A stretch of DNA of 64,000 bases from Lachnospiraceae bacterium 10-1 (GTDB taxonomy: Bacteria; Bacillota; Clostridia; Lachnospirales; Lachnospiraceae). Shown here piece by piece: positions 1 through 64,000 of this stretch. The number at the start of each line of letters is the position of its first letter. The first letter of the stretch is position 1. The notes beneath the pieces are model-generated. The model worked only from the letters and a program-made list of their open reading frames with translations. It was not told where the DNA came from and ran no database searches. The stretch covers positions 186,001-250,000 of the forward strand of contig KE159818.1 in NCBI GenBank assembly GCA_000403495.2, written 5' to 3'. The position numbers and the translations under genes are program-made.

Positions 1-576
1 TTCCTTTGAATAAACTACTTTCAGCCTGCTTATTCCTCTCTTTTTTAATTCCCGGCGCATCACCTTTGCAAGAGGACAGATACTGGTCTCATAAATATCT
101 GCCACTTCAAATGCAGTTGGATCCGCCTTATTGCCTGCTCCCATAGAACTGATAATGGGAACACCTGCTTTATCTGCCCTGACTGCAAGCTCTATCTTTC
201 CTGCCACCGTGTCAATAGCATCCACCACATAATCATACTTGGAAAAGTCAAACCGGTCAGACGTTTCCGGCAAAAAAAAGACCTGATATTTATGGATAAC
301 CACATCCGGGTTAATTTCTTTCATTCTCTCTTCTGCCACGTCCACCTTATATTGTCCCAGCGTCTTATGAGTAGCAATAATCTGACGATTTAAATTTGAT
401 AAGCACACTTTATCATTGTCAATAATATCTACTGATCCTACGCCGCTTCGTACCAGCGCCTCCAGGGCATGGCCTCCCACTCCGCCAATTCCAAACACTG
501 CCACCTTTGCCTGCATAAGCTGCTCCACTGCCTTTTTCCCAAAAAGACGCTCCGTCCTTGAAAACTGCTCCCACAT
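1..576 (-). CDS. tcdA: tRNA threonylcarbamoyladenosine dehydratase TcdA (partial, C-terminus missing)
   Basis: This is an E1-like adenylating enzyme that in characterised bacteria cyclises t6A37 of tRNA to ct6A using ATP. I translated it by hand from the ATG at 576 to the window edge, about 192 residues with no stop. The start is preceded by a clear AAGGAG ribosome binding site. Visible motifs are the nucleotide-binding GIGGVGGHA near residue 30, DNDKVCLSNLNRQ shortly after, a DAIDT motif in mid-protein and the cysteine of SICPLAKVMRREL near the end. These match TcdA/CsdL better than MoeB or ThiF, which usually lie next to cofactor genes. The last 50 or so residues lie outside the window. Identification is secure at family level. 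Confidence 0.88.
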   Translation of the reverse strand, partial: MWEQFSRTERLFGKKAVEQLMQAKVAVFGIGGVGGHALEALVRSGVGSVDIIDNDKVCLSNLNRQIIATHKTLGQYKVDVAEERMKEINPDVVIHKYQVFFLPETSDRFDFSKYDYVVDAIDTVAGKIELAVRADKAGVPIISSMGAGNKADPTAFEVADIYETSICPLAKVMRRELKKRGISRLKVVYSKE

Positions 577-683
577 GCTCTGTCTCCTTTTCTAATCGAT
601 AATCATACCCATAAATGAAATGAATTCTTTGTCAATGTTTCTCTTCAAAGCCTTCCTGTCATATCCTGTTTAAGATATACAAC

Positions 684-709
684 ATGTGCGGCAGTTTCCT
701 GCCGCACAT
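684..709 (-). terminator. GC-rich hairpin downstream of glgP
   Basis: An 11-bp perfect stem (ATGTGCGGCAG with CTGCCGCACAT) closes a four-base loop that reads GAAA, a GNRA tetraloop, on the minus strand. It lies 12 bases past the glgP stop. The downstream T-tract is weak, so it may act as an mRNA 3'-end stabiliser as well as a terminator. Confidence 0.6.
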
Positions 710-721
710 ACGCAACTTTTA

Positions 722-3229
722 TCAAGTTTTATTTTTTCTTTTGGGAAGTGTCACCTTATCCAGATGCCATATCTCATCCACATATTCCTGAATGGTTCTG
801 TCTGACGTAAATTTACCACTGCATGCCACATTTAAGATAGCGCTTTTTGCCCATCCTTTTTCATCACGATATGCTTTCTCTACTTTCTTTTGTGCCTCAG
901 CATAAGCCTTAAAGTCTTTCAAAATAAAGTAAGTATCTGCTTTTGATGTGCTTAATGTATTTAACAGTGAATTATAAAGTGTACGGAATCTGTCAGGATC
1001 ATTTGGTGCATATGTCCCATTAATCAACTGCATTAACACTTTTCTCACATCAGGATCATTGTTAAAAATTTCCGAAGGATCGTACCCGCCATGATTTTCG
1101 TAATTAATTACTTCGTCAGAAGATAGCCCAAAGATAAATGCATTTTCTTCTCCCACTTCTTCCACGATCTCCACATTTGCACCATCCATCGTTCCAATTG
1201 TCAATGCACCATTTAACATAAACTTCATATTTCCCGTGCCAGATGCTTCTTTACTTGCTGTTGAAATCTGCTCCGAAACATCTGCCGCCGCAAAAATAAG
1301 CTCTGCATTGGATACTCTGTAGTTCTCTATAAATACAACCTTAATTTTTCCTTTGATGGCAGGATCATTATTTACCACATCCGCCACTGAAGTGATCAGC
1401 TTAATGGTCATCTTGGCATTATAATATCCTGCTGCCGCCTTTGCCCCAAAGATAAATGTTCTTGGATAAAAATCCATATCAGGGTTATCCTTAAGCTGAT
1501 TGTACAGGTACATTACATGAAGAATATTTAAAAGCTGACGTTTGTATTCATGAAGTCTCTTAACCTGTACATCAAAAATAGAGCGGGGATCAACTTCAAT
1601 TCCGTTATGCTCCTGAATATAGCGCGCAAGACGTACCTTATTTTGGTATTTTATGTTCATAAACTCCTGTTGAGCCTTCTCATCATCTGCATAAATCTTC
1701 AGCTTGCTGATTTTAGGAAGGTCTGTGATCCAGTCATTACCCACATGGGCAGTTACCCAATCGGCAAGAAGAGGATTTCCATGAAGCAGGAAACGTCTCT
1801 GTGTAATGCCATTGGTTTTATTATTAAATTTATCAGGCATCATTTCATAGAAGTCTTTAAGCTCCTGGTTCTTTAAGATTTCCGTATGAAGCCTTGCCAC
1901 ACCGTTAACGGAGAAACCTGCCACGATTGCAAGATGAGCCATCTTCACCTGACCGTCATAAATGATTGCCATCTTACGGATTTTTTCCTGATTGCCGGGA
2001 TACATTTCCTGTATCCTGATAATAAATCTGCGGTTAATCTCCTCAATAATCTGATAAATTCTGGGAAGCAGCCTTGAGAACAGTTCAATAGGCCATTTTT
2101 CCAATGCTTCCGACATAATTGTATGGTTTGTGTAAGCACAGGTTTTCGTGGTAACCGCCCACGCTTCATCCCAGGTTAAATAGAATTCGTCCATAAGAAT
2201 TCTCATCAATTCCGCAATCGCTACCGTGGGGTGCGTATCGTTCAACTGAAAAGTTACTTTCTCATAGAACTTTCTCACATCATTATGGCTTCTCATGTAC
2301 TTGGCTACTGCGGCCTGTACGGAAGCAGAAATAAAGAAATACTGCTGTTTTAAACGAAGTTCTTTCCCTGCATAGTGATTGTCATTGGGATAAAGAACTT
2401 CAACAATATTTCTTGCCAGATTTTCCTGTTCCACCGCCTTTTGATAGTCACCCTTATCAAAAGAATCCAGCTTAAAGCATTCTACCGGTTCCGCATCCCA
2501 AATGCGAAGTGTATTTACCATTCCATTTCCATAGCCTACAATGGGAAGATCATAAGGAATAGCCTTAACGCTCTGATAACCTTCCTGTACAAAATTACTT
2601 CTTCCATTTTCATCTATATGTACATTTACGTATCCGCCAAACTTAACTTCCTTTGCATACTCAGGTCTGCGCAGTTCAAAAGGATTTCCGTCAACCAGCC
2701 AGTTATCCGGTGCCTCCACCTGATAGCCATCCCTGATTTCCTGCTTAAACATTCCATAACGGTATCTGATACCGCATCCATAAGCTTCATATCCCAATGT
2801 GGCAAGGGAATCTAAAAAACATGCTGCAAGACGCCCTAAACCGCCATTTCCAAGAGCAGCATCCGGCTCCTGATCCTCAATCACATTCAAATCAAGCCCC
2901 AATTCCTCCAGCACTTCCTTTACCGGCTGATAAGCCTGCAGGTTAATGATATTATTTCCAAGAGCACGCCCCATAAGGAATTCCATAGACAGATAATAAA
3001 CCATCTTGGGATCCTGCTTTTCAAATTCCTTTTGGGATGTCAGCCAGTTATCAACCACAGCATCCTTGATTGCATAGGCAACGGCCTGAAAGATCTGCTG
3101 CTGGCTGGCCTCTTCCAATGTTTTCCTATATAATGTTTTTATATTATATAAGACGCTTCTTTTAAACAGTTCCTTATCAAAAGTAGGTGATACAGGCACT
3201 GATGCCGGTGCCGCCATTTTTTTAATCAT
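722..3229 (-). CDS. glgP: Glycogen/maltodextrin phosphorylase
   Basis: This PLP-dependent GT35 enzyme releases glucose-1-phosphate from alpha-1,4-glucans by phosphorolysis in the cytoplasm. The protein is 835 residues, slightly longer than Bacillus GlgP because of a basic C-terminal tail (KRKNKT). The PLP-binding region EASGTGNMKFMLNGALTIGT is intact near residue 660, and the N-terminal half carries DAALGNGGLGRLAACFLDS. I placed the start at 3229, six codons inside the longest frame, because GGAGGG lies five bases upstream of that ATG. It is flanked by its own promoter and a 3' hairpin, so it is probably a single-gene unit. No other glycogen gene is present in the window. Choice between glycogen and maltodextrin as the physiological substrate is open. 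Confidence 0.95.
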   Translation of the reverse strand: MIKKMAAPASVPVSPTFDKELFKRSVLYNIKTLYRKTLEEASQQQIFQAVAYAIKDAVVDNWLTSQKEFEKQDPKMVYYLSMEFLMGRALGNNIINLQAYQPVKEVLEELGLDLNVIEDQEPDAALGNGGLGRLAACFLDSLATLGYEAYGCGIRYRYGMFKQEIRDGYQVEAPDNWLVDGNPFELRRPEYAKEVKFGGYVNVHIDENGRSNFVQEGYQSVKAIPYDLPIVGYGNGMVNTLRIWDAEPVECFKLDSFDKGDYQKAVEQENLARNIVEVLYPNDNHYAGKELRLKQQYFFISASVQAAVAKYMRSHNDVRKFYEKVTFQLNDTHPTVAIAELMRILMDEFYLTWDEAWAVTTKTCAYTNHTIMSEALEKWPIELFSRLLPRIYQIIEEINRRFIIRIQEMYPGNQEKIRKMAIIYDGQVKMAHLAIVAGFSVNGVARLHTEILKNQELKDFYEMMPDKFNNKTNGITQRRFLLHGNPLLADWVTAHVGNDWITDLPKISKLKIYADDEKAQQEFMNIKYQNKVRLARYIQEHNGIEVDPRSIFDVQVKRLHEYKRQLLNILHVMYLYNQLKDNPDMDFYPRTFIFGAKAAAGYYNAKMTIKLITSVADVVNNDPAIKGKIKVVFIENYRVSNAELIFAAADVSEQISTASKEASGTGNMKFMLNGALTIGTMDGANVEIVEEVGEENAFIFGLSSDEVINYENHGGYDPSEIFNNDPDVRKVLMQLINGTYAPNDPDRFRTLYNSLLNTLSTSKADTYFILKDFKAYAEAQKKVEKAYRDEKGWAKSAILNVACSGKFTSDRTIQEYVDEIWHLDKVTLPKRKNKT

Positions 3230-3278
3230 AGTTTCCCTCCACTCCATTGGTTTTATTTTTGTAAATTATTTCTAAAAT

Positions 3279-3307
3279 ATTATACTATATCCGGAGAAGA
3301 ACCTCAA
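3279..3307 (-). promoter_or_regulatory. Predicted sigma-A promoter of glgP
   Basis: On the minus strand TTGAGG (3307-3302) and a consensus TATAAT (3284-3279) are separated by 17 bases. The expected transcript would have a 5' leader of about 45 bases. It lies immediately downstream of the ileS stop. Confidence 0.6.
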
Positions 3308-3314
3308 GATTTGC

Positions 3315-6300
3315 TCATATCTTCTCCACGCCAATTGTAACCTTTTCACCATTTACATTCCATTCTTTTTTATTTACAGTTTCCGTATCCGTAAGAATCT
3401 CGTCCGCTAATACTTTTTCTGCAATTGCCGGCTTATTTGCCATAACAATTTGAGCCACTTTAACATTTCCATTTACAAAAACCCTGATATGATCCATAAC
3501 TTCAAAACCTGCATCCTTACGCATAGTCTGAATTTTACTGATCACTTCATAGACAAATCCCTCTACTATCAATTCTTCGGAAAGATTGGTGTCCAAAACC
3601 ACCGTGGTATGATTATCAGCCTCAGTCACAAATCCTGCCTTCTGTGCCACATCAATGAGCAGGTCTTCTTCCGCAAGAGAAATCTCCACACCATTTACTT
3701 CAAACTTAAGAGCTCCTTCTGCCTTTAACTCTTTCATTGCCTTGGTACCATCCATTGTCTGAAGATATTCCCTGATGCCTCCAAGCTGTTTTCCATACTT
3801 GGGACCTACCGTCTTTAACTGGGGCTTAAAGCTATAACTTGTAAGATCGCTTACATCCTCTTTAAATACTGCTTCCTTTACATTTAGCTCATCTTCAATA
3901 ATGTTTTTAAAGTATTCATCAAGACTATGAGGTGCTTTCACATACATAACCCCGATAGGCTGGCGATTCTTAATATTCGCGGCATTGCGGGCAGCACGTC
4001 CCATCACCACAATATCCAGCACTTCCTCCATATTCTCTTCCAGTTTCTTATCAATCATGGAGTCATCCGCTTTAGGAAAATCACATAAATGAATGCTTTC
4101 AGGCGCTTCCCTATCATTACTCTTTACCAGATTTAAATAAATCTCTTCCGTCATAAAAGGAATCATCGGTGCCGCACATTTGCAAATCTCAACCAGCGCA
4201 GTATAAAGTGTCATATAAGCATTGATCTTATCCTGCTCCATACCTTTTGCCCAAAAACGTTCTCTGCAGCGGCGCACGTACCAGTTGCTCATTTCATCCA
4301 CAAAATTATCCAAAACCCTTGCCGCCTCGGGAATCCTGTAGTTATCCAGATTTGCGTCCACTTCTTTAATTGCGGTATTCAGCTTTGACAAAAGCCATTT
4401 GTCCATCACAGGAAGCTGACCATACTCTAAAGCGTATTTTGTTGCATCAAAATTATCGATATTAGCATAAAGGATAAAGAATGCGTAAGTGTTCCATAAG
4501 GTTCCCAGGAATTTGCGCTGTCCCTCCATCACTGCCTTGCCGTGAAATCTATTTGGAAGCCATGGTGCAGAATTAATATAAAAATACCAGCGGATGGCAT
4601 CTGCGCCGTAAGTGGAAAGGGCTTCAAAAGGATCTACCGCATTTCCTTTAGACTTACTCATTTTCTGCCCGTTTTCATCCTGCACATGCCCAAGCACAAT
4701 TACATTTTCGTAGGGTGCTTTGTTAAACAACAGCGTAGATTCCGCCATTAGCGAATAAAACCATCCTCTGGTCTGATCCACTGCTTCCGAAATGAACTGG
4801 GCTGGAAATTGTGCTTCAAACAGCTCTTTATTTTCAAAAGGATAGTGATGCTGCGCAAAAGGCATTGCACCTGAATCAAACCAACAGTCAATTACCTCCG
4901 GCACTCTCTTCATAGTCTTACCGCACTTAGGACAGGTACAGGTGATTTCATCAATGTACGGCCTGTGCAGCTCCACTGTCTTTGCCGATGGGTTGCCGCT
5001 TAAACTTTCTAATTCTTCTCTGGAACCAATAGCCTGCTGATGTCCACAGTCCTCACACTCCCAGATATTTAAAGGCGTCCCCCAGTAACGGTTTCTGGAA
5101 ACACCCCAGTCCTGAATATTTTCAAGCCAGTTTCCAAAGCGGCCTTCCCCAATGGATTCCGGAATCCAGTTAACTGTCTTATTATTGCGCACCAAATCGT
5201 CACGCACCGCTGTCATCTTAATAAACCAGGATTCTCTTGCATAATAAATAAGCGGGGTGTCGCATCTCCAGCAGAAAGGATAATCATGTTCAAACTTAGG
5301 TGCATCAAACAGCTTTCCCTCTTTATCCAGATCAATTAAAATATCCTTGTCCGCATCCTTCACAAATTTACCGGCATAAGGAGTTTCCTCGGTCATGTTT
5401 CCTTTGCCATCCACAAACTGAACAAAAGGCAGATCATATTTGCGTCCCACCTGGGCATCATCTTCACCAAAAGCAGGTGCAATATGAACAATACCAGTAC
5501 CGTCTGTCATAGTAACGTAATTATCGCAAGTCACAAAATGTCCTTTTTTATGTTGCTTTGCCGCAGATTCTCCTGTACAGGCAAACAAAGGCTCATATTC
5601 TTTGTATTCCAGATCTTTTCCTGTAAAAGTATCCAGAACTTCATATGCTGCTTTTCCTTCTTCTGCAAGTTTTCCTAACACCGTATCAAGCAGTGCCTGC
5701 GCCAGATAATAAATATTACCATCTGCCGCTTTTACCTTTACGTAAGTTTCCTCCGGATTCACGCAAAGGGCCACATTAGAAGGCAGTGTCCAGGGCGTTG
5801 TGGTCCATGCCAGAAAATAAGCGTCTTCTCCCACTACCTTAAAGCGCACTACAGCAGAACGCTCTTTAACTGCTTTATACCCTTGGGCAACTTCATGAGA
5901 GGAAAGCGGCGTTCCACATCTGGGACAGTAAGGAACAATTTTAAAGCCTTTGTAAAGCAGCCCTTTATCCCAAATCTGTTTCAATGCCCACCATTCTGAC
6001 TCAATAAAATTGTCATGATAGGTCACATAAGGATCATCCATATCCGCCCAAAAACCAACTGTTGCGGAAAAGTCTTCCCACATGCCTTTATATTTCCATA
6101 CGCTTTCCTTACACTTATCAATAAATGGAGCCAGACCATATTCCTCGATCTGCTCTTTTCCATCTAAGTTAAGCAGTCCTTCCACTTCCAGCTCCACCGG
6201 AAGTCCATGTGTGTCCCATCCGGCTTTTCTAGGAACCATATACCCTTTCATGGTACGATATCTGGGGATCATATCCTTGATAACGCGCGTCAGCACATGA

Positions 6301-6470
6301 CCGATGTGGGGTTTTCCATTTGCGGTAGGCGGACCGTCATAAAATGTGTATGTGGGACCTTCTTTTCTGTTTTCCATGCTCTTTTTAAAAATGTCATTTT
6401 CCCGCCAGAATTTTTCAATTTCTTTTTCCCGGTTTACAAAATTTAAATCTGAAGATACTTTCTGATACAT
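3315..6470 (-). CDS. ileS: Isoleucyl-tRNA synthetase, long (type 2) form
   Basis: This enzyme charges tRNA-Ile and edits misactivated valine. The 1051-residue protein has the class I HIGH signature as KPHIGH (within PPTANGKPHIGHV, near residue 55) and KMSKS near residue 600, with the CP1 editing insertion between them and an anticodon-binding domain after residue 700. Cysteine pairs in mid-protein (CPRCG, CPKCG) are probably zinc ligands. Its length and lack of the E. coli-type C-terminal zinc finger fit the eukaryote-like IleRS2 clade, a clade known for low mupirocin sensitivity; that phenotype is inference here. The ATG at 6470 follows AAAGGA. Expression is controlled by the T-box leader directly upstream. 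Confidence 0.96.
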   Translation of the reverse strand: MYQKVSSDLNFVNREKEIEKFWRENDIFKKSMENRKEGPTYTFYDGPPTANGKPHIGHVLTRVIKDMIPRYRTMKGYMVPRKAGWDTHGLPVELEVEGLLNLDGKEQIEEYGLAPFIDKCKESVWKYKGMWEDFSATVGFWADMDDPYVTYHDNFIESEWWALKQIWDKGLLYKGFKIVPYCPRCGTPLSSHEVAQGYKAVKERSAVVRFKVVGEDAYFLAWTTTPWTLPSNVALCVNPEETYVKVKAADGNIYYLAQALLDTVLGKLAEEGKAAYEVLDTFTGKDLEYKEYEPLFACTGESAAKQHKKGHFVTCDNYVTMTDGTGIVHIAPAFGEDDAQVGRKYDLPFVQFVDGKGNMTEETPYAGKFVKDADKDILIDLDKEGKLFDAPKFEHDYPFCWRCDTPLIYYARESWFIKMTAVRDDLVRNNKTVNWIPESIGEGRFGNWLENIQDWGVSRNRYWGTPLNIWECEDCGHQQAIGSREELESLSGNPSAKTVELHRPYIDEITCTCPKCGKTMKRVPEVIDCWFDSGAMPFAQHHYPFENKELFEAQFPAQFISEAVDQTRGWFYSLMAESTLLFNKAPYENVIVLGHVQDENGQKMSKSKGNAVDPFEALSTYGADAIRWYFYINSAPWLPNRFHGKAVMEGQRKFLGTLWNTYAFFILYANIDNFDATKYALEYGQLPVMDKWLLSKLNTAIKEVDANLDNYRIPEAARVLDNFVDEMSNWYVRRCRERFWAKGMEQDKINAYMTLYTALVEICKCAAPMIPFMTEEIYLNLVKSNDREAPESIHLCDFPKADDSMIDKKLEENMEEVLDIVVMGRAARNAANIKNRQPIGVMYVKAPHSLDEYFKNIIEDELNVKEAVFKEDVSDLTSYSFKPQLKTVGPKYGKQLGGIREYLQTMDGTKAMKELKAEGALKFEVNGVEISLAEEDLLIDVAQKAGFVTEADNHTTVVLDTNLSEELIVEGFVYEVISKIQTMRKDAGFEVMDHIRVFVNGNVKVAQIVMANKPAIAEKVLADEILTDTETVNKKEWNVNGEKVTIGVEKI

Positions 6471-6542
6471 AACTATTTCCTTTCTTTTTTAATCTTGAGC
6501 TGTTTTTCTGCATCAAAACAGTTCAAATATCTTTATTGCCGC

Positions 6543-6806
6543 AAAATAAAAACCCCGTCCGTAAATAGGACGGGGCCGTCTCAGCCACGTTAAACCACCT
6601 GTTTACTCATACGCACCGATTAGACTACGGATTAATATGCAATCCTGTAACGGTGGACACCGGCTAAACTTACTTGCCATAAGCTTTCAGTCCGCAGCTC
6701 AGAAGTGATATTCGCTGTTTTTCTACTTATACCGGCTCCCACCTTTTCCAGCTCTCTTAAATGTTCAAAAAACAGTTACTGTCTTCATCATTGCCTTTAC
6801 TTTTAA
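6543..6806 (-). ncRNA. T-box riboswitch (tRNA-Ile sensing) with intrinsic terminator
   Basis: The ileS leader carries the elements of a T-box. The conserved T-box core reads AGGTGGTTTAACGTGG on the minus strand (6600-6585). It is followed by a strong terminator whose arms CCCCGTCC and GGACGGGG (6575-6553) precede a T-rich run. Further upstream are an AGAGA-type element near 6755 and a GNUG-like GGTGGG. The putative specifier lies in GAATATCAC, where ATC (6709-6707) is an isoleucine codon, agreeing with the downstream gene. Family knowledge says uncharged tRNA-Ile pairs with the specifier and the T-box bulge and prevents termination. Exact stem boundaries are estimated. Confidence 0.92.
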
Positions 6807-6807
6807 A

Positions 6808-6837
6808 AACGTACATCAAAAAGGCTGGTTTTGTCAA
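6808..6837 (-). promoter_or_regulatory. Predicted promoter of the ileS T-box transcript
   Basis: A consensus TTGACA (6837-6832) is followed after 18 bases by TACGTT (6813-6808) on the minus strand, placing the transcript start just upstream of the T-box stem I. The -10 is weak, so this is a moderate call. Confidence 0.5.
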
Positions 6838-6951
6838 GTAGTTGCTTAAAATAAATTTCATTAATTCATAGACGGGTGCTTTTTCCTGGTGTAAAATAAA
6901 TACGTAAAAGGATTGAAGCGTTTCTTCTCTGCTTCAGAAAGGCATCAGGTT

Positions 6952-8196
6952 ATGGAAGACAAAAAAGAAGAAATTTACTTGGAATCAAATGGAGATTTTC
7001 GAATGAGGGAACTTGATAAAAGTGACTTGGAACAATTTAATGCCCTGCTCCAATACGCTTTTCAGGTTACTTCCTACGATTTATTTCAAACCGGCTGGGA
7101 ACAAGATGAAATCAAATACGCAAAAAGGCCGATTCTGGAGGAAGCTTACGTTCTCGGCTGGTTTTATAAAGAAAAACTGGCATCCATGATCGTGGTTTAT
7201 TCCATGAAAGTTAATATTCATGACGAAATAATGGACATGGGCGGCATTACCGGTGTTGCCACCTATCCGGAATACACAGGAAGAGGCCTGATTCATTCTC
7301 TTATGAAACATGCCCTCAATTATATTCATGAACAGGAAATGCCGATTTCCTTTCTTTATCCTTATTCCATTCCTTTTTACAGGAAAATGGGATGGGAGAT
7401 CGTTTCAGATAAATTAACCTTTACCGTAAAAGACACCCAGCTTCCTAAACCCCGCCCTGTTACGGGAATGGTGGAGCGTGTCAGTCTTGATTCTGATGAT
7501 TACCATAATGTGCATTCTTACTTTGCCCTGCAGCGTCATGGCTGCCTGATCCGGGACACCTTATCCTGGGAAGAATACTGGCGCTGGGATAATGATGATA
7601 TGATTGCAGCAGTCTATTACAATAAAGATCACAAGCCTTTAGGCTATGTGGTTTACTACATTGCCAATGAAATTTTTCACATTAAGGAAATGGTTTATTT
7701 AAATATTGAAGCCAACTATGGCTTGTGGAATTACATCAGCGCTCACTTTTCTATGGTCACACAAGTCCAGGGCGACAACTACTCCGGCGAGCCTATGGCA
7801 TATCTTTTTGAGGACAGTGAAATCACAGAAACAATTTCCCCCTATATTATGGCAAGAATTGTTAATGTACGCGACTTTCTGGAATACTATCCTTATCAAA
7901 TCCTGCCCGAAGATTTTAAACTTCATTTTAAGGTTCATGATCCAATGGCTCCCTGGAATGAAGGCGACTATATGGTTTTCTGGCATGAGGGCGAAACCAT
8001 TTGTGAACAGGTGGAAAACAATCAGTCCATCAATGTAGTCGAGCTTGATGTAAATACTTTAACTGCCATGATGATGGGATATAAGCGTCCTTCCTATCTG
8101 TATGAACATGAAAAAATTCAGACAGAATACTATATGCTGACCTGGCTGGAACGATTGATTCCCGTTGAAAAACCATATTTTTCAGATTACTTTTAA
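6952..8196 (+). CDS. Eis-like GNAT family N-acetyltransferase
   Basis: The product resembles the Eis family: an N-terminal GNAT domain, a second GNAT-like domain and a C-terminal SCP2-like region. Characterised Eis proteins acetylate amines such as aminoglycosides or lysines using acetyl-CoA; the substrate here is unknown. The acetyl-CoA pyrophosphate-binding segment is visible as VATYPEYTGRGLIHSLMKHA around residue 95-115, followed by FLYPYSIPFYRKMGW, typical of the family. I chose the ATG at 6952 (414 residues) rather than a TTG at 6913, because AGAAAGG sits about nine bases before the ATG and the TTG has no usable site. It is followed 13 bases later by pncB and probably cotranscribed. A weak promoter (TAGACG, 17 bases, TAAAAT) precedes it near 6870-6898. 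Confidence 0.8.
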   Translation: MEDKKEEIYLESNGDFRMRELDKSDLEQFNALLQYAFQVTSYDLFQTGWEQDEIKYAKRPILEEAYVLGWFYKEKLASMIVVYSMKVNIHDEIMDMGGITGVATYPEYTGRGLIHSLMKHALNYIHEQEMPISFLYPYSIPFYRKMGWEIVSDKLTFTVKDTQLPKPRPVTGMVERVSLDSDDYHNVHSYFALQRHGCLIRDTLSWEEYWRWDNDDMIAAVYYNKDHKPLGYVVYYIANEIFHIKEMVYLNIEANYGLWNYISAHFSMVTQVQGDNYSGEPMAYLFEDSEITETISPYIMARIVNVRDFLEYYPYQILPEDFKLHFKVHDPMAPWNEGDYMVFWHEGETICEQVENNQSINVVELDVNTLTAMMMGYKRPSYLYEHEKIQTEYYMLTWLERLIPVEKPYFSDYF

Positions 8197-8209
8197 AAAG
8201 GAGCTTTTT

Positions 8210-9688
8210 ATGGACAGACAAAACTTAACACTGCTAACAGATCTTTATGAACTAACCATGATGCAGGGCTATTTTAAACACAAGGATCAAAATGAAACTG
8301 TTATTTTCGATGCTTTCTACAGAACCAATCCCTGCAATGGCGGTTATGCAATTGCTGCCGGTTTGGAACAATTGGTCAACTACATAAAAGAGCTGCATTT
8401 TTCTAAAGAAGATATTAATTACCTGGCAAGCTTAAACATTTTTGATAATGATTTTTTAGATTACCTTGCAGATTTTAAATTTTCCGGTGATATTTATGCC
8501 ATACCGGAAGGCACTGTTGTTTTTCCAAGAGAGCCTTTGGTCAAAGTAATTGCACCAATTATGGAAGCCCAGCTAGTGGAAACTGCCATTCTCAATATCA
8601 TTAACCACCAAAGCCTGATTGCCACAAAAGCTGCCCGGGTTTGCTACGCTGCCAAGGGAGACGGTATTATGGAATTTGGACTCCGCCGTGCACAAGGGCC
8701 TGATGCCGGAATTTATGGAGCACGCGCTGCTGTAATCGGAGGATGCATTGGAACCTCCAATGTACTTTGCGGACAGCTTTTTGATGTCCCTGTAAAAGGC
8801 ACACATGCCCATAGCTGGATTATGAGTTTTCCTGATGAATATACTGCTTTCAAAACCTATGCAGACATGTATCCTACTGCCTGTATTTTGCTGGTGGATA
8901 CCTATGATACATTAAAATCAGGTGTTCCAAATGCCATTCGGGTATTTCAGGAAATGCAGAAAGAAGGCATTCCTCTTACTTATTACGGAATCCGTTTAGA
9001 CAGCGGCGACTTAGCATATCTGTCCAAAAAAGCCCGCAAAATGCTGGACGATGCCGGATTTACAGATGCAGTTATTTCCGCATCCAATGATCTGGATGAA
9101 TATTTAATTGAAAGTTTAAAGCTTCAGGGAGCCGCAATTACTTCCTGGGGAGTAGGAACCAACCTGATTACTTCCAAGGACAATCCTGCCTTTGGCGGTG
9201 TTTATAAACTGGCAGCCCTGATGGGAGAAGATGGAAACTTTATTCCTAAAATTAAATTATCGGAAAATACTGAAAAAGTAACAAATCCCGGCAATAAAAC
9301 AATTTATAGGATATATGAAAAGGACACAGGCAAATTGAAAGCAGATTTAATCTGCCTTGTTGAAGAAAATTTTTCAGAAGAAGAAGCTCTCCTTCTTTTT
9401 GATCCTTTAGAGCCTTGGAAGAAAACCAGACTGGAAGCAGGTACCTTTACCTTACGTGAATTAATGATTCCCGTATTTAAAAACGGAGAATGCTGTTATA
9501 ACTCACCAAAGGTTATGGAAATCAGAGGTTACTGCCAGCAGGAATTAGATACTCTATGGGACGAAACCAAGCGTTTTGTAAATCCTCATAAAGTTTATGT
9601 GGATCTATCTAAAAAACTATATGATATTAAGATTGACCTGTTAGATCAAATGAGCGAAAAATCAGATTCACAGGCATCAGCACAGTAA
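8210..9688 (+). CDS. pncB: Nicotinate phosphoribosyltransferase
   Basis: This enzyme makes nicotinate mononucleotide from nicotinic acid and PRPP, the entry step of NAD salvage. The protein is 492 residues, a normal length. Family signatures are NLTLLTDLYELTMMQGYF at the N-terminus, EFGLRRAQGPDAG near residue 155, GTHAHSWIMSF near residue 200 and YYGIRLDSGDLAYLSKKAR near residue 260. The start at 8210 has AAAAAGGAG upstream; the longer frame from 8165 overlaps the preceding gene and is not needed. It is followed by a strong bidirectional terminator. No other NAD-biosynthesis gene lies in the window. Confidence 0.95.
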   Translation: MDRQNLTLLTDLYELTMMQGYFKHKDQNETVIFDAFYRTNPCNGGYAIAAGLEQLVNYIKELHFSKEDINYLASLNIFDNDFLDYLADFKFSGDIYAIPEGTVVFPREPLVKVIAPIMEAQLVETAILNIINHQSLIATKAARVCYAAKGDGIMEFGLRRAQGPDAGIYGARAAVIGGCIGTSNVLCGQLFDVPVKGTHAHSWIMSFPDEYTAFKTYADMYPTACILLVDTYDTLKSGVPNAIRVFQEMQKEGIPLTYYGIRLDSGDLAYLSKKARKMLDDAGFTDAVISASNDLDEYLIESLKLQGAAITSWGVGTNLITSKDNPAFGGVYKLAALMGEDGNFIPKIKLSENTEKVTNPGNKTIYRIYEKDTGKLKADLICLVEENFSEEEALLLFDPLEPWKKTRLEAGTFTLRELMIPVFKNGECCYNSPKVMEIRGYCQQELDTLWDETKRFVNPHKVYVDLSKKLYDIKIDLLDQMSEKSDSQASAQ

Positions 9689-9718
9689 ACTTGTGATTTC
9701 CCAAATGACTGAGAAAAC

Positions 9719-9766
9719 AAAAAAACAGGTGTTGCCCACATTTTTCAGGACAACACCTGTTTTTGC
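9719..9766. terminator. Bidirectional intrinsic terminator after pncB
   Basis: AAAACAGGTGTTG pairs with CAACACCTGTTTT around a 16-base loop. The A-tract on one side and T-tract on the other make it functional in both directions, between pncB (plus) and the amidohydrolase operon (minus). Confidence 0.8.
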
Positions 9767-9781
9767 ATTTACTCTATACCT

Positions 9782-9853
9782 TTATGCAGAACCCATGGCG
9801 TTTGCTTCCAAACGATCCATTCTTCCTTCAAGAAAATTCAGTCTCAGCGCCAT
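9782..9853 (-). other. Possible tiny ORF or gene remnant, 23 codons
   Basis: Between the M20 gene stop and the terminator the minus strand holds ATG..TAA encoding MALRLNFLEGRM followed by DRLEANAMGSA. The frame is open a further 14 codons upstream (ending IDQQKEK) with no ATG. The composition is amphipathic and coiled-coil-like, unlike random AT-rich spacer, but the ribosome binding site (AGGAAAAG) is poorly placed. It could be a microprotein, a remnant of a longer gene or chance. Confidence 0.2.
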
Positions 9854-9905
9854 CTTTTCCTTTTGCTGGTCTATCTTTAAAGCTTTTATAAAATTTTATA
9901 TACTT

Positions 9906-11012
9906 TTAGCAATTTAATAATTTTGTCAAAAATTTTACTGTCGGCCAAATTACTTTTTCATTCACTTGAAATCCTGGCTGATGAATCAACTGCCCTTTTC
10001 CAGTACCTATTTTAATATAGCATCCGGGAATCCTCTCCTCATAAAAAGAAAAGTCGTCTCCTCCCATAGAGGCTTCCTCCGGCACTACATCAAATCCACA
10101 TTCATGAGCTGTCTGAATACTCTTTTCCACCATCAAAGCGTCATTAAATACGGCAGGAGGTCCTGGAATCCATTTAACTTCCGCTTCCGCTCCATAAGCT
10201 TTCGCAGTATTTTCCGCAATCTCTTTCATTCTTTTTTCAACTAAAACTCTGTCCTTCCTGTCCATTGTGCGGACAGTTCCCTCCAGCACTGCACTTTCCG
10301 GTATCACATTCCAGGTATTTCCTGCTTCCATCCTTGTAACACTGATAAGTCCAGGATGAAACGCATTGATGTTTCTGGTCACAATTGTCTGAAAAGCCTG
10401 CACAATTGCTGCTGCAACAGGTATAGGATCTACCCCGTCATCCGGATGTGCCCCGTGACAGCTATTTCCCTTTACCGTAACCACAAATCTGTCCACTGCC
10501 GCGCTCACGCTTCCTTCGCGAATTCCCAGTACCCCTGCTTCATTTGTGGGATCTGCGTGAATCCCCCAAATTTCCTCCACATCCTCCATCACCGGGGTTT
10601 CAAGTATTTTAAGTGCTCCTAAAGAGCTTTCTTCAGCAGGCTGAAATATAATCTTCACGGTACCTGCAAGTTCTTCTTTTCTTTCATTCAATAAAAGAGC
10701 ACATCCAAGTCCCGCCGTAATGTGAAAATCATGACCGCAGGCATGCATTTTCCCTTCATGGCAAGATGCATAAGAAAGCTCTGTTTCCTCTACAATAGGA
10801 AGGGCATCTATATCGCAGCGTAAAGCGCTTACCAGTCCTGGTCCCTTTCCCCGGATGACTGCAACAAGCCCCGTTTCCAGTTCAAATGGAAGGATTTCTA
10901 ATCCTGCCTGAGTTAGAATTTCTCTGATTTTTGCTGTTGTGTTATACTCTTCATAAGATAATTCCGGATTTTTATGAAACCATTCAAACCATTCAATTAA
11001 TTGTTTTTCCAT
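9906..11012 (-). CDS. M20 family amidohydrolase (hippurate/N-acyl-amino-acid hydrolase type)
   Basis: This is a predicted dinuclear metal-dependent amidohydrolase of the AbgB/HipO/AmhX group, which cleaves N-acyl amino acids or related amides. The protein has 368 residues with metal ligands in HACGHDFH (residues 90-97), the catalytic glutamate in PAEES and a C-terminal GGDDFSFYEE. The bacterial dimerisation domain (CHGAHPDDGVDP) lies in mid-protein. There is no signal peptide, so it acts in the cytoplasm. It is the last gene of the oligopeptide-type ABC operon, 68 bases after the permease, which suggests it processes the imported substrate. The ATG at 11012 follows AGAGGGGATTGGC. The exact substrate cannot be told from sequence. 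Confidence 0.85.
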   Translation of the reverse strand: MEKQLIEWFEWFHKNPELSYEEYNTTAKIREILTQAGLEILPFELETGLVAVIRGKGPGLVSALRCDIDALPIVEETELSYASCHEGKMHACGHDFHITAGLGCALLLNERKEELAGTVKIIFQPAEESSLGALKILETPVMEDVEEIWGIHADPTNEAGVLGIREGSVSAAVDRFVVTVKGNSCHGAHPDDGVDPIPVAAAIVQAFQTIVTRNINAFHPGLISVTRMEAGNTWNVIPESAVLEGTVRTMDRKDRVLVEKRMKEIAENTAKAYGAEAEVKWIPGPPAVFNDALMVEKSIQTAHECGFDVVPEEASMGGDDFSFYEERIPGCYIKIGTGKGQLIHQPGFQVNEKVIWPTVKFLTKLLNC

Positions 11013-11080
11013 GCCAATCCCCTCTTGTGACTACACCCCATTTTCCTTACAAAAGCTGTAAAGCTCCACCAGTCTTTTGC

Positions 11081-11971
11081 TTACCTGCCACTATTAGGAT
11101 CAAGCGCATCCCGCAGTGCATCACCAATAAAATTGATGGCCATAACCAGTACTATTATCAAAACGCCGGGCGGAATCCACAACCAGGGCTGTTTTGTAAG
11201 AACCGTAAGAGACTGTGCACCATTTAACATATTTCCCAAACTTGCAGTGGGAGGCAGAACCCCCTGCCCAAGAAAACTAAGCGCTGCCTCATCCAGCATA
11301 GAAAGGGCCAGCACAGAAGTGGCATATACCAAAATAGGAGCTACTGTGTTCGGAAGTATTTCTGAAAACAAAATATGCCTAAGAGGCATTCCAGCCACGA
11401 TATTTCCTTTTACAAAATTAGTTTCCCGTAAGTTTAATACATTTCCACGCACAAGTCTTGCTATCCCCGGCCAGTCAACAAAACCAAGAATTAATATAAT
11501 ATTCCATAATCCCGGCTTAAAAATTGCAGCAGCCACCAAAACAAGCAAAATATAAGGAAATGACATTACCATATCCGTAAAACGCATTATAATCATATCT
11601 GGAATACCGCCAAAATAGCCTGCAATCAGTCCCAATGCAACGCCAACCACCGTAGAAATCAAAGTTGCCATAATTCCCACCAACAGTGAAATTCTCATGG
11701 CATATAAGATTCTGCTGAATACATCTCTCCCTATCTGATCCGTACCAAGCCAGAATTCCTTATCAGGCGCCCCGCTAAAAGGTCCTACAATCTCATCAGG
11801 TGAATAAGGAGCTATCACCGGCGCTAAAAGCGCCGCACCGCCAAGAATAATCAAGACCATTAAACTGACCACTGCCAGGCGGTGATGGCAGAAACGCCTG
11901 AATACGGTCTGCAAGTAACTTTCATTTGCTATATCTTTTATTATCTTCTGTTGGTTTTCTTTTTTTACCAT
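11081..11971 (-). CDS. Dipeptide/oligopeptide-type ABC transporter permease (DppC/OppC family)
   Basis: This is one of the two membrane subunits of a peptide/nickel/opine-type importer. The 296-residue protein has the N-terminal OppC extension, about six transmembrane segments, the phrase FWLGTDQIGRDVFSRILY diagnostic of DppC/OppC, and the EAA loop around residue 190-215 (NIVAGMPLRHILFSEILPN). It begins with ATG at 11971 after TAGGAGGGG, nine bases downstream of the partner permease stop. Its position after OppB and before the amidohydrolase supports one operon. The substrate class cannot be assigned. Confidence 0.9.
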   Translation of the reverse strand: MVKKENQQKIIKDIANESYLQTVFRRFCHHRLAVVSLMVLIILGGAALLAPVIAPYSPDEIVGPFSGAPDKEFWLGTDQIGRDVFSRILYAMRISLLVGIMATLISTVVGVALGLIAGYFGGIPDMIIMRFTDMVMSFPYILLVLVAAAIFKPGLWNIILILGFVDWPGIARLVRGNVLNLRETNFVKGNIVAGMPLRHILFSEILPNTVAPILVYATSVLALSMLDEAALSFLGQGVLPPTASLGNMLNGAQSLTVLTKQPWLWIPPGVLIIVLVMAINFIGDALRDALDPNSGR

Positions 11972-11980
11972 GTTCCCCTC

Positions 11981-12928
11981 CTAATTCAATTGAATTGTAG
12001 GGTCTACCAATGCATACAAAATGTCTGTGATCAGATTGGCAATCAAAACCACAATTGCTGACAAAAGGCATACTCCCATAATTACCGGAAAATCTCTGCT
12101 GGTAATGGCACTCATCGTCATAAGTCCGAGCCCAGGCCACGAAAATATCTGTTCTACAATAACTGCTCCGCCAAACATGACGGGAATTTCCATGCCAACT
12201 ACCGTTACAATGGGCACCAGGGCGTTGCGAAGCGCATGTTTATTGATTACATTAAAATTTCCAATTCCCTTGGCACGTGCTGTGCGAAGATAATCCTGCT
12301 GCAGAATTTCCAGCATTGCACTCCTTATATATCTGATATTCCGCCCCGCAATAGAGGCAGCAAGTACTATCACAGGCATAACCATATGCTTTGCAACATC
12401 AGCAAATCCCCCCTGTGTTCCAAGGGTGGTCATTCCGCTTGAAGGAAGCCATCCCAATTTTACGGTAAAAAGATAAATCAACAGCAGGGATAAAAAAAAT
12501 CCCGGAATACTGCTTCCTAAAAAAGAAAGGGTAACTACCGCATAATCTCCCTTTGAATACTGTCGGATTGCACTGTAAATCCCTGCCGGAATAGCTATAA
12601 GAAGACTGACAATCAGAGAAACTCCCATCAAAAGCAGTGTAGGTCCTAAATGGCTTCCTATCATCTCACTCACAGGCTGATAAGATTTCATAGAATATCC
12701 CATATTTCCATGAAGGAGCTGTGAAAGCCACACAAAATATTGTATATAAAAGGGTTTATCAAGCCCTAATGCTATTTTCTTTGCTTCCACCGCAGCTTCC
12801 GATACTCTGGGCCCCTGCAGCATTTCTAAAGGACTTCCCGCCATGCACATAATTGCATAATCAATGATCGTAATGCCTATAAGCACAGGAATGGCGATTA
12901 AAATTCTCTTGATAATATATTTACCCAA
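11981..12928 (-). CDS. Dipeptide/oligopeptide-type ABC transporter permease (DppB/OppB family)
   Basis: This is the second permease of the importer, 315 residues with six predicted transmembrane segments. The N-terminal MGKYIIKRILIAIPVLIGIT is characteristic of DppB/OppB, and the EAA loop appears as DYLRTARAKGIGNFNVINKH near residue 215. The start codon is TTG at 12928 with AGGAGG nine bases upstream; no better ATG is available. It pairs with the DppC-type permease that follows. Confidence 0.9.
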   Translation of the reverse strand: MGKYIIKRILIAIPVLIGITIIDYAIMCMAGSPLEMLQGPRVSEAAVEAKKIALGLDKPFYIQYFVWLSQLLHGNMGYSMKSYQPVSEMIGSHLGPTLLLMGVSLIVSLLIAIPAGIYSAIRQYSKGDYAVVTLSFLGSSIPGFFLSLLLIYLFTVKLGWLPSSGMTTLGTQGGFADVAKHMVMPVIVLAASIAGRNIRYIRSAMLEILQQDYLRTARAKGIGNFNVINKHALRNALVPIVTVVGMEIPVMFGGAVIVEQIFSWPGLGLMTMSAITSRDFPVIMGVCLLSAIVVLIANLITDILYALVDPTIQLN

Positions 12929-12975
12929 TATCCCGTTCCTCCTTGTTTAGCTCCCATAAGGAGCCACGAAACTTA

Positions 12976-13974
12976 TCAATGTTTTGTAAGCATAATAGGA
13001 CAGGCAGTATAGTGCATGGAACCAGCCTTAGTTTCTGATAATTTTGGCTCCTTTTGGCTGCAGATTTCAGCCGCGTAAGGGCACCTTGGATGAAAATGGC
13101 AGCCTTTTGGTGGATGAATGCTGTCTCCTATTTCTCCCTGAAGAAGCTTCCGCTGCTTCTTTTTCTCCCTGGGATCCGGCACCGGAACCGCATCTAACAG
13201 CGCCTTGGTATAAGGATGAACCGGTTGATTAAAAATCTCTTTTGCATCTCCAAGTTCTACAATTTTCCCAAGATACATCACTGCAATCCTGTCGCTGACA
13301 TAGTTTACCGCTCCCAGACCATGTCCTACAAAAAGGAGCGTAAGATGAAGTTCCTTTTGAAGTTCCTTTAACAAATTCAATATCTGAGCCTGTATGGACA
13401 CATCCAGCGCACTTACCGGCTCATCACAGACAATAAATCTTGGATTAAGGGAAAGCGCCCTGGCAATACCGATCCTCTGCCTTTGCCCTCCAGAAAATTC
13501 ATGAGGATACCTGCCCAAAATATTTCTGGAAAGCCCTACCATATCCAAAATATTCAATATGTCTTTTTCCACTGTTCCTTTGGTTGACCTGTGATGGTAC
13601 AACATAGGCTGGGAAAGAATCTCGTATATATGCTTTCTGGGGTTTAAAGAAGAATAAGGATCCTGAAAAATCATTTGGAGCTGAGTCCTTATCTTCATCA
13701 TTTCATTTTTCTTAAGCGTGGATAAATCCTGACCATCAAAAATTATTTTTCCTTCCGTAGGACGTTCTAATCCAACCAGCTGGCGTCCCACCGTTGATTT
13801 CCCACAGCCTGATTCTCCTACCAGTCCAAGGGTTTCTCCTTCCATAATAGAAAAGCTCACCCCGTCAACTGCCTTTACATGACCTGTTACATGATCAATG
13901 ATTCCTCCCTTAATGGGATAATATTTTTTCATGTCCTCCACTTGAATGAGGGGAGTCTTTTTTTTAATTTCCAC
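12976..13974 (-). CDS. Peptide-type ABC transporter ATPase (DppF/OppF family)
   Basis: This cytoplasmic ATPase of 332 residues has Walker [10 protein letters not shown], the Q-loop [11 protein letters not shown], the signature [15 protein letters not shown], Walker [14 protein letters not shown] and the C-terminal oligopeptide-binding domain with [10 protein letters not shown], the region that in DppF/OppF relatives binds an iron-sulfur cluster or zinc. It starts at a GTG (13974) inside the end of the upstream ATPase gene, an 11-base overlap, with GGAGG nine bases before it, so the two ATPases are probably translationally coupled and form a heterodimer. Confidence 0.92.
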
Positions 13975-14947
13975 TGTTTTGCTCCTCCTTCATTACAATG
14001 CACTTTGCCCTGTGGCCTTTTCCAAACTCATAATCCTCCTGGGGCATACTGCACTGTGGCTTTCTATACTTACACCGGTCTGCAAAACGACATCCTTTAA
14101 TGCCATCATAGTTTTCCGGTACAATGCCGGGAATCGCTGTAAGCTGGCGGTCTGCGTCATCGCGTATCGTGGGAACTGTATCAAGAAGCGCTCTGGTATA
14201 AGGATGAATAGGATTTTCAAACAACTCTTCCACAGACGCTTCCTCAATAATCTGCCCAGCATACATCACAAACACTCTGTCTGCAGTGTTTGCAACCAGA
14301 CCAATATCATGAGTAATCAATATCATTGACATTCCTGTTTCCTTCTGCAGCTGCCCTAAAAGCTCCATGATTTGAGCCTGAATGGTCACATCCAGCGCAG
14401 TTGTAGGTTCATCTGCAATCAAAAGCCTTGGATTACAGGATAAAGCCATTGCAATCATTACCCTTTGACGCATTCCTCCTGAAAGAACATGGGGATATTT
14501 TTTCATGACTCCACGTGCATCCGGCATTCCTACTTTTTCAAGCAGCATTGCGGCTCGCTCGCCGGCCTCTTTTGCCGACAAATGCATATGTGTTTTTATA
14601 CTTTCCGTTATCTGCTTCCCCACCGTAAAAACGGGATTTAACGAGGTAAGCGGATCCTGAAAGATCATAGTAAGCTGATCTCCCCGAATTTTATCCAGCT
14701 CCTTTTCATTCATAGAAAGAAGATTTCTGTCGTCAAAGAAGACAGAGCCGTCAATGACAGCTCCGCCTCTTCCTAATAATCCCATAATTGATAATGAGGT
14801 TACACTTTTTCCACATCCGGATTCTCCTACAATGCAGACTACTTCTCCTTCATCTACGTGGAAATCAATATGGTCCACAGTGATATTTTTACCATAATCA
14901 CCGGCAAAAACGGTGGTTAATCCCTTTACCTCAAGTAAATGCGACAT
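13964..14947 (-). CDS. Peptide-type ABC transporter ATPase (DppD/OppD family)
   Basis: This 327-residue ATPase carries Walker [12 protein letters not shown] (the serine-valine variant typical of OppD), the Q-loop FQDPLTSLNP, signature LSGGMRQRVMIAMAL and Walker B RLLIADEPTTALD. The C-terminal domain with CRFADRCKYRKPQC is present. The ATG at 14947 follows GAGGAAAGACAA and lies 23 bases after the binding-protein stop. It overlaps the following ATPase by 11 bases. Confidence 0.92.
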   Translation of the reverse strand: MSHLLEVKGLTTVFAGDYGKNITVDHIDFHVDEGEVVCIVGESGCGKSVTSLSIMGLLGRGGAVIDGSVFFDDRNLLSMNEKELDKIRGDQLTMIFQDPLTSLNPVFTVGKQITESIKTHMHLSAKEAGERAAMLLEKVGMPDARGVMKKYPHVLSGGMRQRVMIAMALSCNPRLLIADEPTTALDVTIQAQIMELLGQLQKETGMSMILITHDIGLVANTADRVFVMYAGQIIEEASVEELFENPIHPYTRALLDTVPTIRDDADRQLTAIPGIVPENYDGIKGCRFADRCKYRKPQCSMPQEDYEFGKGHRAKCIVMKEEQNSGN

Positions 14948-14970
14948 TTGTCTTTCCTCACCACTTTAAA

Positions 14971-16617
14971 CTACTGCACAATATCCCAATTCTGTACCTC
15001 ATTAAAGAAACCATATGCGCTGGGTGCTGCACCGCTTATACGCTTGCTCACTGCCCCCTGTGCACTGATAATATATACAGAAAACATCGGAACATCCTCC
15101 TGTACCTTCTTATCCACAACAGAATATAGACTTTTAATCTCATTTATATCGCTGGTCTTTTGTGTTCCCGCCAATGCTTCACTAATTTCCTCACTATGAT
15201 ATCCGGTCCAGCTTCCTTCCCCACTAAGGAGCCAGTCTACGTCAGGATAAGGATCTACCGGTGCATACGTATACTGAACTGCAAGGATATCATAATCGGT
15301 GGTTCCTGCTACCGTCATAAGTGTTGCCAAATCAACTGTCTGGACTTCCACATTTATCCCCACTGCTGCCCATTGTGCTACCAGCACCTGTGCTCCATTT
15401 ACAAAAGTGCTATCTCCGGAATTCACATAAAACCGAAGTGTTTGTGAGCCATCCCAGCCTGCCTGTGCAAGGAGCTCTTTTGCTTTTTCAGGATCATAAG
15501 AAATCGGTGTGATTCCCTCATCAAAAAATGGACTTGCAGAGGATAGAAATCCGTCTACTACCTCTCCGTGGCCTTTTAAAAGCTCATCTACAAGCTTTTG
15601 TCTGTCAATTGCGTAGACAAGAGCCTGACGCACTCGGGCGTCTGTAATGTTTGCTGTCTGAATAAAGGCTGACTGGTTTGTAATGGGAGAGCCATATACT
15701 GCCTCCACATTTTCAAGAGCCTCTATGCTTTCATAATCTTCCTGTGGAATTGCAGTCATCGTATGATGGGTAATATCAATTTCTCCTGATTGAAGTCCTG
15801 CATAGACCTGGCTGGCATCTATGATTCTGATGTTCAGCTTATCAATTTTCGGTGCACCTTTCCAGTAATCCGCATTTGCCTCATAGGAAATATAATGATC
15901 ATTATCAAAATCTGTCACAAAAAAGGGCCCGCTCACCACATCCGGCTTATTAAACCAGTCTGATGTCAGCAGCTCTTCCTCGCTTAACTGCTCAAGCACC
16001 TTTTTCGGTAATGTATGAATATATCTTGCATATGTGTTTTCAAATGTAGTAAGCGCCATAGGGTACTTGGAAGTAAACTGAACTGTTTTTTCATCAATGA
16101 CCTGAACACCGGCCATACTTTCAGCACCTTCCTCAACAAAGCCTTCCTCACTGGTTCCTTCAAAGGCATAAAGCATTAAAGTTGTATTATTTACAACAGG
16201 GCTTGCCAGACGACGGACCGTATATTCCACATCTTCTGCCGTAACAGGCGTCCCGTCAGACCATGTGGCTTTCTCATCAATGTGCACCACAAAATTCATG
16301 TTATCTTCTGTGGTAATGGAATCAGCCAGCATTCCCTGGAAGTTCATGTCCTTATCAAGCTCCATAAGAGGCAGAAACATAAGACCAACCGCATATTTAT
16401 TAATTTCCGTCTGATCAATTACAAAAGGATTCAGCCCTCCAAGGGAATCTGTAACTCCCACATTTATAATCTTTCCTTCTTCGGAAGACTCATTTACCGT
16501 CTCACCTGTCCCATCGCCTGACGGACTGCCCTGATCCTTAGAAGAACAGCCGGCTGCAGCCAGAATAAGTACTGCTGTAAGCGTCAGACTGATAAATTTT
16601 GTCATAAATTTTTTCAT
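14971..16617 (-). CDS. Extracellular solute-binding lipoprotein, family 5 (DppA/OppA type)
   Basis: This is the membrane-anchored substrate receptor of the ABC importer, 548 residues. A signal peptide ends in the lipobox AAAGC near residue 25, followed by a Ser/Gly/Asp-rich linker. The SBP_bac_5 signature is visible as YTVRRLASPVVN and DKLNIRIIDASQ with the late AQAGWDGSQTLRFYV segment. I chose the ATG at 16617 because GGAGGAGA lies upstream; a TTG-started frame six codons longer begins inside that site. As first gene behind a consensus promoter it leads the operon binding protein, ATPases, permeases, M20 amidohydrolase. Which ligand it binds is not evident. Confidence 0.92.
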   Translation of the reverse strand: MKKFMTKFISLTLTAVLILAAAGCSSKDQGSPSGDGTGETVNESSEEGKIINVGVTDSLGGLNPFVIDQTEINKYAVGLMFLPLMELDKDMNFQGMLADSITTEDNMNFVVHIDEKATWSDGTPVTAEDVEYTVRRLASPVVNNTTLMLYAFEGTSEEGFVEEGAESMAGVQVIDEKTVQFTSKYPMALTTFENTYARYIHTLPKKVLEQLSEEELLTSDWFNKPDVVSGPFFVTDFDNDHYISYEANADYWKGAPKIDKLNIRIIDASQVYAGLQSGEIDITHHTMTAIPQEDYESIEALENVEAVYGSPITNQSAFIQTANITDARVRQALVYAIDRQKLVDELLKGHGEVVDGFLSSASPFFDEGITPISYDPEKAKELLAQAGWDGSQTLRFYVNSGDSTFVNGAQVLVAQWAAVGINVEVQTVDLATLMTVAGTTDYDILAVQYTYAPVDPYPDVDWLLSGEGSWTGYHSEEISEALAGTQKTSDINEIKSLYSVVDKKVQEDVPMFSVYIISAQGAVSKRISGAAPSAYGFFNEVQNWDIVQ

Positions 16618-16685
16618 CACTCTTCTCTCCTCCAATATACCTCACCTGCAATCCAGCACAAAAAGCTGAATTTCACAGTTGGTTC

Positions 16686-16714
16686 ATTATACTGTTATGA
16701 CACCAAAATGTCAA
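16686..16714 (-). promoter_or_regulatory. Consensus promoter of the peptide ABC operon, overlapped by an inverted repeat
   Basis: TTGACA (16714-16709), a 17-base spacer and TATAAT (16691-16686) form a perfect sigma-A promoter on the minus strand. The -35 and spacer also form the inverted repeat TGACA-N6-TGTCA, flanked by TTAT and TAA, which is well placed to be a repressor operator. A promoter this strong would normally need repression. Confidence 0.8.
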
Positions 16715-16734
16715 TAAGTACGTTAAAAATGTGT

Positions 16735-17673
16735 TTAGTTGTTGCTGAATAAAGGTGTGGACAAATATCTGTCTCCGGAATCAGGAAGAAGCACAACAAT
16801 ATTTTTTCCTGCATTTTCCGGCCTTTTAGCCAGAATAACTGCTGCCTTCAAAGCCGCACCGGAAGATATCCCTGCTAAAATACCTTCACTTTGTGCAAAG
16901 GCTCTCCCTTCTTTGAAAGCTTCTTCATCTTCTATTACAATAATTTCATCATAGATTTCAGTATTTAAAACTTCTGGAATAAAGCCTGCACCTATTCCCT
17001 GAATTTTATGTGCACCAGGTGTTCCTTTAGACAAAACCGGGCTGGATGCAGGCTCTACTGCAACTACCTTAACCTCAGGATTTTTAGATTTTAAGTATTC
17101 TCCCACACCGGTAATTGTCCCACCGGTACCCACGCCTGCCACAAAAATATCAACTTTTCCATCTGTCTGTTCCCAAATTTCAGGTCCTGTCGTCTCTGTA
17201 TGCATTCTGGGATTTGCAGGGTTTACAAACTGCCCGAGAATCACTGCTCCCGGTATGGATTCCTTTAATTCCTCCGCCCTGGCAATCGCCCCTTTCATAC
17301 CCTTTGCACCTTCCGTAAGTACAAGTTCCGCCCCATAGGCCCCCAAAAGATTTCTTCTTTCCACACTCATGGTATCCGGCAATGTTAAAATTGTCTTATA
17401 GCCTTTTACTGCCGCCACCGCTGCAAGACCAATTCCCGTATTTCCTGAGGTTGGTTCAATAATTGTAGCGCCTGGCTTTAAACTGCCATTTTGTTCTGCA
17501 TCTTCAATCATTGCCAGCGCAATGCGGTCTTTTGCCGAGCCTGCCGGATTTAAGTATTCCAATTTTGCAAGTATCACTGCATTTTCCGCTCCCGCTTTCT
17601 TAGCGTAACGACTCAGCTTTAAAACAGGAGTTCCTCCAATCAGTTCTAATGCACTTTCTTTAATCTTGTTCAT
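16735..17673 (-). CDS. cysK: Cysteine synthase (O-acetylserine sulfhydrylase)
   Basis: This PLP enzyme makes cysteine from O-acetylserine and sulfide. The 312-residue protein has the PLP lysine K48 in [10 protein letters not shown], the substrate loop [12 protein letters not shown] and the phosphate-binding GTGGTITG. The start at 17673 is chosen because the preceding four codons (ATG GAG GTA TAT) contain the GGAGG ribosome binding site. It has its own consensus promoter and a palindrome in its leader, and it is divergent from the C39-like gene. No cysE is present in the window. CysK and CysM cannot be fully separated by eye, but the length and motifs favour CysK. Confidence 0.94.
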
Positions 17674-17723
17674 ATATACCTCCATTCCAACCCTTTTTGC
17701 TCACTATAGTAAATATTATTTCC

Positions 17724-17736
17724 TACTTATTAAGTA
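17724..17736. promoter_or_regulatory. Palindrome in the cysK leader (candidate operator)
   Basis: TACTTATTAAGTA is a perfect 13-base dyad about 10 bases downstream of the predicted cysK transcription start. Its position suits a roadblock-type repressor such as a CymR-like cysteine regulator, but no regulator identity can be claimed from the sequence. Confidence 0.35.
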
Positions 17737-17753
17737 TGAATTATATGATATGT

Positions 17754-17782
17754 ATTATATTCCCTGATTTTCCCAATGTCAA
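17754..17782 (-). promoter_or_regulatory. Consensus sigma-A promoter of cysK
   Basis: On the minus strand TTGACA (17782-17777), 17 bases and TATAAT (17759-17754) match consensus exactly. The predicted leader is about 75 bases. Confidence 0.85.
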
Positions 17783-17799
17783 ATATTTTTTTAACCTCC

Positions 17800-17828
17800 T
17801 TGACAAATGCTTTGTACAGCAGTAAATT
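17800..17828 (+). promoter_or_regulatory. Predicted promoter of the C39-like gene
   Basis: TTGACA (17800-17805), a 17-base spacer and TAAATT (17823-17828) precede the gene by about 100 bases. The -35 elements of this promoter and of the divergent cysK promoter lie 17 bases apart. Confidence 0.6.
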
Positions 17829-17928
17829 ATAATCACTTTGCATCATATATTAATATAGCAGTTTAGATATCAATTAATGCAAATATGCAGAAATTTATGG
17901 ATATCTTCACATAAAAGGGATGAAACAA

Positions 17929-18543
17929 ATGAAAAATCTTTTAAATTACCAGACTTCAGAATATGACTGTGGTCCTGTCACGCTGCTAAACGGAATCAGA
18001 TATCTTTTTGATCGGGAAGATATCTATCCCGATATTATAAAATTTATTATGCTGTACAGTATGGATACTTATAATGAAGAAGGAGAATTATGCAAGCACG
18101 GAACCTCCGCCGCTGCCATGAACTTTATCACAAGCTGGCTGAATCACTTTAGTCAGATAAAGAATTTCCCTCTTCACTGTGAATTTTATTCCGGTGAGGA
18201 AGTAACTCTCACTCCCGAATCTCCTGTTATTCAAGGTTTGAAAAATGGCGGTGTCGTACTGCTTCATGTTTTTCTTGAAGTGGCTCATTACGTTTTACTG
18301 ACAGGCATTGAAAACGATAGAATTCTTCTCTTTGATCCCTACTATGAAGAGGAGGACGATCCTGATCTGGATGAAGAATATGCAACAGACGAAATTCTTT
18401 TTATTCACGACCAGCCTAAAAAGGCCAACCGTTCCGTAGCAATTGAGCGGTTAAACCGCACTACAACTGATTATTACGAAATGGGAAAACCCTGCTGCAG
18501 AGAGGCTTTGGTTATGTTTAACACAGACTTGAAAAAATCATAA
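17929..18543 (+). CDS. C39-like (papain-fold) peptidase family protein
   Basis: This 204-residue protein shows a C39-type catalytic layout: cysteine 14 in YQTSEYDCGPVTLLNG, histidine 120 in VAHYVLLTGI and aspartate 136 in LLFDPYYEE. C39 domains usually cut double-glycine leaders of bacteriocins, or occur as stand-alone peptidases of unknown target. Here there is no ABC transporter domain, no signal peptide and no bacteriocin gene nearby, so the role is unknown and the protein is predicted cytoplasmic. An acidic stretch (EEEDDPDLDEEY) follows the aspartate. The start at 17929 is chosen over one three codons upstream because AGGG sits nine bases before it. It has its own promoter and terminator, so it is monocistronic. 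Confidence 0.7.
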   Translation: MKNLLNYQTSEYDCGPVTLLNGIRYLFDREDIYPDIIKFIMLYSMDTYNEEGELCKHGTSAAAMNFITSWLNHFSQIKNFPLHCEFYSGEEVTLTPESPVIQGLKNGGVVLLHVFLEVAHYVLLTGIENDRILLFDPYYEEEDDPDLDEEYATDEILFIHDQPKKANRSVAIERLNRTTTDYYEMGKPCCREALVMFNTDLKKS

Positions 18544-18567
18544 AAATGCAGTCTTTCTTATTCAGAT

Positions 18568-18614
18568 TAAAATCCGATGTGCATGGAAATCTTTCACGCA
18601 CACCGGATTTTTCA
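18568..18614 (+). terminator. Intrinsic terminator of the C39-like gene
   Basis: AAATCCG and TGTGC pair with GCACA and CGGATTT across a one-base internal mismatch, and a T-run follows. The same structure can serve spoVT on the opposite strand. Confidence 0.75.
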
Positions 18615-18655
18615 TCTTTTTCTATAATAGCAGGTGAGAATGGCAGGTCAATACT

Positions 18656-19201
18656 TCACTGCTCCATTTGTCTTCCAAGAAACCCTGCTGCAGATTGAAT
18701 CAGTTTCATTTCAACTTCACCCATTTTCCCCTTTTCGCCATTATCAATCAAAACCACCCCGCCTATAATATCACCTTCACATATAATGGGGCTGATTGCC
18801 TCGTTCATAAAATCATCTGTTACATCCTGTGTAATGGGAATAAACCCCGCTTCCTCTTTGGATGCAACTGCAATTTCTCTTTTATTAAGCTTATCCTCCA
18901 GTTCTTTGCTGATAGATTTGCCAAGAACATTTTTAAACCCTCCAGAAACTGCAATAAACTGGTCTCTGTCTGCAATCAGTGCTGTCCGGCCTGAAACCTG
19001 GGCAAGACTTTCCGCATACTGCTTTGCAAATGTATTCATTTCTCCAATGGGGGAATACTTCTTTAATATAATCTCTCCTTCTCTGTCAGTAAATATTTCC
19101 AAAGGATCGCTTTCCCTGATCCTTAAAGTTCTCCTGATTTCTTTGGGTATAACAATACGCCCCAAGTCATCTATTCTTCGCACAATACCTGTTGCTTTCA
19201 T
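18656..19201 (-). CDS. spoVT: Stage V sporulation protein T (transcription factor)
   Basis: SpoVT is a forespore regulator that adjusts sigma-G-dependent genes late in sporulation. The 181-residue length matches Bacillus SpoVT (178). The N-terminal AbrB-type swapped-hairpin DNA-binding domain is clear (MKATGIVRRIDDLGRIVIPK, then EIRRTLRI), and the C-terminal GAF-like domain contains SPIICEGDIIGGVVLID. The ATG at 19201 follows AAAAGGAG. A sigma-G-like promoter lies just upstream, agreeing with the known regulation in Bacillus. Its presence is direct evidence that the organism, or its recent ancestor, forms spores. Confidence 0.95.
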   Translation of the reverse strand: MKATGIVRRIDDLGRIVIPKEIRRTLRIRESDPLEIFTDREGEIILKKYSPIGEMNTFAKQYAESLAQVSGRTALIADRDQFIAVSGGFKNVLGKSISKELEDKLNKREIAVASKEEAGFIPITQDVTDDFMNEAISPIICEGDIIGGVVLIDNGEKGKMGEVEMKLIQSAAGFLGRQMEQ

Positions 19202-19237
19202 TATCTTTTCTCCTTTTTACAAATCTTAGTGTATCAG

Positions 19238-19266
19238 TAGTATTTGTAAAAAGTGAGAGAATATAC
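19238..19266 (-). promoter_or_regulatory. Sigma-G-like promoter of spoVT
   Basis: GTATA (19266-19262), a 17-base spacer and AATACTA (19244-19238) match the Bacillus sigma-G consensus GHATR, 17-18 bases, CATWMTA in all but one position. The start site would lie about 30 bases before the ATG. Confidence 0.55.
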
Positions 19267-19303
19267 CAAAGTTTTTGTGTTGAATTAATAATTTACTTAA
19301 AGC

Positions 19304-21325
19304 CTACTCTAAAATATCTCCATTTTTGTCAAGGCCAAACCCTCTCACAAATAAAATTTTATCTTCATTTCCTTCTTTAAATTTTTCATCCATATCTTCA
19401 GGATTTTTCATCCACGTAAAATTTAATTTACCAGTAAAGTCAAAATCCCCAAACAATACATCTGCAACGCCTTCTCCTTCAGTTCCCGGAAGCCATGCCA
19501 TAATCACAGCATCAAAAATATCCATATATTCTGTAATATTAACAGGTCTTCCCGCTATAATAATCCCTATGACCGGAATATCCTGTCTGTTCTTTTGTGC
19601 AAGCGACGCTCTTAAATTTTCAAGCATTTCTTCATCAGCAGCACTAATTTTTAAATCAGCAGCTGTTCTGTCGCCACCGCTTTCCACATAAGGACCTTCT
19701 CCAAAGACAACAATTACCCCATCATTTTCTTCTAAAACTTCTCCCTTCAAATCATGGGATATGGTTTTTTCCAGCATAATCTGACTGGCAATTCCTTCTA
19801 TAATAGTTGTTCCTTTTGTTATATTTCCGGCACTGCCCTCCCAGCTTATGGTCCATCCGCCGCACTGGCTTCCCAGGTCATATGCTTTCTGCCCGCATAC
19901 ACGGATATTTTGAGCATTCTGCAGTGCCTGCAGCGCTGTTGTCTCTCCGATCTTATCATTTTTTAAAAGCACCAGAGACTTGCGCACTGCTTCTCTTGCT
20001 ATTTCACGATGCTCTATACTCCCCACCTGGTTTAGCATTTCCTGTTCTGTATTTCCCCCAATCTCTTCTTCAAATAATCCGGCCTCAAATTTTACACGCA
20101 GAATCCTTCTCACTGCATCATCGATCTGCTCTTTTGAGATACTTCCTTCCTCTACCAGTTCTTTTGCGTATTTTATAAAATCCTCCCACACATACACTTC
20201 CATAAACAGATCAATTCCCGCATCAATTCCCTGACGAACCTGTTCCTTGTATGTAACACCTGAAAGCTGCTGTATTCCATTATAATCACTGACTACCAGC
20301 CCGGTAAATCCAAGCTCTCCTTTTAAAATATCTGTAATTAAATGCTTGTTTTCATGGCATTTTACCCCGTCAATGCTGTGAAAAGACACCATAACAGTGC
20401 GCACGCCTTCATCTAATGCTGCAGTATATGGATCAATCACACCGCTCTCAAGAAGTAAGTCAAATTCTTCCTGCGTCATGGAAATATTTCCCTGATTTAC
20501 ACCCTCATCTGTATATCCTTCTCCCACAAAGTGCTTTGCACAGGCCAGAACATGATATTCATCCAGATATTTCTCCGTTCCTGCCTCCCCCTGAAAGCCT
20601 CGAATATAGGCTCTCCCATACTTGCTTACTTCCTCCAAGTCCTCACTAAAGCACTCGTAAGTTCTGCCCCAGCACTCATTTTGAGGGTTTCCAAGGGTTG
20701 GTGCAAACGTCCATTGTATGCCGACTGCCCTTACTTCTTCCGCAGCAGCTTCCCCGATACGTTCCACCAGCTCCAAATCTCCGGTGGCTCCAAGTCCGAT
20801 ATTATGGGGATAGATTACAGCCCCATACACGTTATTATTTCCATGAACTGCATCAATTCCGTACAAAAGTGGAATTCCCAGTCTTGTGTTTAATGCTGCC
20901 GCCTTTAGCTCATTTACTCTCTCCTGCCAGTTTTCCGGCCGATTACCACTGGAAGGACTTGAGCCTCCGCCGCTTAATACGGAGCCAAAGCCATACTGCT
21001 CCACATCGGAAGAAGTAATTCCGGCCTGCTCCGGCTGTACCATCTGTGCAACCTTTTCCTCTAATGTCATTTGTGCAAGTAATGCCTCTATGCGTATCTC
21101 CACATCCTGACCGGCATCCATATATACACTTTTATCAACTTCTGTGCCTTCTACCGGCACATCCTCCGGCTCATTCAACTCCTCAGGCTGTGTCCTGCCT
21201 TCCTGATTCAATGCTTCATTTTCCGACTGCACTTCTGTTTCCATTTTTTCTTTGCCGCTTCCACAGCCCACAGTCACAAGCACTGCCAAAAGAAAAAGCG
21301 CAATTACTTTTCTCCATCTTTTCAT
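19304..21325 (-). CDS. Glycoside hydrolase family 3 beta-glucosidase, predicted lipoprotein
   Basis: This 673-residue protein has an N-terminal signal peptide with an imperfect lipobox (TVGC) and a Glu-rich linker, so it probably sits on the outer face of the membrane. The GH3 (beta/alpha)8 domain shows KHFVGEGYTDEGVNQGN and the nucleophile aspartate in LVVSDYNGIQ near residue 345; the second domain carries VVFGEGPYVESGGDR, which includes the region of the acid/base glutamate in the BglX/ExoI group. It lacks a fibronectin-like third domain. The start at 21325 has AAGGAG upstream and is preferred to an ATG eight codons earlier. It follows the second GH3 gene by 100 bases on the same strand. 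Likely role: trimming beta-glucans or beta-glucosides outside the cell. Confidence 0.9.
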   Translation of the reverse strand: MKRWRKVIALFLLAVLVTVGCGSGKEKMETEVQSENEALNQEGRTQPEELNEPEDVPVEGTEVDKSVYMDAGQDVEIRIEALLAQMTLEEKVAQMVQPEQAGITSSDVEQYGFGSVLSGGGSSPSSGNRPENWQERVNELKAAALNTRLGIPLLYGIDAVHGNNNVYGAVIYPHNIGLGATGDLELVERIGEAAAEEVRAVGIQWTFAPTLGNPQNECWGRTYECFSEDLEEVSKYGRAYIRGFQGEAGTEKYLDEYHVLACAKHFVGEGYTDEGVNQGNISMTQEEFDLLLESGVIDPYTAALDEGVRTVMVSFHSIDGVKCHENKHLITDILKGELGFTGLVVSDYNGIQQLSGVTYKEQVRQGIDAGIDLFMEVYVWEDFIKYAKELVEEGSISKEQIDDAVRRILRVKFEAGLFEEEIGGNTEQEMLNQVGSIEHREIAREAVRKSLVLLKNDKIGETTALQALQNAQNIRVCGQKAYDLGSQCGGWTISWEGSAGNITKGTTIIEGIASQIMLEKTISHDLKGEVLEENDGVIVVFGEGPYVESGGDRTAADLKISAADEEMLENLRASLAQKNRQDIPVIGIIIAGRPVNITEYMDIFDAVIMAWLPGTEGEGVADVLFGDFDFTGKLNFTWMKNPEDMDEKFKEGNEDKILFVRGFGLDKNGDILE

Positions 21326-21425
21326 ATCCCCACTCCTTATCCTCTTCATCTTCTTTCTTTCGTTATACAGGATATAAAGCAGGAAATCTATGGTTTCTAA
21401 AATAATTGCACTTTCACTGTAAAAT

Positions 21426-23714
21426 CTATACTTGGTTCAGTTTGTCCACAAGCTTTTGCAGCTGGTCAATCCCAATTGCCGCCTCGCCGCCAAAGCTTAA
21501 AATGCCCCGAAGAGGCATATACCGCATCATGGCCTCCATCATTCCATCTGACGCAGCCACTGTATCAGGCGATGTTTCTTCCTCTTTCTGCCCACCTCCA
21601 AATGCGCTTTCAGCAAACAGCTTTTCCACGATTTGCCTTGCTCCGGGATTCTCCATTACATCTCCTAATGTGGAATCTGTAGTGAAATGAACCGGAATCG
21701 TTACGGTAGATTCTACGTATACATCTTCACTTAAAACAATATCTCTTGATGATCTGCCTGCCATAACCGCAAAATCACCACTTTCCACATGCCAGTCATG
21801 AATCTGGGTGTTATAATAGGCAAATGCCCGTTTGTCCAGGGTAAAGGAAACTGTTTTTGTCTCTCCCGGCTGCAGCTCCACTTTGGCAAATTCCCGCAGT
21901 TCCTTTACCGGGCGAATTACCGTGCTTTCTTTATCTGATACATAAATCTGCACAATTTCTTTGCCCGCTCTGTTTCCTGTGTTTGTCACGTCCAGGGAAA
22001 CCTTTAATTTGTCAGTATCCTTAATTCTATGACTGTCCAGTTTTAAATGACTATATTCAAAAGCAGTATAGGACAATCCGTGGCCAAAAGGAAACAGTAC
22101 ATCCATTTTCTTTTTATCATAATAACGGTATCCTACAAAGATACCTTCCTTATACGCAACAATATCCTTTTCTCCTGGAAAATTTAAATAAGAAGGATTG
22201 TCCTCAAGCTTAACAGGAAATGTTTCCGGCAGCTTTGCGCTGGGATTCACCTTTCCAAAAAGGATATCATACGCCGCACTTCCCACAGCCTGTCCCCCAA
22301 GATAAGCCTCCAGCACTCCTTTTACTCTGGAAATCCAGGGCATTTCAACCGGAGAACCATTATGAAGCACTACCACTACATTAGGCTGAACCCGGGCAAT
22401 CTCTTCAATTAACTTATTCTGGCATTCCGGCATGGACATGTGGGTTCTGTCAAATCCTTCCGATTCAAAGCTGTCCGGAAGCCCTGCAAAAATCACTGCC
22501 CCGTCTGCTTCTTTTGCTGCCTGAACAGCCTGCATAAGTAACTGCCCGTCTGTTTCTTCCTGCTCTGCAAGATATCCTTTGGCGTAAATAATATTTGTAT
22601 TATCCCTGGCCGCCTTAAGTGCACTTACCACCCTGTGACTGTTAATATGAGAACTGCCGCCGCCCTGATAACGGGGTTTTTCTGCAAATTCCCCAATAAA
22701 GGCAATCTTTTTATTCTCTGAAAATGGCAGAATGTTATCCTCATTCTTTAAAAGGACAATTGTTTCCTCAGCCACCTGTTTTGCCTGTTCATGATCCTTA
22801 TCTCTGTCAAAAACTGCATTTTTGTCCCTGTTTTCCTCAAACCTGAATACTATATTTAAAATTCTCTCTACTGCCTGATCTACTGTCTCTTCCTTTAAAG
22901 TGCCATTCCTGACTGCCTCCACAATTAACTTGTCGTTAAGCCCCATAGAAGAAGGCATTTCCAGATCAAGCCCTGCTTCCAGGTCTGCCACTCTGTCGTT
23001 AACTGCGCCCCAGTCGCTCATTACATAGCCATCAAATCCCCACTCCCTGCGCAAAACATCTGTCAGATATTTTTTATTTTCGGCAGCATAAACTCCGTTA
23101 ATCCTGTTGTAAGAACACATTACTGTCCAGGGTTTCTTTTTGGTAACCGCTCCTTCAAAGGCTGCCAGATAAATTTCCCGCAGTGCCCTTTCATCCACCT
23201 GTGAACTGCAGGACATTCTTCTGGTTTCCTGATTATTTGCCAGAAAATGCTTAATGCTGGTACCCACATTCTTACTCTGCACCCCTTCAATCAAAGCACC
23301 TGCCATTTCAGACGCCACCAGCGGATCTTCCGAATAATACTCAAAATTGCGTCCGCACAAGGGAGAACGCTTTATATTTACTGCCGGCCCTAAAATAACG
23401 CTGACTCCTTCTGCCTGGCACTCCTGCCCAAGTGTCTTACCCATTTCCTGAATCAGTTGTCTGTTAAAAGACGCTGCCAAACCACAGCCGGCCGGAAAGC
23501 AGACCGCTGGAATACTTCCGTTTAACCCTAAATGGTCGGCGCTTTCATCCTGCTTCCTAAGTCCATGAGGTCCATCCGAAACCATAACTGCCGGTATTCC
23601 CAGTCGTGGCAGCCCCTGTGTATGCCAAAAGTCTTCCCCCGAGCAAAAGGAAGCCTTCTCTTCTAAAGTCATCTGCCCAATTAATTCTTTTAATTTTTCC
23701 TTTTTCATACCCAT
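21426..23714 (-). CDS. Glycoside hydrolase family 3 beta-glucosidase with fibronectin III-like domain, cytoplasmic
   Basis: This 762-residue enzyme has no signal peptide. It has the three-domain BglB/Bgl3 arrangement: GH3 N-domain with VMVSDGPHGLRKQ and the nucleophile aspartate in YVMSDWGAVNDR near residue 233, GH3 C-domain with VIFAGLPDSFESEGFDR, and a fibronectin III-like domain (VSLDVTNTGNRAGKEIVQIYV) from about 575 to 650. A C-terminal extension (about residues 675-762) follows. It would hydrolyse imported beta-glucosides to glucose. The start is preceded by AAAGGAGAGG; a second ATG two codons in is equally possible. With the lipoprotein GH3 downstream it forms an outside/inside pair. 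Confidence 0.92.
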   Translation of the reverse strand: MGMKKEKLKELIGQMTLEEKASFCSGEDFWHTQGLPRLGIPAVMVSDGPHGLRKQDESADHLGLNGSIPAVCFPAGCGLAASFNRQLIQEMGKTLGQECQAEGVSVILGPAVNIKRSPLCGRNFEYYSEDPLVASEMAGALIEGVQSKNVGTSIKHFLANNQETRRMSCSSQVDERALREIYLAAFEGAVTKKKPWTVMCSYNRINGVYAAENKKYLTDVLRREWGFDGYVMSDWGAVNDRVADLEAGLDLEMPSSMGLNDKLIVEAVRNGTLKEETVDQAVERILNIVFRFEENRDKNAVFDRDKDHEQAKQVAEETIVLLKNEDNILPFSENKKIAFIGEFAEKPRYQGGGSSHINSHRVVSALKAARDNTNIIYAKGYLAEQEETDGQLLMQAVQAAKEADGAVIFAGLPDSFESEGFDRTHMSMPECQNKLIEEIARVQPNVVVVLHNGSPVEMPWISRVKGVLEAYLGGQAVGSAAYDILFGKVNPSAKLPETFPVKLEDNPSYLNFPGEKDIVAYKEGIFVGYRYYDKKKMDVLFPFGHGLSYTAFEYSHLKLDSHRIKDTDKLKVSLDVTNTGNRAGKEIVQIYVSDKESTVIRPVKELREFAKVELQPGETKTVSFTLDKRAFAYYNTQIHDWHVESGDFAVMAGRSSRDIVLSEDVYVESTVTIPVHFTTDSTLGDVMENPGARQIVEKLFAESAFGGGQKEEETSPDTVAASDGMMEAMMRYMPLRGILSFGGEAAIGIDQLQKLVDKLNQV

Positions 23715-23797
23715 ACCTCTCCTTTTTACCTTTATATTTCCATATACTTATGCTATACTTTCCATAAAAATTAATTCATATGGAAAGGAATATACTA

Positions 23798-25428
23798 ATG
23801 AAAAAACTAGCAAACCGTCACTTATTTTCTATTTTTATGCTGGCTATTGTAACTGTTTTTTATCTTTTCTTTGCTTTTTATGATGGCGCAGTTATTTGTG
23901 TTGACTCCCCAAGCTATATTGGAATGAGTATCTCCAGAGAACCTTTATACCCTATAATCTTAGCCTTTTTCCGCAGTCTTTTCTCAAATTTTTCCTCTGA
24001 TTTCTATTTAACAGCCACCGCATTTTTCCAGAGTATCCTGGCTGCTCTTACCACCTGGGCTTTCGCTGTTTACGCATTAAAGGAATTTAAACTTACAAAA
24101 CTGTTTTCCTTAATTATTCTTATCACCCCCCCGTGGTTTCACTTTTATGCCGCTTTGCCGCTAAGAGGGGCTCTATGTATTCAAATAGTATCTTAACGGA
24201 AGGCATTGCCATTCCATGTTATTTTCTTTTCTTCCGCTGCTTAATGGAATTCCTTCTCCATCAAAGAAAAAAAGCATTGATTTTCTGCTGCCTTCTGGCA
24301 TTTTTACTCATCTCCACAAGAAAGCAAATGGCCATTGCACTTATTATGCTGGTAATAGGCATTCTTTATCATTTTATTAAAGAAAGACGCTATTTAAAGG
24401 GAATTATTATTTCTTTTTTATGTATGGCCGGCATTTTACTTAGCACTGTTTTATTGGATTTAGGATACAATTACGTTCTTTGCGGAGAGCTGACAAAGCA
24501 CTCCGGTGATACAAGATTTATCACTACAATGGCTCTTTATACCGCCGATAGAAATGATGCCCAATTTATTAATGATAAAGAAATTCAAAATTTATTTCTT
24601 CAAATTTATGACATTTGTGATGAAAACGGTTATTTAAAAAACTCTGCAGGACAGGGCTGGCTAAATCGGGTATCCCATTTTGGCGACTACTATGACTGCA
24701 TTCAAATAGATACCTTAAGACCTATGGTAAGCCAGTTTGCTTCAGAACGCCGGGATAACCTGGTTGATGCCAGCGAGTATGGCGACCAGATTATGGACAC
24801 CATAAATCATTCCATTATTCCCCACCATATACCGGAAATTCTGGGAACATTTGCAGACAACTTTTTATCCGGTCTGGTTACTACCGTTGCAAAGCGAAAT
24901 TCCATTTTAATCTGGTACAGCCTGTTTATCTATCTGTTTTATTTTACGCTGCTTGCCTGGCATATTGGGGTTGGCAAAAATCAAAAAACCATCCTGTTTG
25001 CCACGTTTACTTTGATTTCCATTTTTGTAAACGTAAGTCTGGTGTCTCTGGTCATATTCTGTCAGACAAGATACACCATTTACAACATGGCTCTTTTTTA
25101 TATCAGCCTGCTTCTTATGATGCAGGAACCCTTCCATAAATTACTAAACCGGATCAACTCCCTCTCCGTCAAACTCCGGGATAAAGCTTTCTTTTGCCAC
25201 ATCCCCTTCCTGAATAAAGGCATTTTCCACTCCCAGCTCTATGATATAATTTACCACCGCCTGGTATTCTCTTTTTGTAACCTTTCTGCAAAGCTCTTTG
25301 TATTCCGGCTTACTTTTAAGCCGGTCAAAGGGCGTATACTGGCTCATCAGACTTATGTAAACCTGTTTCCCATAGGTTTCATATACATAATGCATCACAT
25401 CTTTTGCGTTCTTTTTATGCCCCGGTAA
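23798..25428 (+). pseudogene. Frameshifted polytopic membrane protein (possible glycosyltransferase-type)
   Basis: Two overlapping reading frames encode one apparent protein. The first (from 23798, ATG after GAAAGGA) encodes hydrophobic segments and SPSYIGMSISREPLYP, and runs to ITPPWF, then a stop at 24196. The second continues from a run of seven C residues (24126-24132) as VVSLLCRFAAKRGSMYSNS and LTEGIAIP, with further transmembrane segments. One additional C would fuse them into a continuous protein of about 540 residues. The last 95 codons (from 25144) run antisense through the radical SAM gene, so the original stop may also be lost. The family is not recognised with certainty; the topology resembles large membrane glycosyltransferases or polymerases. 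It may be a pseudogene, a phase-variable gene or a sequencing error. Confidence 0.6.
24126..24132 (+). repeat. Poly-C tract (C7) at the frameshift
   Basis: Seven consecutive C residues lie exactly where the reading frame breaks in the membrane protein gene. C8 would restore the frame as Thr-Pro-Pro-Val-Val. Homopolymer tracts are known slippage sites. Confidence 0.7.
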
Positions 25429-26079
25429 AAGCAGGTGGCGGACAATAACCCCTTTTTTCATCATTCCTTCTTTGTCAAATACAGGCTCTCCGACAACATT
25501 CACCATCTCTTTCAGCGCTTCTTTTGCTCTTTCCGGATAGTCAGGAGCATTGGAGTACTTTGCAGAGAGCGCTGCATCCATATATTTAAAATCTGTCAGG
25601 AAGATATCTATGATTCCTGACAGATTTTTGATCACTTCCTTTTTTTCATACCCGCTTCCATTATAGACAATTGGCAGCTTAAGTCCCTGTTTTCTGGCCA
25701 GTAAAACTGCCTGCGCCGCCTGCAAAATATAATGATCCGGCGTCACAAAGTTTATATTGGCTGCTCCCATGTTCTGCAGCTCTAAAAAGATTTCCGCAAG
25801 CCTGTTTACAGAAACTTCCTTTCCCTTTTTACCATATGCAATCTCATAATTCTGGCAATAGACGCACCGCAGATTACAGCCGGAGAAAAACACCGTACCT
25901 GATCCTCTTTTCCCTGAAATACAGGGCTCCTCCCACATATGAAGGGCCGCCCTTGCAAGAAAAATTCTGTTGTCCATAAGGCAGTATCCGGCCTGTCCCT
26001 GATCTCTTTTGGCCATGCATTCTCTGGGGCAGAGATTACAGGGACTATTGCCTATACCTGTACGTTTTATCTCATCCAT
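25144..26079 (-). CDS. Radical SAM protein, PflX/PflA-like (COG1313 type)
   Basis: This 311-residue protein has the radical SAM cluster-binding motif GCNLRCVYCQNYEIA with C68, C72 and C75 in CxxxCxxC spacing. It also has N-terminal cysteines C14, C17 and C21 (PCNLCPRECMAKR) and C33, probably a zinc or auxiliary site, as in the uncharacterised PflX family related to pyruvate formate-lyase activases. No glycyl-radical enzyme is encoded in the window, so its partner is unknown. It starts 17 bases after the DUF6056-type gene and is probably cotranscribed. Its 3' end abuts and overlaps antisense the tail of the frameshifted gene. Confidence 0.85.
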   Translation of the reverse strand: MDEIKRTGIGNSPCNLCPRECMAKRDQGQAGYCLMDNRIFLARAALHMWEEPCISGKRGSGTVFFSGCNLRCVYCQNYEIAYGKKGKEVSVNRLAEIFLELQNMGAANINFVTPDHYILQAAQAVLLARKQGLKLPIVYNGSGYEKKEVIKNLSGIIDIFLTDFKYMDAALSAKYSNAPDYPERAKEALKEMVNVVGEPVFDKEGMMKKGVIVRHLLLPGHKKNAKDVMHYVYETYGKQVYISLMSQYTPFDRLKSKPEYKELCRKVTKREYQAVVNYIIELGVENAFIQEGDVAKESFIPEFDGEGVDPV

Positions 26080-26096
26080 AAATCACCAGTTCTTTT

Positions 26097-27494
26097 TTAA
26101 TCTTCTCCGTACAGTTCGTTCCATTCATCACGGGGAATGGCTTTTATATTGTCCACACCATAATAAGTTTCATAAAATAGATTAATCCAGTAACCTCCAT
26201 ACTCCTCCATATCAGAATCATGAGCAACGCTGTAGGGATTTTTGAATGCCTCCCGGAACTTTGGAATTACTACCACCCCATCAGATGAAGGATCTGCCTT
26301 TTCTTCCATAATCAAAGTAATTCTTTCATTTTCTTCCCTGTAAATTCTGGCCAGGTTTACCAGATTATCCACATAAGTGAAAAACAGCCATACACATAAA
26401 ATACTGACCAGACTATACTTTGCTGTCCGTATAAAAAGCTCATGGTCTGTCACATCCACAATTCCCTGGATACAGCCGATAAGCAGGAAAATACCTGCTC
26501 CAAAAAAGGCTCTGTTCATGGGAGTTGGGGCTAATGCAAGGGCATAACTTGTAGCTGCTGCCCCAATCAAAAACAAAATTGTTTCATTACTGCGGATTTG
26601 CTTGAAACTGTACAGTTTTTTCTGCAGAACCAAAAGTACCAGCACAATAACCATAATCAAAATAACTGGAAAAAATAATTCACGTACATTAAGAGTAATC
26701 TTATAGTTTCTTGAAAGAAGCCCCACAATACCGGTATATTCCCCATCTGACATAACCTGGCTTCGGTTCCTCACCCCGGGCGCTGAGATCATTCCCAGAA
26801 TTCCACAGCACATGCCAAGCACGCCGGTTATCATAAATCCATGTAAGCCTTTTCCGCCTCTTTTTTTCTCCATCCACCAGAAATTAAGGGCAAACATAAT
26901 CACCAAAAGCAGACCGCCGCCGGAAGTATTTTCATTGCACCATCCGGCCAGCACGCCAAAGAAAAAGGTACCTGCCGCCAAAAGTACTTTGTGCCTGATT
27001 TTTTCAGGATGATTTAAAAAATATCTGTAAAATGTGATAAATCCCAAAATAAATACACTTCCCCACAGATAATTACAGGCGCCACAAATCCAAAGCATTG
27101 TCTGTCCGAAATCAACAGCAAACTTCCATAAAAAGGTGATAATAAGCAGAAGTACAAATATATCATACTTTTTTTTGCGCCGGATATTTGCATACATTAA
27201 AAGCACCAGTATAACAAACATTCCGCTGTTCACCAGATTAAATACCTGCTTGTCAAACACCAGCGACAGACGCACATTAAACTGCCCCACTACTCTTCCG
27301 CTGTTGGAAAGATATTCTCCATACTGCTGCTTGATTAAATCCCAAAAAGATTCTGCCTGACGCACTTCACAGGCATAAAAATAATCATCCGATAAATAAG
27401 GCGTTAAGAAATTGTAAATAAAAATCGTTATAAAAGCTGCTGCCAATATCAGCCAGAATATTTGTTTTCTATGTTTTTCCATAAAAACTGCCAC
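26097..27494 (-). CDS. DUF6056-type polytopic membrane protein
   Basis: This 465-residue protein has about ten hydrophobic segments and the N-terminal pattern FLTPYLSDDYFYACEVRQAES followed by GRVVGQF, which I associate with the DUF6056 family of membrane proteins with glycosyltransferase-like topology; the function is uncharacterised. Acidic YLSDDY in the first extracytoplasmic loop resembles the catalytic Asp pair of GT-C enzymes, which is inference only. A soluble C-terminal segment of about 80 residues follows the last membrane helix. I keep the GTG at 27494 because GAGG lies eight bases before it; the ATG at 27482 is an alternative. It sits 87 bases after the S15 hydrolase with no clear terminator between. 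Confidence 0.65.
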   Translation of the reverse strand: MAVFMEKHRKQIFWLILAAAFITIFIYNFLTPYLSDDYFYACEVRQAESFWDLIKQQYGEYLSNSGRVVGQFNVRLSLVFDKQVFNLVNSGMFVILVLLMYANIRRKKKYDIFVLLLIITFLWKFAVDFGQTMLWICGACNYLWGSVFILGFITFYRYFLNHPEKIRHKVLLAAGTFFFGVLAGWCNENTSGGGLLLVIMFALNFWWMEKKRGGKGLHGFMITGVLGMCCGILGMISAPGVRNRSQVMSDGEYTGIVGLLSRNYKITLNVRELFFPVILIMVIVLVLLVLQKKLYSFKQIRSNETILFLIGAAATSYALALAPTPMNRAFFGAGIFLLIGCIQGIVDVTDHELFIRTAKYSLVSILCVWLFFTYVDNLVNLARIYREENERITLIMEEKADPSSDGVVVIPKFREAFKNPYSVAHDSDMEEYGGYWINLFYETYYGVDNIKAIPRDEWNELYGED

Positions 27495-27581
27495 AGGCTC
27501 ATCCTCTCTATTTTAACTTGAATTTCATTTTAGCAAACCTGAGAGTGGAATGCAACCGCCCATGTTTATCGTCTGATCCTA

Positions 27582-29225
27582 TCATTCCTCATTTTTTCTG
27601 TCTGACAATGGAAGTTCCAAAAAGGAATTCTCCACATTAACCTTATTTACCACTGTTTTTATTTTATCCTGCATTGACCAGCTCCCCTGCATATTTGTGT
27701 GCACATGAAACTCTGGAAAATTGCTGGAAGATACTGAAACCCTTATTTTAGAACCCTTTTGAAGAGCCCACATAATCGGCCATAATTGAAATTCCATCCT
27801 GACCGGCATGCCGGGTATATAGTCGTCTACCCTTTCTTTCGCCTGATTTCTATAGCCAATTGTTGATGCTCCAGTTCTGATATTATAAACTTCTCCATTT
27901 TGAAACTCTTCCAAAAGCTTTACTATAATCATTGTATCTGACGCCTCTGATTCTATTTCAAGACTTACCTTTACGCTGCCGCAGATTGTCAGTGGCTCCT
28001 CCAGCTCTTTCGTATGCAGATAAATAATTCTGTTGTCTTCTTTTATTTCCTGCCTTTTGGAACCTCTGTCCGTTGGCGGTGCATACAGCATGGATTCCGC
28101 CCCTTTTGCCTTAACCGGATTGTCAGGATTATGGATAAATTTGTTGCTTCCATTGCAGAATAAACCAAATGTCCTTATATTTCCTTCCTGCAGTGTATCT
28201 TTATGCATCCATTTGTCTTTTCCTATCATGTAACCGGTTATGCCGGGCTTTAAGTACTCCCTCTTACAGAAAAATGAATCCAGAAAGCGAAAGGCTTCAT
28301 TAAAGCCAAAAGGACTGTCATGTGTATGGTCGTCTATGTCATATGCATCCACCCCATTCTCCATGCCATGAATCCACGGACCAATTAGAAATACACTTTT
28401 TTCTCTGACAGATTCCTTTAAATGATTCCATGCGTAAAACATTCCTTCTAGATGATGGTCATACCAGCCCCCTGTTAAAAACACCGGTACGGAAATTTTC
28501 TCTGCTGTTTTCTTTAAATCCCCCCATATTCCTTCCGTCCAGTAGGTGTCCTTTTCATCTACATGTAAAAGCCAGTCTCGAAACCATGAAAGTCTTTTTC
28601 CCATAACAGCTTCATCCATCTTCAAAAAAGGCCTGTAAAGGCAGCAGTCAGGGTAAATCTCTTTTTTTTCAGTCTTTGCATTTTCCACAGCCCAGCCGGT
28701 ATATACATCATGGCGGAAGCATCCATTTGTATAGGCAGAACGGTATCTGTCAGTTCCCGCCTGAATAATAACCATTGTTTTCACCTTTGGCGTTAAGCCA
28801 TCCGTCACAAACCACTGTGTATAACCTCCATAGGAAAGCCCGTACAATCCTATCTGTTCTGCAAAATCCTGCTGTTCCAGCCAGTAAAGTGTATCCAGAC
28901 CATCATTTTTCTCATTGACAAAAGGCTCCCACTGCCCCTGGGACTGTCCGATTCCCCTGCATAACTGATAACCGGAAATATACCCTCTGCACGCCATTTG
29001 ATACGCCATCCACTCAAAAATTGGTGTTTGAAAAGCATAACAGGACCTTTGAAAGGTTACAATTCCTTTTGTTACCCCTTCAGGAAAAATAAAACGTGTA
29101 AACAGCTTTACCCCGTCTCTCATTGGTATCATTACCGTTTTTTCTTTTCCTGCTTTCAAGTCCGCCTTTCTGATCCGCCTGATTTCTCTATTTAATTGTT
29201 CCAGTATTTCCTTACACTTATCCAT
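27582..29225 (-). CDS. CocE/NonD family hydrolase (peptidase S15 type)
   Basis: This 547-residue alpha/beta hydrolase belongs to the Xaa-Pro dipeptidyl-peptidase/cocaine-esterase group. The nucleophile is S131 in LYGLSYGGYTQ, the acid is probably in GGWYDHHLEG and the catalytic histidine in GPWIHGMEN. The C-terminal jelly-roll domain (from about residue 370, with residues IYLHTKELEEPLTICGSVKV) is the X-Pro peptidase C-terminal fold. Members split peptides after proline, or esters and acylated compounds; the motifs do not separate these. It overlaps the upstream esterase gene by eight bases (ATGGATAA), so the two are translationally coupled. No signal peptide. As last gene of the AtuA/ABC operon it probably acts on the imported compound. 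Confidence 0.85.
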   Translation of the reverse strand: MDKCKEILEQLNREIRRIRKADLKAGKEKTVMIPMRDGVKLFTRFIFPEGVTKGIVTFQRSCYAFQTPIFEWMAYQMACRGYISGYQLCRGIGQSQGQWEPFVNEKNDGLDTLYWLEQQDFAEQIGLYGLSYGGYTQWFVTDGLTPKVKTMVIIQAGTDRYRSAYTNGCFRHDVYTGWAVENAKTEKKEIYPDCCLYRPFLKMDEAVMGKRLSWFRDWLLHVDEKDTYWTEGIWGDLKKTAEKISVPVFLTGGWYDHHLEGMFYAWNHLKESVREKSVFLIGPWIHGMENGVDAYDIDDHTHDSPFGFNEAFRFLDSFFCKREYLKPGITGYMIGKDKWMHKDTLQEGNIRTFGLFCNGSNKFIHNPDNPVKAKGAESMLYAPPTDRGSKRQEIKEDNRIIYLHTKELEEPLTICGSVKVSLEIESEASDTMIIVKLLEEFQNGEVYNIRTGASTIGYRNQAKERVDDYIPGMPVRMEFQLWPIMWALQKGSKIRVSVSSSNFPEFHVHTNMQGSWSMQDKIKTVVNKVNVENSFLELPLSDRKNEE

Positions 29226-30012
29226 TAAGCATCCATTCTAATCCGCTTTTTAAATGAGGATTCCAAAAGTTCCAGTCGTGGCCGCCTTCATCCAAATCAA
29301 AATGATAATCAATTCCCAATTGACCAATCATTTGGGCATATGCCTGATTTGTTTTTGCAAAATAATCGTCCTTTCCAACTGCAAGATAAACTCGGGGTAT
29401 TTCCTTCCTTTCATCTGCTGTCTTCTGGGTAAGAAAATAAATATCATCCCCGCTTCCTTTTACCTTTTCTCTTTCCTTTCCATAAATAGAATCCAAATCC
29501 AGCAATTCTTCATATAAGCCGCAATTTAAAAGATCCATAATATCCACTACACCGGATAAGGAAACCGCTCCCTTATATCTGTCAGGATTACCCATTGCCA
29601 GCTTTAAAGCTCCATATCCTCCCATAGATAGTCCCGCCGCATAATTGTCTTCCCTTTTTCCTGAAATGGGAAATACACAACGGATCATTCTGGGCAGTTC
29701 TTCCGCCACAAACGTATAATATGCCGGTCCATGCACCATATCCGTATAGTAACTGTTTCCAACATTGGGCATAACCACAGCGATGCCATATTCCTCCGCC
29801 AAAGCTTCAATCTCCGTAAAGCGAATCCAGCAGGAAGCATCTGCAACTCCGCCATGAAGCAGATACAGTACCGGAAGCTCTTTTCTCTTTTCAGGATATA
29901 TCACATCAAGCGCTGCTCCTTTTGTATCTCCCTGATAAAAGGAAGGAATAATTACATAATAAGTAACATATGTTTTCAGTACAGCCGAGTGCCCATTACA
30001 GGTATATAACAT
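29218..30012 (-). CDS. Alpha/beta hydrolase, EstA/esterase D-like
   Basis: This 264-residue cytoplasmic enzyme matches the putative esterase family that includes tributyrin esterase EstA, feruloyl esterase-like enzymes and S-formylglutathione hydrolase. The serine nucleophile S129 is in AAGLSMGGYGALKLA, the oxyanion region in LLHGGVADASCW, and the catalytic histidine in DEGGHDWNFWN near the C-terminus. The start at 30012 has GGAGG upstream; the longer frame begins at that TTG GAG. It lies 33 bases after the ABC permease and overlaps the S15-type hydrolase, so both belong to the same transcript. Pairing two hydrolases with a sugar-type importer suggests removal of ester groups from a carbohydrate-like substrate. 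Confidence 0.85.
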   Translation of the reverse strand: MLYTCNGHSAVLKTYVTYYVIIPSFYQGDTKGAALDVIYPEKRKELPVLYLLHGGVADASCWIRFTEIEALAEEYGIAVVMPNVGNSYYTDMVHGPAYYTFVAEELPRMIRCVFPISGKREDNYAAGLSMGGYGALKLAMGNPDRYKGAVSLSGVVDIMDLLNCGLYEELLDLDSIYGKEREKVKGSGDDIYFLTQKTADERKEIPRVYLAVGKDDYFAKTNQAYAQMIGQLGIDYHFDLDEGGHDWNFWNPHLKSGLEWMLNG

Positions 30013-30045
30013 AACAACCTCCAATCCTTCTTAACATAAAAGTTT

Positions 30046-30993
30046 TTATGATAAAAGCCTTTTATCTTTAATCTGCAGATTATCCAGTGCCACTGCAAAT
30101 ATCAACAGTATTCCCTTAAAAACATTCTGATAATATTCATTCACATTCATAAGCACAAGTGCATTTCCCAAAACTGCTATGATAATAACACCAATCACTG
30201 CCCCGCTGACTTTTCCTTCACCGCCGGAAAAGCTTACACCTCCTAGTACTGCCGCTGTCATACAGTCAAAGGCATAGGTGGCTCCTGCTGCCGGTTGTGC
30301 CGAATTAACCCTGGAGAGCATGATAAGGGATGAAATTGCCGTAACAAATCCACAGATTGCATATACTATAATTTGAAGACGTTTTATATTTACTCCTGCC
30401 AGTCTGGCAGTCTCTGAATTTCCCCCTGTTGCGTAAATATATCTTCCAAAATAAGTTTTCTTTAAAACAAAGCTGGCTATTAACGCAATGGCCAGAAATA
30501 CAATCACCGGCACAGGAATTGGTCCCATATACCCCTGTCCAAGTACGCTGAAACCTTCCGGAAGTCCATAGATTGGCTTTCCGCTTGTTACGATATAGGC
30601 AATCGCCTGTAAAATCGTCATGGTTCCCAGGGTAACTACCAGAGGCTGAATTCTTAATTTTACTACGATTATTCCATTTACTGCACCCATCAGCATTCCA
30701 ATTATCAATGCGCATATACATACTATAACAGGATTCCATTTCAATTGAATCATTAAAAGGGCGGAAATAATTCCATTTACCGCTATCTGTCCGCCTACGG
30801 ACAAATCGCTTCCCCCACATATCATAACAAAGCTTACACCTACAACTACGATTCCCAGCATTGCAGATTGTCTGATAATATTCATCATATTATTCCAGGT
30901 GAGAAAATTATCAGTCAATATGGAAAAAATAATAATTTCTACAAGAAGAAAAATATATATTCCCCATTTTTTGTAAAATGATATTATAAACAT
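30046..30993 (-). CDS. Ribose/sugar-type ABC transporter permease (RbsC family)
   Basis: This 315-residue membrane subunit belongs to the BPD_transp_2 family (RbsC/XylH/AraH). Diagnostic segments are GGSDLSVGGQIAVNG near residue 60, IVVKLRIQPLVVTLGT near 110 and CMTAAVLGGVSFSGGEGKV near 240. It is predicted to have about ten membrane segments. It starts with ATG after GGAGATAAGCAG, 17 bases downstream of the ATPase. Only one permease is present, so the channel is presumably a homodimer. Confidence 0.92.
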   Translation of the reverse strand: MFIISFYKKWGIYIFLLVEIIIFSILTDNFLTWNNMMNIIRQSAMLGIVVVGVSFVMICGGSDLSVGGQIAVNGIISALLMIQLKWNPVIVCICALIIGMLMGAVNGIIVVKLRIQPLVVTLGTMTILQAIAYIVTSGKPIYGLPEGFSVLGQGYMGPIPVPVIVFLAIALIASFVLKKTYFGRYIYATGGNSETARLAGVNIKRLQIIVYAICGFVTAISSLIMLSRVNSAQPAAGATYAFDCMTAAVLGGVSFSGGEGKVSGAVIGVIIIAVLGNALVLMNVNEYYQNVFKGILLIFAVALDNLQIKDKRLLS

Positions 30994-31010
30994 CTGCTTA
31001 TCTCCTCTTT

Positions 31011-32489
31011 TTATTCTCCTGATGCCAGATTCAATATATATTCCTGACTGAATTTTTCTTTTTCCACCATTCCCGCCTGTTTTCCTTCTGATAGAACTAA
31101 AATTCTGTCGCTCATCCCCAAAAGCTCTTCCATGTCAGAAGAAATCATAATAATTGATTTTCCTGCTGATACCATCTCGTTCATCAAAAGATAAATTTCC
31201 TGTTTTGCCCCAACATCAATTCCTCTTGTGGGTTCGTCAAAAATCAGAATTTGCGCATTTTGCGCCAGTGTTTTGGCAAGAACCACTTTCTGCTGATTTC
31301 CACCGGATAAATTGACTGCTTTTTGATTCAGTGAAGGGGTTTTTATTTTTAATTTTCTGCAATATGCTTCTGCTGTTTCCCGTTCTTTTGTTTCGTTTAC
31401 CACAAAATATTTTACTATGGACTTAATGCTGTTAAAGGTAATATTCCACTTAATATCCATTCCCAGGAATAGTCCCTGTTCTTTTCTGTCTTCTGGAATC
31501 AAGCCAAACCCATAATGAATGGCATCTGTTACCGACTTAATGCAAACCTTTTTCCCATTTAAAACAATTTCTCCGCCCTCTGCCGGCTCTGCCCCATAAA
31601 GCACCCTCATGATTTCTGTTCTTCCACTGCCAACCAGACCGGCAATTCCAAGTATTTCCCCTTTGTAAAGAGAAAAACTAATATTTGACACGCCATTTCC
31701 AGTCAGCCCTTCCACTTTAAGAACTGCCTCGTTTTTCCTGCAGTCTCTAAGGGGATAGTTTGTTTCCAGTTTTCTTCCCACCATCAGTTGAATTAATTCA
31801 TCCCTGTCCGTTTCAGAAATGTTCAGGGTTTTAATATATTTTCCGTCCCGCATCACAGTTACCCTGTCACAAATCCGGAAAATTTCTTCCATTCGATGGG
31901 ATATATAAATTACTGTAACCTTTTTTTCTTTCAGTTTTTCAACAATTTCAAACAGCAGCTCTGTTTCATGCATGGTTAATGGGGCTGTAGGTTCATCCAT
32001 AATTAATATTTTTACATCTTTCGCTATGGCTTTTGATATTTCCACCATCTGCTGCTGCGCCGGTGTCAATTCCCTGACCAGTTTTTTGGGATTGATTTTT
32101 ATCCCCAGAGATTCCAATAATTTTTTTGCAACCTGCTCCATTTCTTTAAAGTCTGCCAATCTGCCTCTGTGGTCTCCAAGAAGAATATTTTCTGCCACCG
32201 TCAGCGTGGGAACCAGATTAAACTCCTGAAAGATAACCTCAATCTTATGTGCTCTGGATTCTTTAGGCGAGATTTTCGCATAGCTGTCATTTCCTATATG
32301 GATGAAGCCCTCATCCGGCTCTATAGCACCAGCAATTAACTTGATTAAAGTTGATTTGCCGGCGCCATTTTCACCTGACAGTGCATGTATTTCACCTTTT
32401 CGGATTTCAAACGACACATGATCTAGAGCCACCACACCCGGGTAATGTTTTGTCAGATTTTCCACTGATAAAGCGATCCCTGTATTCAT
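31011..32489 (-). CDS. Ribose/sugar-type ABC transporter ATPase (RbsA/MglA family)
   Basis: This 492-residue protein contains two ABC cassettes in tandem, the hallmark of the RbsA/MglA/XylG class. The first has Walker A SGENGAGKSTLIKL, Walker B VKILIMDEPTAPLT. The second has the degenerate Walker A LVGSGRTEIMR and the signature LSGGNQQKVVLAKTL with IFDEPTRGIDVGAK. The ATG at 32489 is chosen because GGAGG lies eight bases upstream; a longer frame from 32519 lacks a site. It sits between the binding protein and the permease. Confidence 0.93.
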   Translation of the reverse strand: MNTGIALSVENLTKHYPGVVALDHVSFEIRKGEIHALSGENGAGKSTLIKLIAGAIEPDEGFIHIGNDSYAKISPKESRAHKIEVIFQEFNLVPTLTVAENILLGDHRGRLADFKEMEQVAKKLLESLGIKINPKKLVRELTPAQQQMVEISKAIAKDVKILIMDEPTAPLTMHETELLFEIVEKLKEKKVTVIYISHRMEEIFRICDRVTVMRDGKYIKTLNISETDRDELIQLMVGRKLETNYPLRDCRKNEAVLKVEGLTGNGVSNISFSLYKGEILGIAGLVGSGRTEIMRVLYGAEPAEGGEIVLNGKKVCIKSVTDAIHYGFGLIPEDRKEQGLFLGMDIKWNITFNSIKSIVKYFVVNETKERETAEAYCRKLKIKTPSLNQKAVNLSGGNQQKVVLAKTLAQNAQILIFDEPTRGIDVGAKQEIYLLMNEMVSAGKSIIMISSDMEELLGMSDRILVLSEGKQAGMVEKEKFSQEYILNLASGE

Positions 32490-32525
32490 TCCAAAATCCT
32501 CCATACCTTTCTTCGTCATGCACCA

Positions 32526-33536
32526 TTATTCTGCCATATATTCAGCAACATTACTCTCCGTTATCTTAATAATGGGAGGAGAAAGAAGCTCATCCACATT
32601 TTCCCCTTTTGCCAGCTTTATAAGCTGCTCTCCCAAATTAATTGCTCCAAATGCAATAGTTCCTTTCAGGCTTTCACCCTCAGAAATCTTTTTGAGTCCT
32701 TCCGCAGTTCCGTCCGAACCAAACACTGCAATTTCAGTAACATTTGCCGCTTTATAAGCCTCCACTACCCCTAATGCAGACGCATCATTAATACAAATAA
32801 CTACTTTAACATCAGGATTTCCCTGAATAATATTTTCAGCAGCGCTCATGCCGGATTCTGTATCATTTGCTTCAATTTCTTTTACTAAAAGAGCATTGGG
32901 ACATTCTTTTGCAAGTGTTTCTTTCATTGCTTCACTTCTTGTTGCCATATTAGAATTGGAGGTGTCCACAAGCATTGCCACTTCTACTTCGTTATCTCCA
33001 TATGTTTCTTTTATATAATCACAGCCCATTCCTGAAATAGTATTTCCGGCTTCCACCTGGTCTGTATTATACAAAGCATTCATATTGTCTAATGCAATAC
33101 CGCCTGATATAATCTTAACTCCCGCATCCATTGCACTTTTACATGCTGTATCTACCGATTCCTTGTCCATAGGGAATATTAACGCCGCATCAACTCCCAT
33201 CGTAATCAGGTTTTCAACAGATGATACCTGTTTGGTTGCGTCCATATCATAGCTTATGACATTGAGCTCATAGCCATATTCATCCAAAACTGCCTGCAGT
33301 GCATCAATTTCCCCCTGAAAATATTCATTTCCGGAAGTTGGAATAATAATAGCAAACTTATAATCTTCCTTTGCTGTTTCCTCCTCCTTTTCCGTATTGG
33401 CAACATCTGTATTTTCCGTTCCCTGATTTTCTGCTTCCTGTGCATTCTGGCTTACTTCTCCCTCATCCGTTTTCCCACATCCGGTAAAAGAAGCAATTAA
33501 AGCCGCACATAATAAAATTGCCATAATCTTTTTCAT
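32526..33536 (-). CDS. Sugar-type periplasmic-binding lipoprotein (RbsB family)
   Basis: This 336-residue receptor has a signal peptide ending in a lipobox (FTGC near residue 21), a Glu/Asn/Thr-rich linker, and the Peripla_BP_4 fold: FAIIIPTSGNEYFQGEIDAL, VDAALIFPMDKESVDTACK, and VVICINDASALGVVEAYK near residue 245. These are typical of RbsB-like receptors for ribose, galactose, autoinducer-2 or other polyols. The start follows GGAGGTCAGGTTAAT. Its ribosome binding site lies inside the preceding 19-codon ORF. Confidence 0.92.
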   Translation of the reverse strand: MKKIMAILLCAALIASFTGCGKTDEGEVSQNAQEAENQGTENTDVANTEKEEETAKEDYKFAIIIPTSGNEYFQGEIDALQAVLDEYGYELNVISYDMDATKQVSSVENLITMGVDAALIFPMDKESVDTACKSAMDAGVKIISGGIALDNMNALYNTDQVEAGNTISGMGCDYIKETYGDNEVEVAMLVDTSNSNMATRSEAMKETLAKECPNALLVKEIEANDTESGMSAAENIIQGNPDVKVVICINDASALGVVEAYKAANVTEIAVFGSDGTAEGLKKISEGESLKGTIAFGAINLGEQLIKLAKGENVDELLSPPIIKITESNVAEYMAE

Positions 33537-33537
33537 A

Positions 33538-33597
33538 TTAACCTGACCTCCATCTAAAATTTAGTTTACAGTTACATAGTTGATTTTCTTTTGCCAT
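33538..33597 (-). CDS. Candidate leader peptide, 19 codons
   Basis: In the 72-base gap between the CoA-transferase and the binding-protein gene, an ATG preceded by AAGGAGG opens a 19-codon frame encoding MAKENQLCNCKLNFRWRSG. Its TAA stop lies one base before the binding-protein ATG, and the binding protein's own GGAGGT is embedded in this ORF. That arrangement suits translational coupling that raises expression of the receptor over the upstream enzymes. The Shine-Dalgarno to ATG distance is short (three bases), and no homologue is known to me, so translation is unproven. Confidence 0.35.
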   Translation of the reverse strand: MAKENQLCNCKLNFRWRSG

Positions 33598-33608
33598 ACT
33601 CCTCCTTC

Positions 33609-34808
33609 CTATATGATTTCCCTTTTTTTGTATTCTTCCAGCTTTTTCTCATCAATATTAAGAAATTCTGTCAATACCTCCTTATTATTCTCACCTAAAA
33701 GCGGTGCCGGCCTAAAAGGAATATTTTCCTCTCCCAACAATTTCACTGCGCATCCGTTAACCTTCATTTTTCCAATCTCCGGATGCTCTATTTCCACAAA
33801 CATTTTTCGGTGTTTTACAATATGTTCATCCTGAGAAATATCTTTTAAATTATTAATGGGGCCAGCCGGAATCCCATTTTTTAAAAGAAGATCAACCATT
33901 TCCAAAACTTTATAGTCCTGCAGCCAGTTCTCTATAATCTGCTTTAATTCCTTTTGATTTTTCACCCGGTCTTCCATAATCCGAAACCTTTCATCAGAAA
34001 GAAGCTCCGGCCTTTTCATAACGTTAGTACATAAAAGTTCATATAAATGCTGATTGCCGCAGGCTATTACAATTTTTCCATCCCTGGCGCTAAATACATC
34101 ATAAGGTGCACAGGGCGCATATCTGTTTCCAATTCTTTCCGGCACCCTGCCGCTGGAAAAAAATCTCTGGGTAGCTGAATCCAGACTTGAAATGACACAA
34201 TCCAGCAGTGCAATATCCACTCTTTTTCCTTTTCCAGTTGTCATCCTCTCATGTACTGCTGCCAATATGCCAACTGCCAGATTCAAACCGCCAAGCACAT
34301 CTCCCATTGCATTTCCTGCACGAGTAGGCGGATCTTCAGGCTGCCCCGTAATGCTCATTAATCCTCCCATTGCCTGAGAAAGAATATCATAGCCTGGTCT
34401 CTGGGCGTAAGGCCCGGTAATGCCAAATCCCGTTACGGAACCATAAATGATTCTTTCATTAATTTTCTTTAACTCCTCATACCCTAACCCCAGCCGCTCC
34501 ATGACGCCGGGCCTGTAATTTTCCACAATGATGTCCGCTTTTTTAACAAGTTCCAGAAAAATTTTTTTCCCCTCATCACTTTTTAAATTTAATGTAATAC
34601 TTTTTTTATTTCGATTAATATTGGCAAAATACATGCTGGAACCATTTTTATAAGGCGCGTAGCTTCTGGTGTCATCCCCGCCTTTGGGATTTTCAATTTT
34701 TATCACATCAGCCCCTAAATCTGCCAGTATCATTGTGCAGTAGGGCCCGGCTACTACGCGTGTAAGATCTAATATAATCAGGTTTTCCAATGCCCTGTAA
34801 CTACTCAT
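33609..34808 (-). CDS. Class III CoA-transferase (CaiB/BaiF family)
   Basis: Family III enzymes move CoA between carboxylic acids through an enzyme-bound mixed anhydride. The 399-residue protein starts with the family hallmark LIILDLTRVVAGPYCTMILA then DLGADVIKIE, and the catalytic aspartate is D170 in AMGDVLGGLN, at almost the same position as Asp169 of formyl-CoA transferase. GKGKRVDIALLD follows. The start overlaps the AtuA-C gene by eight bases (ATGAGTAG), so translation is coupled. With AtuA it implies that a carboxylic acid is activated as a CoA thioester before or after AtuA acts. The acid and the CoA donor are unknown. Confidence 0.92.
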   Translation of the reverse strand: MSSYRALENLIILDLTRVVAGPYCTMILADLGADVIKIENPKGGDDTRSYAPYKNGSSMYFANINRNKKSITLNLKSDEGKKIFLELVKKADIIVENYRPGVMERLGLGYEELKKINERIIYGSVTGFGITGPYAQRPGYDILSQAMGGLMSITGQPEDPPTRAGNAMGDVLGGLNLAVGILAAVHERMTTGKGKRVDIALLDCVISSLDSATQRFFSSGRVPERIGNRYAPCAPYDVFSARDGKIVIACGNQHLYELLCTNVMKRPELLSDERFRIMEDRVKNQKELKQIIENWLQDYKVLEMVDLLLKNGIPAGPINNLKDISQDEHIVKHRKMFVEIEHPEIGKMKVNGCAVKLLGEENIPFRPAPLLGENNKEVLTEFLNIDEKKLEEYKKREII

Positions 34809-35211
34809 TTTTGCTCCCATCCTCCGCTTTAGCGGCACTCATCAGGGAGGTTGAAAGTGTTTTTCTTCCAGCCCTCTCATCTTTTCCAAAATCATCATCA
34901 ACCTGGATTTTCATTCTCATAAAAGCAGATCCCAAGGATTTTCCAAGGCTGTCCAGCCTGAGAGAATGTGTTGCACCTCCTCCCAGCGCATGCTTCATTA
35001 CAAAATTAAATCCTTTTAGGCTGTCCACCTCATAACGAATAATCTCACCTTTTACCATATTTCCAAAATAATCCTTAACCTTTTTTTCCGTCACCTGCTC
35101 CTTTATAACAGGGAAGTATTCCGCCTTTCTTGCATAAACGCAAACATTACTGGTATCCCCTTTGTCTCCGGATCTTCCATGCGCAATCTCTTTTAAATAA
35201 ATTTCCTTCAT
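34801..35211 (-). CDS. AtuA C-terminal-domain-like protein, stand-alone
   Basis: This 136-residue protein matches the small domain that follows or accompanies AtuA/DUF1446 in acyclic terpene and other CoA-dependent catabolic clusters. Recognisable segments are LKEIAHGRSGDKGDTSNVCV at the N-terminus and ALGGGATHSLRLDSLGKSLG in the second half. Here it is a separate gene 30 bases after AtuA, probably forming a complex with it. No catalytic motif can be assigned. The gene overlaps the CoA-transferase by eight bases. Confidence 0.8.
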   Translation of the reverse strand: MKEIYLKEIAHGRSGDKGDTSNVCVYARKAEYFPVIKEQVTEKKVKDYFGNMVKGEIIRYEVDSLKGFNFVMKHALGGGATHSLRLDSLGKSLGSAFMRMKIQVDDDFGKDERAGRKTLSTSLMSAAKAEDGSKNE

Positions 35212-35241
35212 ACAGCCTCTCCCCCTCTTAGCTTTGCAGCT

Positions 35242-36609
35242 TTATGTATCAACTATATATGTTTTCAGATGAAGCGCATCTCTGGGAATCAGCGTGGGCC
35301 ACAAACCAATTACCTCTTCCACCTTTGCCCTCCCTCCGAAGAAGCTGGCGCCAGGCGGCCCATTTAATTGAAGGGGGGAAATTTCAGGAACCAGTTTATA
35401 TGCTTCCTCTTTGGTAAGCGTGCGGACTGCAATGCGGAGAACTACTTCATTTATGTTCTCACACATTTCTTTTGTCATATCTGCAGCATCTAAGTGCAGC
35501 GCATTCAGTCCCACATAATCAATACGGATCTCTTCTGCTTTGAGACCTTTTCTCTGCATCTTCTTTAAAATAATCTGTGCTGCATACTGTGCTTTTTCGT
35601 ATGCATCCGGCCATGCATAGCACAAATAGGCAGCTACTTTGTACCCTGCATGATAACCGATATTTAATTTCAGCTTATCGGGTTTTTTTCTTCCTTTAAT
35701 GTTTCTGATATCTACCAGATTTTTTCCTATTTCAATGATTTGAGCCTTACTTATGTCAACTGTAACATCAGGTGTAATATAATTTGCCGGATCATGTACC
35801 TCATAGAGAAACTGTTCCTTACAGGTCTGCTCTGTTATGATTCCGCCACAGTCCGGAGCTTTCGTAATATGTAGATAATCATCCGATACCTCTGCAATGG
35901 GAAATCCCAGCCTGTCCATATCCGGCACATTTCTCCAGTCATATTGAAAATTTCCTCCTGAGCCCTGGCCTCCACATTCCAGTAAATGTCCCGCCATAAT
36001 TCCTCTTGCTGTTTTATCCTGATCACTGCCATCCCACCCAAGTTTTTTCATAATTGGCGCCAGGAATAGTGCCGAGTCTGTCGCCCTGCCTGTCAAAACC
36101 AGATCTGCACCCTGATTAAGGCATTCTAAAATGGGTTCATGTCCAAAATACACATTTGCATTAACGATATCAGGCAAAATATCTTTCAGTTTTAAGCCAC
36201 TGTCGTCCAAATTATCAAATTCTATTCCTTCTTTAATCAGTTCCGGCAGCTCCTCCTTAATATCGTCCCCCAGAATATATCCAATGCGGTATCCTTTTAT
36301 TTTTTCATCAGCGCAGACCTTCCTGCATGCATCCACAGCTCCTAAAACATTCATTCCTCCTGCGTTTGTCAGGATACCCGTTTTATGATAATGACTTTCT
36401 CTGACAACATTTTTAAACAGTTCTACAAAATCTGCCGCATATCCTTTTTTAGGATTTTTTAACTTTTGACGGGCCATAATTGACAAAGTCAGTTCCGCCA
36501 GATAATCACAGGCCATATAATCCAGCCCGCCATGCTTCATCATATGGATTGCAGCATCATTACTGTCGCCCCAAAATCCCTGGCCTCCCCCAATTCTCAC
36601 CTTCCTCAT
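35242..36609 (-). CDS. AtuA family protein (DUF1446, acyclic terpene utilisation-like)
   Basis: This 455-residue protein belongs to the AtuA family, named for a Pseudomonas protein needed for growth on citronellol and geraniol whose reaction is still not settled. Family segments include VRIGGGQGFWGDSNDAA at the N-terminus, HGGLDYMACDYLAELTLS, LTNAGGMNVLGAVDACRK, and GQGSGGNFQYDW in mid-protein. The start at 36609 follows GGAGGAAAAT; a start four codons upstream overlaps that site. As the first gene behind the LacI-controlled promoter it heads the catabolic operon. Terpene catabolism seems unlikely in a gut-type anaerobe with a ribose-type importer, so the substrate is probably different; that is inference. 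Confidence 0.85.
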   Translation of the reverse strand: MRKVRIGGGQGFWGDSNDAAIHMMKHGGLDYMACDYLAELTLSIMARQKLKNPKKGYAADFVELFKNVVRESHYHKTGILTNAGGMNVLGAVDACRKVCADEKIKGYRIGYILGDDIKEELPELIKEGIEFDNLDDSGLKLKDILPDIVNANVYFGHEPILECLNQGADLVLTGRATDSALFLAPIMKKLGWDGSDQDKTARGIMAGHLLECGGQGSGGNFQYDWRNVPDMDRLGFPIAEVSDDYLHITKAPDCGGIITEQTCKEQFLYEVHDPANYITPDVTVDISKAQIIEIGKNLVDIRNIKGRKKPDKLKLNIGYHAGYKVAAYLCYAWPDAYEKAQYAAQIILKKMQRKGLKAEEIRIDYVGLNALHLDAADMTKEMCENINEVVLRIAVRTLTKEEAYKLVPEISPLQLNGPPGASFFGGRAKVEEVIGLWPTLIPRDALHLKTYIVDT

Positions 36610-36776
36610 ATTTTCCTCCATTTCGAAGCGTTTTACGCTGAGAAGGCGGGCAAAGTATCAGATCTCGCTCTGCCATCTCAGAATTTGTGATGCTCCGGCA
36701 CAAATTCCTGGTTGATACAATCAGCTTGATAACTGATTTTTCAACCTTTTCCCCTTAATAATCAATGGTCTGTTGC

Positions 36777-36805
36777 TTGACAGTTTTAGTACAACGTTAT
36801 ACTAT
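36777..36805 (+). promoter_or_regulatory. Predicted promoter of the LacI-family regulator gene
   Basis: TTGACA (36777-36782), 17 bases and TACTAT (36800-36805) point to the regulator gene. The palindrome fills the spacer and the -10, so the regulator probably represses itself. Confidence 0.6.
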
Positions 36806-36815
36806 AACGTTGTAC
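36789..36815. promoter_or_regulatory. Perfect 27-bp palindrome, candidate LacI-family operator
   Basis: GTACAACGTTATA is followed by one central base and its exact reverse complement TATAACGTTGTAC. Each half contains AACGTT with the central CG typical of LacI-family operators, so the site may hold two overlapping operators. It lies between the divergent regulator and AtuA-operon start points, overlapping both promoters. In the remainder of the 36.6-36.9 kb intergenic region I see only AT-rich spacer. Confidence 0.8.
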
Positions 36816-36819
36816 TATT

Positions 36820-36847
36820 ATTATATTATATTTTTTCCAATTGTCAA
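36820..36847 (-). promoter_or_regulatory. Predicted promoter of the AtuA-CoA-transferase-ABC operon
   Basis: On the minus strand TTGACA (36847-36842), a 16-base spacer and TATAAT (36825-36820) form a near-ideal promoter. The palindrome begins a few bases downstream of the -10, covering the start site. The leader is about 200 bases. Confidence 0.75.
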
Positions 36848-36914
36848 TAGCATTTTTTAGTTATTCTGTTATAATCTTATGAGATATACATTTTATCATG
36901 AAAGGTCAGAAAAA

Positions 36915-37934
36915 ATGGCAACCATTAAGGACATTGCACAGGCTCTGGGAATTTCCCCCTCCACAGTATCTATTGTCTTAAGGGGAAATGGAGAAAAAAG
37001 AAATATTTCAAAATCTACAATTGAAAAGGTCTTTGCATGCGCAAAAGAACTGGATTATCAGCCCAATATTGTGGCTAAGCGCCTTCGGGAAATTAATTCT
37101 CCGTATTCATATACTATTGCTGTTTTTTGGACCTCCGATTTTCGTGCATCCATGCTTGTACGTTTCTTACGCGGCCTGCAAAAAGCAATTGATGCATCCG
37201 GTTTAAACATTGAATTTTTTATCAGACAATATGAAAATGATTTTCTGTCCATGACATTAACAGAAAGTTCCTTTAATATGTTTCATGGTGCTATTGTATG
37301 TAATGCCTCCGAAAAAGACATTATGTACATAGAAAGCGTAACCTTTTTAAAACCCATTGTCCTCTATAACAGACGTTCACCCATATATTCCACCGTTTCA
37401 ATTGACGACAAACTGATTGGCCGGATTGCCGCAGATGAATTTTACAAACATCATTGCAGGCGTTCCTGTATCATAACCTCGGAATCAGTTTTTGCCGGTA
37501 TGTTGGAACGAACTGACAGTTTTATATCAAGAATAAAAGAATATTCTATAGAATTTATTGATACTTTCCAAGTTAATAATTCTATAAGCGGCGGATATAG
37601 TGGAGGAAGGAAGCTTTTAAATCTGCCTTACCTTCCCGACAGTATTTTCTGCGCTTCCGATATGATTTCTATGGGCGTCCTTTACGCTTTAAATGAAGCC
37701 GGTGTTTCAATACCGGATAAAGTAAAATTAATCAGTGTGGGAAATGGAGACCGGGAAATGGAAGAATTTACCTACCCGCCTTTATCGGTGGTTTATATTC
37801 CCATTGAGGAAATGGCTATCAACTGCTTAAGGCTCCTTGTAGAATTATTTCCCCTTAATATTGCCGCTGATCAGCGTGAAATTATTATTGACACCCCCTA
37901 TATTCCCCGCCGGACCTGTCCGAAAACAGACTGA
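36915..37934 (+). CDS. LacI-family transcriptional regulator
   Basis: This 339-residue protein has an N-terminal LacI helix-turn-helix (ATIKDIAQALGISPSTVSIV, hinge region with LDYQPNIVAKRLRE) and a periplasmic-binding-protein-like effector domain ending in the usual IIDTPYIPRRTC. The start at 36915 follows AAAGG nine bases upstream; the ATG at 36879 has none. It is divergent from the AtuA operon across a perfect palindrome and is the obvious local regulator. Effector-domain family suggests a sugar or sugar-like inducer, agreeing with the ribose-type importer it probably controls. Confidence 0.93.
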   Translation: MATIKDIAQALGISPSTVSIVLRGNGEKRNISKSTIEKVFACAKELDYQPNIVAKRLREINSPYSYTIAVFWTSDFRASMLVRFLRGLQKAIDASGLNIEFFIRQYENDFLSMTLTESSFNMFHGAIVCNASEKDIMYIESVTFLKPIVLYNRRSPIYSTVSIDDKLIGRIAADEFYKHHCRRSCIITSESVFAGMLERTDSFISRIKEYSIEFIDTFQVNNSISGGYSGGRKLLNLPYLPDSIFCASDMISMGVLYALNEAGVSIPDKVKLISVGNGDREMEEFTYPPLSVVYIPIEEMAINCLRLLVELFPLNIAADQREIIIDTPYIPRRTCPKTD

Positions 37935-38052
37935 TTCCACCTTTTTAACATGTGCATTTATGCCGCTGGTGCCAAAAATAAAAATATGATATACTGAAAC
38001 ACAAAGCATTTAAATTTTCAGCATCAAAAGTAAGACAATATTGGAGACCTAT

Positions 38053-40434
38053 ATGAACGAAAAAGTACTGCACACTTTAGAATATAACAAAATCATTAAC
38101 TTATTAGTCCAAAAGGCATCTTCCCAGCCGGGGCGGGACATGTGTCAGGCTCTTGTTCCCATGACTGATTTAGAATCCATATGCCTTGCTCAGCAGGAAA
38201 CCTCTGATGCCCTTTCCATGCTCTTTGCCAAAGGCTCCACTTCTTTTGGAGGAAACCGGAATGTGGCTATGGCGCTTAAAAGCCTTGAGATTGGAAGTAC
38301 ATTGTCCGCATCCGAGCTGCTTAAAATCGCCGGCCTTTTGGATAATGTAAATCGAATTAAATCCTATGGCCGGGGACCAAAAGATGAGGAAAAAGAAACC
38401 TCTCTTACCGGTTATTTTCATGCCCTTGAGCCTTTAACTTCCCTTGCCGGTGAAATTAACCGCTGTATTCTTTCCGAAGAAGAAATTGCAGATGATGCCA
38501 GCCCGGGGCTAAAACATGTACGACGCTCCATTACCCTCACGGGAGAAAAAATTCATTCTCAATTGACCAGTATGGTTAATGGTTCTTACCGCAGCTACTT
38601 ACAGGACGCAGTGATCACCATGAGAGATAACAGATATTGTATCCCTGTAAAAGCTGAATATAAAAGTCAGGTGCCCGGCATGGTTCACGACCAGTCCTCC
38701 ACCGGCTCCACCTTTTTTATTGAACCTGCCGCCATTGTAAATTTAAACAATCAGTTGAAGGAACTTTCCATTAAGGAAAAAGAAGAAATAGAAGCCGTCC
38801 TTGCAGACTTAAGTATGCAATGCGGCGGGCATATTGGAGAAATTTCAGAAAATCAGCGGATTATGACTTTCCTTGATTTTGTTTTTGCCAAAGCTAAGCT
38901 TGCTATGGATGAAAACGCCACTATGCCTTTATTTAACACTAACCATTTTATTAATATTCGTAAAGGGCGCCATCCCCTGCTTCCTTCTAAAAAGGTGGTT
39001 CCAATTGACATTCACCTGGGAAAAGAGTTTGATCTTTTAGTGGTTACAGGGCCCAATACCGGCGGAAAAACCGTATCCTTAAAGACAGTGGGGCTCTTTA
39101 CTTTAATGGGACAGGCAGGGCTTCATATTCCGGCCCTTGACCGCTCGGAGCTTTCCATATTTACGGAAGTTTTTGCAGATATCGGCGACGAACAAAGTAT
39201 TGAGCAAAGTCTCAGTACCTTTTCCTCCCATATGACAAGTATTGTCTCCATTTTAAAAAATGCTGATGAAAATTCTCTGTGTCTTTTTGACGAGCTGGGT
39301 GCAGGCACCGATCCCACGGAAGGCGCCGCACTCGCCATTGCCATTTTGGATCATCTTCATCAAAAAGGCATCCGCACTATGGCAACTACTCACTACAGTG
39401 AGCTTAAGGTTTATGCTTTATCCACTGATCACGTGGAAAATGCCTGTTGTGAATTTAATGTAGAAACCCTGGCCCCTACTTACCGGCTGTTAATTGGAAT
39501 TCCCGGAAAAAGCAATGCCTTCGCCATTTCTTCAAAATTGGGACTGCCGGATTATATTATTGATGCTGCTAAAGGTCAGATTTCCACAGAAGATAAAAGT
39601 TTTGAAGATCTACTTACAGACCTGGAGCAAAGCCGGGTAACCATAGAAAAAGAACGTCTGGAAATTGCTTCCTATAAAGAAGAAATCAAATCCTTAAAGG
39701 AAAAATTACAAGTAAAAAATGAAAAGATAGATAATGCTAAAGAACGGATTTTAAGACAGGCAAACGAACAGGCACGTGAAATTTTACAGGAAGCAAAAAG
39801 CGTGGCTGATGAAACCATCCGCATTTACCAAAAGGCTGGTCCTGGCGCATCCTTAAAAGATTTAGAAAAAACAAGAGAAAAATTACGCGGCGAAATTGGA
39901 AAGAAAAATGACAAACTGGCTTTAAAAACAAATACATCCCAAAAGTCGGGACAGGTAAAACCGGATCAGCTTAAAATTGGCGACAATGTTAAAATCCTTT
40001 CCATGGGGCTTAAGGGAACTGTCAGCACCCTTCCCGACCACAAAGGAAATCTTTTTGTGCAATGCGGTATTATGCGCTCCCAGGCAAATATAAAAGATCT
40101 GGTATTTTTGAAAGAAGACTCTGCCACACCAGCTCTTTCTTCATCTAAAAGCCATACCAGTAAGGTTAAAATGTCAAAATCCCTTAGTATTTCACCTGAA
40201 ATCAACCTGCTTGGTAAAACGGTAGATGAAGCTCTTTCCGCCCTGGATAAGTATTTAGATGATGCTTATCTTGCCCATTTATCCACTGTAAGAGTTGTGC
40301 ATGGAAAAGGAACCGGAGCCCTGCGTAGTGCAGTACAAAACCATTTAAAAAGGATAAAATATGTAAAATCCTACCGGCTTGGCGAATATGGAGAAGGTGA
40401 CGCAGGTGTCACTATTGTAACTTTTAAAGAATAA
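38053..40434 (+). CDS. mutS2: Endonuclease MutS2
   Basis: MutS2 is a MutS homologue without mismatch-recognition domain; it suppresses recombination, and in Bacillus it also acts on collided ribosomes. The 793-residue protein has Walker A GPNTGGKTVSLKT near residue 335, Walker B LCLFDELGAGTDPTEGAALA, a long coiled-coil (about residues 520-620), a KOW-like linker and a C-terminal Smr nuclease domain with VRVVHGKGTGALR. The start at 38053 is chosen because the preceding codons (TTG GAG ACC TAT) contain the ribosome binding site. The response regulator gene begins 21 bases after its stop, suggesting cotranscription. Confidence 0.94.
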   Translation: MNEKVLHTLEYNKIINLLVQKASSQPGRDMCQALVPMTDLESICLAQQETSDALSMLFAKGSTSFGGNRNVAMALKSLEIGSTLSASELLKIAGLLDNVNRIKSYGRGPKDEEKETSLTGYFHALEPLTSLAGEINRCILSEEEIADDASPGLKHVRRSITLTGEKIHSQLTSMVNGSYRSYLQDAVITMRDNRYCIPVKAEYKSQVPGMVHDQSSTGSTFFIEPAAIVNLNNQLKELSIKEKEEIEAVLADLSMQCGGHIGEISENQRIMTFLDFVFAKAKLAMDENATMPLFNTNHFINIRKGRHPLLPSKKVVPIDIHLGKEFDLLVVTGPNTGGKTVSLKTVGLFTLMGQAGLHIPALDRSELSIFTEVFADIGDEQSIEQSLSTFSSHMTSIVSILKNADENSLCLFDELGAGTDPTEGAALAIAILDHLHQKGIRTMATTHYSELKVYALSTDHVENACCEFNVETLAPTYRLLIGIPGKSNAFAISSKLGLPDYIIDAAKGQISTEDKSFEDLLTDLEQSRVTIEKERLEIASYKEEIKSLKEKLQVKNEKIDNAKERILRQANEQAREILQEAKSVADETIRIYQKAGPGASLKDLEKTREKLRGEIGKKNDKLALKTNTSQKSGQVKPDQLKIGDNVKILSMGLKGTVSTLPDHKGNLFVQCGIMRSQANIKDLVFLKEDSATPALSSSKSHTSKVKMSKSLSISPEINLLGKTVDEALSALDKYLDDAYLAHLSTVRVVHGKGTGALRSAVQNHLKRIKYVKSYRLGEYGEGDAGVTIVTFKE

Positions 40435-40455
40435 TTGACAGAAAGTGAGACTTTT

Positions 40456-41157
40456 ATGGTAAATAAACAAAAAATATTAATTGTTGATGATGATGCCAAC
40501 ATTGCAGAATTAATTTCCTTATATCTTACCAAGGAATGCTTTGAAACCATGATTGCAGGTGACGGAGAAACCGCCCTGCTTCTTGCAGATTCCTTTATTC
40601 CCAATTTGATCCTGTTAGACCTGATGCTGCCCGGTATTGACGGATATCAGGTTTGTCGCGAGATACGTGCCAAATCCTCCATACCTATCATTATGCTTTC
40701 CGCAAAAGGCGAAATATTTGATAAGGTATTGGGACTTGAATTAGGCGCTGATGACTATATGGAAAAACCCTTTGATTCCAAAGAACTGGTAGCACGTGTA
40801 AAGGCAGTTCTTAGAAGATATAAGCCAGCCGCCATAATGCCGCAGGCTTCTGACGTTAAATGTGTGGAATATACGGATCTTGTTATCAACCAGACTAATT
40901 ATTCCGTAATTTACAAGGGTAAAACTGTAGAAATGCCGCCCAAAGAACTGGAACTTTTATATTTCCTTGCCTCCTCCCCCAATCATGTCTTTACAAGAGA
41001 ACAACTTCTTGATCAGATCTGGGGCTATGAGTACATTGGCGATACAAGAACTGTCGATGTTCACATTAAACGCCTGAGAGAAAAAATAAGTGATCATGCC
41101 GGCTGGAGAATTGCCACAATCTGGGGAATCGGCTACAAATTTGAGGTAACACAATGA
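40456..41157 (+). CDS. OmpR/PhoB-family response regulator
   Basis: This 233-residue protein has a receiver domain with the acidic pocket ILIVDDDAN, the phospho-acceptor D55 in LILLDLMLPGIDGY and the conserved lysine in YMEKPFD. A C-terminal winged helix follows (ELLYFLASSPNHVFTREQLL, then VDVHIKRLREKI). The ATG at 40456 has AAGTGAG upstream. The stop overlaps the kinase start by four bases (ATGA). Target genes and stimulus are unknown. Confidence 0.93.
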   Translation: MVNKQKILIVDDDANIAELISLYLTKECFETMIAGDGETALLLADSFIPNLILLDLMLPGIDGYQVCREIRAKSSIPIIMLSAKGEIFDKVLGLELGADDYMEKPFDSKELVARVKAVLRRYKPAAIMPQASDVKCVEYTDLVINQTNYSVIYKGKTVEMPPKELELLYFLASSPNHVFTREQLLDQIWGYEYIGDTRTVDVHIKRLREKISDHAGWRIATIWGIGYKFEVTQ

Positions 41158-42578
41158 GAAAAACCCTTTACCTTAAGTTTCTGCTGGCGTACTTTATCTT
41201 TGGTGTTTTTGGATTCGTGATCGTTGCCACCTTTGTGAGCAGCATGACTATGGAGCATTTGACACGGGAAAGAGCGGATGCCCTTTACAGGGAAGCTACA
41301 CTGATTGCCAACACCTATGCTTCAGATTTGTACAACAATGAAACTTCTTTGGACACCGTAAAAAAGCAGTTAGACACGCTGGACACTTATCTTTCTGCCA
41401 ATTTGTGGATTATTAACCCTTCAGGGCGGATGATTTTGGACTCCCAGTCTCCTGTTGACGTGGAAAATGAAACTGTAATTTCCGGATTTGATCCTGCCAT
41501 CACTTCAGGTTCCTATTACACCATTGGTAACTTCTTTGACAGCTTTAGCTATGACCAGTTAAGCGTGCTTGCTCCTATTACTTCAGATTATACGGTGCGG
41601 GGTTATGTGGTGATCCATTACCCTATCAGCAACATCACCGCTTCCTGCAACAGCCTTTTAAATATCTCTTATTTAATGCTGATTATTTTATTCCTGCTTT
41701 CCATGATCATTTTAATTTTTTTTACGGAAATGGTTTATCTGCCCCTGCGCAAAATCACGGAAGCAACGGAGCAATATGCTTCAGGAAATATGCACTATGA
41801 ATTTCAAATTGACAGTGAGGACGAAATTGGTTATCTGGGTGCAACACTTTCTTACATGGCAAGTGAGATTGCACGCTCTGAGGATGATCAAAAAAAGTTT
41901 GTTGCCAATGTTTCCCATGATTTCCGCTCCCCCTTAACTTCTATCAAGGGGTATCTGGAAGCTATGCTGGACGGAACAATTCCTCCTGAACTTCACGAAA
42001 AGTACCTGACCATTGTATTAAATGAAACAGAACGCCTGACCAAACTTACCAACAGTCTGCTTACCTTAAATAATCTAAATACCAAAGGCATGCTGCTGGA
42101 TATAAGTACTTTTGACATTAACAAAACTATCCGCAATACTGCCGCTTCCTTTGAAGGAACCTGTAAAAACAAAATGATTGCAATAGAGCTGATCTTAACT
42201 GGTGATGAGTTATTTGTAAGTGCAGATGTAGGAAAAATCCAACAGGTACTTTATAACCTTCTTGATAATGCAATCAAATTCAGTCATTCGGATTCTATTA
42301 TTAAAATTGAAACCACAGAAAAGCACAATAAAATTTTTGTATCTGTTAAGGACAGCGGCATTGGCATTCCAAAAGACGCCCTTAAAATGATATGGGAGAG
42401 GTTTTATAAATCTGACCTTTCCAGAGGTAAAGATAAAAAAGGTACCGGATTAGGGCTTTCCATTACCAAAGAAATTATTCATGCCCACGGAGAACATATC
42501 AATGTAATCAGTACCGAAGGGGTGGGAACAGAGTTTATTTTTTCTCTGGCTTTGGCAGAAGAAGCAAATGAGGATTAA
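41154..42578 (+). CDS. Membrane sensor histidine kinase
   Basis: This 474-residue kinase is the partner of the response regulator. It has a transmembrane helix at about residues 8-30, an extracytoplasmic sensor of about 140 residues, a second helix near 172-195, a HAMP linker, the phospho-acceptor histidine in FVANVSHDFRSPLTSIKGYL near residue 255, and the ATP-binding boxes YNLLDNAIKF, DSGIGIP and GTGLGLSI. The architecture resembles PhoR/WalK-like kinases without a PAS domain. The start codon overlaps the regulator stop. Confidence 0.93.
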   Translation: MRKTLYLKFLLAYFIFGVFGFVIVATFVSSMTMEHLTRERADALYREATLIANTYASDLYNNETSLDTVKKQLDTLDTYLSANLWIINPSGRMILDSQSPVDVENETVISGFDPAITSGSYYTIGNFFDSFSYDQLSVLAPITSDYTVRGYVVIHYPISNITASCNSLLNISYLMLIILFLLSMIILIFFTEMVYLPLRKITEATEQYASGNMHYEFQIDSEDEIGYLGATLSYMASEIARSEDDQKKFVANVSHDFRSPLTSIKGYLEAMLDGTIPPELHEKYLTIVLNETERLTKLTNSLLTLNNLNTKGMLLDISTFDINKTIRNTAASFEGTCKNKMIAIELILTGDELFVSADVGKIQQVLYNLLDNAIKFSHSDSIIKIETTEKHNKIFVSVKDSGIGIPKDALKMIWERFYKSDLSRGKDKKGTGLGLSITKEIIHAHGEHINVISTEGVGTEFIFSLALAEEANED

Positions 42579-42618
42579 AATATAAGATTTCAAATTGAAA
42601 GAAAGGCATGGCTATTAT

Positions 42619-43113
42619 ATGCATATTATTTTACATCAACCTGAAATACCGGCAAATACCGGAAATATTGGAAGAACCTGCGTTGCAACAGGAACTGACC
42701 TGCATCTGATAGAACCATTAGGCTTCCGGCTCACAGAAAAAGACATCAAGCGTGCCGGAATGGACTACTGGGAGCATCTTAGTGTAACAAGGTATATGAA
42801 TTTTGAGGAATTTAAATCCACTCATTTGGGCGCCAAAATATGGATGGCTACTACAAAAGCAAAACATATCTATACAGATGTCTCCTTCGGACCTGATGAT
42901 TATATTATGTTTGGCAAAGAAAGCGCCGGAATTCCCGAAGAAATTTTGGTTGACTATGAAGAAACCTGCATCCGCATCCCCATGCTGTCTCAAATACGTT
43001 CCCTTAATCTTTCCAACTCTGTGGCCATAGTCCTTTATGAGGCGCTGCGCCAGCAAAATTTCTCAAATATGCAGTTGGAAGGGGAACTTCACAGACTTCA
43101 CTGGAAAAAATAA
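42619..43113 (+). CDS. trmL: tRNA (cytidine(34)-2'-O)-methyltransferase TrmL
   Basis: This SPOUT-class enzyme 2'-O-methylates the wobble base of tRNA-Leu isoacceptors in characterised bacteria, using SAM. The 164-residue protein shows HIILHQPEIPANTGNIGRTC at the N-terminus, MFGKESAGIPEEI in the middle and the knot region IPMLSQIRSLNLSNSVAIVLYEA read in two parts. The start at 42619 gives the usual N-terminus of the family; AAAGG lies about 12 bases upstream. It lies 40 bases after the kinase gene and may be cotranscribed. Confidence 0.92.
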   Translation: MHIILHQPEIPANTGNIGRTCVATGTDLHLIEPLGFRLTEKDIKRAGMDYWEHLSVTRYMNFEEFKSTHLGAKIWMATTKAKHIYTDVSFGPDDYIMFGKESAGIPEEILVDYEETCIRIPMLSQIRSLNLSNSVAIVLYEALRQQNFSNMQLEGELHRLHWKK

Positions 43114-43165
43114 AATTTTCCATAAAATTCTTATTCTCCTTCGTATCTAAAATAAGACTACATAG

Positions 43166-43242
43166 TTTGCTTCGCAAAATAAGGAGGCTAAATCCTCTGC
43201 TCCTGAATGGACAGTCGCATTTTGCTCCGCAAAACAAGGAGG
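43166..43242 (+). repeat. Duplicated 22-base hairpin-plus-AGGAGG module
   Basis: Two 22-base copies at 43166-43187 and 43221-43242 match at 20 positions. Each has a small hairpin (TTTGC, three bases, GCAAA) followed by AAGGAGG. The second copy supplies the ribosome binding site of the SIMPL-domain gene; the first has no start codon at a useful distance. It may be a local duplication or a pair of dispersed repeats. Confidence 0.6.
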
Positions 43243-43248
43243 ATTGGT

Positions 43249-44067
43249 ATGAAGAGAATGAAATTTTTACTTATGATTGGGATAGTATCTTTAGGAGTTG
43301 CCGGCTGTGGTAATAAGGTACCTTCCACAGATAGCTCTGTCGGTGCTTCACCTACAGCCTTATCACCACAGAATATTGCTGTAAGTGATAAGACTGTATA
43401 TCCCTCTTCCCTTTATGAAACAAATTCTATCATCATAAACAGCAGTGAAAAGGTAACTGTGGTTCCGGATATTGCAGAAGTAGTTTATTCTGTCCGTACA
43501 CAGGCTAAGGAAGCTGCTGACTGCCAGCAGAAAAATGCTGAAGCGGTAAGTCAGGTAATTGATCTTTTAAGGAGTCTGAATATTGAAGAAAAATCCATTC
43601 AGACTTCTGATTATTACATGAATCCCATTTACAATTACAGCGGCAGCACTGCCAGAGTTACCGGGTATGAGGCGACTGCCACTTTGACTGTGTCAGATCT
43701 TCCTATTGATGGTCTGGATAGTATATTATCCCAGTCTGTTTCTACCGGCATCAACACCATTGAATCCATTACCTATCAGGCCAGCAAATATGATGAAAGT
43801 TATCAGCAGGCCTTGTCAGCCGCTGTTACCACCGCATATCAAAAAGCACAGGTTTTGGCCAAAGCCGCCGGCTGTAATGTGGGACAGGTAATAAACATTC
43901 AGGAAACCAGCGGCTACTCTCAAGCGCGCTATACGGATAATGCCCTTGCCAGAAAGTATTCCAGTATGGCAGTTAAAGAAGAGATGGCGTTTGATACTGC
44001 CGGAAGCGTAATGCCTGGGGAAATTCAGGTAGAGGCTTCCATTACAGTTGAGTACCAGCTTTACTGA
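43249..44067 (+). CDS. SIMPL domain (DUF541) lipoprotein
   Basis: This 272-residue protein has a signal peptide with lipobox VAGC near residue 19 and a SIMPL/DUF541 domain, visible in VTVVPDIAEVVYSVRTQAKEA, the IQTSDYYMNPIYNY segment and the C-terminal PGEIQVEASITVEYQLY. SIMPL proteins form oligomeric cell-envelope assemblies of poorly known role, linked to oxidative stress in some bacteria. The ATG at 43249 follows AGGAGG with six bases spacing. A bidirectional terminator follows. Confidence 0.88.
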   Translation: MKRMKFLLMIGIVSLGVAGCGNKVPSTDSSVGASPTALSPQNIAVSDKTVYPSSLYETNSIIINSSEKVTVVPDIAEVVYSVRTQAKEAADCQQKNAEAVSQVIDLLRSLNIEEKSIQTSDYYMNPIYNYSGSTARVTGYEATATLTVSDLPIDGLDSILSQSVSTGINTIESITYQASKYDESYQQALSAAVTTAYQKAQVLAKAAGCNVGQVINIQETSGYSQARYTDNALARKYSSMAVKEEMAFDTAGSVMPGEIQVEASITVEYQLY

Positions 44068-44121
44068 CAATTTTCCATCTAAAATAATGGATGCTGAATA
44101 TAGCACTCCATTTTATACTAT

Positions 44122-44156
44122 AAAACGGACAGCCTGCAATATGCACTGTCCGTTTT
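44122..44156. terminator. Bidirectional intrinsic terminator
   Basis: AAAACGGACAG pairs with CTGTCCGTTTT around a 13-base loop, between the SIMPL gene and the convergent GDP-fucose synthase gene. A- and T-tracts flank both sides. Confidence 0.85.
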
Positions 44157-44165
44157 GTTTATATT

Positions 44166-45107
44166 TTACATTCTGGCATTTTCTACATTATCTTTAAACC
44201 ACTGATAGGCAAGTTCAACTCCCTCTTCCAGCTCTACCTTATGCGTCCAGCCAAGACCATGAAGTTTATCCACATTGGTAAGTTTTCTTGGTGTTCCATC
44301 GGGCATATCCTTATTCCATACAATCTCACCCTCATATCCTACCACCTTTTTAACAGTTTCAGCCAATTCCTTAATTGTCACTTCTTTCCCTGTGCCAATA
44401 TTCACGTGCTGTTCACCATCATAATTTTCAAGTAAAAATACACAGGCATCTGCCATATCATCTACATACAAAAACTCTCGGAGAGGAGTTCCGGTTCCCC
44501 AAAGTTCTACAGAGGGTGCTCCATTTACTTTTGCTTCATGAAACTTTCTGATCATCGCCGGCATTACATGAGAACCCTGCAAGTCGTAATTGTCATATGG
44601 TCCATACAAATTTGTGGGCATACAACTGATAAAATCATCTCCATACTGTCTCTTATAAAACTTGCACATTTCAAGTCCGGAAATTTTAGCTATGGCATAT
44701 GCTTCATTGGTTTCCTCCAAGGGCCCTGTAAGCAATGCATCCTCCGGAATCGGCTGAGGCGCCATTTTAGGATAAATGCAGGTACTCCCTAAAAAAAGCA
44801 GCTTTTTCACCTGATACTTGTGGCAGCAATCAATTACATTACACTGAATCTGAAGATTTTCATAGGCAAAATCCGCCGGTGTGGTATTGTTCGCATTAAT
44901 TCCACCTACCTTTGCAGCCGCCAGCACAACAACATCGGGCTTTTCTTCTTCAAAAAATTTTCTTACCATAGCCTGATCTTTCAGATCAAGCTCCTTATGC
45001 GTCCTTCCAATAACATTTGTATATCCTTTTACCTGTAAATTTCTTACTATTGCACTTCCCACCAAGCCTCTATGGCCTGCAACATAAATCTTATCTGTCT
45101 TTTCCAT
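44166..45107 (-). CDS. fcl: GDP-L-fucose synthase
   Basis: This NADPH-dependent epimerase/reductase makes GDP-L-fucose from GDP-4-keto-6-deoxymannose, the product of Gmd. The 313-residue protein is a short-chain dehydrogenase with [13 protein letters not shown] for cofactor binding and the catalytic pair in [11 protein letters not shown] (YxxxK). [16 protein letters not shown] and [10 protein letters not shown] are family signatures. It is the last gene of a minus-strand operon whose third gene is gmd, so the two steps of GDP-fucose synthesis are together. Confidence 0.95.
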
Positions 45108-45166
45108 TATCAGTTTCCTTTCTCATATCCTGCTTTCGGCAAAGCATTACGTCTGCCGTATGTTTA

Positions 45167-46828
45167 CTAATGAATCACATCTTTAAATCCTTCTTTTATG
45201 GTTTCTCCCCTGAAAATATCCTCTGCCTTTACAGGTGATGCCGGAAAATCCCGATATCCGACTCTATCCCCTTCCTTTGGGTAATAAAAAGTATATCCAT
45301 GAAGCACATAAGATTCTGTCTCAAAATTTTCATAATCTTTTTGGCAAATCAGATATTTCAGTGTAGCGCTTTTAGAAACCTCTATGCCAAACACTCCAAA
45401 CTTATATACGCCAAAGAATAATAAAAAAATCAAATATATTTTAAACCTGTCCAAATGAGGGCTGATTTTTAAATAAATATTTCCCCATACAAGAACCGGC
45501 GACAACCATAAAAACACACAGCCATACCGGATCAACGGCGCACTCAACAGCCAAAATAGAAAACAAATGGTTATTGTTCCTGTTATATGAAGAAAGTCTG
45601 CCATATCCCGTTTCTTTTTTATTATTCCATAGACAGTAGTCAATATAAAAAGCACAACTCCGATTACTGCAAAAACCAGAAATACCTTATTGCTGGCATC
45701 TAAATTTTCCACCCATTCTGGAAGCCATTTCATAAGCGGATCATCATATCTTGACACATCATTAAATCCCCGCCCCCAAACCTGTATTTCTTTTGCATCA
45801 TACTCAGCCATTCCTTTGGGAATTTTAAAATCAAAAGAAAAAAAGTCAATTGAAGTAAAAGGATAAATCAGCCATCCTGAAAGCATTACATTCCGAATTA
45901 AAAAAGGAATTACCGTCAAAAATCCCAGTCCTAAAAATTTTCCGATATCCTTTCCCTTTTTTTCCTTCATCATCATAACTGCAGGCTTTAAGGCAAGAAG
46001 CAAAATAAATGCTCCGGATAATTTGACCGTCAAAACCACCAAACACAACAAACTCAGTAATGCATATGGAAAATAAGACTTTTCTTTGTTCTCTATCAAT
46101 TCAAGCCATCTGATCACTATATAAAATACCAGAAAAACCATAAAATAATCAGATGCCGGTGATACCATCTCATCGAACGCCATGAGTAAATAATAAATGC
46201 TGACTATTCTGGCAAAATCCGAGAGCAATGGTTTTCTTTCTCTTTTTTTAGAGAACATTTCTGAACAGACCAATGCCAGAAGATATGCTAAAAATCCTGC
46301 ACAGCAATGATAAGACTGCCCCCCTAAAAATGACATGCTGTAAAATGCCGAAAGGCAAAACGCCGCACTATTATATGCAAGCCTGCTGTGCAGATTACCT
46401 AGTCCTAATACGGCTCCATATTCCTCAATCCATCGGATGCTCTGCGCATGGTAAAGGCTTGTATCATAATGTATAATGCCTGTAGATGTACCATAGGCAA
46501 ACAACAGTAAAAGTACCACCGATATTACAATCCTGGCTGGCTGGACAGTAAGCCTGAAGGTATGCAGGTCTTCCAATATTTCTTTTCTAAACGCCAGTAT
46601 ACATAAAAGGCAGATAAGGAGCAGTATTCCATTAGCCATAAGTCCAACCTTGTAAAAAATGCTGAAAAGCTGGGCATAGACTGTCACCGTTCCAATACCG
46701 GCATATAAATAACTAGTTCTTTTTCCAAACTGAAATGTTTTTTTACCCGAAATAACCCTGATGCAGGCAAATCCCGTCACATAACAGGTAAACAGCATAT
46801 ACAGCCATATAAGTATGACAGATAGCAT
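45167..46828 (-). CDS. Large polytopic membrane protein between gmd and fcl
   Basis: This 553-residue protein has roughly twelve hydrophobic segments and a soluble C-terminal tail. I do not see a nucleotide-sugar-binding motif. The pattern YGTSTGIIHYDTSLYHAQSI in the first large loop, with the acidic/His residues, and the later LHSRLAYNS resemble a family of uncharacterised bacterial membrane proteins with GT-C or Wzy-like topology. It lies 28 bases after gmd and 59 before fcl, so it probably uses or handles a fucose-containing glycan. Polymerase, lipid-linked glycosyltransferase or flippase are all possible. Confidence 0.6.
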   Translation of the reverse strand: MLSVILIWLYMLFTCYVTGFACIRVISGKKTFQFGKRTSYLYAGIGTVTVYAQLFSIFYKVGLMANGILLLICLLCILAFRKEILEDLHTFRLTVQPARIVISVVLLLLFAYGTSTGIIHYDTSLYHAQSIRWIEEYGAVLGLGNLHSRLAYNSAAFCLSAFYSMSFLGGQSYHCCAGFLAYLLALVCSEMFSKKRERKPLLSDFARIVSIYYLLMAFDEMVSPASDYFMVFLVFYIVIRWLELIENKEKSYFPYALLSLLCLVVLTVKLSGAFILLLALKPAVMMMKEKKGKDIGKFLGLGFLTVIPFLIRNVMLSGWLIYPFTSIDFFSFDFKIPKGMAEYDAKEIQVWGRGFNDVSRYDDPLMKWLPEWVENLDASNKVFLVFAVIGVVLFILTTVYGIIKKKRDMADFLHITGTITICFLFWLLSAPLIRYGCVFLWLSPVLVWGNIYLKISPHLDRFKIYLIFLLFFGVYKFGVFGIEVSKSATLKYLICQKDYENFETESYVLHGYTFYYPKEGDRVGYRDFPASPVKAEDIFRGETIKEGFKDVIH

Positions 46829-46856
46829 TTCGTTATCCTCTTAGTGTAAATAACAT

Positions 46857-47927
46857 TTATTTATTTTTCTGCGACCTGTATTCCTCACAGTTCATTCCTT
46901 CAATTTCCTTTAAATCATGGTCCATCATCATAGCAACCAGACCTTCAAAGTTTACTTTTCTCTTCCAGCCTAATTCCTGCTCTGCTTTAGCCGGATTTCC
47001 CCAAAGAAATTCCACTTCTGCCGGACGGTAAAACTCAGGATTAATGTCTACTAAAAGCCTGCCTGTCTCACTGTCATAACCTTTTTCATCAATTCCTTTG
47101 CCTTCCCATTTAACGGTTATTCCCAGTTGTTTAAAGGCAGCATCTACAAATTCTCTTACCGTATGCGTTTCATTCGTTGCAAGCACATAGTCATCCGGCT
47201 TGTCCTGCTGCAGCATCATCCACATTCCTTCCACATAATCACCTGCGAATCCCCAGTCGCGCTTTGCATCCATATTCCCTAAAGAAAGCTTTTCCTGTCT
47301 GCCTGCAATGATATTTGCAATAGCCAGTGTAATTTTTCTTGTTACGAAATTTTCACCTCGTCTGGGTGACTCATGATTAAATAAAATGCCATTACATGCA
47401 AACAACTTATAAGATTCCCTATAGTTTACTGTAATCCAGTACGAATACAGCTTAGCCGCTCCATATGGACTTTTGGGATAAAAAGGAGTTGCCTCGCTTT
47501 GGGGTGCAGTTTCAGGAAGACCGCCAAAAAGCTCAGAGGTAGACGCCTGATAATATTTACAGTTCCCACCATTTACACGTATGGCTTCAAGAAGCTTCAA
47601 GGTGCTTACGCCTGTTGCCTCTGCTGTATATTCCGGAACTTCAAAAGATATGCCTACATGCGACTGCGCTGCCAGATTGTAAACTTCCGTAGGACGAATC
47701 TCTGCAATAAGACGCATCAAATTACTGGAATCTGTGGTGTCTGCAAAATGAAGGAAAAACTTAACCTTATTATATTTTGAGTTGATAATGTGATCAATAC
47801 GAGAGGTATTGCTGGTACTATGTCTGCGGATCAATCCGTGTACCTCATACCCTTTTTCCAATAAAAATTCTGCCAGATAAGAACCATCCTGCCCGGTAAT
47901 ACCAGTAATCAAAGCTATATTTTGCAT
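46857..47927 (-). CDS. gmd: GDP-mannose 4,6-dehydratase
   Basis: This NADP-dependent enzyme converts GDP-mannose to GDP-4-keto-6-deoxymannose. The 356-residue protein has [19 protein letters not shown] for cofactor binding, the catalytic region [11 protein letters not shown] and [11 protein letters not shown] (YxxxK), and [17 protein letters not shown], typical of Gmd. The start at 47927 has AAAGGAG upstream; the frame could extend to 47981 but that overlaps the DUF212 gene. It feeds the GDP-fucose synthase in the same operon. Confidence 0.95.
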
Positions 47928-47967
47928 AATTTTCTCCTTTATATCTATCTTTAATTTTTTAAATTTC

Positions 47968-48426
47968 TTACCAAATAACATTTACTGTCACTGCTATAAT
48001 AATACCAAGAATAGCTCCCATCAATACCTGTAAAGGTGTGTGCCCTACCAGCTCTTTCAGCTTTGCCTCAGGGCTGATCTGATTTCCCATGTTGGTAAAT
48101 ATCTCCATCATCTCGTTTAATACCTGCCCCTGCTTTCCGGTTTCCCTTCGAACTCCCATTGCATCATACATCACAATAATGGAAAGCATAACAGCAATTG
48201 CAAATTCAAAGCTTCCTCCACCATATTTTATCCCTGCGGCCGTCGCTAATCCGCAAACGGTCGCGGAATGGCAGCTGGGCATTCCACCGCTTCCTACCAT
48301 TCTCTCCACCACAAAGCGTTTGGTCAGAATCAAATGAATCAGGGTTTTTAATACCTGCGCCACAAGCCATCCCAATGCTGCAGAAACAAATACCTGATTG
48401 TTAAGCAATTCTACAATAAAATCCAT
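47968..48426 (-). CDS. Divergent PAP2-family membrane protein (DUF212)
   Basis: This 152-residue protein matches DUF212, distantly related to acid phosphatases and vanadium haloperoxidases. Signature segments are [20 protein letters not shown] near residue 45 and [16 protein letters not shown] near residue 88. It has about four membrane segments. It starts two bases after the rfbD stop, so translation is coupled. In this operon it might dephosphorylate an undecaprenyl or sugar-phosphate intermediate, but no activity is established for the family as far as I know. Confidence 0.85.
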
Positions 48427-48428
48427 TT

Positions 48429-49268
48429 CTATCCTCTCATGTATACATCAAGTGCATCATGCCAGTCGGCAAATCTGTAATCCGTAGTCAGCTTCAGCAT
48501 ATAATTTTCCAATATAGAATAAGCCGGCCTGGGTGCTTTTGCACCAAATTCTTCTGTAGTGATAGCCTCAACCACCGTCTTTTTTCCTGCCATTTTAAAT
48601 ATTTCTTCAGCAAACTGCGCCCAAGAGCAGCTTCCTTCACAAGTAGCATGAAAAATTCCATAATTTTCCGTAAAAATCAGCTGGTCAATTGCTGCTGCAA
48701 GTTCCTTTGCGCTGGTAGGACTTCCCACCTGGTCACCAACTACCCTGACTTTATCATTATTCTCAGAAAGACGGAGCATGGTTTTTACAAAATTTTTCCC
48801 ATCTCCATAAAGCCATGCTGTACGCAATATGAAATACCTGTCTGCAAAATCCCTAACCATGTTTTCACCTGCCAGCTTTGTTACACCATATGCCCCTTGT
48901 GGATCAGGTTTATCAAACTCTGTGTAAGGCCTGTCTGCTTTGCCGTTAAACACATAATCGGTTGAAACATGTATCATTTTTGCACCTGTTTCAGAAGCGG
49001 CAATACTTAAGTTTCTGGGACCTATGGCATTGATCTTATATGCCTTATCCCACTCATCTTCACAGGCGTCAACTCCTGTATGGGCCGCACAGTTAATAAT
49101 TGCATAAGGCTTTACTTCCCTTACAAGTTCCATCACCATGTCGATATTAGTAATATCCAGCTCTCCTACATCCGTATTCACAAACTCAACTTCCAAATTA
49201 TTTTGAAATTCCAAATTGACAGCACGTCCCAACTGCCCATTACAGCCAGTCACGATTATTTTTTTCAT
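48429..49268 (-). CDS. rfbD: dTDP-4-dehydrorhamnose reductase
   Basis: This NADPH-dependent enzyme performs the last step of dTDP-L-rhamnose synthesis. The 279-residue protein has VTGCNGQLGRAV for cofactor binding, HVSTDYVFNGKAD, the pair in GAYGVTKLAGE (YxxxK) and FHATCEGSCSWAQFAEEIF in the substrate domain. It is the first gene of the rfbD-DUF212-gmd-membrane protein-fcl operon. The rfbA, rfbB and rfbC partners are not in the window. A likely -10 (TATACT, 49299-49294) precedes it with a poor -35. Confidence 0.94.
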   Translation of the reverse strand: MKKIIVTGCNGQLGRAVNLEFQNNLEVEFVNTDVGELDITNIDMVMELVREVKPYAIINCAAHTGVDACEDEWDKAYKINAIGPRNLSIAASETGAKMIHVSTDYVFNGKADRPYTEFDKPDPQGAYGVTKLAGENMVRDFADRYFILRTAWLYGDGKNFVKTMLRLSENNDKVRVVGDQVGSPTSAKELAAAIDQLIFTENYGIFHATCEGSCSWAQFAEEIFKMAGKKTVVEAITTEEFGAKAPRPAYSILENYMLKLTTDYRFADWHDALDVYMRG

Positions 49269-49413
49269 TATAAAATCTTCCTTTCACAGAATAAGTATAC
49301 CCGATTATTATTGTAACCTCTAATCTCATTTTAGACAAGTACAAGATGGGAATACTTATGCCTATCATAATAATTTCTTAATATTTTAATTCAGGGTTTT
49401 ACACAATTTGCTA

Positions 49414-49442
49414 GTGACGATAAATAGGTTGTATGTTATAAT
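49414..49442 (+). promoter_or_regulatory. Predicted promoter of the DUF3048 lipoprotein gene
   Basis: GTGACG (49414-49419), 17 bases and consensus TATAAT (49437-49442) precede the gene. The predicted start falls inside the left arm of the hairpin at 49447. Confidence 0.6.
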
Positions 49443-49446
49443 ATCA

Positions 49447-49477
49447 AATGGTGATTTTCTTTGTAATCACCATTTTT
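49447..49477 (+). promoter_or_regulatory. Hairpin with T-tract at the 5' end of the DUF3048 transcript
   Basis: AATGGTGATT pairs perfectly with AATCACCATT around an eight-base loop, followed by TTT. It looks like an intrinsic terminator but sits directly at the predicted transcript start, so it may instead be a 5' stabilising stem or a terminator for transcription arriving from upstream. Confidence 0.5.
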
Positions 49478-49500
49478 ATGAATGAAAGTGAGGAAATGTG

Positions 49501-50658
49501 ATGAAAAGATTACAAGTTCTTTTTCTTGCGGCCTTATCTTCATCTCTTTTACTGTTTGGATGCGGCAAGGATGCTGATGATACGGTAAGCCCTGTTGTAA
49601 AGCCACTTACAGAAGAGCAGCCCCAAACTCAGGAAGAGACGGAAGCACCGGCTGAAGAAACAGAAGAAGATACGGATACTCCTCCTGCTGAAGGCATGGC
49701 GAGGAGCAGAATTACAAATGAATGGGTAAGTGAAGACGCTGCCAATACACGTCCTATTGCAATAATGATTCCCAACTCCAAAACAGCAAGTCATTATGGT
49801 CTTTCTCAGGCATCTGTCCTCTATGAGTGTAATGTGGAAGGAAGTATGACCAGGCTAATGGCTGTCTTTGATGACTGGAAAAATTTTGAAAAACTGGGTA
49901 ACATCAGGAGCTGTCGTGACTACTATGTATACTGGGCTTTTGAATGGGATGCTATTTATATTCACTTTGGCGGTCCATTTTACATTGATGAAATTATTGG
50001 CCGCAAAGATACACAGAATATTAACTGTATCAGCTATGGAAATGCTTCTTTCAGGGAAACAGCCAAAAATTCAACTGATAATGCATTTACATCCGGTTCC
50101 AAGATTATTGATGCCATGAATTATTATAATTATCCCTTAGAATACAGAGATGGATATGCAGACAAGCAGCATTATTTATTCTCATCTGATCAGGAGCCTA
50201 ACACACTTGAGCAATATTCTGATGCAATTACTGCTGATAAAGTTGATATGTCTCCTGCTTATCCTGTTACTAACTGCTACTTTGTATACAATGAAGGTAC
50301 AGGGCTTTATGAAAGATTTCAGCATCTTTCTGGTGACAGTGATGGTCCTCATATAGATCTGGCCAATAATGAGCAGCTAGCATTTAAGAATATTTTGATT
50401 CAAAATACATATCATGAAGTCAGAGATCAAAAAGGTTATCTTGCTTTCCAGTGTCATGACACTACACGTGATGGCTGGTTCTTTACGAATGGGAGAGGCA
50501 TCCACGTGACCTGGGAAAAAACTTCGGATTATGGTGCTACCAGATATTATGATGATGCCGGAAATGAAATCAAATTAAATACTGGTAAAACTATGGTTTG
50601 TATTTTAGAAGATGGTGATACATTTATAGTAGATGGCAAAAGCATCAGTTCTAAATAA
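49501..50658 (+). CDS. DUF3048 domain lipoprotein (YerB-like)
   Basis: This 385-residue predicted lipoprotein has a signal peptide with lipobox LFGC and a long acidic Glu/Thr/Pro linker, then the DUF3048 region: RPIAIMIPNSKTASHYGLSQ, ASVLYECNVEGSMTRLMAVF and NIRSCRDYYVYWAFEWDA, with IYIHFGGP, followed by a second domain ending DGDTFIVDGKS. It resembles Bacillus YerB; the molecular function is not known. The ATG at 49501 follows GAGG; a GTG one codon upstream is also possible. It has its own promoter and terminator. Confidence 0.88.
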   Translation: MKRLQVLFLAALSSSLLLFGCGKDADDTVSPVVKPLTEEQPQTQEETEAPAEETEEDTDTPPAEGMARSRITNEWVSEDAANTRPIAIMIPNSKTASHYGLSQASVLYECNVEGSMTRLMAVFDDWKNFEKLGNIRSCRDYYVYWAFEWDAIYIHFGGPFYIDEIIGRKDTQNINCISYGNASFRETAKNSTDNAFTSGSKIIDAMNYYNYPLEYRDGYADKQHYLFSSDQEPNTLEQYSDAITADKVDMSPAYPVTNCYFVYNEGTGLYERFQHLSGDSDGPHIDLANNEQLAFKNILIQNTYHEVRDQKGYLAFQCHDTTRDGWFFTNGRGIHVTWEKTSDYGATRYYDDAGNEIKLNTGKTMVCILEDGDTFIVDGKSISSK

Positions 50659-50674
50659 ATACTTTGCATTATTT

Positions 50675-50705
50675 AAGCCCTTCGGAAATCCGAAGGGCTT
50701 TTTCA
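50675..50705 (+). terminator. Intrinsic terminator
   Basis: AAGCCCTTCGG pairs with CCGAAGGGCTT around AAAT, and a T-run follows. It ends the DUF3048 gene and, read on the other strand, can end leuA. Confidence 0.9.
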
Positions 50706-50727
50706 ACGAAAAAGATATTCTATATCA

Positions 50728-52398
50728 TTACAATCCCAATCTGTTAACCGCAGAGAAAATTGCACGTGCAGATGCTCTTGTAATATTAGAGCTTACTCCC
50801 ACTCCATAAGTCACTTTTCCAGTCTCTGCATCCAATACATGAATATATGCTGCTGCCTGGGAATTAGATCCACTTTGAAGTGCATGTTCCTCATAATCCA
50901 AAATCTTAATCTTTCTGTCCAGTTCATGCCAAAGTCCTCTTTGGATCGCATCAATTGGCCCATTTCCCACAGCTTCGAAACGCTTTTCCTTTCCCGCATC
51001 TGTATAAACTACAGTTACTCTTGTATCAAATTCTGATTTAACTTCATCACTCAAATCATCAACACGAAGCTTGCGGAAATGAATCGGTTCTTTTCTGTCC
51101 AAATATTCCTTTCGAAATGCTTCCATAATCTGCTCTGGTGATACTTCTCCCTGTTTTTCTGAAATTGCCTGTATTACATCTGCAAACTCCCTATGCATGC
51201 CTTTAGGAAGCTTGAACCCAAAGTAAGTGTCCATAACAAATGCCACACCGCCTTTTCCTGACTGGGAATTAATGCGGACAATAGGTTCATATTCTCTTCC
51301 AATGTCGGAAGGATCTATGGGTAAATAAGGTACCTGCCAGTACTCATTATTCCTTTCCTTCATTGCCTTAACGCCCTTGTTAATTGCATCCTGATGTGAT
51401 CCTGAAAATGCGGTAAATACAAGCTTTCCTGCATAAGGATGCCTGGGGTGAATTGGAATTTTACAGCACCTTTCATACAACTCAATCGTCTCATTTACTT
51501 TTTCAATATTCAGTTCAGGATCAATTCCCTGAGAAAACATATTATAGGCTATGTTCAGCACATCTACATTTCCAGTTCTTTCACCGTTTCCAAATAATGT
51601 TCCTTCCACTCTGTCTGCACCAGCCAGCATGGCAAGCTCTGCGGAAGCCACTCCTGTTCCTCTGTCATTGTGGGGATGAACACTTAAAATAATGCTGTCT
51701 CTGTTTTTAAAATGGGTATTCATCCATTCAATCTGATCCGCATATACATTAGGCGTATTCATTTCCACCGTAGATGGAAGATTAATTATCATAGGATTTT
51801 CTTTTGTCGCCCCCCAGGTTTCCTGAACCGCAGTACAGATTTCAAGAGCAAAATCAAGCTCTGTTCCCGTAAAGCTTTCCGGTGAATACTCTAAAATGAT
51901 CTTACCGGGAAACTTTTCTGCTTTCTCCTTTACCATTAAAGTTCCCTTTACTGCAATATCTATAATTTCCTCCTTAGACATTCCAAAAACTACATCTCTT
52001 TGCAGGGTAGAAGTTGAATTATAAATATGCACAATGGCCTCTTTACATCCTTCAATGGATTCAAAAGTACGGTCAATCAATTCCTGACGGCACTGAGTAA
52101 GCACTTGTACCCGTACTTGGTCAGGAATCATTTTTCTTTCAACCAGTTGACGTAAGAAATCATACTCTATCTGACTGGCTGCCGGAAAACCAATCTCTAT
52201 TTCCTTAAATCCTAATTTAATAAGATATTGAAACATTTCAATTTTTTCACTTACCACCATAGGATCAATCAGTGCCTGATTTCCGTCTCTCAAATCCACG
52301 CTGCACCATATAGGAGCTTTTTCGATTTCTTTGTTAGGCCACTTTCTCTCAGGATAATCTACAACCGGATTTTTTCTATAACGTTTATAATTTAACAT
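50728..52398 (-). CDS. leuA: 2-isopropylmalate synthase (long form)
   Basis: This enzyme condenses acetyl-CoA with 2-oxoisovalerate, the first committed step of leucine synthesis. The 556-residue protein has the TIM-barrel metal motif SVDLRDGNQALIDPM, the HxH ligands in LSVHPHNDRGTGVA and a C-terminal LeuA regulatory domain (from about residue 430). Length and the N-terminal YRKNPVVDYPERKWPN fit the yeast/actinobacterial-type long LeuA rather than the short E. coli type. The ATG follows AAAAGGAG. No other leu gene is nearby. No leucine T-box is visible upstream; the gene lies behind the HPr terminator and two repeats. Confidence 0.93.
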   Translation of the reverse strand: MLNYKRYRKNPVVDYPERKWPNKEIEKAPIWCSVDLRDGNQALIDPMVVSEKIEMFQYLIKLGFKEIEIGFPAASQIEYDFLRQLVERKMIPDQVRVQVLTQCRQELIDRTFESIEGCKEAIVHIYNSTSTLQRDVVFGMSKEEIIDIAVKGTLMVKEKAEKFPGKIILEYSPESFTGTELDFALEICTAVQETWGATKENPMIINLPSTVEMNTPNVYADQIEWMNTHFKNRDSIILSVHPHNDRGTGVASAELAMLAGADRVEGTLFGNGERTGNVDVLNIAYNMFSQGIDPELNIEKVNETIELYERCCKIPIHPRHPYAGKLVFTAFSGSHQDAINKGVKAMKERNNEYWQVPYLPIDPSDIGREYEPIVRINSQSGKGGVAFVMDTYFGFKLPKGMHREFADVIQAISEKQGEVSPEQIMEAFRKEYLDRKEPIHFRKLRVDDLSDEVKSEFDTRVTVVYTDAGKEKRFEAVGNGPIDAIQRGLWHELDRKIKILDYEEHALQSGSNSQAAAYIHVLDAETGKVTYGVGVSSNITRASARAIFSAVNRLGL

Positions 52399-52420
52399 TT
52401 CTTTCTCCTTTTAAACAAAT

Positions 52421-52488
52421 GCTGTCACGCTTTGCGAGTCAGCTTATTGTAACAAACACTGCCCGCTTCGCGAGCAGCTTATTGTAAT
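52421..52488. repeat. Two imperfect 31-33-base repeats with small hairpins upstream of leuA
   Basis: Copies at 52421-52453 and 52458-52488 share GCGAG and the string CAGCTTATTGTAA, each preceded by a short GC hairpin (for example GCCCGC, TTC, GCGAGC on the plus strand). They lie between the HPr terminator and leuA. They resemble dispersed hairpin repeats; a promoter or regulatory function for leuA is possible. Confidence 0.55.
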
Positions 52489-52521
52489 AAAAACCGGCCC
52501 GAATCAAAATGGGGCCGGTTT
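52486..52521 (-). terminator. Intrinsic terminator of the HPr gene
   Basis: On the minus strand AAACCGGCCC pairs with GGGCCGGTTT around an 11-base loop, followed by TTTTTATT. Confidence 0.9.
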
Positions 52522-52543
52522 GAACATGTCTTTGGGTTTCAGA

Positions 52544-52807
52544 TTATTCACCTAAACCGTTTTCAATCGCCTTAACCAGAGTTTGAAGTGCTTCAATCTC
52601 ATCTTCTCCCTCACATACAAATTCAATTTCATCTCCGCATTTAACGCAGGCACCTAAAACACTTAACACACTTTTGGCATTTGCCGTATTATCCTTAAAT
52701 GTAAAGGTTATCAATGACTTAAACTGCATTGCTTCTTTACACAGAATTCCGGCTGGCCTTAAGTGAAGACCTGTTGGGTTCTTAATGACCACTTTCTGGC
52801 TTACCAT
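52544..52807 (-). CDS. ptsH: HPr-family phosphocarrier protein
   Basis: HPr carries phosphate from enzyme I to sugar-specific PTS enzymes and, phosphorylated on Ser46, is a co-repressor of CcpA in Firmicutes. The 87-residue protein has the active-site H15 in GLHLRPAG and S46 in NAKSVLSVLG, both correctly placed. The residue after H15 is Leu where canonical HPr has Ala, and ptsI is not adjacent, so a specialised HPr-like regulator is also possible. It is monocistronic with its own promoter and terminator. The ATG follows GGAGGGAG. Confidence 0.9.
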   Translation of the reverse strand: MVSQKVVIKNPTGLHLRPAGILCKEAMQFKSLITFTFKDNTANAKSVLSVLGACVKCGDEIEFVCEGEDEIEALQTLVKAIENGLGE

Positions 52808-52870
52808 TGTTATACAACTCCCTCCAATTCATTTTCTGTCTGATTCTCTCGCCCACAATACTCTTAATAT

Positions 52871-52899
52871 ACTATAACATTTTTCCCTATGTTTCTCAA
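52871..52899 (-). promoter_or_regulatory. Predicted promoter of the HPr gene
   Basis: On the minus strand TTGAGA (52899-52894), 17 bases and TATAGT (52876-52871) precede the gene by about 65 bases. Confidence 0.65.
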
Positions 52900-52935
52900 G
52901 TCTAATTATTAGGTTCAGCCTCTTTGCTGTAAGCG

Positions 52936-53002
52936 TTCAGCCGTGCAATTCATAAGCCATCAGAATACAGACCTTTCCTGACAATATAATTGATCGGCTG
53001 AA
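52936..53002. repeat. Spaced inverted repeat between glmM and the HPr gene
   Basis: TTCAGCCGTGCAATT and AATTGATCGGCTGAA can pair at 13 of 15 positions across 37 bases. It begins four bases past the glmM stop and could end or stabilise the glmM mRNA, but no T-tract follows on the minus strand. Confidence 0.4.
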
Positions 53003-53005
53003 TTA

Positions 53006-54355
53006 TTATAACATGATGTTCTGGATTAATTCAGCCAGTTTTTTGGCTTCATTATCTATCATTTTCTGATCCTTACCTTCAATCATAACACGAACCAGCG
53101 GTTCGGTACCGGAAGGACGAATCAAAACTCTTCCCTCACCGGCAAATTTATCTGTAAGATTCTTAATTGCTTCAGCGATTTCGGGATATTCCATATATCT
53201 TTCTTTTTTATGATTTGGCACTTTGGCATTTACCAGTGCCTGGGGAAGTACCTCCATAACAGACGCAAGCTGTGACAAAGATTCTCCGGTTTCTACCATT
53301 ACCTTTAATAGATGCAATGCACTTAAAAGTCCGTCTCCTGTGGTATTTTCTTTTAAGAATATAATATGACCTGACTGCTCTCCTCCCAAGCTGGCCCCAA
53401 TTTCCTTCATTCTTTCAAGAACATAACGGTCGCCTACCTTGGTCTGTTCCATATGAATGCCATTTTTTTCTCCCATAAGGAAAAAGCCTAAATTACTCAT
53501 AACTGTTGCAACAATGGTATTATCAACAAGGTCGCCATTTTCTTTCATATGGTTTCCAACAATCGCCATAACCTGATCCCCATCTACAACATTTCCCATT
53601 TCATCCACTGCCATAAGTCTGTCGGCATCTCCATCAAAGGCAAGGCCAATGTCTGCCTTCTCATAAACCACCCTTGCCTTTAGCTCTTCCATATGTGTAG
53701 AACCACAGTTGGCGTTAATATTTGTTCCATCGGGCATATTATGGATTGCTACTATATTTGCACCCAGTTCCTTAAGTGCCTCCACAGAAGTGTAATAGGA
53801 TGCTCCCTCTGCACAATCCACTACTATTTTCAATTTGGATAAATCCACATTTACAGCCTGAATAGAGTGATTAATGTATTCCTCCCTGGCATCCGTACGG
53901 TATTTGATTTTCCCTACATTTGCGCCAATAGGAAACTTAATTCCATTCATATCATTTCTGATAATATTTTCAATTTCGTCCTCTAACGCATCTGGCAATT
54001 TATACCCATTTCCATCAAAAAACTTAATTCCATTAAATTCAACCGGATTATGTGATGCTGAAATAACAACTCCTGCATCCACCTTATACTTTCTGGTAAG
54101 ATAAGCCACTGCCGGAGTAGGAATAACCCCTACATAAACAGCATTTGCGCCCACGGAACAAATTCCAGCCATCAGTGCGTTAGCAAGCATATCCCCTGAA
54201 ATTCTGGTATCACACCCAACCATGATTGTTGGCTTGTGCATATTTTCCTTTGTAAGCACATATGCTCCCGCCTGCCCAAGCTGCATGGCAAGCAACGGTG
54301 TCAATTCATCGTTTGCCACACCTCTGACTCCATCTGTGCCAAATAATCTGCCCAT
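53006..54355 (-). CDS. glmM: Phosphoglucosamine mutase
   Basis: GlmM interconverts glucosamine-6-phosphate and glucosamine-1-phosphate for peptidoglycan precursor synthesis. The 449-residue protein starts MGRLFGTDGVRGVAN, has the phosphorylated S101 in GVVISASHNPVEFNG, the magnesium loop LAFDGDADRLMAVD and the C-terminal phosphate-binding RPSGTEPLVRVM. It is the third gene of the conserved cdaA-cdaR-glmM cluster; in Firmicutes GlmM is known to bind and inhibit CdaA. Confidence 0.96.
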   Translation of the reverse strand: MGRLFGTDGVRGVANDELTPLLAMQLGQAGAYVLTKENMHKPTIMVGCDTRISGDMLANALMAGICSVGANAVYVGVIPTPAVAYLTRKYKVDAGVVISASHNPVEFNGIKFFDGNGYKLPDALEDEIENIIRNDMNGIKFPIGANVGKIKYRTDAREEYINHSIQAVNVDLSKLKIVVDCAEGASYYTSVEALKELGANIVAIHNMPDGTNINANCGSTHMEELKARVVYEKADIGLAFDGDADRLMAVDEMGNVVDGDQVMAIVGNHMKENGDLVDNTIVATVMSNLGFFLMGEKNGIHMEQTKVGDRYVLERMKEIGASLGGEQSGHIIFLKENTTGDGLLSALHLLKVMVETGESLSQLASVMEVLPQALVNAKVPNHKKERYMEYPEIAEAIKNLTDKFAGEGRVLIRPSGTEPLVRVMIEGKDQKMIDNEAKKLAELIQNIML

Positions 54356-54394
54356 AACAATTCCTCCATGTTCCTGATTAAAAATTCCCTTTTA

Positions 54395-55681
54395 CTAAGC
54401 TTCCTCTATTTCTGAAATATGCAGAGTTACTACAACTGGTTCCCGTAAAGCTACATCATCAGACAATCCAAAATCAACCTCCACCGTATAATAGCCTGGC
54501 ACCGGTTCATCCATTCCCTGGCTTCTCATCCATTCCGCTATATCTACCGTGCCAAAAATACTGTTTGCCTGCAGTCCTGCCACATCCCTTGAAAGCCCTG
54601 TTACCTCAATGATAAAGCTTTCCTCCAGGCCTGAAATGCTGGCATTATACCCTTCTGGAAGATTAATTATCCTAACCTTTTCCTCACGGATTTCCAGGCG
54701 TTTAGATATCTCAGGTGCTACATAAACCGTAACAGTTTTTAATGCGTCTTCTGCATTTGCAAGGAATACACCATCCGGAAGATACTTACGAATATCAATG
54801 TCAGCCACATAGTCTTCCGTCTGATTTGAAATATCCAATGCTTCAGCAGGTATATTAATCTCAGTAATGCTTTTGAGAGCATTTGACTTTCCGGCTATTT
54901 TAACAACTTCTCCATTACCATTAATTTCTCCTGTTGCCCGGTAGCCAGATGCTGCTTCCCCTGTAATATTATAAATAATAGGAACATCAATTGTCTGCCA
55001 GATGCTTACTTTCACTCCCACAGACTTGATATTTTGGGTAATACTACTTGTATCTGCCACTACGCGGTCTTCTGCATCATAAAAGACAATATCAGCGTTT
55101 GTCACAATGTCGCTGGTCATTCCTGTAACATTTACGTCTACGGATGCCTTTACAATCTGGTCAATAATTGACTGAGGTCCTGATATTCTGACCAGATTCT
55201 GATCCGTAGTGATATCCCCTGTAAGATATCCTTCCGGTACCTGGCCGGAAACAGTAGATTTAAGCGCTAACGCCTTTGTTCTCTTGTTTTCAATATTTAA
55301 TTTTATAGTATCAATATTTCCAGTAATACTTGTAACTTTATCTCTGTTTGCAATATTGGTTGTAAGTTTAATGGAAATAGTATCAAGACTACTCAGTTCA
55401 GCAACATCTGCCGTTGCAATAACATTTTCCTCCTTAATCTCACTAAGAACAGTACGAGGAGCCCTGATTGTTACTCTTCCAATAACATCAGTATCCTCCA
55501 GAACTTCGTATATCTGCCCTGACTCTGTGATTAATTCAGTATTTAAAAGTTTTACAGGTATATTATCATAAGTTTTTGTATTTATAGGATTATTCACGCT
55601 GGTAACTACCATCCAAAGAATAATTGCAAAAAAAACAGATGCTATTTTTAAACCTATATTGCGTGTTAGTTTATTTTTCAC
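54395..55681 (-). CDS. cdaR: CdaA regulatory protein CdaR (YbbR domains)
   Basis: CdaR is a membrane-anchored extracytoplasmic protein that regulates the c-di-AMP cyclase CdaA. The 428-residue protein has one N-terminal membrane helix (IGLKIASVFFAIILWMVVTS) and about four YbbR repeats, recognisable by recurring GTVDIAE/VPIIYNITGEAASGYRATG-like strands with VRISGPQSIIDQI. Its start overlaps the end of cdaA by 11 bases, indicating coupling. glmM follows after 39 bases. Confidence 0.93.
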   Translation of the reverse strand: MKNKLTRNIGLKIASVFFAIILWMVVTSVNNPINTKTYDNIPVKLLNTELITESGQIYEVLEDTDVIGRVTIRAPRTVLSEIKEENVIATADVAELSSLDTISIKLTTNIANRDKVTSITGNIDTIKLNIENKRTKALALKSTVSGQVPEGYLTGDITTDQNLVRISGPQSIIDQIVKASVDVNVTGMTSDIVTNADIVFYDAEDRVVADTSSITQNIKSVGVKVSIWQTIDVPIIYNITGEAASGYRATGEINGNGEVVKIAGKSNALKSITEINIPAEALDISNQTEDYVADIDIRKYLPDGVFLANAEDALKTVTVYVAPEISKRLEIREEKVRIINLPEGYNASISGLEESFIIEVTGLSRDVAGLQANSIFGTVDIAEWMRSQGMDEPVPGYYTVEVDFGLSDDVALREPVVVTLHISEIEEA

Positions 55682-56540
55682 CTTTAGCCCGTCCCTTCCA
55701 CAGAATTCTCTTGCGGTTTTCTTCCTCCGGTTTATTCTGTATTGTTTTTAGTCTTTCTTTAAGGGTATCGCCACTTAGGTTTCTTTCTATTTTTCCATCA
55801 TAAGCTACACTAATTTTTCCTGTTTCTTCTGAGACGATCACGGTTAGGGAATCTGTTGCCTCAGAAATCCCCACACCTGCCCTGTGTCTGGTACCCAGTT
55901 CTTTGCTAAGCTGCATATTATCTGAAAGGGGAAGATAACAGGTTGCAGATGTAATTCTATTTCCTCTTATTATCACTGCCCCATCATGAAGCGGCGTATT
56001 ATGTTCAAAAATATTAATGAGCAACTGGCTGGTAACGATACCATCCACATCAATTCCAGTCCTCTCGTATTCAGAAAGAGACTGGTTTTGTTCTATAACA
56101 ATAAGGGCACCGGTTTTTACCTTGCCCATTTCCACACATGCTTTTGCTATCTCGTTTATTGTTTTATCCGAAAACCTGCCTTCTCCCAAGCCTTTACTTA
56201 CTTCAAAAGGAAAAATGGAAGCTATAATATTTTTTCTTCCCAGTTCCTCCACCGCTTTTCGAAGCTCCGGCTGGAGAATTACTATCACAGCTGTTACTGC
56301 AACACCAAACATGTTATTAACAATCCACAGGATTGTGTTCATTTCAAAGTATTCAGCAACAAAAACAAATACTGCAATAACAAGTATTCCTTTAAGTAAT
56401 GACCAGGCTCTAGTATTTTTAACCCATACAAGGATATTATAAATGAGAAAAGATATGATCACAATCTCGACCACATCTGCCCATCTGACACCTGTAACCC
56501 GCGATAGATATAATTGAATAAATTCTAATCCACGTTCCAT
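55671..56540 (-). CDS. cdaA: Diadenylate cyclase CdaA
   Basis: CdaA makes the second messenger c-di-AMP from two ATP. The 289-residue protein has three N-terminal membrane helices and a DAC domain with the catalytic LHDGAVIIRGN and GTRHRAGVGISEATDS motifs. The C-terminal tail (residues 255-289) is basic. With cdaR and glmM it forms the conserved cluster that links osmolyte and potassium control to cell-wall synthesis. The two membrane protein genes upstream are on the same strand, 57 bases away. Confidence 0.95.
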   Translation of the reverse strand: MERGLEFIQLYLSRVTGVRWADVVEIVIISFLIYNILVWVKNTRAWSLLKGILVIAVFVFVAEYFEMNTILWIVNNMFGVAVTAVIVILQPELRKAVEELGRKNIIASIFPFEVSKGLGEGRFSDKTINEIAKACVEMGKVKTGALIVIEQNQSLSEYERTGIDVDGIVTSQLLINIFEHNTPLHDGAVIIRGNRITSATCYLPLSDNMQLSKELGTRHRAGVGISEATDSLTVIVSEETGKISVAYDGKIERNLSGDTLKERLKTIQNKPEEENRKRILWKGRAKGEK

Positions 56541-56597
56541 CTAGTCATTCCCTTTTAAATATATTTCTAAAAATTCTCCCGCTTATTTTCGTGCCTG

Positions 56598-57542
56598 CTA
56601 TTTGTTATACTTTTTCTTGGGAGTATTAATCTTTTTAACCGTTTTAGACGGCATTGCAACTGTAATCTTAGGCACCGCTTTTACATAATAATAGTATTCA
56701 TCATCTTCAAATTGTACTTTTTCCACCCTGCTGTAGTCTACATGGAAAGCAAAAAATTCAATCACCTTAACAATAAGAGCTGAAAAAATTGTACCAAATA
56801 CAATGCCCACGATAGATACATTCGTGTCGAATGCCATATCCCCTATCAAAAGAACCACAACATCTGCAATTGCACCCGCAACAATAGCAATTGTCCATGC
56901 ATGATCTATGGAAAGCCGCTTAATTGTATAGACCAGGATAATTGTAACTGTAAACGCTGCAATTGTAAGAACCATTTCTTTATTATCAATAAATCCATCT
57001 ATGATAAATCTGAACTTGGTTGTCAATTCTTCTGCTGCCATTCCGGACAATGCCGTAGCACTTTCAGCAAAATAAGAAATTAAATAACTTACCATTACGC
57101 CGCATCCCACGGAAACTGCCGACGCAGGCGTTCCTAAAAGTCCCATTGCAAGGGGAATCACATACGGGATCTTTAGCACAAAGCAAATGGGTGTAAGCAA
57201 AAGGACAAGCGTATCCTTTGGTGAAAATCGGAAATACAGCAAAAACATCACTAAAAAAATTATAAGTGCAATCGCCGCACATTCTAGTGATAATGCATAT
57301 AAATGTAATACGATAAAAGCCGCCGCCACAAAAATAATAAAATTCATTGGCATAAAGGAACACATAAGCGCAATGATAAGCACAATTGATATATTATCTA
57401 ATCTGTGCATATAGCCGATCTTTCCATTAATCATCATTAAAGAGATTAAGGCCAGTATCATTTTAAATAGCGGCTTTAAATATACTTCGTATTTACTGAT
57501 AAAAGTTTTAATATACTGTTTTACAACAAGTAAGGTTATCAT
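56598..57542 (-). CDS. Uncharacterised polytopic membrane protein upstream of cdaA
   Basis: I do not recognise the family with confidence. The 314-residue protein has about nine to ten hydrophobic segments, including LLTPICFVLKIPYVIPLAMG and IAIVAGAIADVVVLLIGDMA, then a soluble, Lys-rich C-terminus (KTVKKINTPKKKYNK). The start at 57542 follows GAGGA and lies 13 bases after the stop of the preceding small membrane protein. The latter and this one form a pair between the flagellar/competence genes and the c-di-AMP cluster. Confidence 0.6.
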   Translation of the reverse strand: MITLLVVKQYIKTFISKYEVYLKPLFKMILALISLMMINGKIGYMHRLDNISIVLIIALMCSFMPMNFIIFVAAAFIVLHLYALSLECAAIALIIFLVMFLLYFRFSPKDTLVLLLTPICFVLKIPYVIPLAMGLLGTPASAVSVGCGVMVSYLISYFAESATALSGMAAEELTTKFRFIIDGFIDNKEMVLTIAAFTVTIILVYTIKRLSIDHAWTIAIVAGAIADVVVLLIGDMAFDTNVSIVGIVFGTIFSALIVKVIEFFAFHVDYSRVEKVQFEDDEYYYYVKAVPKITVAMPSKTVKKINTPKKKYNK

Positions 57543-57555
57543 ATGGTCTTCCTCA

Positions 57556-57942
57556 TTATTTATCATACATGCCTGCCAGTTTTTTAAGATTACTGTAATA
57601 ATTTCTTAAATTCTTTTTTGCTTTGTTGTATTTGTATGTAAAAAGCACATATGTAATAACACCGTATGCACCTACTGTACATAAATATAATATTATAACG
57701 TCTTTTCCAAAGCCCAGCAGATCCATCTTATAAATATTCTGCATCAATTCCTCAAAATTATAAAAAACATACACTCCAAACAATGCCAAAAAAGAAATTG
57801 TTGCAGCAATCACTGACTTTAAGATCTGAAATCCAATGTAATCGCCCTTAAAATAATTGACGATAGAAATATCCTTTTTACCTTCATTCGACTCATAAGA
57901 AGCCAGTCTGGTCATAAGGATGACCTTTTCTTCATTTATCAT
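57556..57942 (-). CDS. Small uncharacterised membrane protein
   Basis: This 128-residue protein has a soluble N-terminus of about 40 residues, two clear membrane helices (SVIAATISFLALFGVYVFYN and VIILYLCTVGAYGVITYVLF) and a basic C-terminal tail (NKAKKNLRNYYSNLKKL). No family was recognised. Its gene is 56 bases after the yvyF-like gene and 13 bases before the larger membrane protein, with which it probably functions. Confidence 0.6.
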   Translation of the reverse strand: MINEEKVILMTRLASYESNEGKKDISIVNYFKGDYIGFQILKSVIAATISFLALFGVYVFYNFEELMQNIYKMDLLGFGKDVIILYLCTVGAYGVITYVLFTYKYNKAKKNLRNYYSNLKKLAGMYDK

Positions 57943-57998
57943 ATTATTTAAAACCTTTTCTTTCCACGTACATAACAGGATATCATATCACGTAAAAA

Positions 57999-58409
57999 TT
58001 ACAGAAAACGCATCTTATCACGTTCATTTTTACGGGGTGCAGGTTGAGGTGCCGGCTGTTTCGGCTTATCTAATCCAGCGGCATGCTTAAACCCACTTGC
58101 CATATCTGCTTTACATTTTTCGCAAAAACGTCCCGATCTGATCATAGTTCCGCAGCCTTCACAGGCAATTCTGATCGGAGAGTCATCTGCAAATTCCAGT
58201 CTTTCTTCCCTGATCCACTGGCGGATTTGATTATGTTCTACTTCACATGCCTCTGATACCTCCGAAATATCAGCCCCACGATGTTCACGTACATATTCTT
58301 TTACTTCAAGAAATTTGGCTTCCTGATCTTCTTTACATCTGGGACAAATAACCTGCCCCATAACATAATTAAACATCCTGCCGCATTTTTTACAATTACG
58401 TACATTCAT
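57999..58409 (-). CDS. YvyF-like flagellar operon protein (zinc ribbon)
   Basis: This 136-residue protein has two cysteine clusters, NCKKCGRMFNYVMGQVICPRC at the N-terminus and ACEGCGTMIRSGRFCEKC near residue 83, flanking a helix-turn-helix-like segment (ISEVSEACEVEHNQIRQWIR). This matches the TIGR03826/YvyF proteins found in Bacillus and Clostridium flagellar operons. Function is not well established; a regulatory role is plausible. It follows comF at 25 bases. Confidence 0.8.
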   Translation of the reverse strand: MNVRNCKKCGRMFNYVMGQVICPRCKEDQEAKFLEVKEYVREHRGADISEVSEACEVEHNQIRQWIREERLEFADDSPIRIACEGCGTMIRSGRFCEKCKADMASGFKHAAGLDKPKQPAPQPAPRKNERDKMRFL

Positions 58410-58434
58410 AATTATACCTCCTGCATTTTATTTA

Positions 58435-59145
58435 TTAAATACCCCTGCCAATTGTCAATGCCATAAAATATACTTTCGGAATCCCTGCTTTATGCAAAAT
58501 CCCTGCCATAGCATCAATAGTGCTGCCCGTAGTATAAATATCATCTATAATAACAATCGTATTTAATTTTACATCATTTTTATATATTTTAAAAGCCCTT
58601 TTCAAATTTTTCTCCCTTTCTAATTGATTGAGGTTTTTTAAAGGGATGGTTTTTCCTACTCTTCGTATCAAACGGGCATTCACAGGAATGCCTGAGCACC
58701 TTGATAATTCCCTTGCTATCAGCTCAGCCTGATTATATCCTCTTTTCCTTTTTCTGGATGGATGAACAGGTACGGGAATTAGTGCATCCGGACTGATCAT
58801 AGAAAGCCAGCAGGCTTTTTCATTATACAATTCCTTTCCATAAAATTTTGAATACTCCATCCTCCCCTTATATTTAAAGCGAAAAACAGAATCAGCCATA
58901 CTTCCATAATCATATAATGCAGTCCCCTGTATATAGGCATGATTCTTTTTCTGACAGTCACTGCAATATTCCTGCTCTTGTTTATTTAGCTGTTTTCCAC
59001 ATTTCATGCAAAAAGGTTCTCTTATATATACAATTTTTCCCCTGCATTTTCTGCATACGGCTTCTTTCGCATAACCCGTAATTTCATCGCATACCACACA
59101 TCTTACAGGGTATAACAGATTTAATAAAGTTTTCTTTACGTCCAT
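58435..59145 (-). CDS. comF: ComF family protein
   Basis: ComF is needed for DNA uptake in competent bacteria and has a phosphoribosyltransferase fold. The 236-residue protein has an N-terminal zinc finger (CVVCDEIT, CRKCRG, CMKCGKQ, CSDC) and the PRPP-binding motif VIIDDIYTTGST near residue 195, after LIPVPVHPSRKRKRGYNQAE. It overlaps recD2 by ten bases, so the two are coupled. Whether the host is naturally competent is not shown by this alone. Confidence 0.92.
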   Translation of the reverse strand: MDVKKTLLNLLYPVRCVVCDEITGYAKEAVCRKCRGKIVYIREPFCMKCGKQLNKQEQEYCSDCQKKNHAYIQGTALYDYGSMADSVFRFKYKGRMEYSKFYGKELYNEKACWLSMISPDALIPVPVHPSRKRKRGYNQAELIARELSRCSGIPVNARLIRRVGKTIPLKNLNQLEREKNLKRAFKIYKNDVKLNTIVIIDDIYTTGSTIDAMAGILHKAGIPKVYFMALTIGRGI

Positions 59146-61382
59146 TCAGCCTCCGTTTCCCTGATTTCTACTATTCTGTCGCACAAACTGGTATAACGTT
59201 CATGCTGCTTTTCATTTTTTATCATTTCCTGTATGGTCTGCCTGCTTCCCAAAATCGTAACGCATTTTCTTGCACGTGTAACTGCCGTATAAAGAAGATT
59301 TCGGTTAAAAAGCATTCGCGGACCGGATAAAACAGGAATAATTACTGCTGGATATTCACTTCCCTGTGATTTATGTATGGTCACGGCATAAGCAAGTTCT
59401 ATTTCATCTAATCCTGAAAAGGGATATTCAATTCTTTTATGCTCGTCATATTCTACTGTAAGAGTCTGGGCAGTATGGTCAATTTCCCGAATAATTCCCA
59501 TATCTCCATTAAAAACGCCCATTCCTTTATCTATTGCAATACCGTACCTGCTTACAATTTCCCAGGGGATCTGATAATTATTTTTGATCTGCATTACCTT
59601 ATCTCCCTCTCTGAAAAGACGTTCTCCCGACTCATATTCTTTTTTTTCCCCGGAAGACGGATTTAAGTATTTCTGAAGAATATTATTTAAAGCTGCCGCT
59701 CCCAGATTTCCCTTTCTCATGGGAGTAAGCACCTGAATATCATATAATGCCGCATTCACATAAGAAGGAAGCTTTTCACGTATCAGCTGTATCATATGTT
59801 TGTATATTACATTTACATCCGACCTCTCTAAAAAGAAAAAATCTCTGCTTTTATTGTTAAGTTCAATTTTTTCTCCTCTGTTAATCTTATGTGCATTTAC
59901 TATAATATCACTTTCTCCTGCCTGCCTGAATATTCTTTTCAACATAATTACCGGAAAAGCTCTGCTTTCAATCAGATCCTGCAAAACCTGCCCCGGTCCC
60001 ACACTTGGAAGCTGATCCACATCTCCTACCATAATCAGACGGGTGCCTACACTGACAGCCTCTAAAAGAGCCTTAAACAAATAAATGTCTACCATAGACA
60101 TCTCGTCAATGATAACCACATCAGCTTCAAGGGGATTTTCTGTATTTCTCTCAAACTGTGCCCGTTTTCCCTCCTCCACAGCCCCATTAATCTCCAAAAG
60201 TCTGTGAATTGTGCGTGCTTCATATCCGGTAGCTTCTGTCATCCGCTTTGCCGCTCTTCCTGTAGGTGCTGCCAGCAAAATATCCATTCCTTCCCCTTCA
60301 AAATAACGAATTATTGTGTTAATGGTAGTTGTTTTTCCTGTTCCAGGTCCCCCGGATAAAATCATAAGCCCAGATTTAACACTTTGTAGTACTGCCTGTT
60401 TTTGCAGTTCATCAAGCACAATTCCCTGTTCTTTTTCCAAAATCTTAAGCATTATCCGTACCTTTTCCTCTTCCGAGGGGAGCAGCTCTTCCTCCATGGA
60501 TACATTCAGATCATGAAGCATTCTTGCACAATTCAACTCCACATAATAGCTGGAAAGCGCATAGACTCTCTGCTCCGTTTCTTTCATTTTCACAACAATT
60601 TTTTTGTCCATGGAAAGATTAGAAAGATGGGGTGTAATCAACTCCGCATCCACTCCTAATATTTCTTTCGTTCTCTCTTTCAGTTCCCTGGCAGGAAGAT
60701 AGGTATGACCTTCGGCAGACGCCTGCAGAAGAACATAAAGAATACCGCTGCGTATCCGGTAATCAGAATCTGTATGAATTCCTATTTTGGAAGCAATCTC
60801 ATCTGCAATTTTAAATCCTACTCCATCAATGTCTTCCGCAAGCCTGTATGGATTTTCTTTCATAACTCCATATAGTTCCATTCCATATCTGTTGTATATC
60901 TTTACCGCCAGAGCATTGGAAATACCATACTTTTGCAAAAAAACAAAAGCTTCCCTCATGTCCTTTTTTTCTATCATCTGCAGCGCTATTTCTCTTGCCT
61001 TGCGTTCACTGATTCCTTTAATTTCAGCCAAACGCTCCGGTTCCTCTTCTATGATCCTGAAAGTATCCTTTCCAAACTTTCTGACTATTCTTGCTGCCAG
61101 AGCCTCACCTATCCCCTTGACAGCACCGGAGCCTAAGTAAAGCTGCATGGAAATTTCATCATCGGGCGTCACTACCTGACAGCTTTCCACCTTAAGTTGA
61201 TGCCCATAAACCGGATGTTCTACAAAACTGCCCTTTAATTCCAGTGTTTCACCCGCCTCTACAGAACGAAAATTACCTACACAGATAAGTTCTTCCCCTT
61301 CACATTCCAGCAATACCACTGCATATCCATTTTCTTTATTGTGAAAAATAACATGATCCACATAGCCTGTAACCGTTTCCAA
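59136..61382 (-). CDS. recD2: ATP-dependent RecD2-type DNA helicase
   Basis: RecD2 is a superfamily 1B 5'-3' helicase found without RecBC partners. The 748-residue protein has N-terminal OB and helix-hairpin-helix regions (GYVDHVIFHNKENGYAVVLLE, KGIGEALAARIVRKFG), Walker A LSGGPGTGKTTTINT, Walker B VVIIDEMSMVD, and the C-terminal UvrD_C_2 part YAVTIHKSQGSEYPAV. I chose the TTG at 61382 as the start because GGGAGGA lies seven bases before it and the resulting N-terminus (METVTGYVDH) is that of the family; the longer frame from 61433 lacks a site. Confidence 0.93.
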   Translation of the reverse strand: METVTGYVDHVIFHNKENGYAVVLLECEGEELICVGNFRSVEAGETLELKGSFVEHPVYGHQLKVESCQVVTPDDEISMQLYLGSGAVKGIGEALAARIVRKFGKDTFRIIEEEPERLAEIKGISERKAREIALQMIEKKDMREAFVFLQKYGISNALAVKIYNRYGMELYGVMKENPYRLAEDIDGVGFKIADEIASKIGIHTDSDYRIRSGILYVLLQASAEGHTYLPARELKERTKEILGVDAELITPHLSNLSMDKKIVVKMKETEQRVYALSSYYVELNCARMLHDLNVSMEEELLPSEEEKVRIMLKILEKEQGIVLDELQKQAVLQSVKSGLMILSGGPGTGKTTTINTIIRYFEGEGMDILLAAPTGRAAKRMTEATGYEARTIHRLLEINGAVEEGKRAQFERNTENPLEADVVIIDEMSMVDIYLFKALLEAVSVGTRLIMVGDVDQLPSVGPGQVLQDLIESRAFPVIMLKRIFRQAGESDIIVNAHKINRGEKIELNNKSRDFFFLERSDVNVIYKHMIQLIREKLPSYVNAALYDIQVLTPMRKGNLGAAALNNILQKYLNPSSGEKKEYESGERLFREGDKVMQIKNNYQIPWEIVSRYGIAIDKGMGVFNGDMGIIREIDHTAQTLTVEYDEHKRIEYPFSGLDEIELAYAVTIHKSQGSEYPAVIIPVLSGPRMLFNRNLLYTAVTRARKCVTILGSRQTIQEMIKNEKQHERYTSLCDRIVEIRETEAEWT

Positions 61383-61467
61383 GAAAATTCCTCCCGTAAA
61401 AAAGCTGCCAAACAAAACGGTAATCCGTCTCATTTCAGCAGCCCCCTATACAATATATGATCTTCAA

Positions 61468-61821
61468 TTACAAACCATAATTCCGTTTCATTTGTTCGTA
61501 TAACATTTGTGCAAGCCCCAGCCCTTGTGTCTCCGTAGAAGTGGAAGCCAATTCCTGCATTGCACTGTCCTTAAAATAATCCACCAGACTATTTCCGGAA
61601 CCACTGCTTTCTTCTGTCTTAATGCAATCCACCGTCTTTTGCATTCCTTTAAATACCTGCTCTAAAAAGTATGCCTCAAATTGTTTGCAGGCGCTTAAAA
61701 GCTCATCATCCGTAGCTTTAGAATAATCTTTATCTGTAATTTCCTGCCTTAATTTTGATTCTGCCGTATTCTGGCTCTGTACATAATCCGTATATGCAGA
61801 TGAAATTCCACCAAATTCCAT
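61468..61821 (-). CDS. Flagellar rod-binding protein (FlgJ N-terminal type)
   Basis: This 117-residue protein is equivalent to the N-terminal rod-capping domain of FlgJ, without the muramidase domain, as is usual in Firmicutes. The signature is LLSACKQFEAYFLEQVFKGM near residue 42, followed by LVDYFKDSAMQELAST. It lies 58 bases after flhP. It probably caps or scaffolds the growing rod in the cell envelope. Confidence 0.88.
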   Translation of the reverse strand: MEFGGISSAYTDYVQSQNTAESKLRQEITDKDYSKATDDELLSACKQFEAYFLEQVFKGMQKTVDCIKTEESSGSGNSLVDYFKDSAMQELASTSTETQGLGLAQMLYEQMKRNYGL

Positions 61822-61879
61822 ATCAACACCTTATACCTTTCCTCTGTCAATGATAACTCAAATAGTAAAACTGCATTTA

Positions 61880-62701
61880 CTAGCGCTTTAGGTTGTTTGC
61901 TGTCTGCATCATTTCATCTGAAGTAGTAATTGCTTTTGAGTTCATTTCATAGGCACGCTGTGCAACAATTAAATTAACCATCTCATCTGCCACCTGTACG
62001 CCGGAGCCTTCCAGATACCCCTGTACCACCTTGCTTCTGGTCAGATTTCTATTAGTAGCTTCATTTAAAACGGTTCCACTTGCTTCTGTCTCTGCCCATA
62101 AAGTATTTCCCTGTCTCTCAAGTCCGCCTGGATTATTAAACTGATACAGGCCTATTACCATTCCATTAATCGGCTGAGGATTGTTATCAGCGTCCGGATA
62201 GCAGACCTGACCATCTCCGGTAATTGTTACCTTGTTTGTAACATAATTTGATGGAAGTGTGATAATTGCCCCTCTGGAATTTAATACCGGACGTCCATCC
62301 TGATCTGTCAGTATCATGCCGCTTCTGCCATTAGTTGCCCAGGTAAAATCACCATTTCTTGTATAATATGTATTTCCATCTTCACCACGAACAGCAAAAA
62401 ACCCGTCTCCTTCAATGGCAAATGAAGTCGTGCTTTCAGAAGCCAAAAGACTTCCCTGTCTGAAAATAGAATCAATGGAAGAGTTTCTAACACCAAGCCC
62501 TACCTGCGAACTTGTAGGTTTAGCCTCTCCGTTTGCTGATGTTGTAGCTGTCTGTAATGTTTGATAAAGCAACGACTTAAACTGGGCTACCTGGGATTTA
62601 TATCCCACCGTATTTACGTTGGCCAGATTATTTGCAATCGTATCAACATTTGTCTGCTGTGCATTCATACCTGTCGCTGCGGACCATAAACTTCTAACCA
62701 T
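61880..62701 (-). CDS. flhP: Flagellar hook-basal body protein, FlgG-like (FlhP)
   Basis: This 273-residue rod component starts MVRSLWSAATGMNAQQTNVD with TIANNLANVNTVGYK, the classic FlgG-type N-terminal, and ends with the conserved VNLIVAQRAYEMNSKAI. The middle domain has FAIEGDGFFAVRGEDG. By synteny with Bacillus mbl-flhO-flhP I name it FlhP. It is secreted by the flagellar export apparatus and forms the distal rod. It follows flhO by 11 bases. Confidence 0.92.
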   Translation of the reverse strand: MVRSLWSAATGMNAQQTNVDTIANNLANVNTVGYKSQVAQFKSLLYQTLQTATTSANGEAKPTSSQVGLGVRNSSIDSIFRQGSLLASESTTSFAIEGDGFFAVRGEDGNTYYTRNGDFTWATNGRSGMILTDQDGRPVLNSRGAIITLPSNYVTNKVTITGDGQVCYPDADNNPQPINGMVIGLYQFNNPGGLERQGNTLWAETEASGTVLNEATNRNLTRSKVVQGYLEGSGVQVADEMVNLIVAQRAYEMNSKAITTSDEMMQTANNLKR

Positions 62702-62712
62702 ATCTTATCTCC

Positions 62713-63489
62713 TTAAATTTTACCAAGCTGATTTGCTGCGATTTCAAGTGTACCATCATAGGTGGTGATCACCTTTTGATTACTTTCATAAGCACGGGAA
62801 ACTTCAATCATATTAACCATTTCCGTTACCACTGACATATTCGCCGCCTCAAGATACCCTGAGTAGACCTGTGCCTGTGCCTGGGTTTCCTCTGCACCTT
62901 CTATTGGCTGAAAATAATTTTCACCATATCTTTCCAAATAATTATAATCTTCAAAATCGGTAACCTGAATTGTTGCAACTACTCTTCCATTCTGAATAAT
63001 TTCACCCTGTGTATTGATCACGGCAGTATCCAGCGGATCAATCTTTATTGGAGATCCGTTTTCATCCAGAACACTGTCCCCGTCTCTGGTAACAAGCCTG
63101 CCATCCTGCGTCAGTGCAAAATCACCATCTCTGGTATATTTAATTGAAGTTTCACCTGCCTTATTGGTAAATTCAACTGCAAAAAAACCTGAATCTGTAA
63201 GCGCCAGATCAAAAGTATTTCCTGTAGTTCTCAAAGGTCCCTGTGAAAAATCTGTATATCCTTCCCCAATCTTAACTCCGGGATTATTTACTCCAATTCT
63301 TCTGGAAGTGTAAAATCCATCGGAAGTGTCCTTAATCTTGTATGCAAGAATGGAATCGAAAGACTGGCTGGTTGCCCCTTCCTTCTTAAATCCTGTAGTA
63401 TCTGCATTTGCAAGATTATTCGTAAGCACATCCATTCTGTGCTGTTGATGAATCATGCCTGTGTAGGCACTATACAACCCTTTAACCAT
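62713..63489 (-). CDS. flhO: Flagellar hook-basal body protein, FlgF-like (FlhO)
   Basis: This 258-residue protein starts MVKGLYSAYTGMIHQQHRMD followed by VLTNNLANADTTGFK, contains FDLALTDSGFFAVEF, and ends with VTEMVNMIEVSRAYESNQ, as in rod proteins of the FlgF/FlgG family. It lies 45 bases after the mbl gene and directly before flhP, the Bacillus gene order. The basal-body rod is the likely location. Confidence 0.92.
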   Translation of the reverse strand: MVKGLYSAYTGMIHQQHRMDVLTNNLANADTTGFKKEGATSQSFDSILAYKIKDTSDGFYTSRRIGVNNPGVKIGEGYTDFSQGPLRTTGNTFDLALTDSGFFAVEFTNKAGETSIKYTRDGDFALTQDGRLVTRDGDSVLDENGSPIKIDPLDTAVINTQGEIIQNGRVVATIQVTDFEDYNYLERYGENYFQPIEGAEETQAQAQVYSGYLEAANMSVVTEMVNMIEVSRAYESNQKVITTYDGTLEIAANQLGKI

Positions 63490-63534
63490 AAAACACCCTT
63501 ATCCTTTCCCCTAAAACAGTTTCCCTAATCTGCC

Positions 63535-64000
63535 TTAATCTTCTTTATAACCGGCAAGAAATTCTACATATTTCCCAGTACCAATGGCAACTGCTGTCAT
63601 TGGATCTTCCGCTGTCATGGTATTAATTCCTGTCTTCTCAGCAATCAGATCTTCAAGCCCCCGAAGAAGACTTCCGCCTCCTGTCAAAACAATTCCTCTG
63701 TCTGCAATATCCGCCGCCAATTCCGGAGGTGTTTTTTCAAGTACGCTGTGGATTGTTTCAATAATCTGTGCCGTAGTTTCCTTAAGTGCCTCTTCTGTCT
63801 CTTCAGAAGATACTTTTATTGTTTTAGGAAGTCCTGTAACCAGATTACGTCCTCTTACATCCATATAATCAGTTTCCACACGTTTAAAAGCAGATCCAAT
63901 CTTTATTTTAATGTCCTCTGCTGTTCTTTCACCAATCAGCAGATTATGTTTCTTACGCATATATCTTACAAGCGCCTCATCAAAATCGTCTCCCGCAATT
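63535..64000 (-). CDS. mbl: MreB/Mbl actin-like rod-shape protein (partial, N-terminus missing)
   Basis: The frame runs from the stop at 63535 to the window edge without interruption; a Met at 63960 is internal. It encodes the C-terminal 154 residues, beginning IAGDDFDEALVRYMRKKHN, with LLIGERTAEDIKIKIGSAF and the nucleotide-binding GIVLTGGGSLLRGLEDLI. These identify the MreB family. The adjacent flhO-flhP suggests the paralogue Mbl. The protein organises sidewall peptidoglycan synthesis on the inner membrane face. Confidence 0.92.
   Translation of the reverse strand, partial: IAGDDFDEALVRYMRKKHNLLIGERTAEDIKIKIGSAFKRVETDYMDVRGRNLVTGLPKTIKVSSEETEEALKETTAQIIETIHSVLEKTPPELAADIADRGIVLTGGGSLLRGLEDLIAEKTGINTMTAEDPMTAVAIGTGKYVEFLAGYKED

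Follow-up and report, generated by a model that had tools for sequence, protein, structure and literature searches.

A Lachnospiraceae AtuA operon with a sugar-type importer and ester hydrolases as a candidate pathway for 3-hydroxy-3-methylglutarate esters

Results and Discussion

The 64,000-nucleotide stretch of Lachnospiraceae bacterium 10-1 DNA analysed here (the window) contains an operon that we lean towards reading as a system for using esters in which 3-hydroxy-3-methylglutarate (HMG), or a closely related 3-hydroxy-3-alkylglutarate, is joined to a sugar-like partner. Its AtuA step would be the cleavage of a 3-hydroxy-3-alkylglutaryl-CoA, most likely HMG-CoA. In the proposed pathway, a LacI-family regulator would control a catabolic operon for an ester of HMG (or a homologue), the RbsB/A/C importer would take in the whole ester, and an esterase and a CocE-type hydrolase, both presumably cytoplasmic, would set the acid free. 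The class III CoA-transferase would then form the acyl-CoA, probably taking CoA from acetyl-CoA or succinyl-CoA, after which AtuA and AtuA-C would cleave the C–C bond beside the tertiary hydroxyl (converting HMG-CoA to acetoacetyl-CoA and acetate), and a thiolase of the genome would complete the pathway. We infer what the substrate is, which way the importer carries it, that the repressor binds, each of the reactions and the sequence in which they occur. The earlier note had already outlined ester import, hydrolysis, CoA activation and an AtuA step; the correlation between importers and hydrolases described below favours this outline, which nevertheless needed sharpening.

Layout and Predicted Control of the Operon

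All nine open reading frames (ORFs) between 27582 and 37934 are intact, with eight genes on the minus strand and a divergent lacI gene on the plus strand (Table 1). This agrees with the coordinates and intact ORFs given in the earlier note, although its wording of nine collinear genes fails since lacI is divergent. The short gaps and overlaps it had described were recovered along the eight minus-strand genes as spacings of 30, -38, 72, 6, 17, 21 and -8 bases (i.e., a range of -38 to 72), and its family calls for the nine genes were confirmed by profile searches. Downstream of the CocE gene, a DUF6056 gene (26097-27494) and the gene behind it (25144-26079) follow after gaps of 87 and 17 bases; both were considered as operon members and excluded because neither follows the CocE gene in the related loci L032 and L033.

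Table 1. Features of the operon and its control region (window coordinates)
Feature	Coordinates	Strand	Basis
LacI-family repressor, divergent	36879..37934	+	PF00356 and PF13377
AtuA, large subunit of proposed 3-hydroxy-3-methylglutaryl-CoA (or homologue) lyase	35242..36621	-	PF07287
AtuA-C (AtuA_ferredoxin domain), small subunit of proposed lyase	34801..35211	-	PF23544
Class III (CaiB/BaiF) CoA-transferase, proposed HMG-CoA former	33609..34838	-	PF02515
RbsB-like sugar-type substrate-binding lipoprotein	32526..33536	-	PF13407
RbsA-like double ATPase of importer	31011..32519	-	PF00005, two stretches
RbsC-like importer permease	30046..30993	-	PF02653
Esterase (EstA), PF00756 family	29218..30024	-	PF00756; GLSMGG motif
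CocE/NonD family hydrolase	27582..29225	-	TIGR00976 over cut-off
Paired LacI-type operator (predicted)	36787..36817		two AACGTT-centred sites, 13 bp apart
Sigma70-type promoter of operon (consensus match)	36820..36847	-	TTGACA-16-TATAAT, 12/12
Promoter-like site for lacI, overlaps operator	36777..36805	+	consensus match alone, 10/12

The divergent regulator combines a helix-turn-helix and a ligand domain, as in LacI-family local repressors, and a palindromic site is located at the target promoter, where the two operator sites jointly form a perfect inverted repeat. At up to two mismatches this operator pattern was found nowhere else in the bacterium's own genome, while at up to three mismatches 0.03 chance matches would be expected in the window. 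The arrangement of a consensus promoter flanked by a pair of LacI-type operator sites is conserved in relatives: L032 and L033 have a similar promoter layout upstream of AtuA (as judged by eye), and their lacI counterparts are 73-76% identical to that of the window. LacI may thus act as a local repressor of the operon, with predicted binding to these operator sites.

The Nine-Gene Set in Relatives

The same nine genes were found in identical order in two further Lachnospiraceae genomes (L032 and L033, 56-84% identity), at loci whose flanks are unlike those of the window. Since L032 and L033 have common flanks (an aldo/keto reductase gene before lacI and ABC-2 genes after the CocE gene), they do not count as two fully independent cases. 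The nine-gene grouping is nonetheless more than chance, and this neighbourhood comparison did not refute the idea that the enzyme block and the ABC/hydrolase block are conserved together. In addition, AtuA, AtuA-C and the CoA-transferase occur together with an RbsBAC-type importer and CocE in L049, where RbsB is 29% identical to that of the window and RbsC lies beyond the fetched edge, in L117. Loci L001-L031 were extended further where matches were strong, L040 and L041 were fetched and left out of the counts, and L105, with an over-long ORF, was left out of the second tree.

From one relative to another, different importer and hydrolase genes accompany the AtuA core; this block therefore indicates the route by which the acid arrives rather than the function of that core. 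CocE lies near AtuA in 12 of 43 loci spread across the tree, the well-supported branches of which force at least five changes (gains or losses) of this label. Over the same loci, CocE (12) and CitMHS (8) never occur together, though with p no lower than 0.054 (0.083 once L032 and L033 are removed). Exchange or absence of the importer/hydrolase part beside a retained core is also the observation that would fit two co-regulated but chemically separate modules, in which RbsBAC and the hydrolases act on one compound and AtuA, AtuA-C and the CoA-transferase on another. We regard such a division as quite improbable, given that the gene order is kept in three genomes (the window's included), that the operator pattern is confined to this promoter within the genome, and that CocE repeatedly recurs beside AtuA.

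Within the window's AtuA clade, an ester hydrolase was found nearby in all seven loci with an ABC importer and in none of the five with a free-acid transporter (p = 0.0013 over 12 loci, or 0.014 when orthologues are merged and L034 is left out), in a small test that was framed after the loci had been seen and in which hydrolase absence was judged by four purpose-built profiles. The free-acid relatives carry citrate-type transporters. Two further loci of the clade, L051 and L070, yielded no recognisable importer among their few scanned neighbours, and L051 yielded no CoA source either.

Importer and Hydrolases

The best solved-structure relatives of RbsB bind ribose and other sugars, and its N-terminus resembles a lipoprotein signal by eye. 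Against the ribose NCBIfam equivalogs, RbsB, RbsA and RbsC scored 89.6, 541.8 and 252.8 bits (cut-offs of 337, 745 and 398, respectively), and a ribose operon was dropped as a reading because these cut-offs were not reached. In a by-eye alignment, judged at what we assume to be the ribose-contact positions, some contacts of RbsB are kept and others lost. The sequences therefore fit a sugar-type importer that is not assignable as a ribose importer.

No signal peptide was seen by eye in either the PF00756 esterase or the CocE/NonD hydrolase. The latter belongs to its family by TIGR00976 (200.8 bits, cut-off 66.3) and carries GLSYGG, GGWYD and GPWIH, which we take to be its Ser-Asp-His catalytic motifs.

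CoA-Transferase, AtuA and AtuA-C

The CoA-transferase, the only class III match of its genome, covers the whole PF02515 profile (positions 1-366 of 366; E 1.3e-127, 426.3 bits). Its closest structure relatives are formyl-CoA transferase and, in second place, the succinate-HMG CoA-transferase 9br6, with which D180 of the longest ORF aligns at the D of 'amtd'. We take this aligned Asp to be the catalytic Asp of class III CoA-transferases, and together with the full-length profile match it places the protein in this class. The intact D170 reported previously is this same residue, numbered D180 in the longest ORF; the number 170 results from a start codon ten codons further in, and translation probably does begin at about that point. 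All seven NCBIfam models listed scored below their cut-offs, with mesaconate, oxalate and glutarate CoA-transferases highest. Succinate-glutarate CoA-transferase (NF052585) reached 327.9 bits against a cut-off of 750, which marks a relative and not an assigned orthologue.

Both parts of the AtuA family are present at full length and above their curated cut-offs: AtuA matches PF07287 over positions 1-434 of 437 (E 1.7e-127, 426.3 bits, cut-off 22.8), as the sole AtuA match in its genome, and AtuA-C matches PF23544 over positions 2-112 of 113 (E 2.2e-28, 99.2 bits, cut-off 27). Finding AtuA-C in a gene of its own is nothing out of the ordinary: in 41 of 42 relative loci such a gene comes immediately after AtuA, and in the one exception, L039, AtuA lies at a contig end. 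AtuA-type proteins have been described, in the accessible parts of the literature and partly on the strength of unpublished results, as C–C lyases of tertiary 3-hydroxy acids. A profile built from 24 AtuA sequences found citramalate lyase subunit A (9erq) with E 1.8e-7 over about half of the profile, aligning the GR..D, LECA and YE..DP stretches, and the window AtuA by itself matched this protein with E 0.33. The AtuA-C profile found no relative among solved structures (best E 0.64), and an AlphaFold model of AtuA built from four sequences was unusable (mean pLDDT 34.9).

Link to HMG-CoA

The link to HMG rests on relatives rather than on the window operon itself. Among the 14 loci of the window's AtuA clade, AtuA-C is followed by a class III CoA-transferase in ten and by an HMG-CoA reductase in two (L072 and L133). 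The latter have the order sigma54-type regulator, AtuA, AtuA-C, HMG-CoA reductase, small gene and TctA, with the small gene standing in the TctB position. AtuA of L072 is 63% identical to that of the window, and the L072 reductase scores 475.5 bits against the 'degradative' profile TIGR00532 (cut-off 259.95). HMG-CoA synthase was found in none of seven genomes tested, including both reductase genomes (controls 4/14 positive), and it is therefore unlikely that these reductases serve the usual mevalonate synthesis. No lyase exceeded the canonical HMG-CoA lyase cut-off in 11 genomes, that of L072 included and that of L133 outside the set (controls 3/14 over), with sub-cut-off matches in ten of the 11. 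In the bacterium's own genome, the best match to the canonical lyase (NF004283) reached 41.5 bits, on another contig, against a cut-off of 246.

From 37 matching plasmid records, nine regions with this kind of reductase were examined, in PLSDB gene tables that are incomplete. Two haloarchaeal plasmids have overlapping genes for the reductase, AtuA and an AtuA-C-like protein. An annotated HMG-CoA lyase gene adjoins the reductase gene on a Rhodococcus plasmid, lies divergently one gene away on an R. etli plasmid (the TctA of which is 42% identical to that of L072), and lies 2 kb away on a Rhizobium plasmid. Four further regions (Ruegeria and three haloarchaea) have neither AtuA nor HMG-CoA lyase nearby, so a lyase close at hand is not a constant requirement for the reductase. 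Conversely, a reductase was present in two of nine AtuA regions examined (162 records matched; one without annotation), and several of the nine resemble terpene- or leucine-type pathways.

In a more distant AtuA clade, the L083 cluster continues into 3-oxoacid/acetate CoA-transferase subunits, of which alpha scores 316.1 bits against a cut-off of 315, and then into an acetyl-CoA C-acyltransferase that exceeds the TIGR01930 cut-off; L079 has the same order as judged by similarity, its thiolase having been profile-scanned. Such a gene run would be in keeping with an acetoacetyl product.

The same architecture might instead handle a different acid, which the CoA-transferase would activate and AtuA/AtuA-C would then cleave: a 2-alkylmalate of the citramalate type, or some other dicarboxylate of the 3-hydroxy-3-substituted kind. 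The name of the solved citramalate lyase subunit, the highest (sub-cut-off) scores of the CoA-transferase and the citrate-type transporters of the free-acid relatives all speak for this. We nevertheless consider it unlikely, as the citramalate lyase protein is remote by both E values above, the clade neighbours indicate HMG-CoA, and the distant L083 cluster indicates an acetoacetyl product.

Comparison with Known Systems

The joining of these functions had been put forward as not known to be described. However, a CoA-transferase with two AtuA-like lyase genes is already known as the thnP-thnQ-thnS trio of anaerobic naphthalene degraders, as set out in the accessible part of that report (PMC12016498), and the AtuA/CoA-transferase join is therefore not new. 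As far as that text goes, and comparing by description, the two systems would share CoA placement followed by C–C cleavage at a tertiary hydroxylated carbon, whereas the thn operon has a cyclohexane substrate, ThnP shifts CoA within one molecule, and its gene table lists no sugar importer, esterase or LacI (PMC12016498).

The AtuA of Thauera shares the family name, and its substrate is an isohexenyl homologue of HMG-CoA; in contrast to the window proteins it is one longer protein (615 aa) fed by a geranyl-CoA carboxylase and a hydratase, and the available portion of the paper describes neither a CoA-transferase nor a sugar importer (PMC4847356). The family name and the function in Pseudomonas and Thauera are what would suggest a terpene-type Atu pathway running under anaerobic conditions. 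This pathway was set aside as highly implausible because the operon has no carboxylase or hydratase genes, the geranyl-CoA carboxylase and hydratase expected beside atuA being absent from it. It equally has no acyl-CoA dehydrogenase gene, in contrast to the loci with genes of these kinds in L102, L103, L106 and the Rhodococcus, Sulfitobacter and Achromobacter plasmid loci, and a sugar-type importer is ill-suited to a terpene.

The R. etli, Rhizobium and Rhodococcus plasmids with degradative HMG-CoA reductase and lyase involve a lyase-cleaved HMG-CoA intermediate, as proposed for the window operon; the window operon differs in having no reductase and in carrying a CoA-transferase with AtuA/AtuA-C instead, and L072 and L133 represent a mixed form between the two. 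Citramalate lyase subunit A (PDB 9erq, 9evf) is a distant AtuA-family relative named for citramalate. A limited open-access search yielded no record of an operon for HMG esters, nor of HMG-CoA as a substrate of AtuA.

HMG occurs bound to some plant glycosides. As a tentative, broader proposal, AtuA/AtuA-C could be a second, unrelated HMG-CoA cleaver, yielding acetoacetyl-CoA and acetate, which takes the place of HMG-CoA lyase in some haloarchaea and in anaerobic Clostridia. Lachnospiraceae would then use the dedicated operon to live on plant glycosides or cyclitols from the diet that are esterified with HMG. Across relatives, one AtuA pair appears to be fed by a CoA-transferase, an HMG-CoA reductase or free-acid transporters. 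If true, the proposal would provide a non-homologous alternative to HMG-CoA lyase, show how anaerobic bacteria of the Lachnospiraceae use HMG, and give the large, loosely named 'acyclic terpene utilization AtuA' family a concrete role outside terpene breakdown.

Organization and local regulation of the AtuA operon

The AtuA operon is real and conserved. The earlier note had described nine collinear genes, of which eight indeed form a contiguous run on the minus strand (36621 down to 27582, with intergenic gaps of 30, –38, 72, 6, 17, 21, and –8 bases), whereas the LacI gene is divergent. By eye, neither EstA (the PF00756 esterase) nor the CocE/NonD hydrolase has an N-terminal signal sequence, and ester cleavage would therefore be intracellular. 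The genome (4.57 Mb, 24 contigs) yielded a single match each for AtuA and the class III CoA-transferase, and two for the thiolase family, one of which spans the whole domain.

Features of the AtuA operon and related loci (window positions, unless a locus of a relative is named)
Feature	Position	Remark
Operon promoter	36847-36820	12-of-12 match; LacI-AtuA intergenic region
Operator pair	36787-36817	two AACGTT-centred sites 13 bp apart, jointly a perfect inverted repeat
LacI gene	36879-37934	divergent from operon
Operon genes, in order		minus strand: AtuA, AtuA-C, class III CoA-transferase, RbsB, RbsA, RbsC, PF00756 esterase, CocE/NonD hydrolase
Inositol dehydrogenase	L034:6235-7389	over cut-off
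scyllo-Inosose-dehydrogenase-like alcohol dehydrogenase	L049:14897-15952	below cut-off
AtuA - AtuA-C - HMG-CoA reductase - small gene - TctA	L072:5806-10634, L133:8994-13814	
Haloarchaeal plasmids: degradative HMG-CoA reductase, AtuA, small AtuA-C-like gene, all overlapping	L134:4730-7669, L135:4730-7693	
AtuA/AtuA-C, acetate/3-oxoacid CoA-transferase subunits, thiolase	L083:6337-10628, L079:4069-8228	

A scan of genome contigs for relatives returned three loci. All nine genes are present in the same order in L032 and L033 (56–84% identity, CocE being the least conserved), the flanks of which are alike and both unlike those in the window. L034 (Oscillibacter) contains AtuA, AtuA-C, and the CoA-transferase, with an esterase, an RbsA/C/B set, and an inositol dehydrogenase (TIGR04380; 359.4 bits vs. 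a cut-off of 355) located 2.6–9.3 kb upstream on the same strand, and a sigma54-type regulator between this importer set and the AtuA core. More widely, AtuA matches at E ≤1e-20 (own genome included) occurred in 6/37 genomes of the genus, 12/397 of the family, 8/391 of the class, and 13/378 of the phylum, while an order-level search at E ≤1e-3 gave 40/392 genomes with mostly weak matches; these genome sets overlap one another.

The operator pair lies directly past the –10 box of the operon promoter, and L032, L033, and L048 have this pair, equally spaced, between LacI and AtuA; in L049 the two sites are 58 bp apart. Allowing up to two mismatches, a search of the whole genome found the pattern at this place only (0.03 chance matches expected in the window at up to three mismatches). 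This conservation and uniqueness point to LacI as a putative dedicated local repressor with one target, and the operon is apparently, as judged from sequence, under local regulation.

Past CocE, window positions 25144–27494 hold a DUF6056 gene (87 bases away) and another same-strand gene that is radical-SAM-like by eye, neither of which follows CocE in L032 or L033. Two overlapping plus-strand ORFs of 138 and 431 aa (23780–25428) resemble, again by eye, one membrane protein split over two frames.

Importer type and ester hydrolases among AtuA loci

Neighbours of AtuA were labelled in 42 relative loci and the window via phmmer against the window proteins and against representatives annotated by Pfam or NCBIfam scans, with many neighbours staying unlabelled. 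AtuA-C immediately follows AtuA in 41/42 relative loci. CocE was found near AtuA in 12/43 loci and a CitMHS-type transporter in 8/43, but never both (0/43; hypergeometric p of 0.054, or 0.083 without L032 and L033), and well-supported branches require that the CocE label was gained or lost at least five times. NMT1-type ABC binding proteins, representing a different substrate class, lie near AtuA/AtuA-C in L036 (Pfam scan) and in L037, L038, and L086 (by similarity).

The window and 13 relatives (L032–L034, L048–L051, L070–L073, L099, and L133) form one supported clade (100/99). Here, AtuA-C is immediately followed by a CoA-transferase in 10/14 loci and by a 3-hydroxy-3-methylglutaryl (HMG)-CoA reductase in 2/14 (L072 and L133); in L071 the CoA-transferase lies three genes upstream of AtuA, and in L051 none occurs within nine genes of it. 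Seven loci carry an ABC-type importer (the window, L032–L034, and L048–L050), while the free-acid loci carry CitMHS (L071, L073, and L099) or TctA (L072 and L133); no importer was recognised among the labelled neighbours in L051 and L070. A LacI gene is near 6/7 ABC-type loci vs. 0/5 free-acid loci, and sigma54-type regulators were labelled near L034, L070, L072, L073, L099, and L133.

Four own profiles (i.e., CocE, EstA, the alpha/beta hydrolase of L049, and the S9-type hydrolase of L034) revealed an ester hydrolase in 6/6 relative ABC loci (7/7 with the window's own two added) vs. 0/5 free-acid loci, corresponding to an exact p of 0.0013 in a test framed after the loci had been inspected. 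The L034 hydrolase lies 7.6 kb from AtuA and was found by the profile made from that same protein. Without L034, p is 0.0022, or 0.014 with orthologues collapsed as well. L051 and L070, outside this count, likewise gave no ester hydrolase with the four profiles.

Proposed role of AtuA/AtuA-C in place of HMG-CoA lyase

ThnP is described as a CoA-transferase, demonstrated with purified enzyme, and ThnQ/ThnS as AtuA-like lyases of a tertiary-hydroxyl acyl-CoA, credited partly to unpublished results (PMC12016498). Taken together with a DUF1446 gene reported without known function beside methylaspartate genes (PMC4682846) and a PDB entry of the AtuA family named citramalate lyase subunit A, this suggests that the family comprises C–C lyases that act on tertiary 3-hydroxy acids. 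The substrate of the terpene pathway has HMG-CoA as its methyl homologue.

In L072 and L133, from different families within one order, a sigma54-type regulator precedes the AtuA-to-TctA run. The small gene has no Pfam family match and is called TctB-like from its position and a weak match to the same-place R. etli gene. The L072 reductase passes the "degradative" HMG-CoA reductase equivalog, and HMG-CoA synthase was found in 0/7 genomes tested, including those of L072 and L133 (each 97% complete; controls 4/14 positive); the reductase therefore probably works from mevalonate to HMG-CoA. HMG-CoA lyase scored above cut-off in 0/11 genomes (including the window's and that of L072, G946, but not that of L133; controls 3/14), with sub-cut-off matches in 10/11. 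Both operons apparently serve mevalonate breakdown without a canonical HMG-CoA lyase, the lyase absence referring to the L072 genome only.

The L072 reductase matched 37 plasmid records, of which nine regions were viewed. On two haloarchaeal plasmids the reductase, AtuA, and AtuA-C-like genes all overlap. Three bacterial plasmids have an annotated HMG-CoA lyase near the reductase, i.e., adjoining it (Rhodococcus), divergent and one gene away (R. etli, with reductase and TctA 53% and 42% identical to those of L072), or 2 kb away (another Rhizobium). Four regions (Ruegeria and three haloarchaea) have neither AtuA nor HMG-CoA lyase near the reductase. Judged by these neighbours, two Clostridial and two archaeal cases seem to use AtuA/AtuA-C instead of HMG-CoA lyase; AtuA of the archaeal cases falls in the neighbouring clade (joint support 99/94).

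The L083 cluster has a CitMHS transporter upstream and, past AtuA-C, CoA-transferase subunits (the alpha subunit barely above the cut-off for acetate CoA-transferase) and an acetyl-CoA C-acyltransferase; judged by similarity, L079 shares this gene order. This order is as expected if the product were acetoacetate or acetoacetyl-CoA. Both clusters are candidates for a free-HMG pathway.

Proposed pathway

In the proposed pathway, RbsBAC would bring the ester into the cell, EstA and/or CocE would remove the acid, the CoA-transferase would form the acyl-CoA, AtuA/AtuA-C would cleave it, and a housekeeping thiolase would perform thiolysis. Solved relatives of the CoA-transferase include succinate-HMG CoA-transferase, the top match being formyl-CoA transferase. 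The acid's partner may be a sugar or cyclitol, as LacI control and an importer of sugar type suggest. The L034 inositol dehydrogenase and an L049 alcohol dehydrogenase (best match, below cut-off, to scyllo-inosose dehydrogenase), both near AtuA, possibly hint at a cyclitol.

The earlier outline of ester import, hydrolysis, CoA activation, and AtuA chemistry was judged largely right. The new proposals are HMG (or a close homologue) as the acid and AtuA/AtuA-C as a possible substitute for HMG-CoA lyase.
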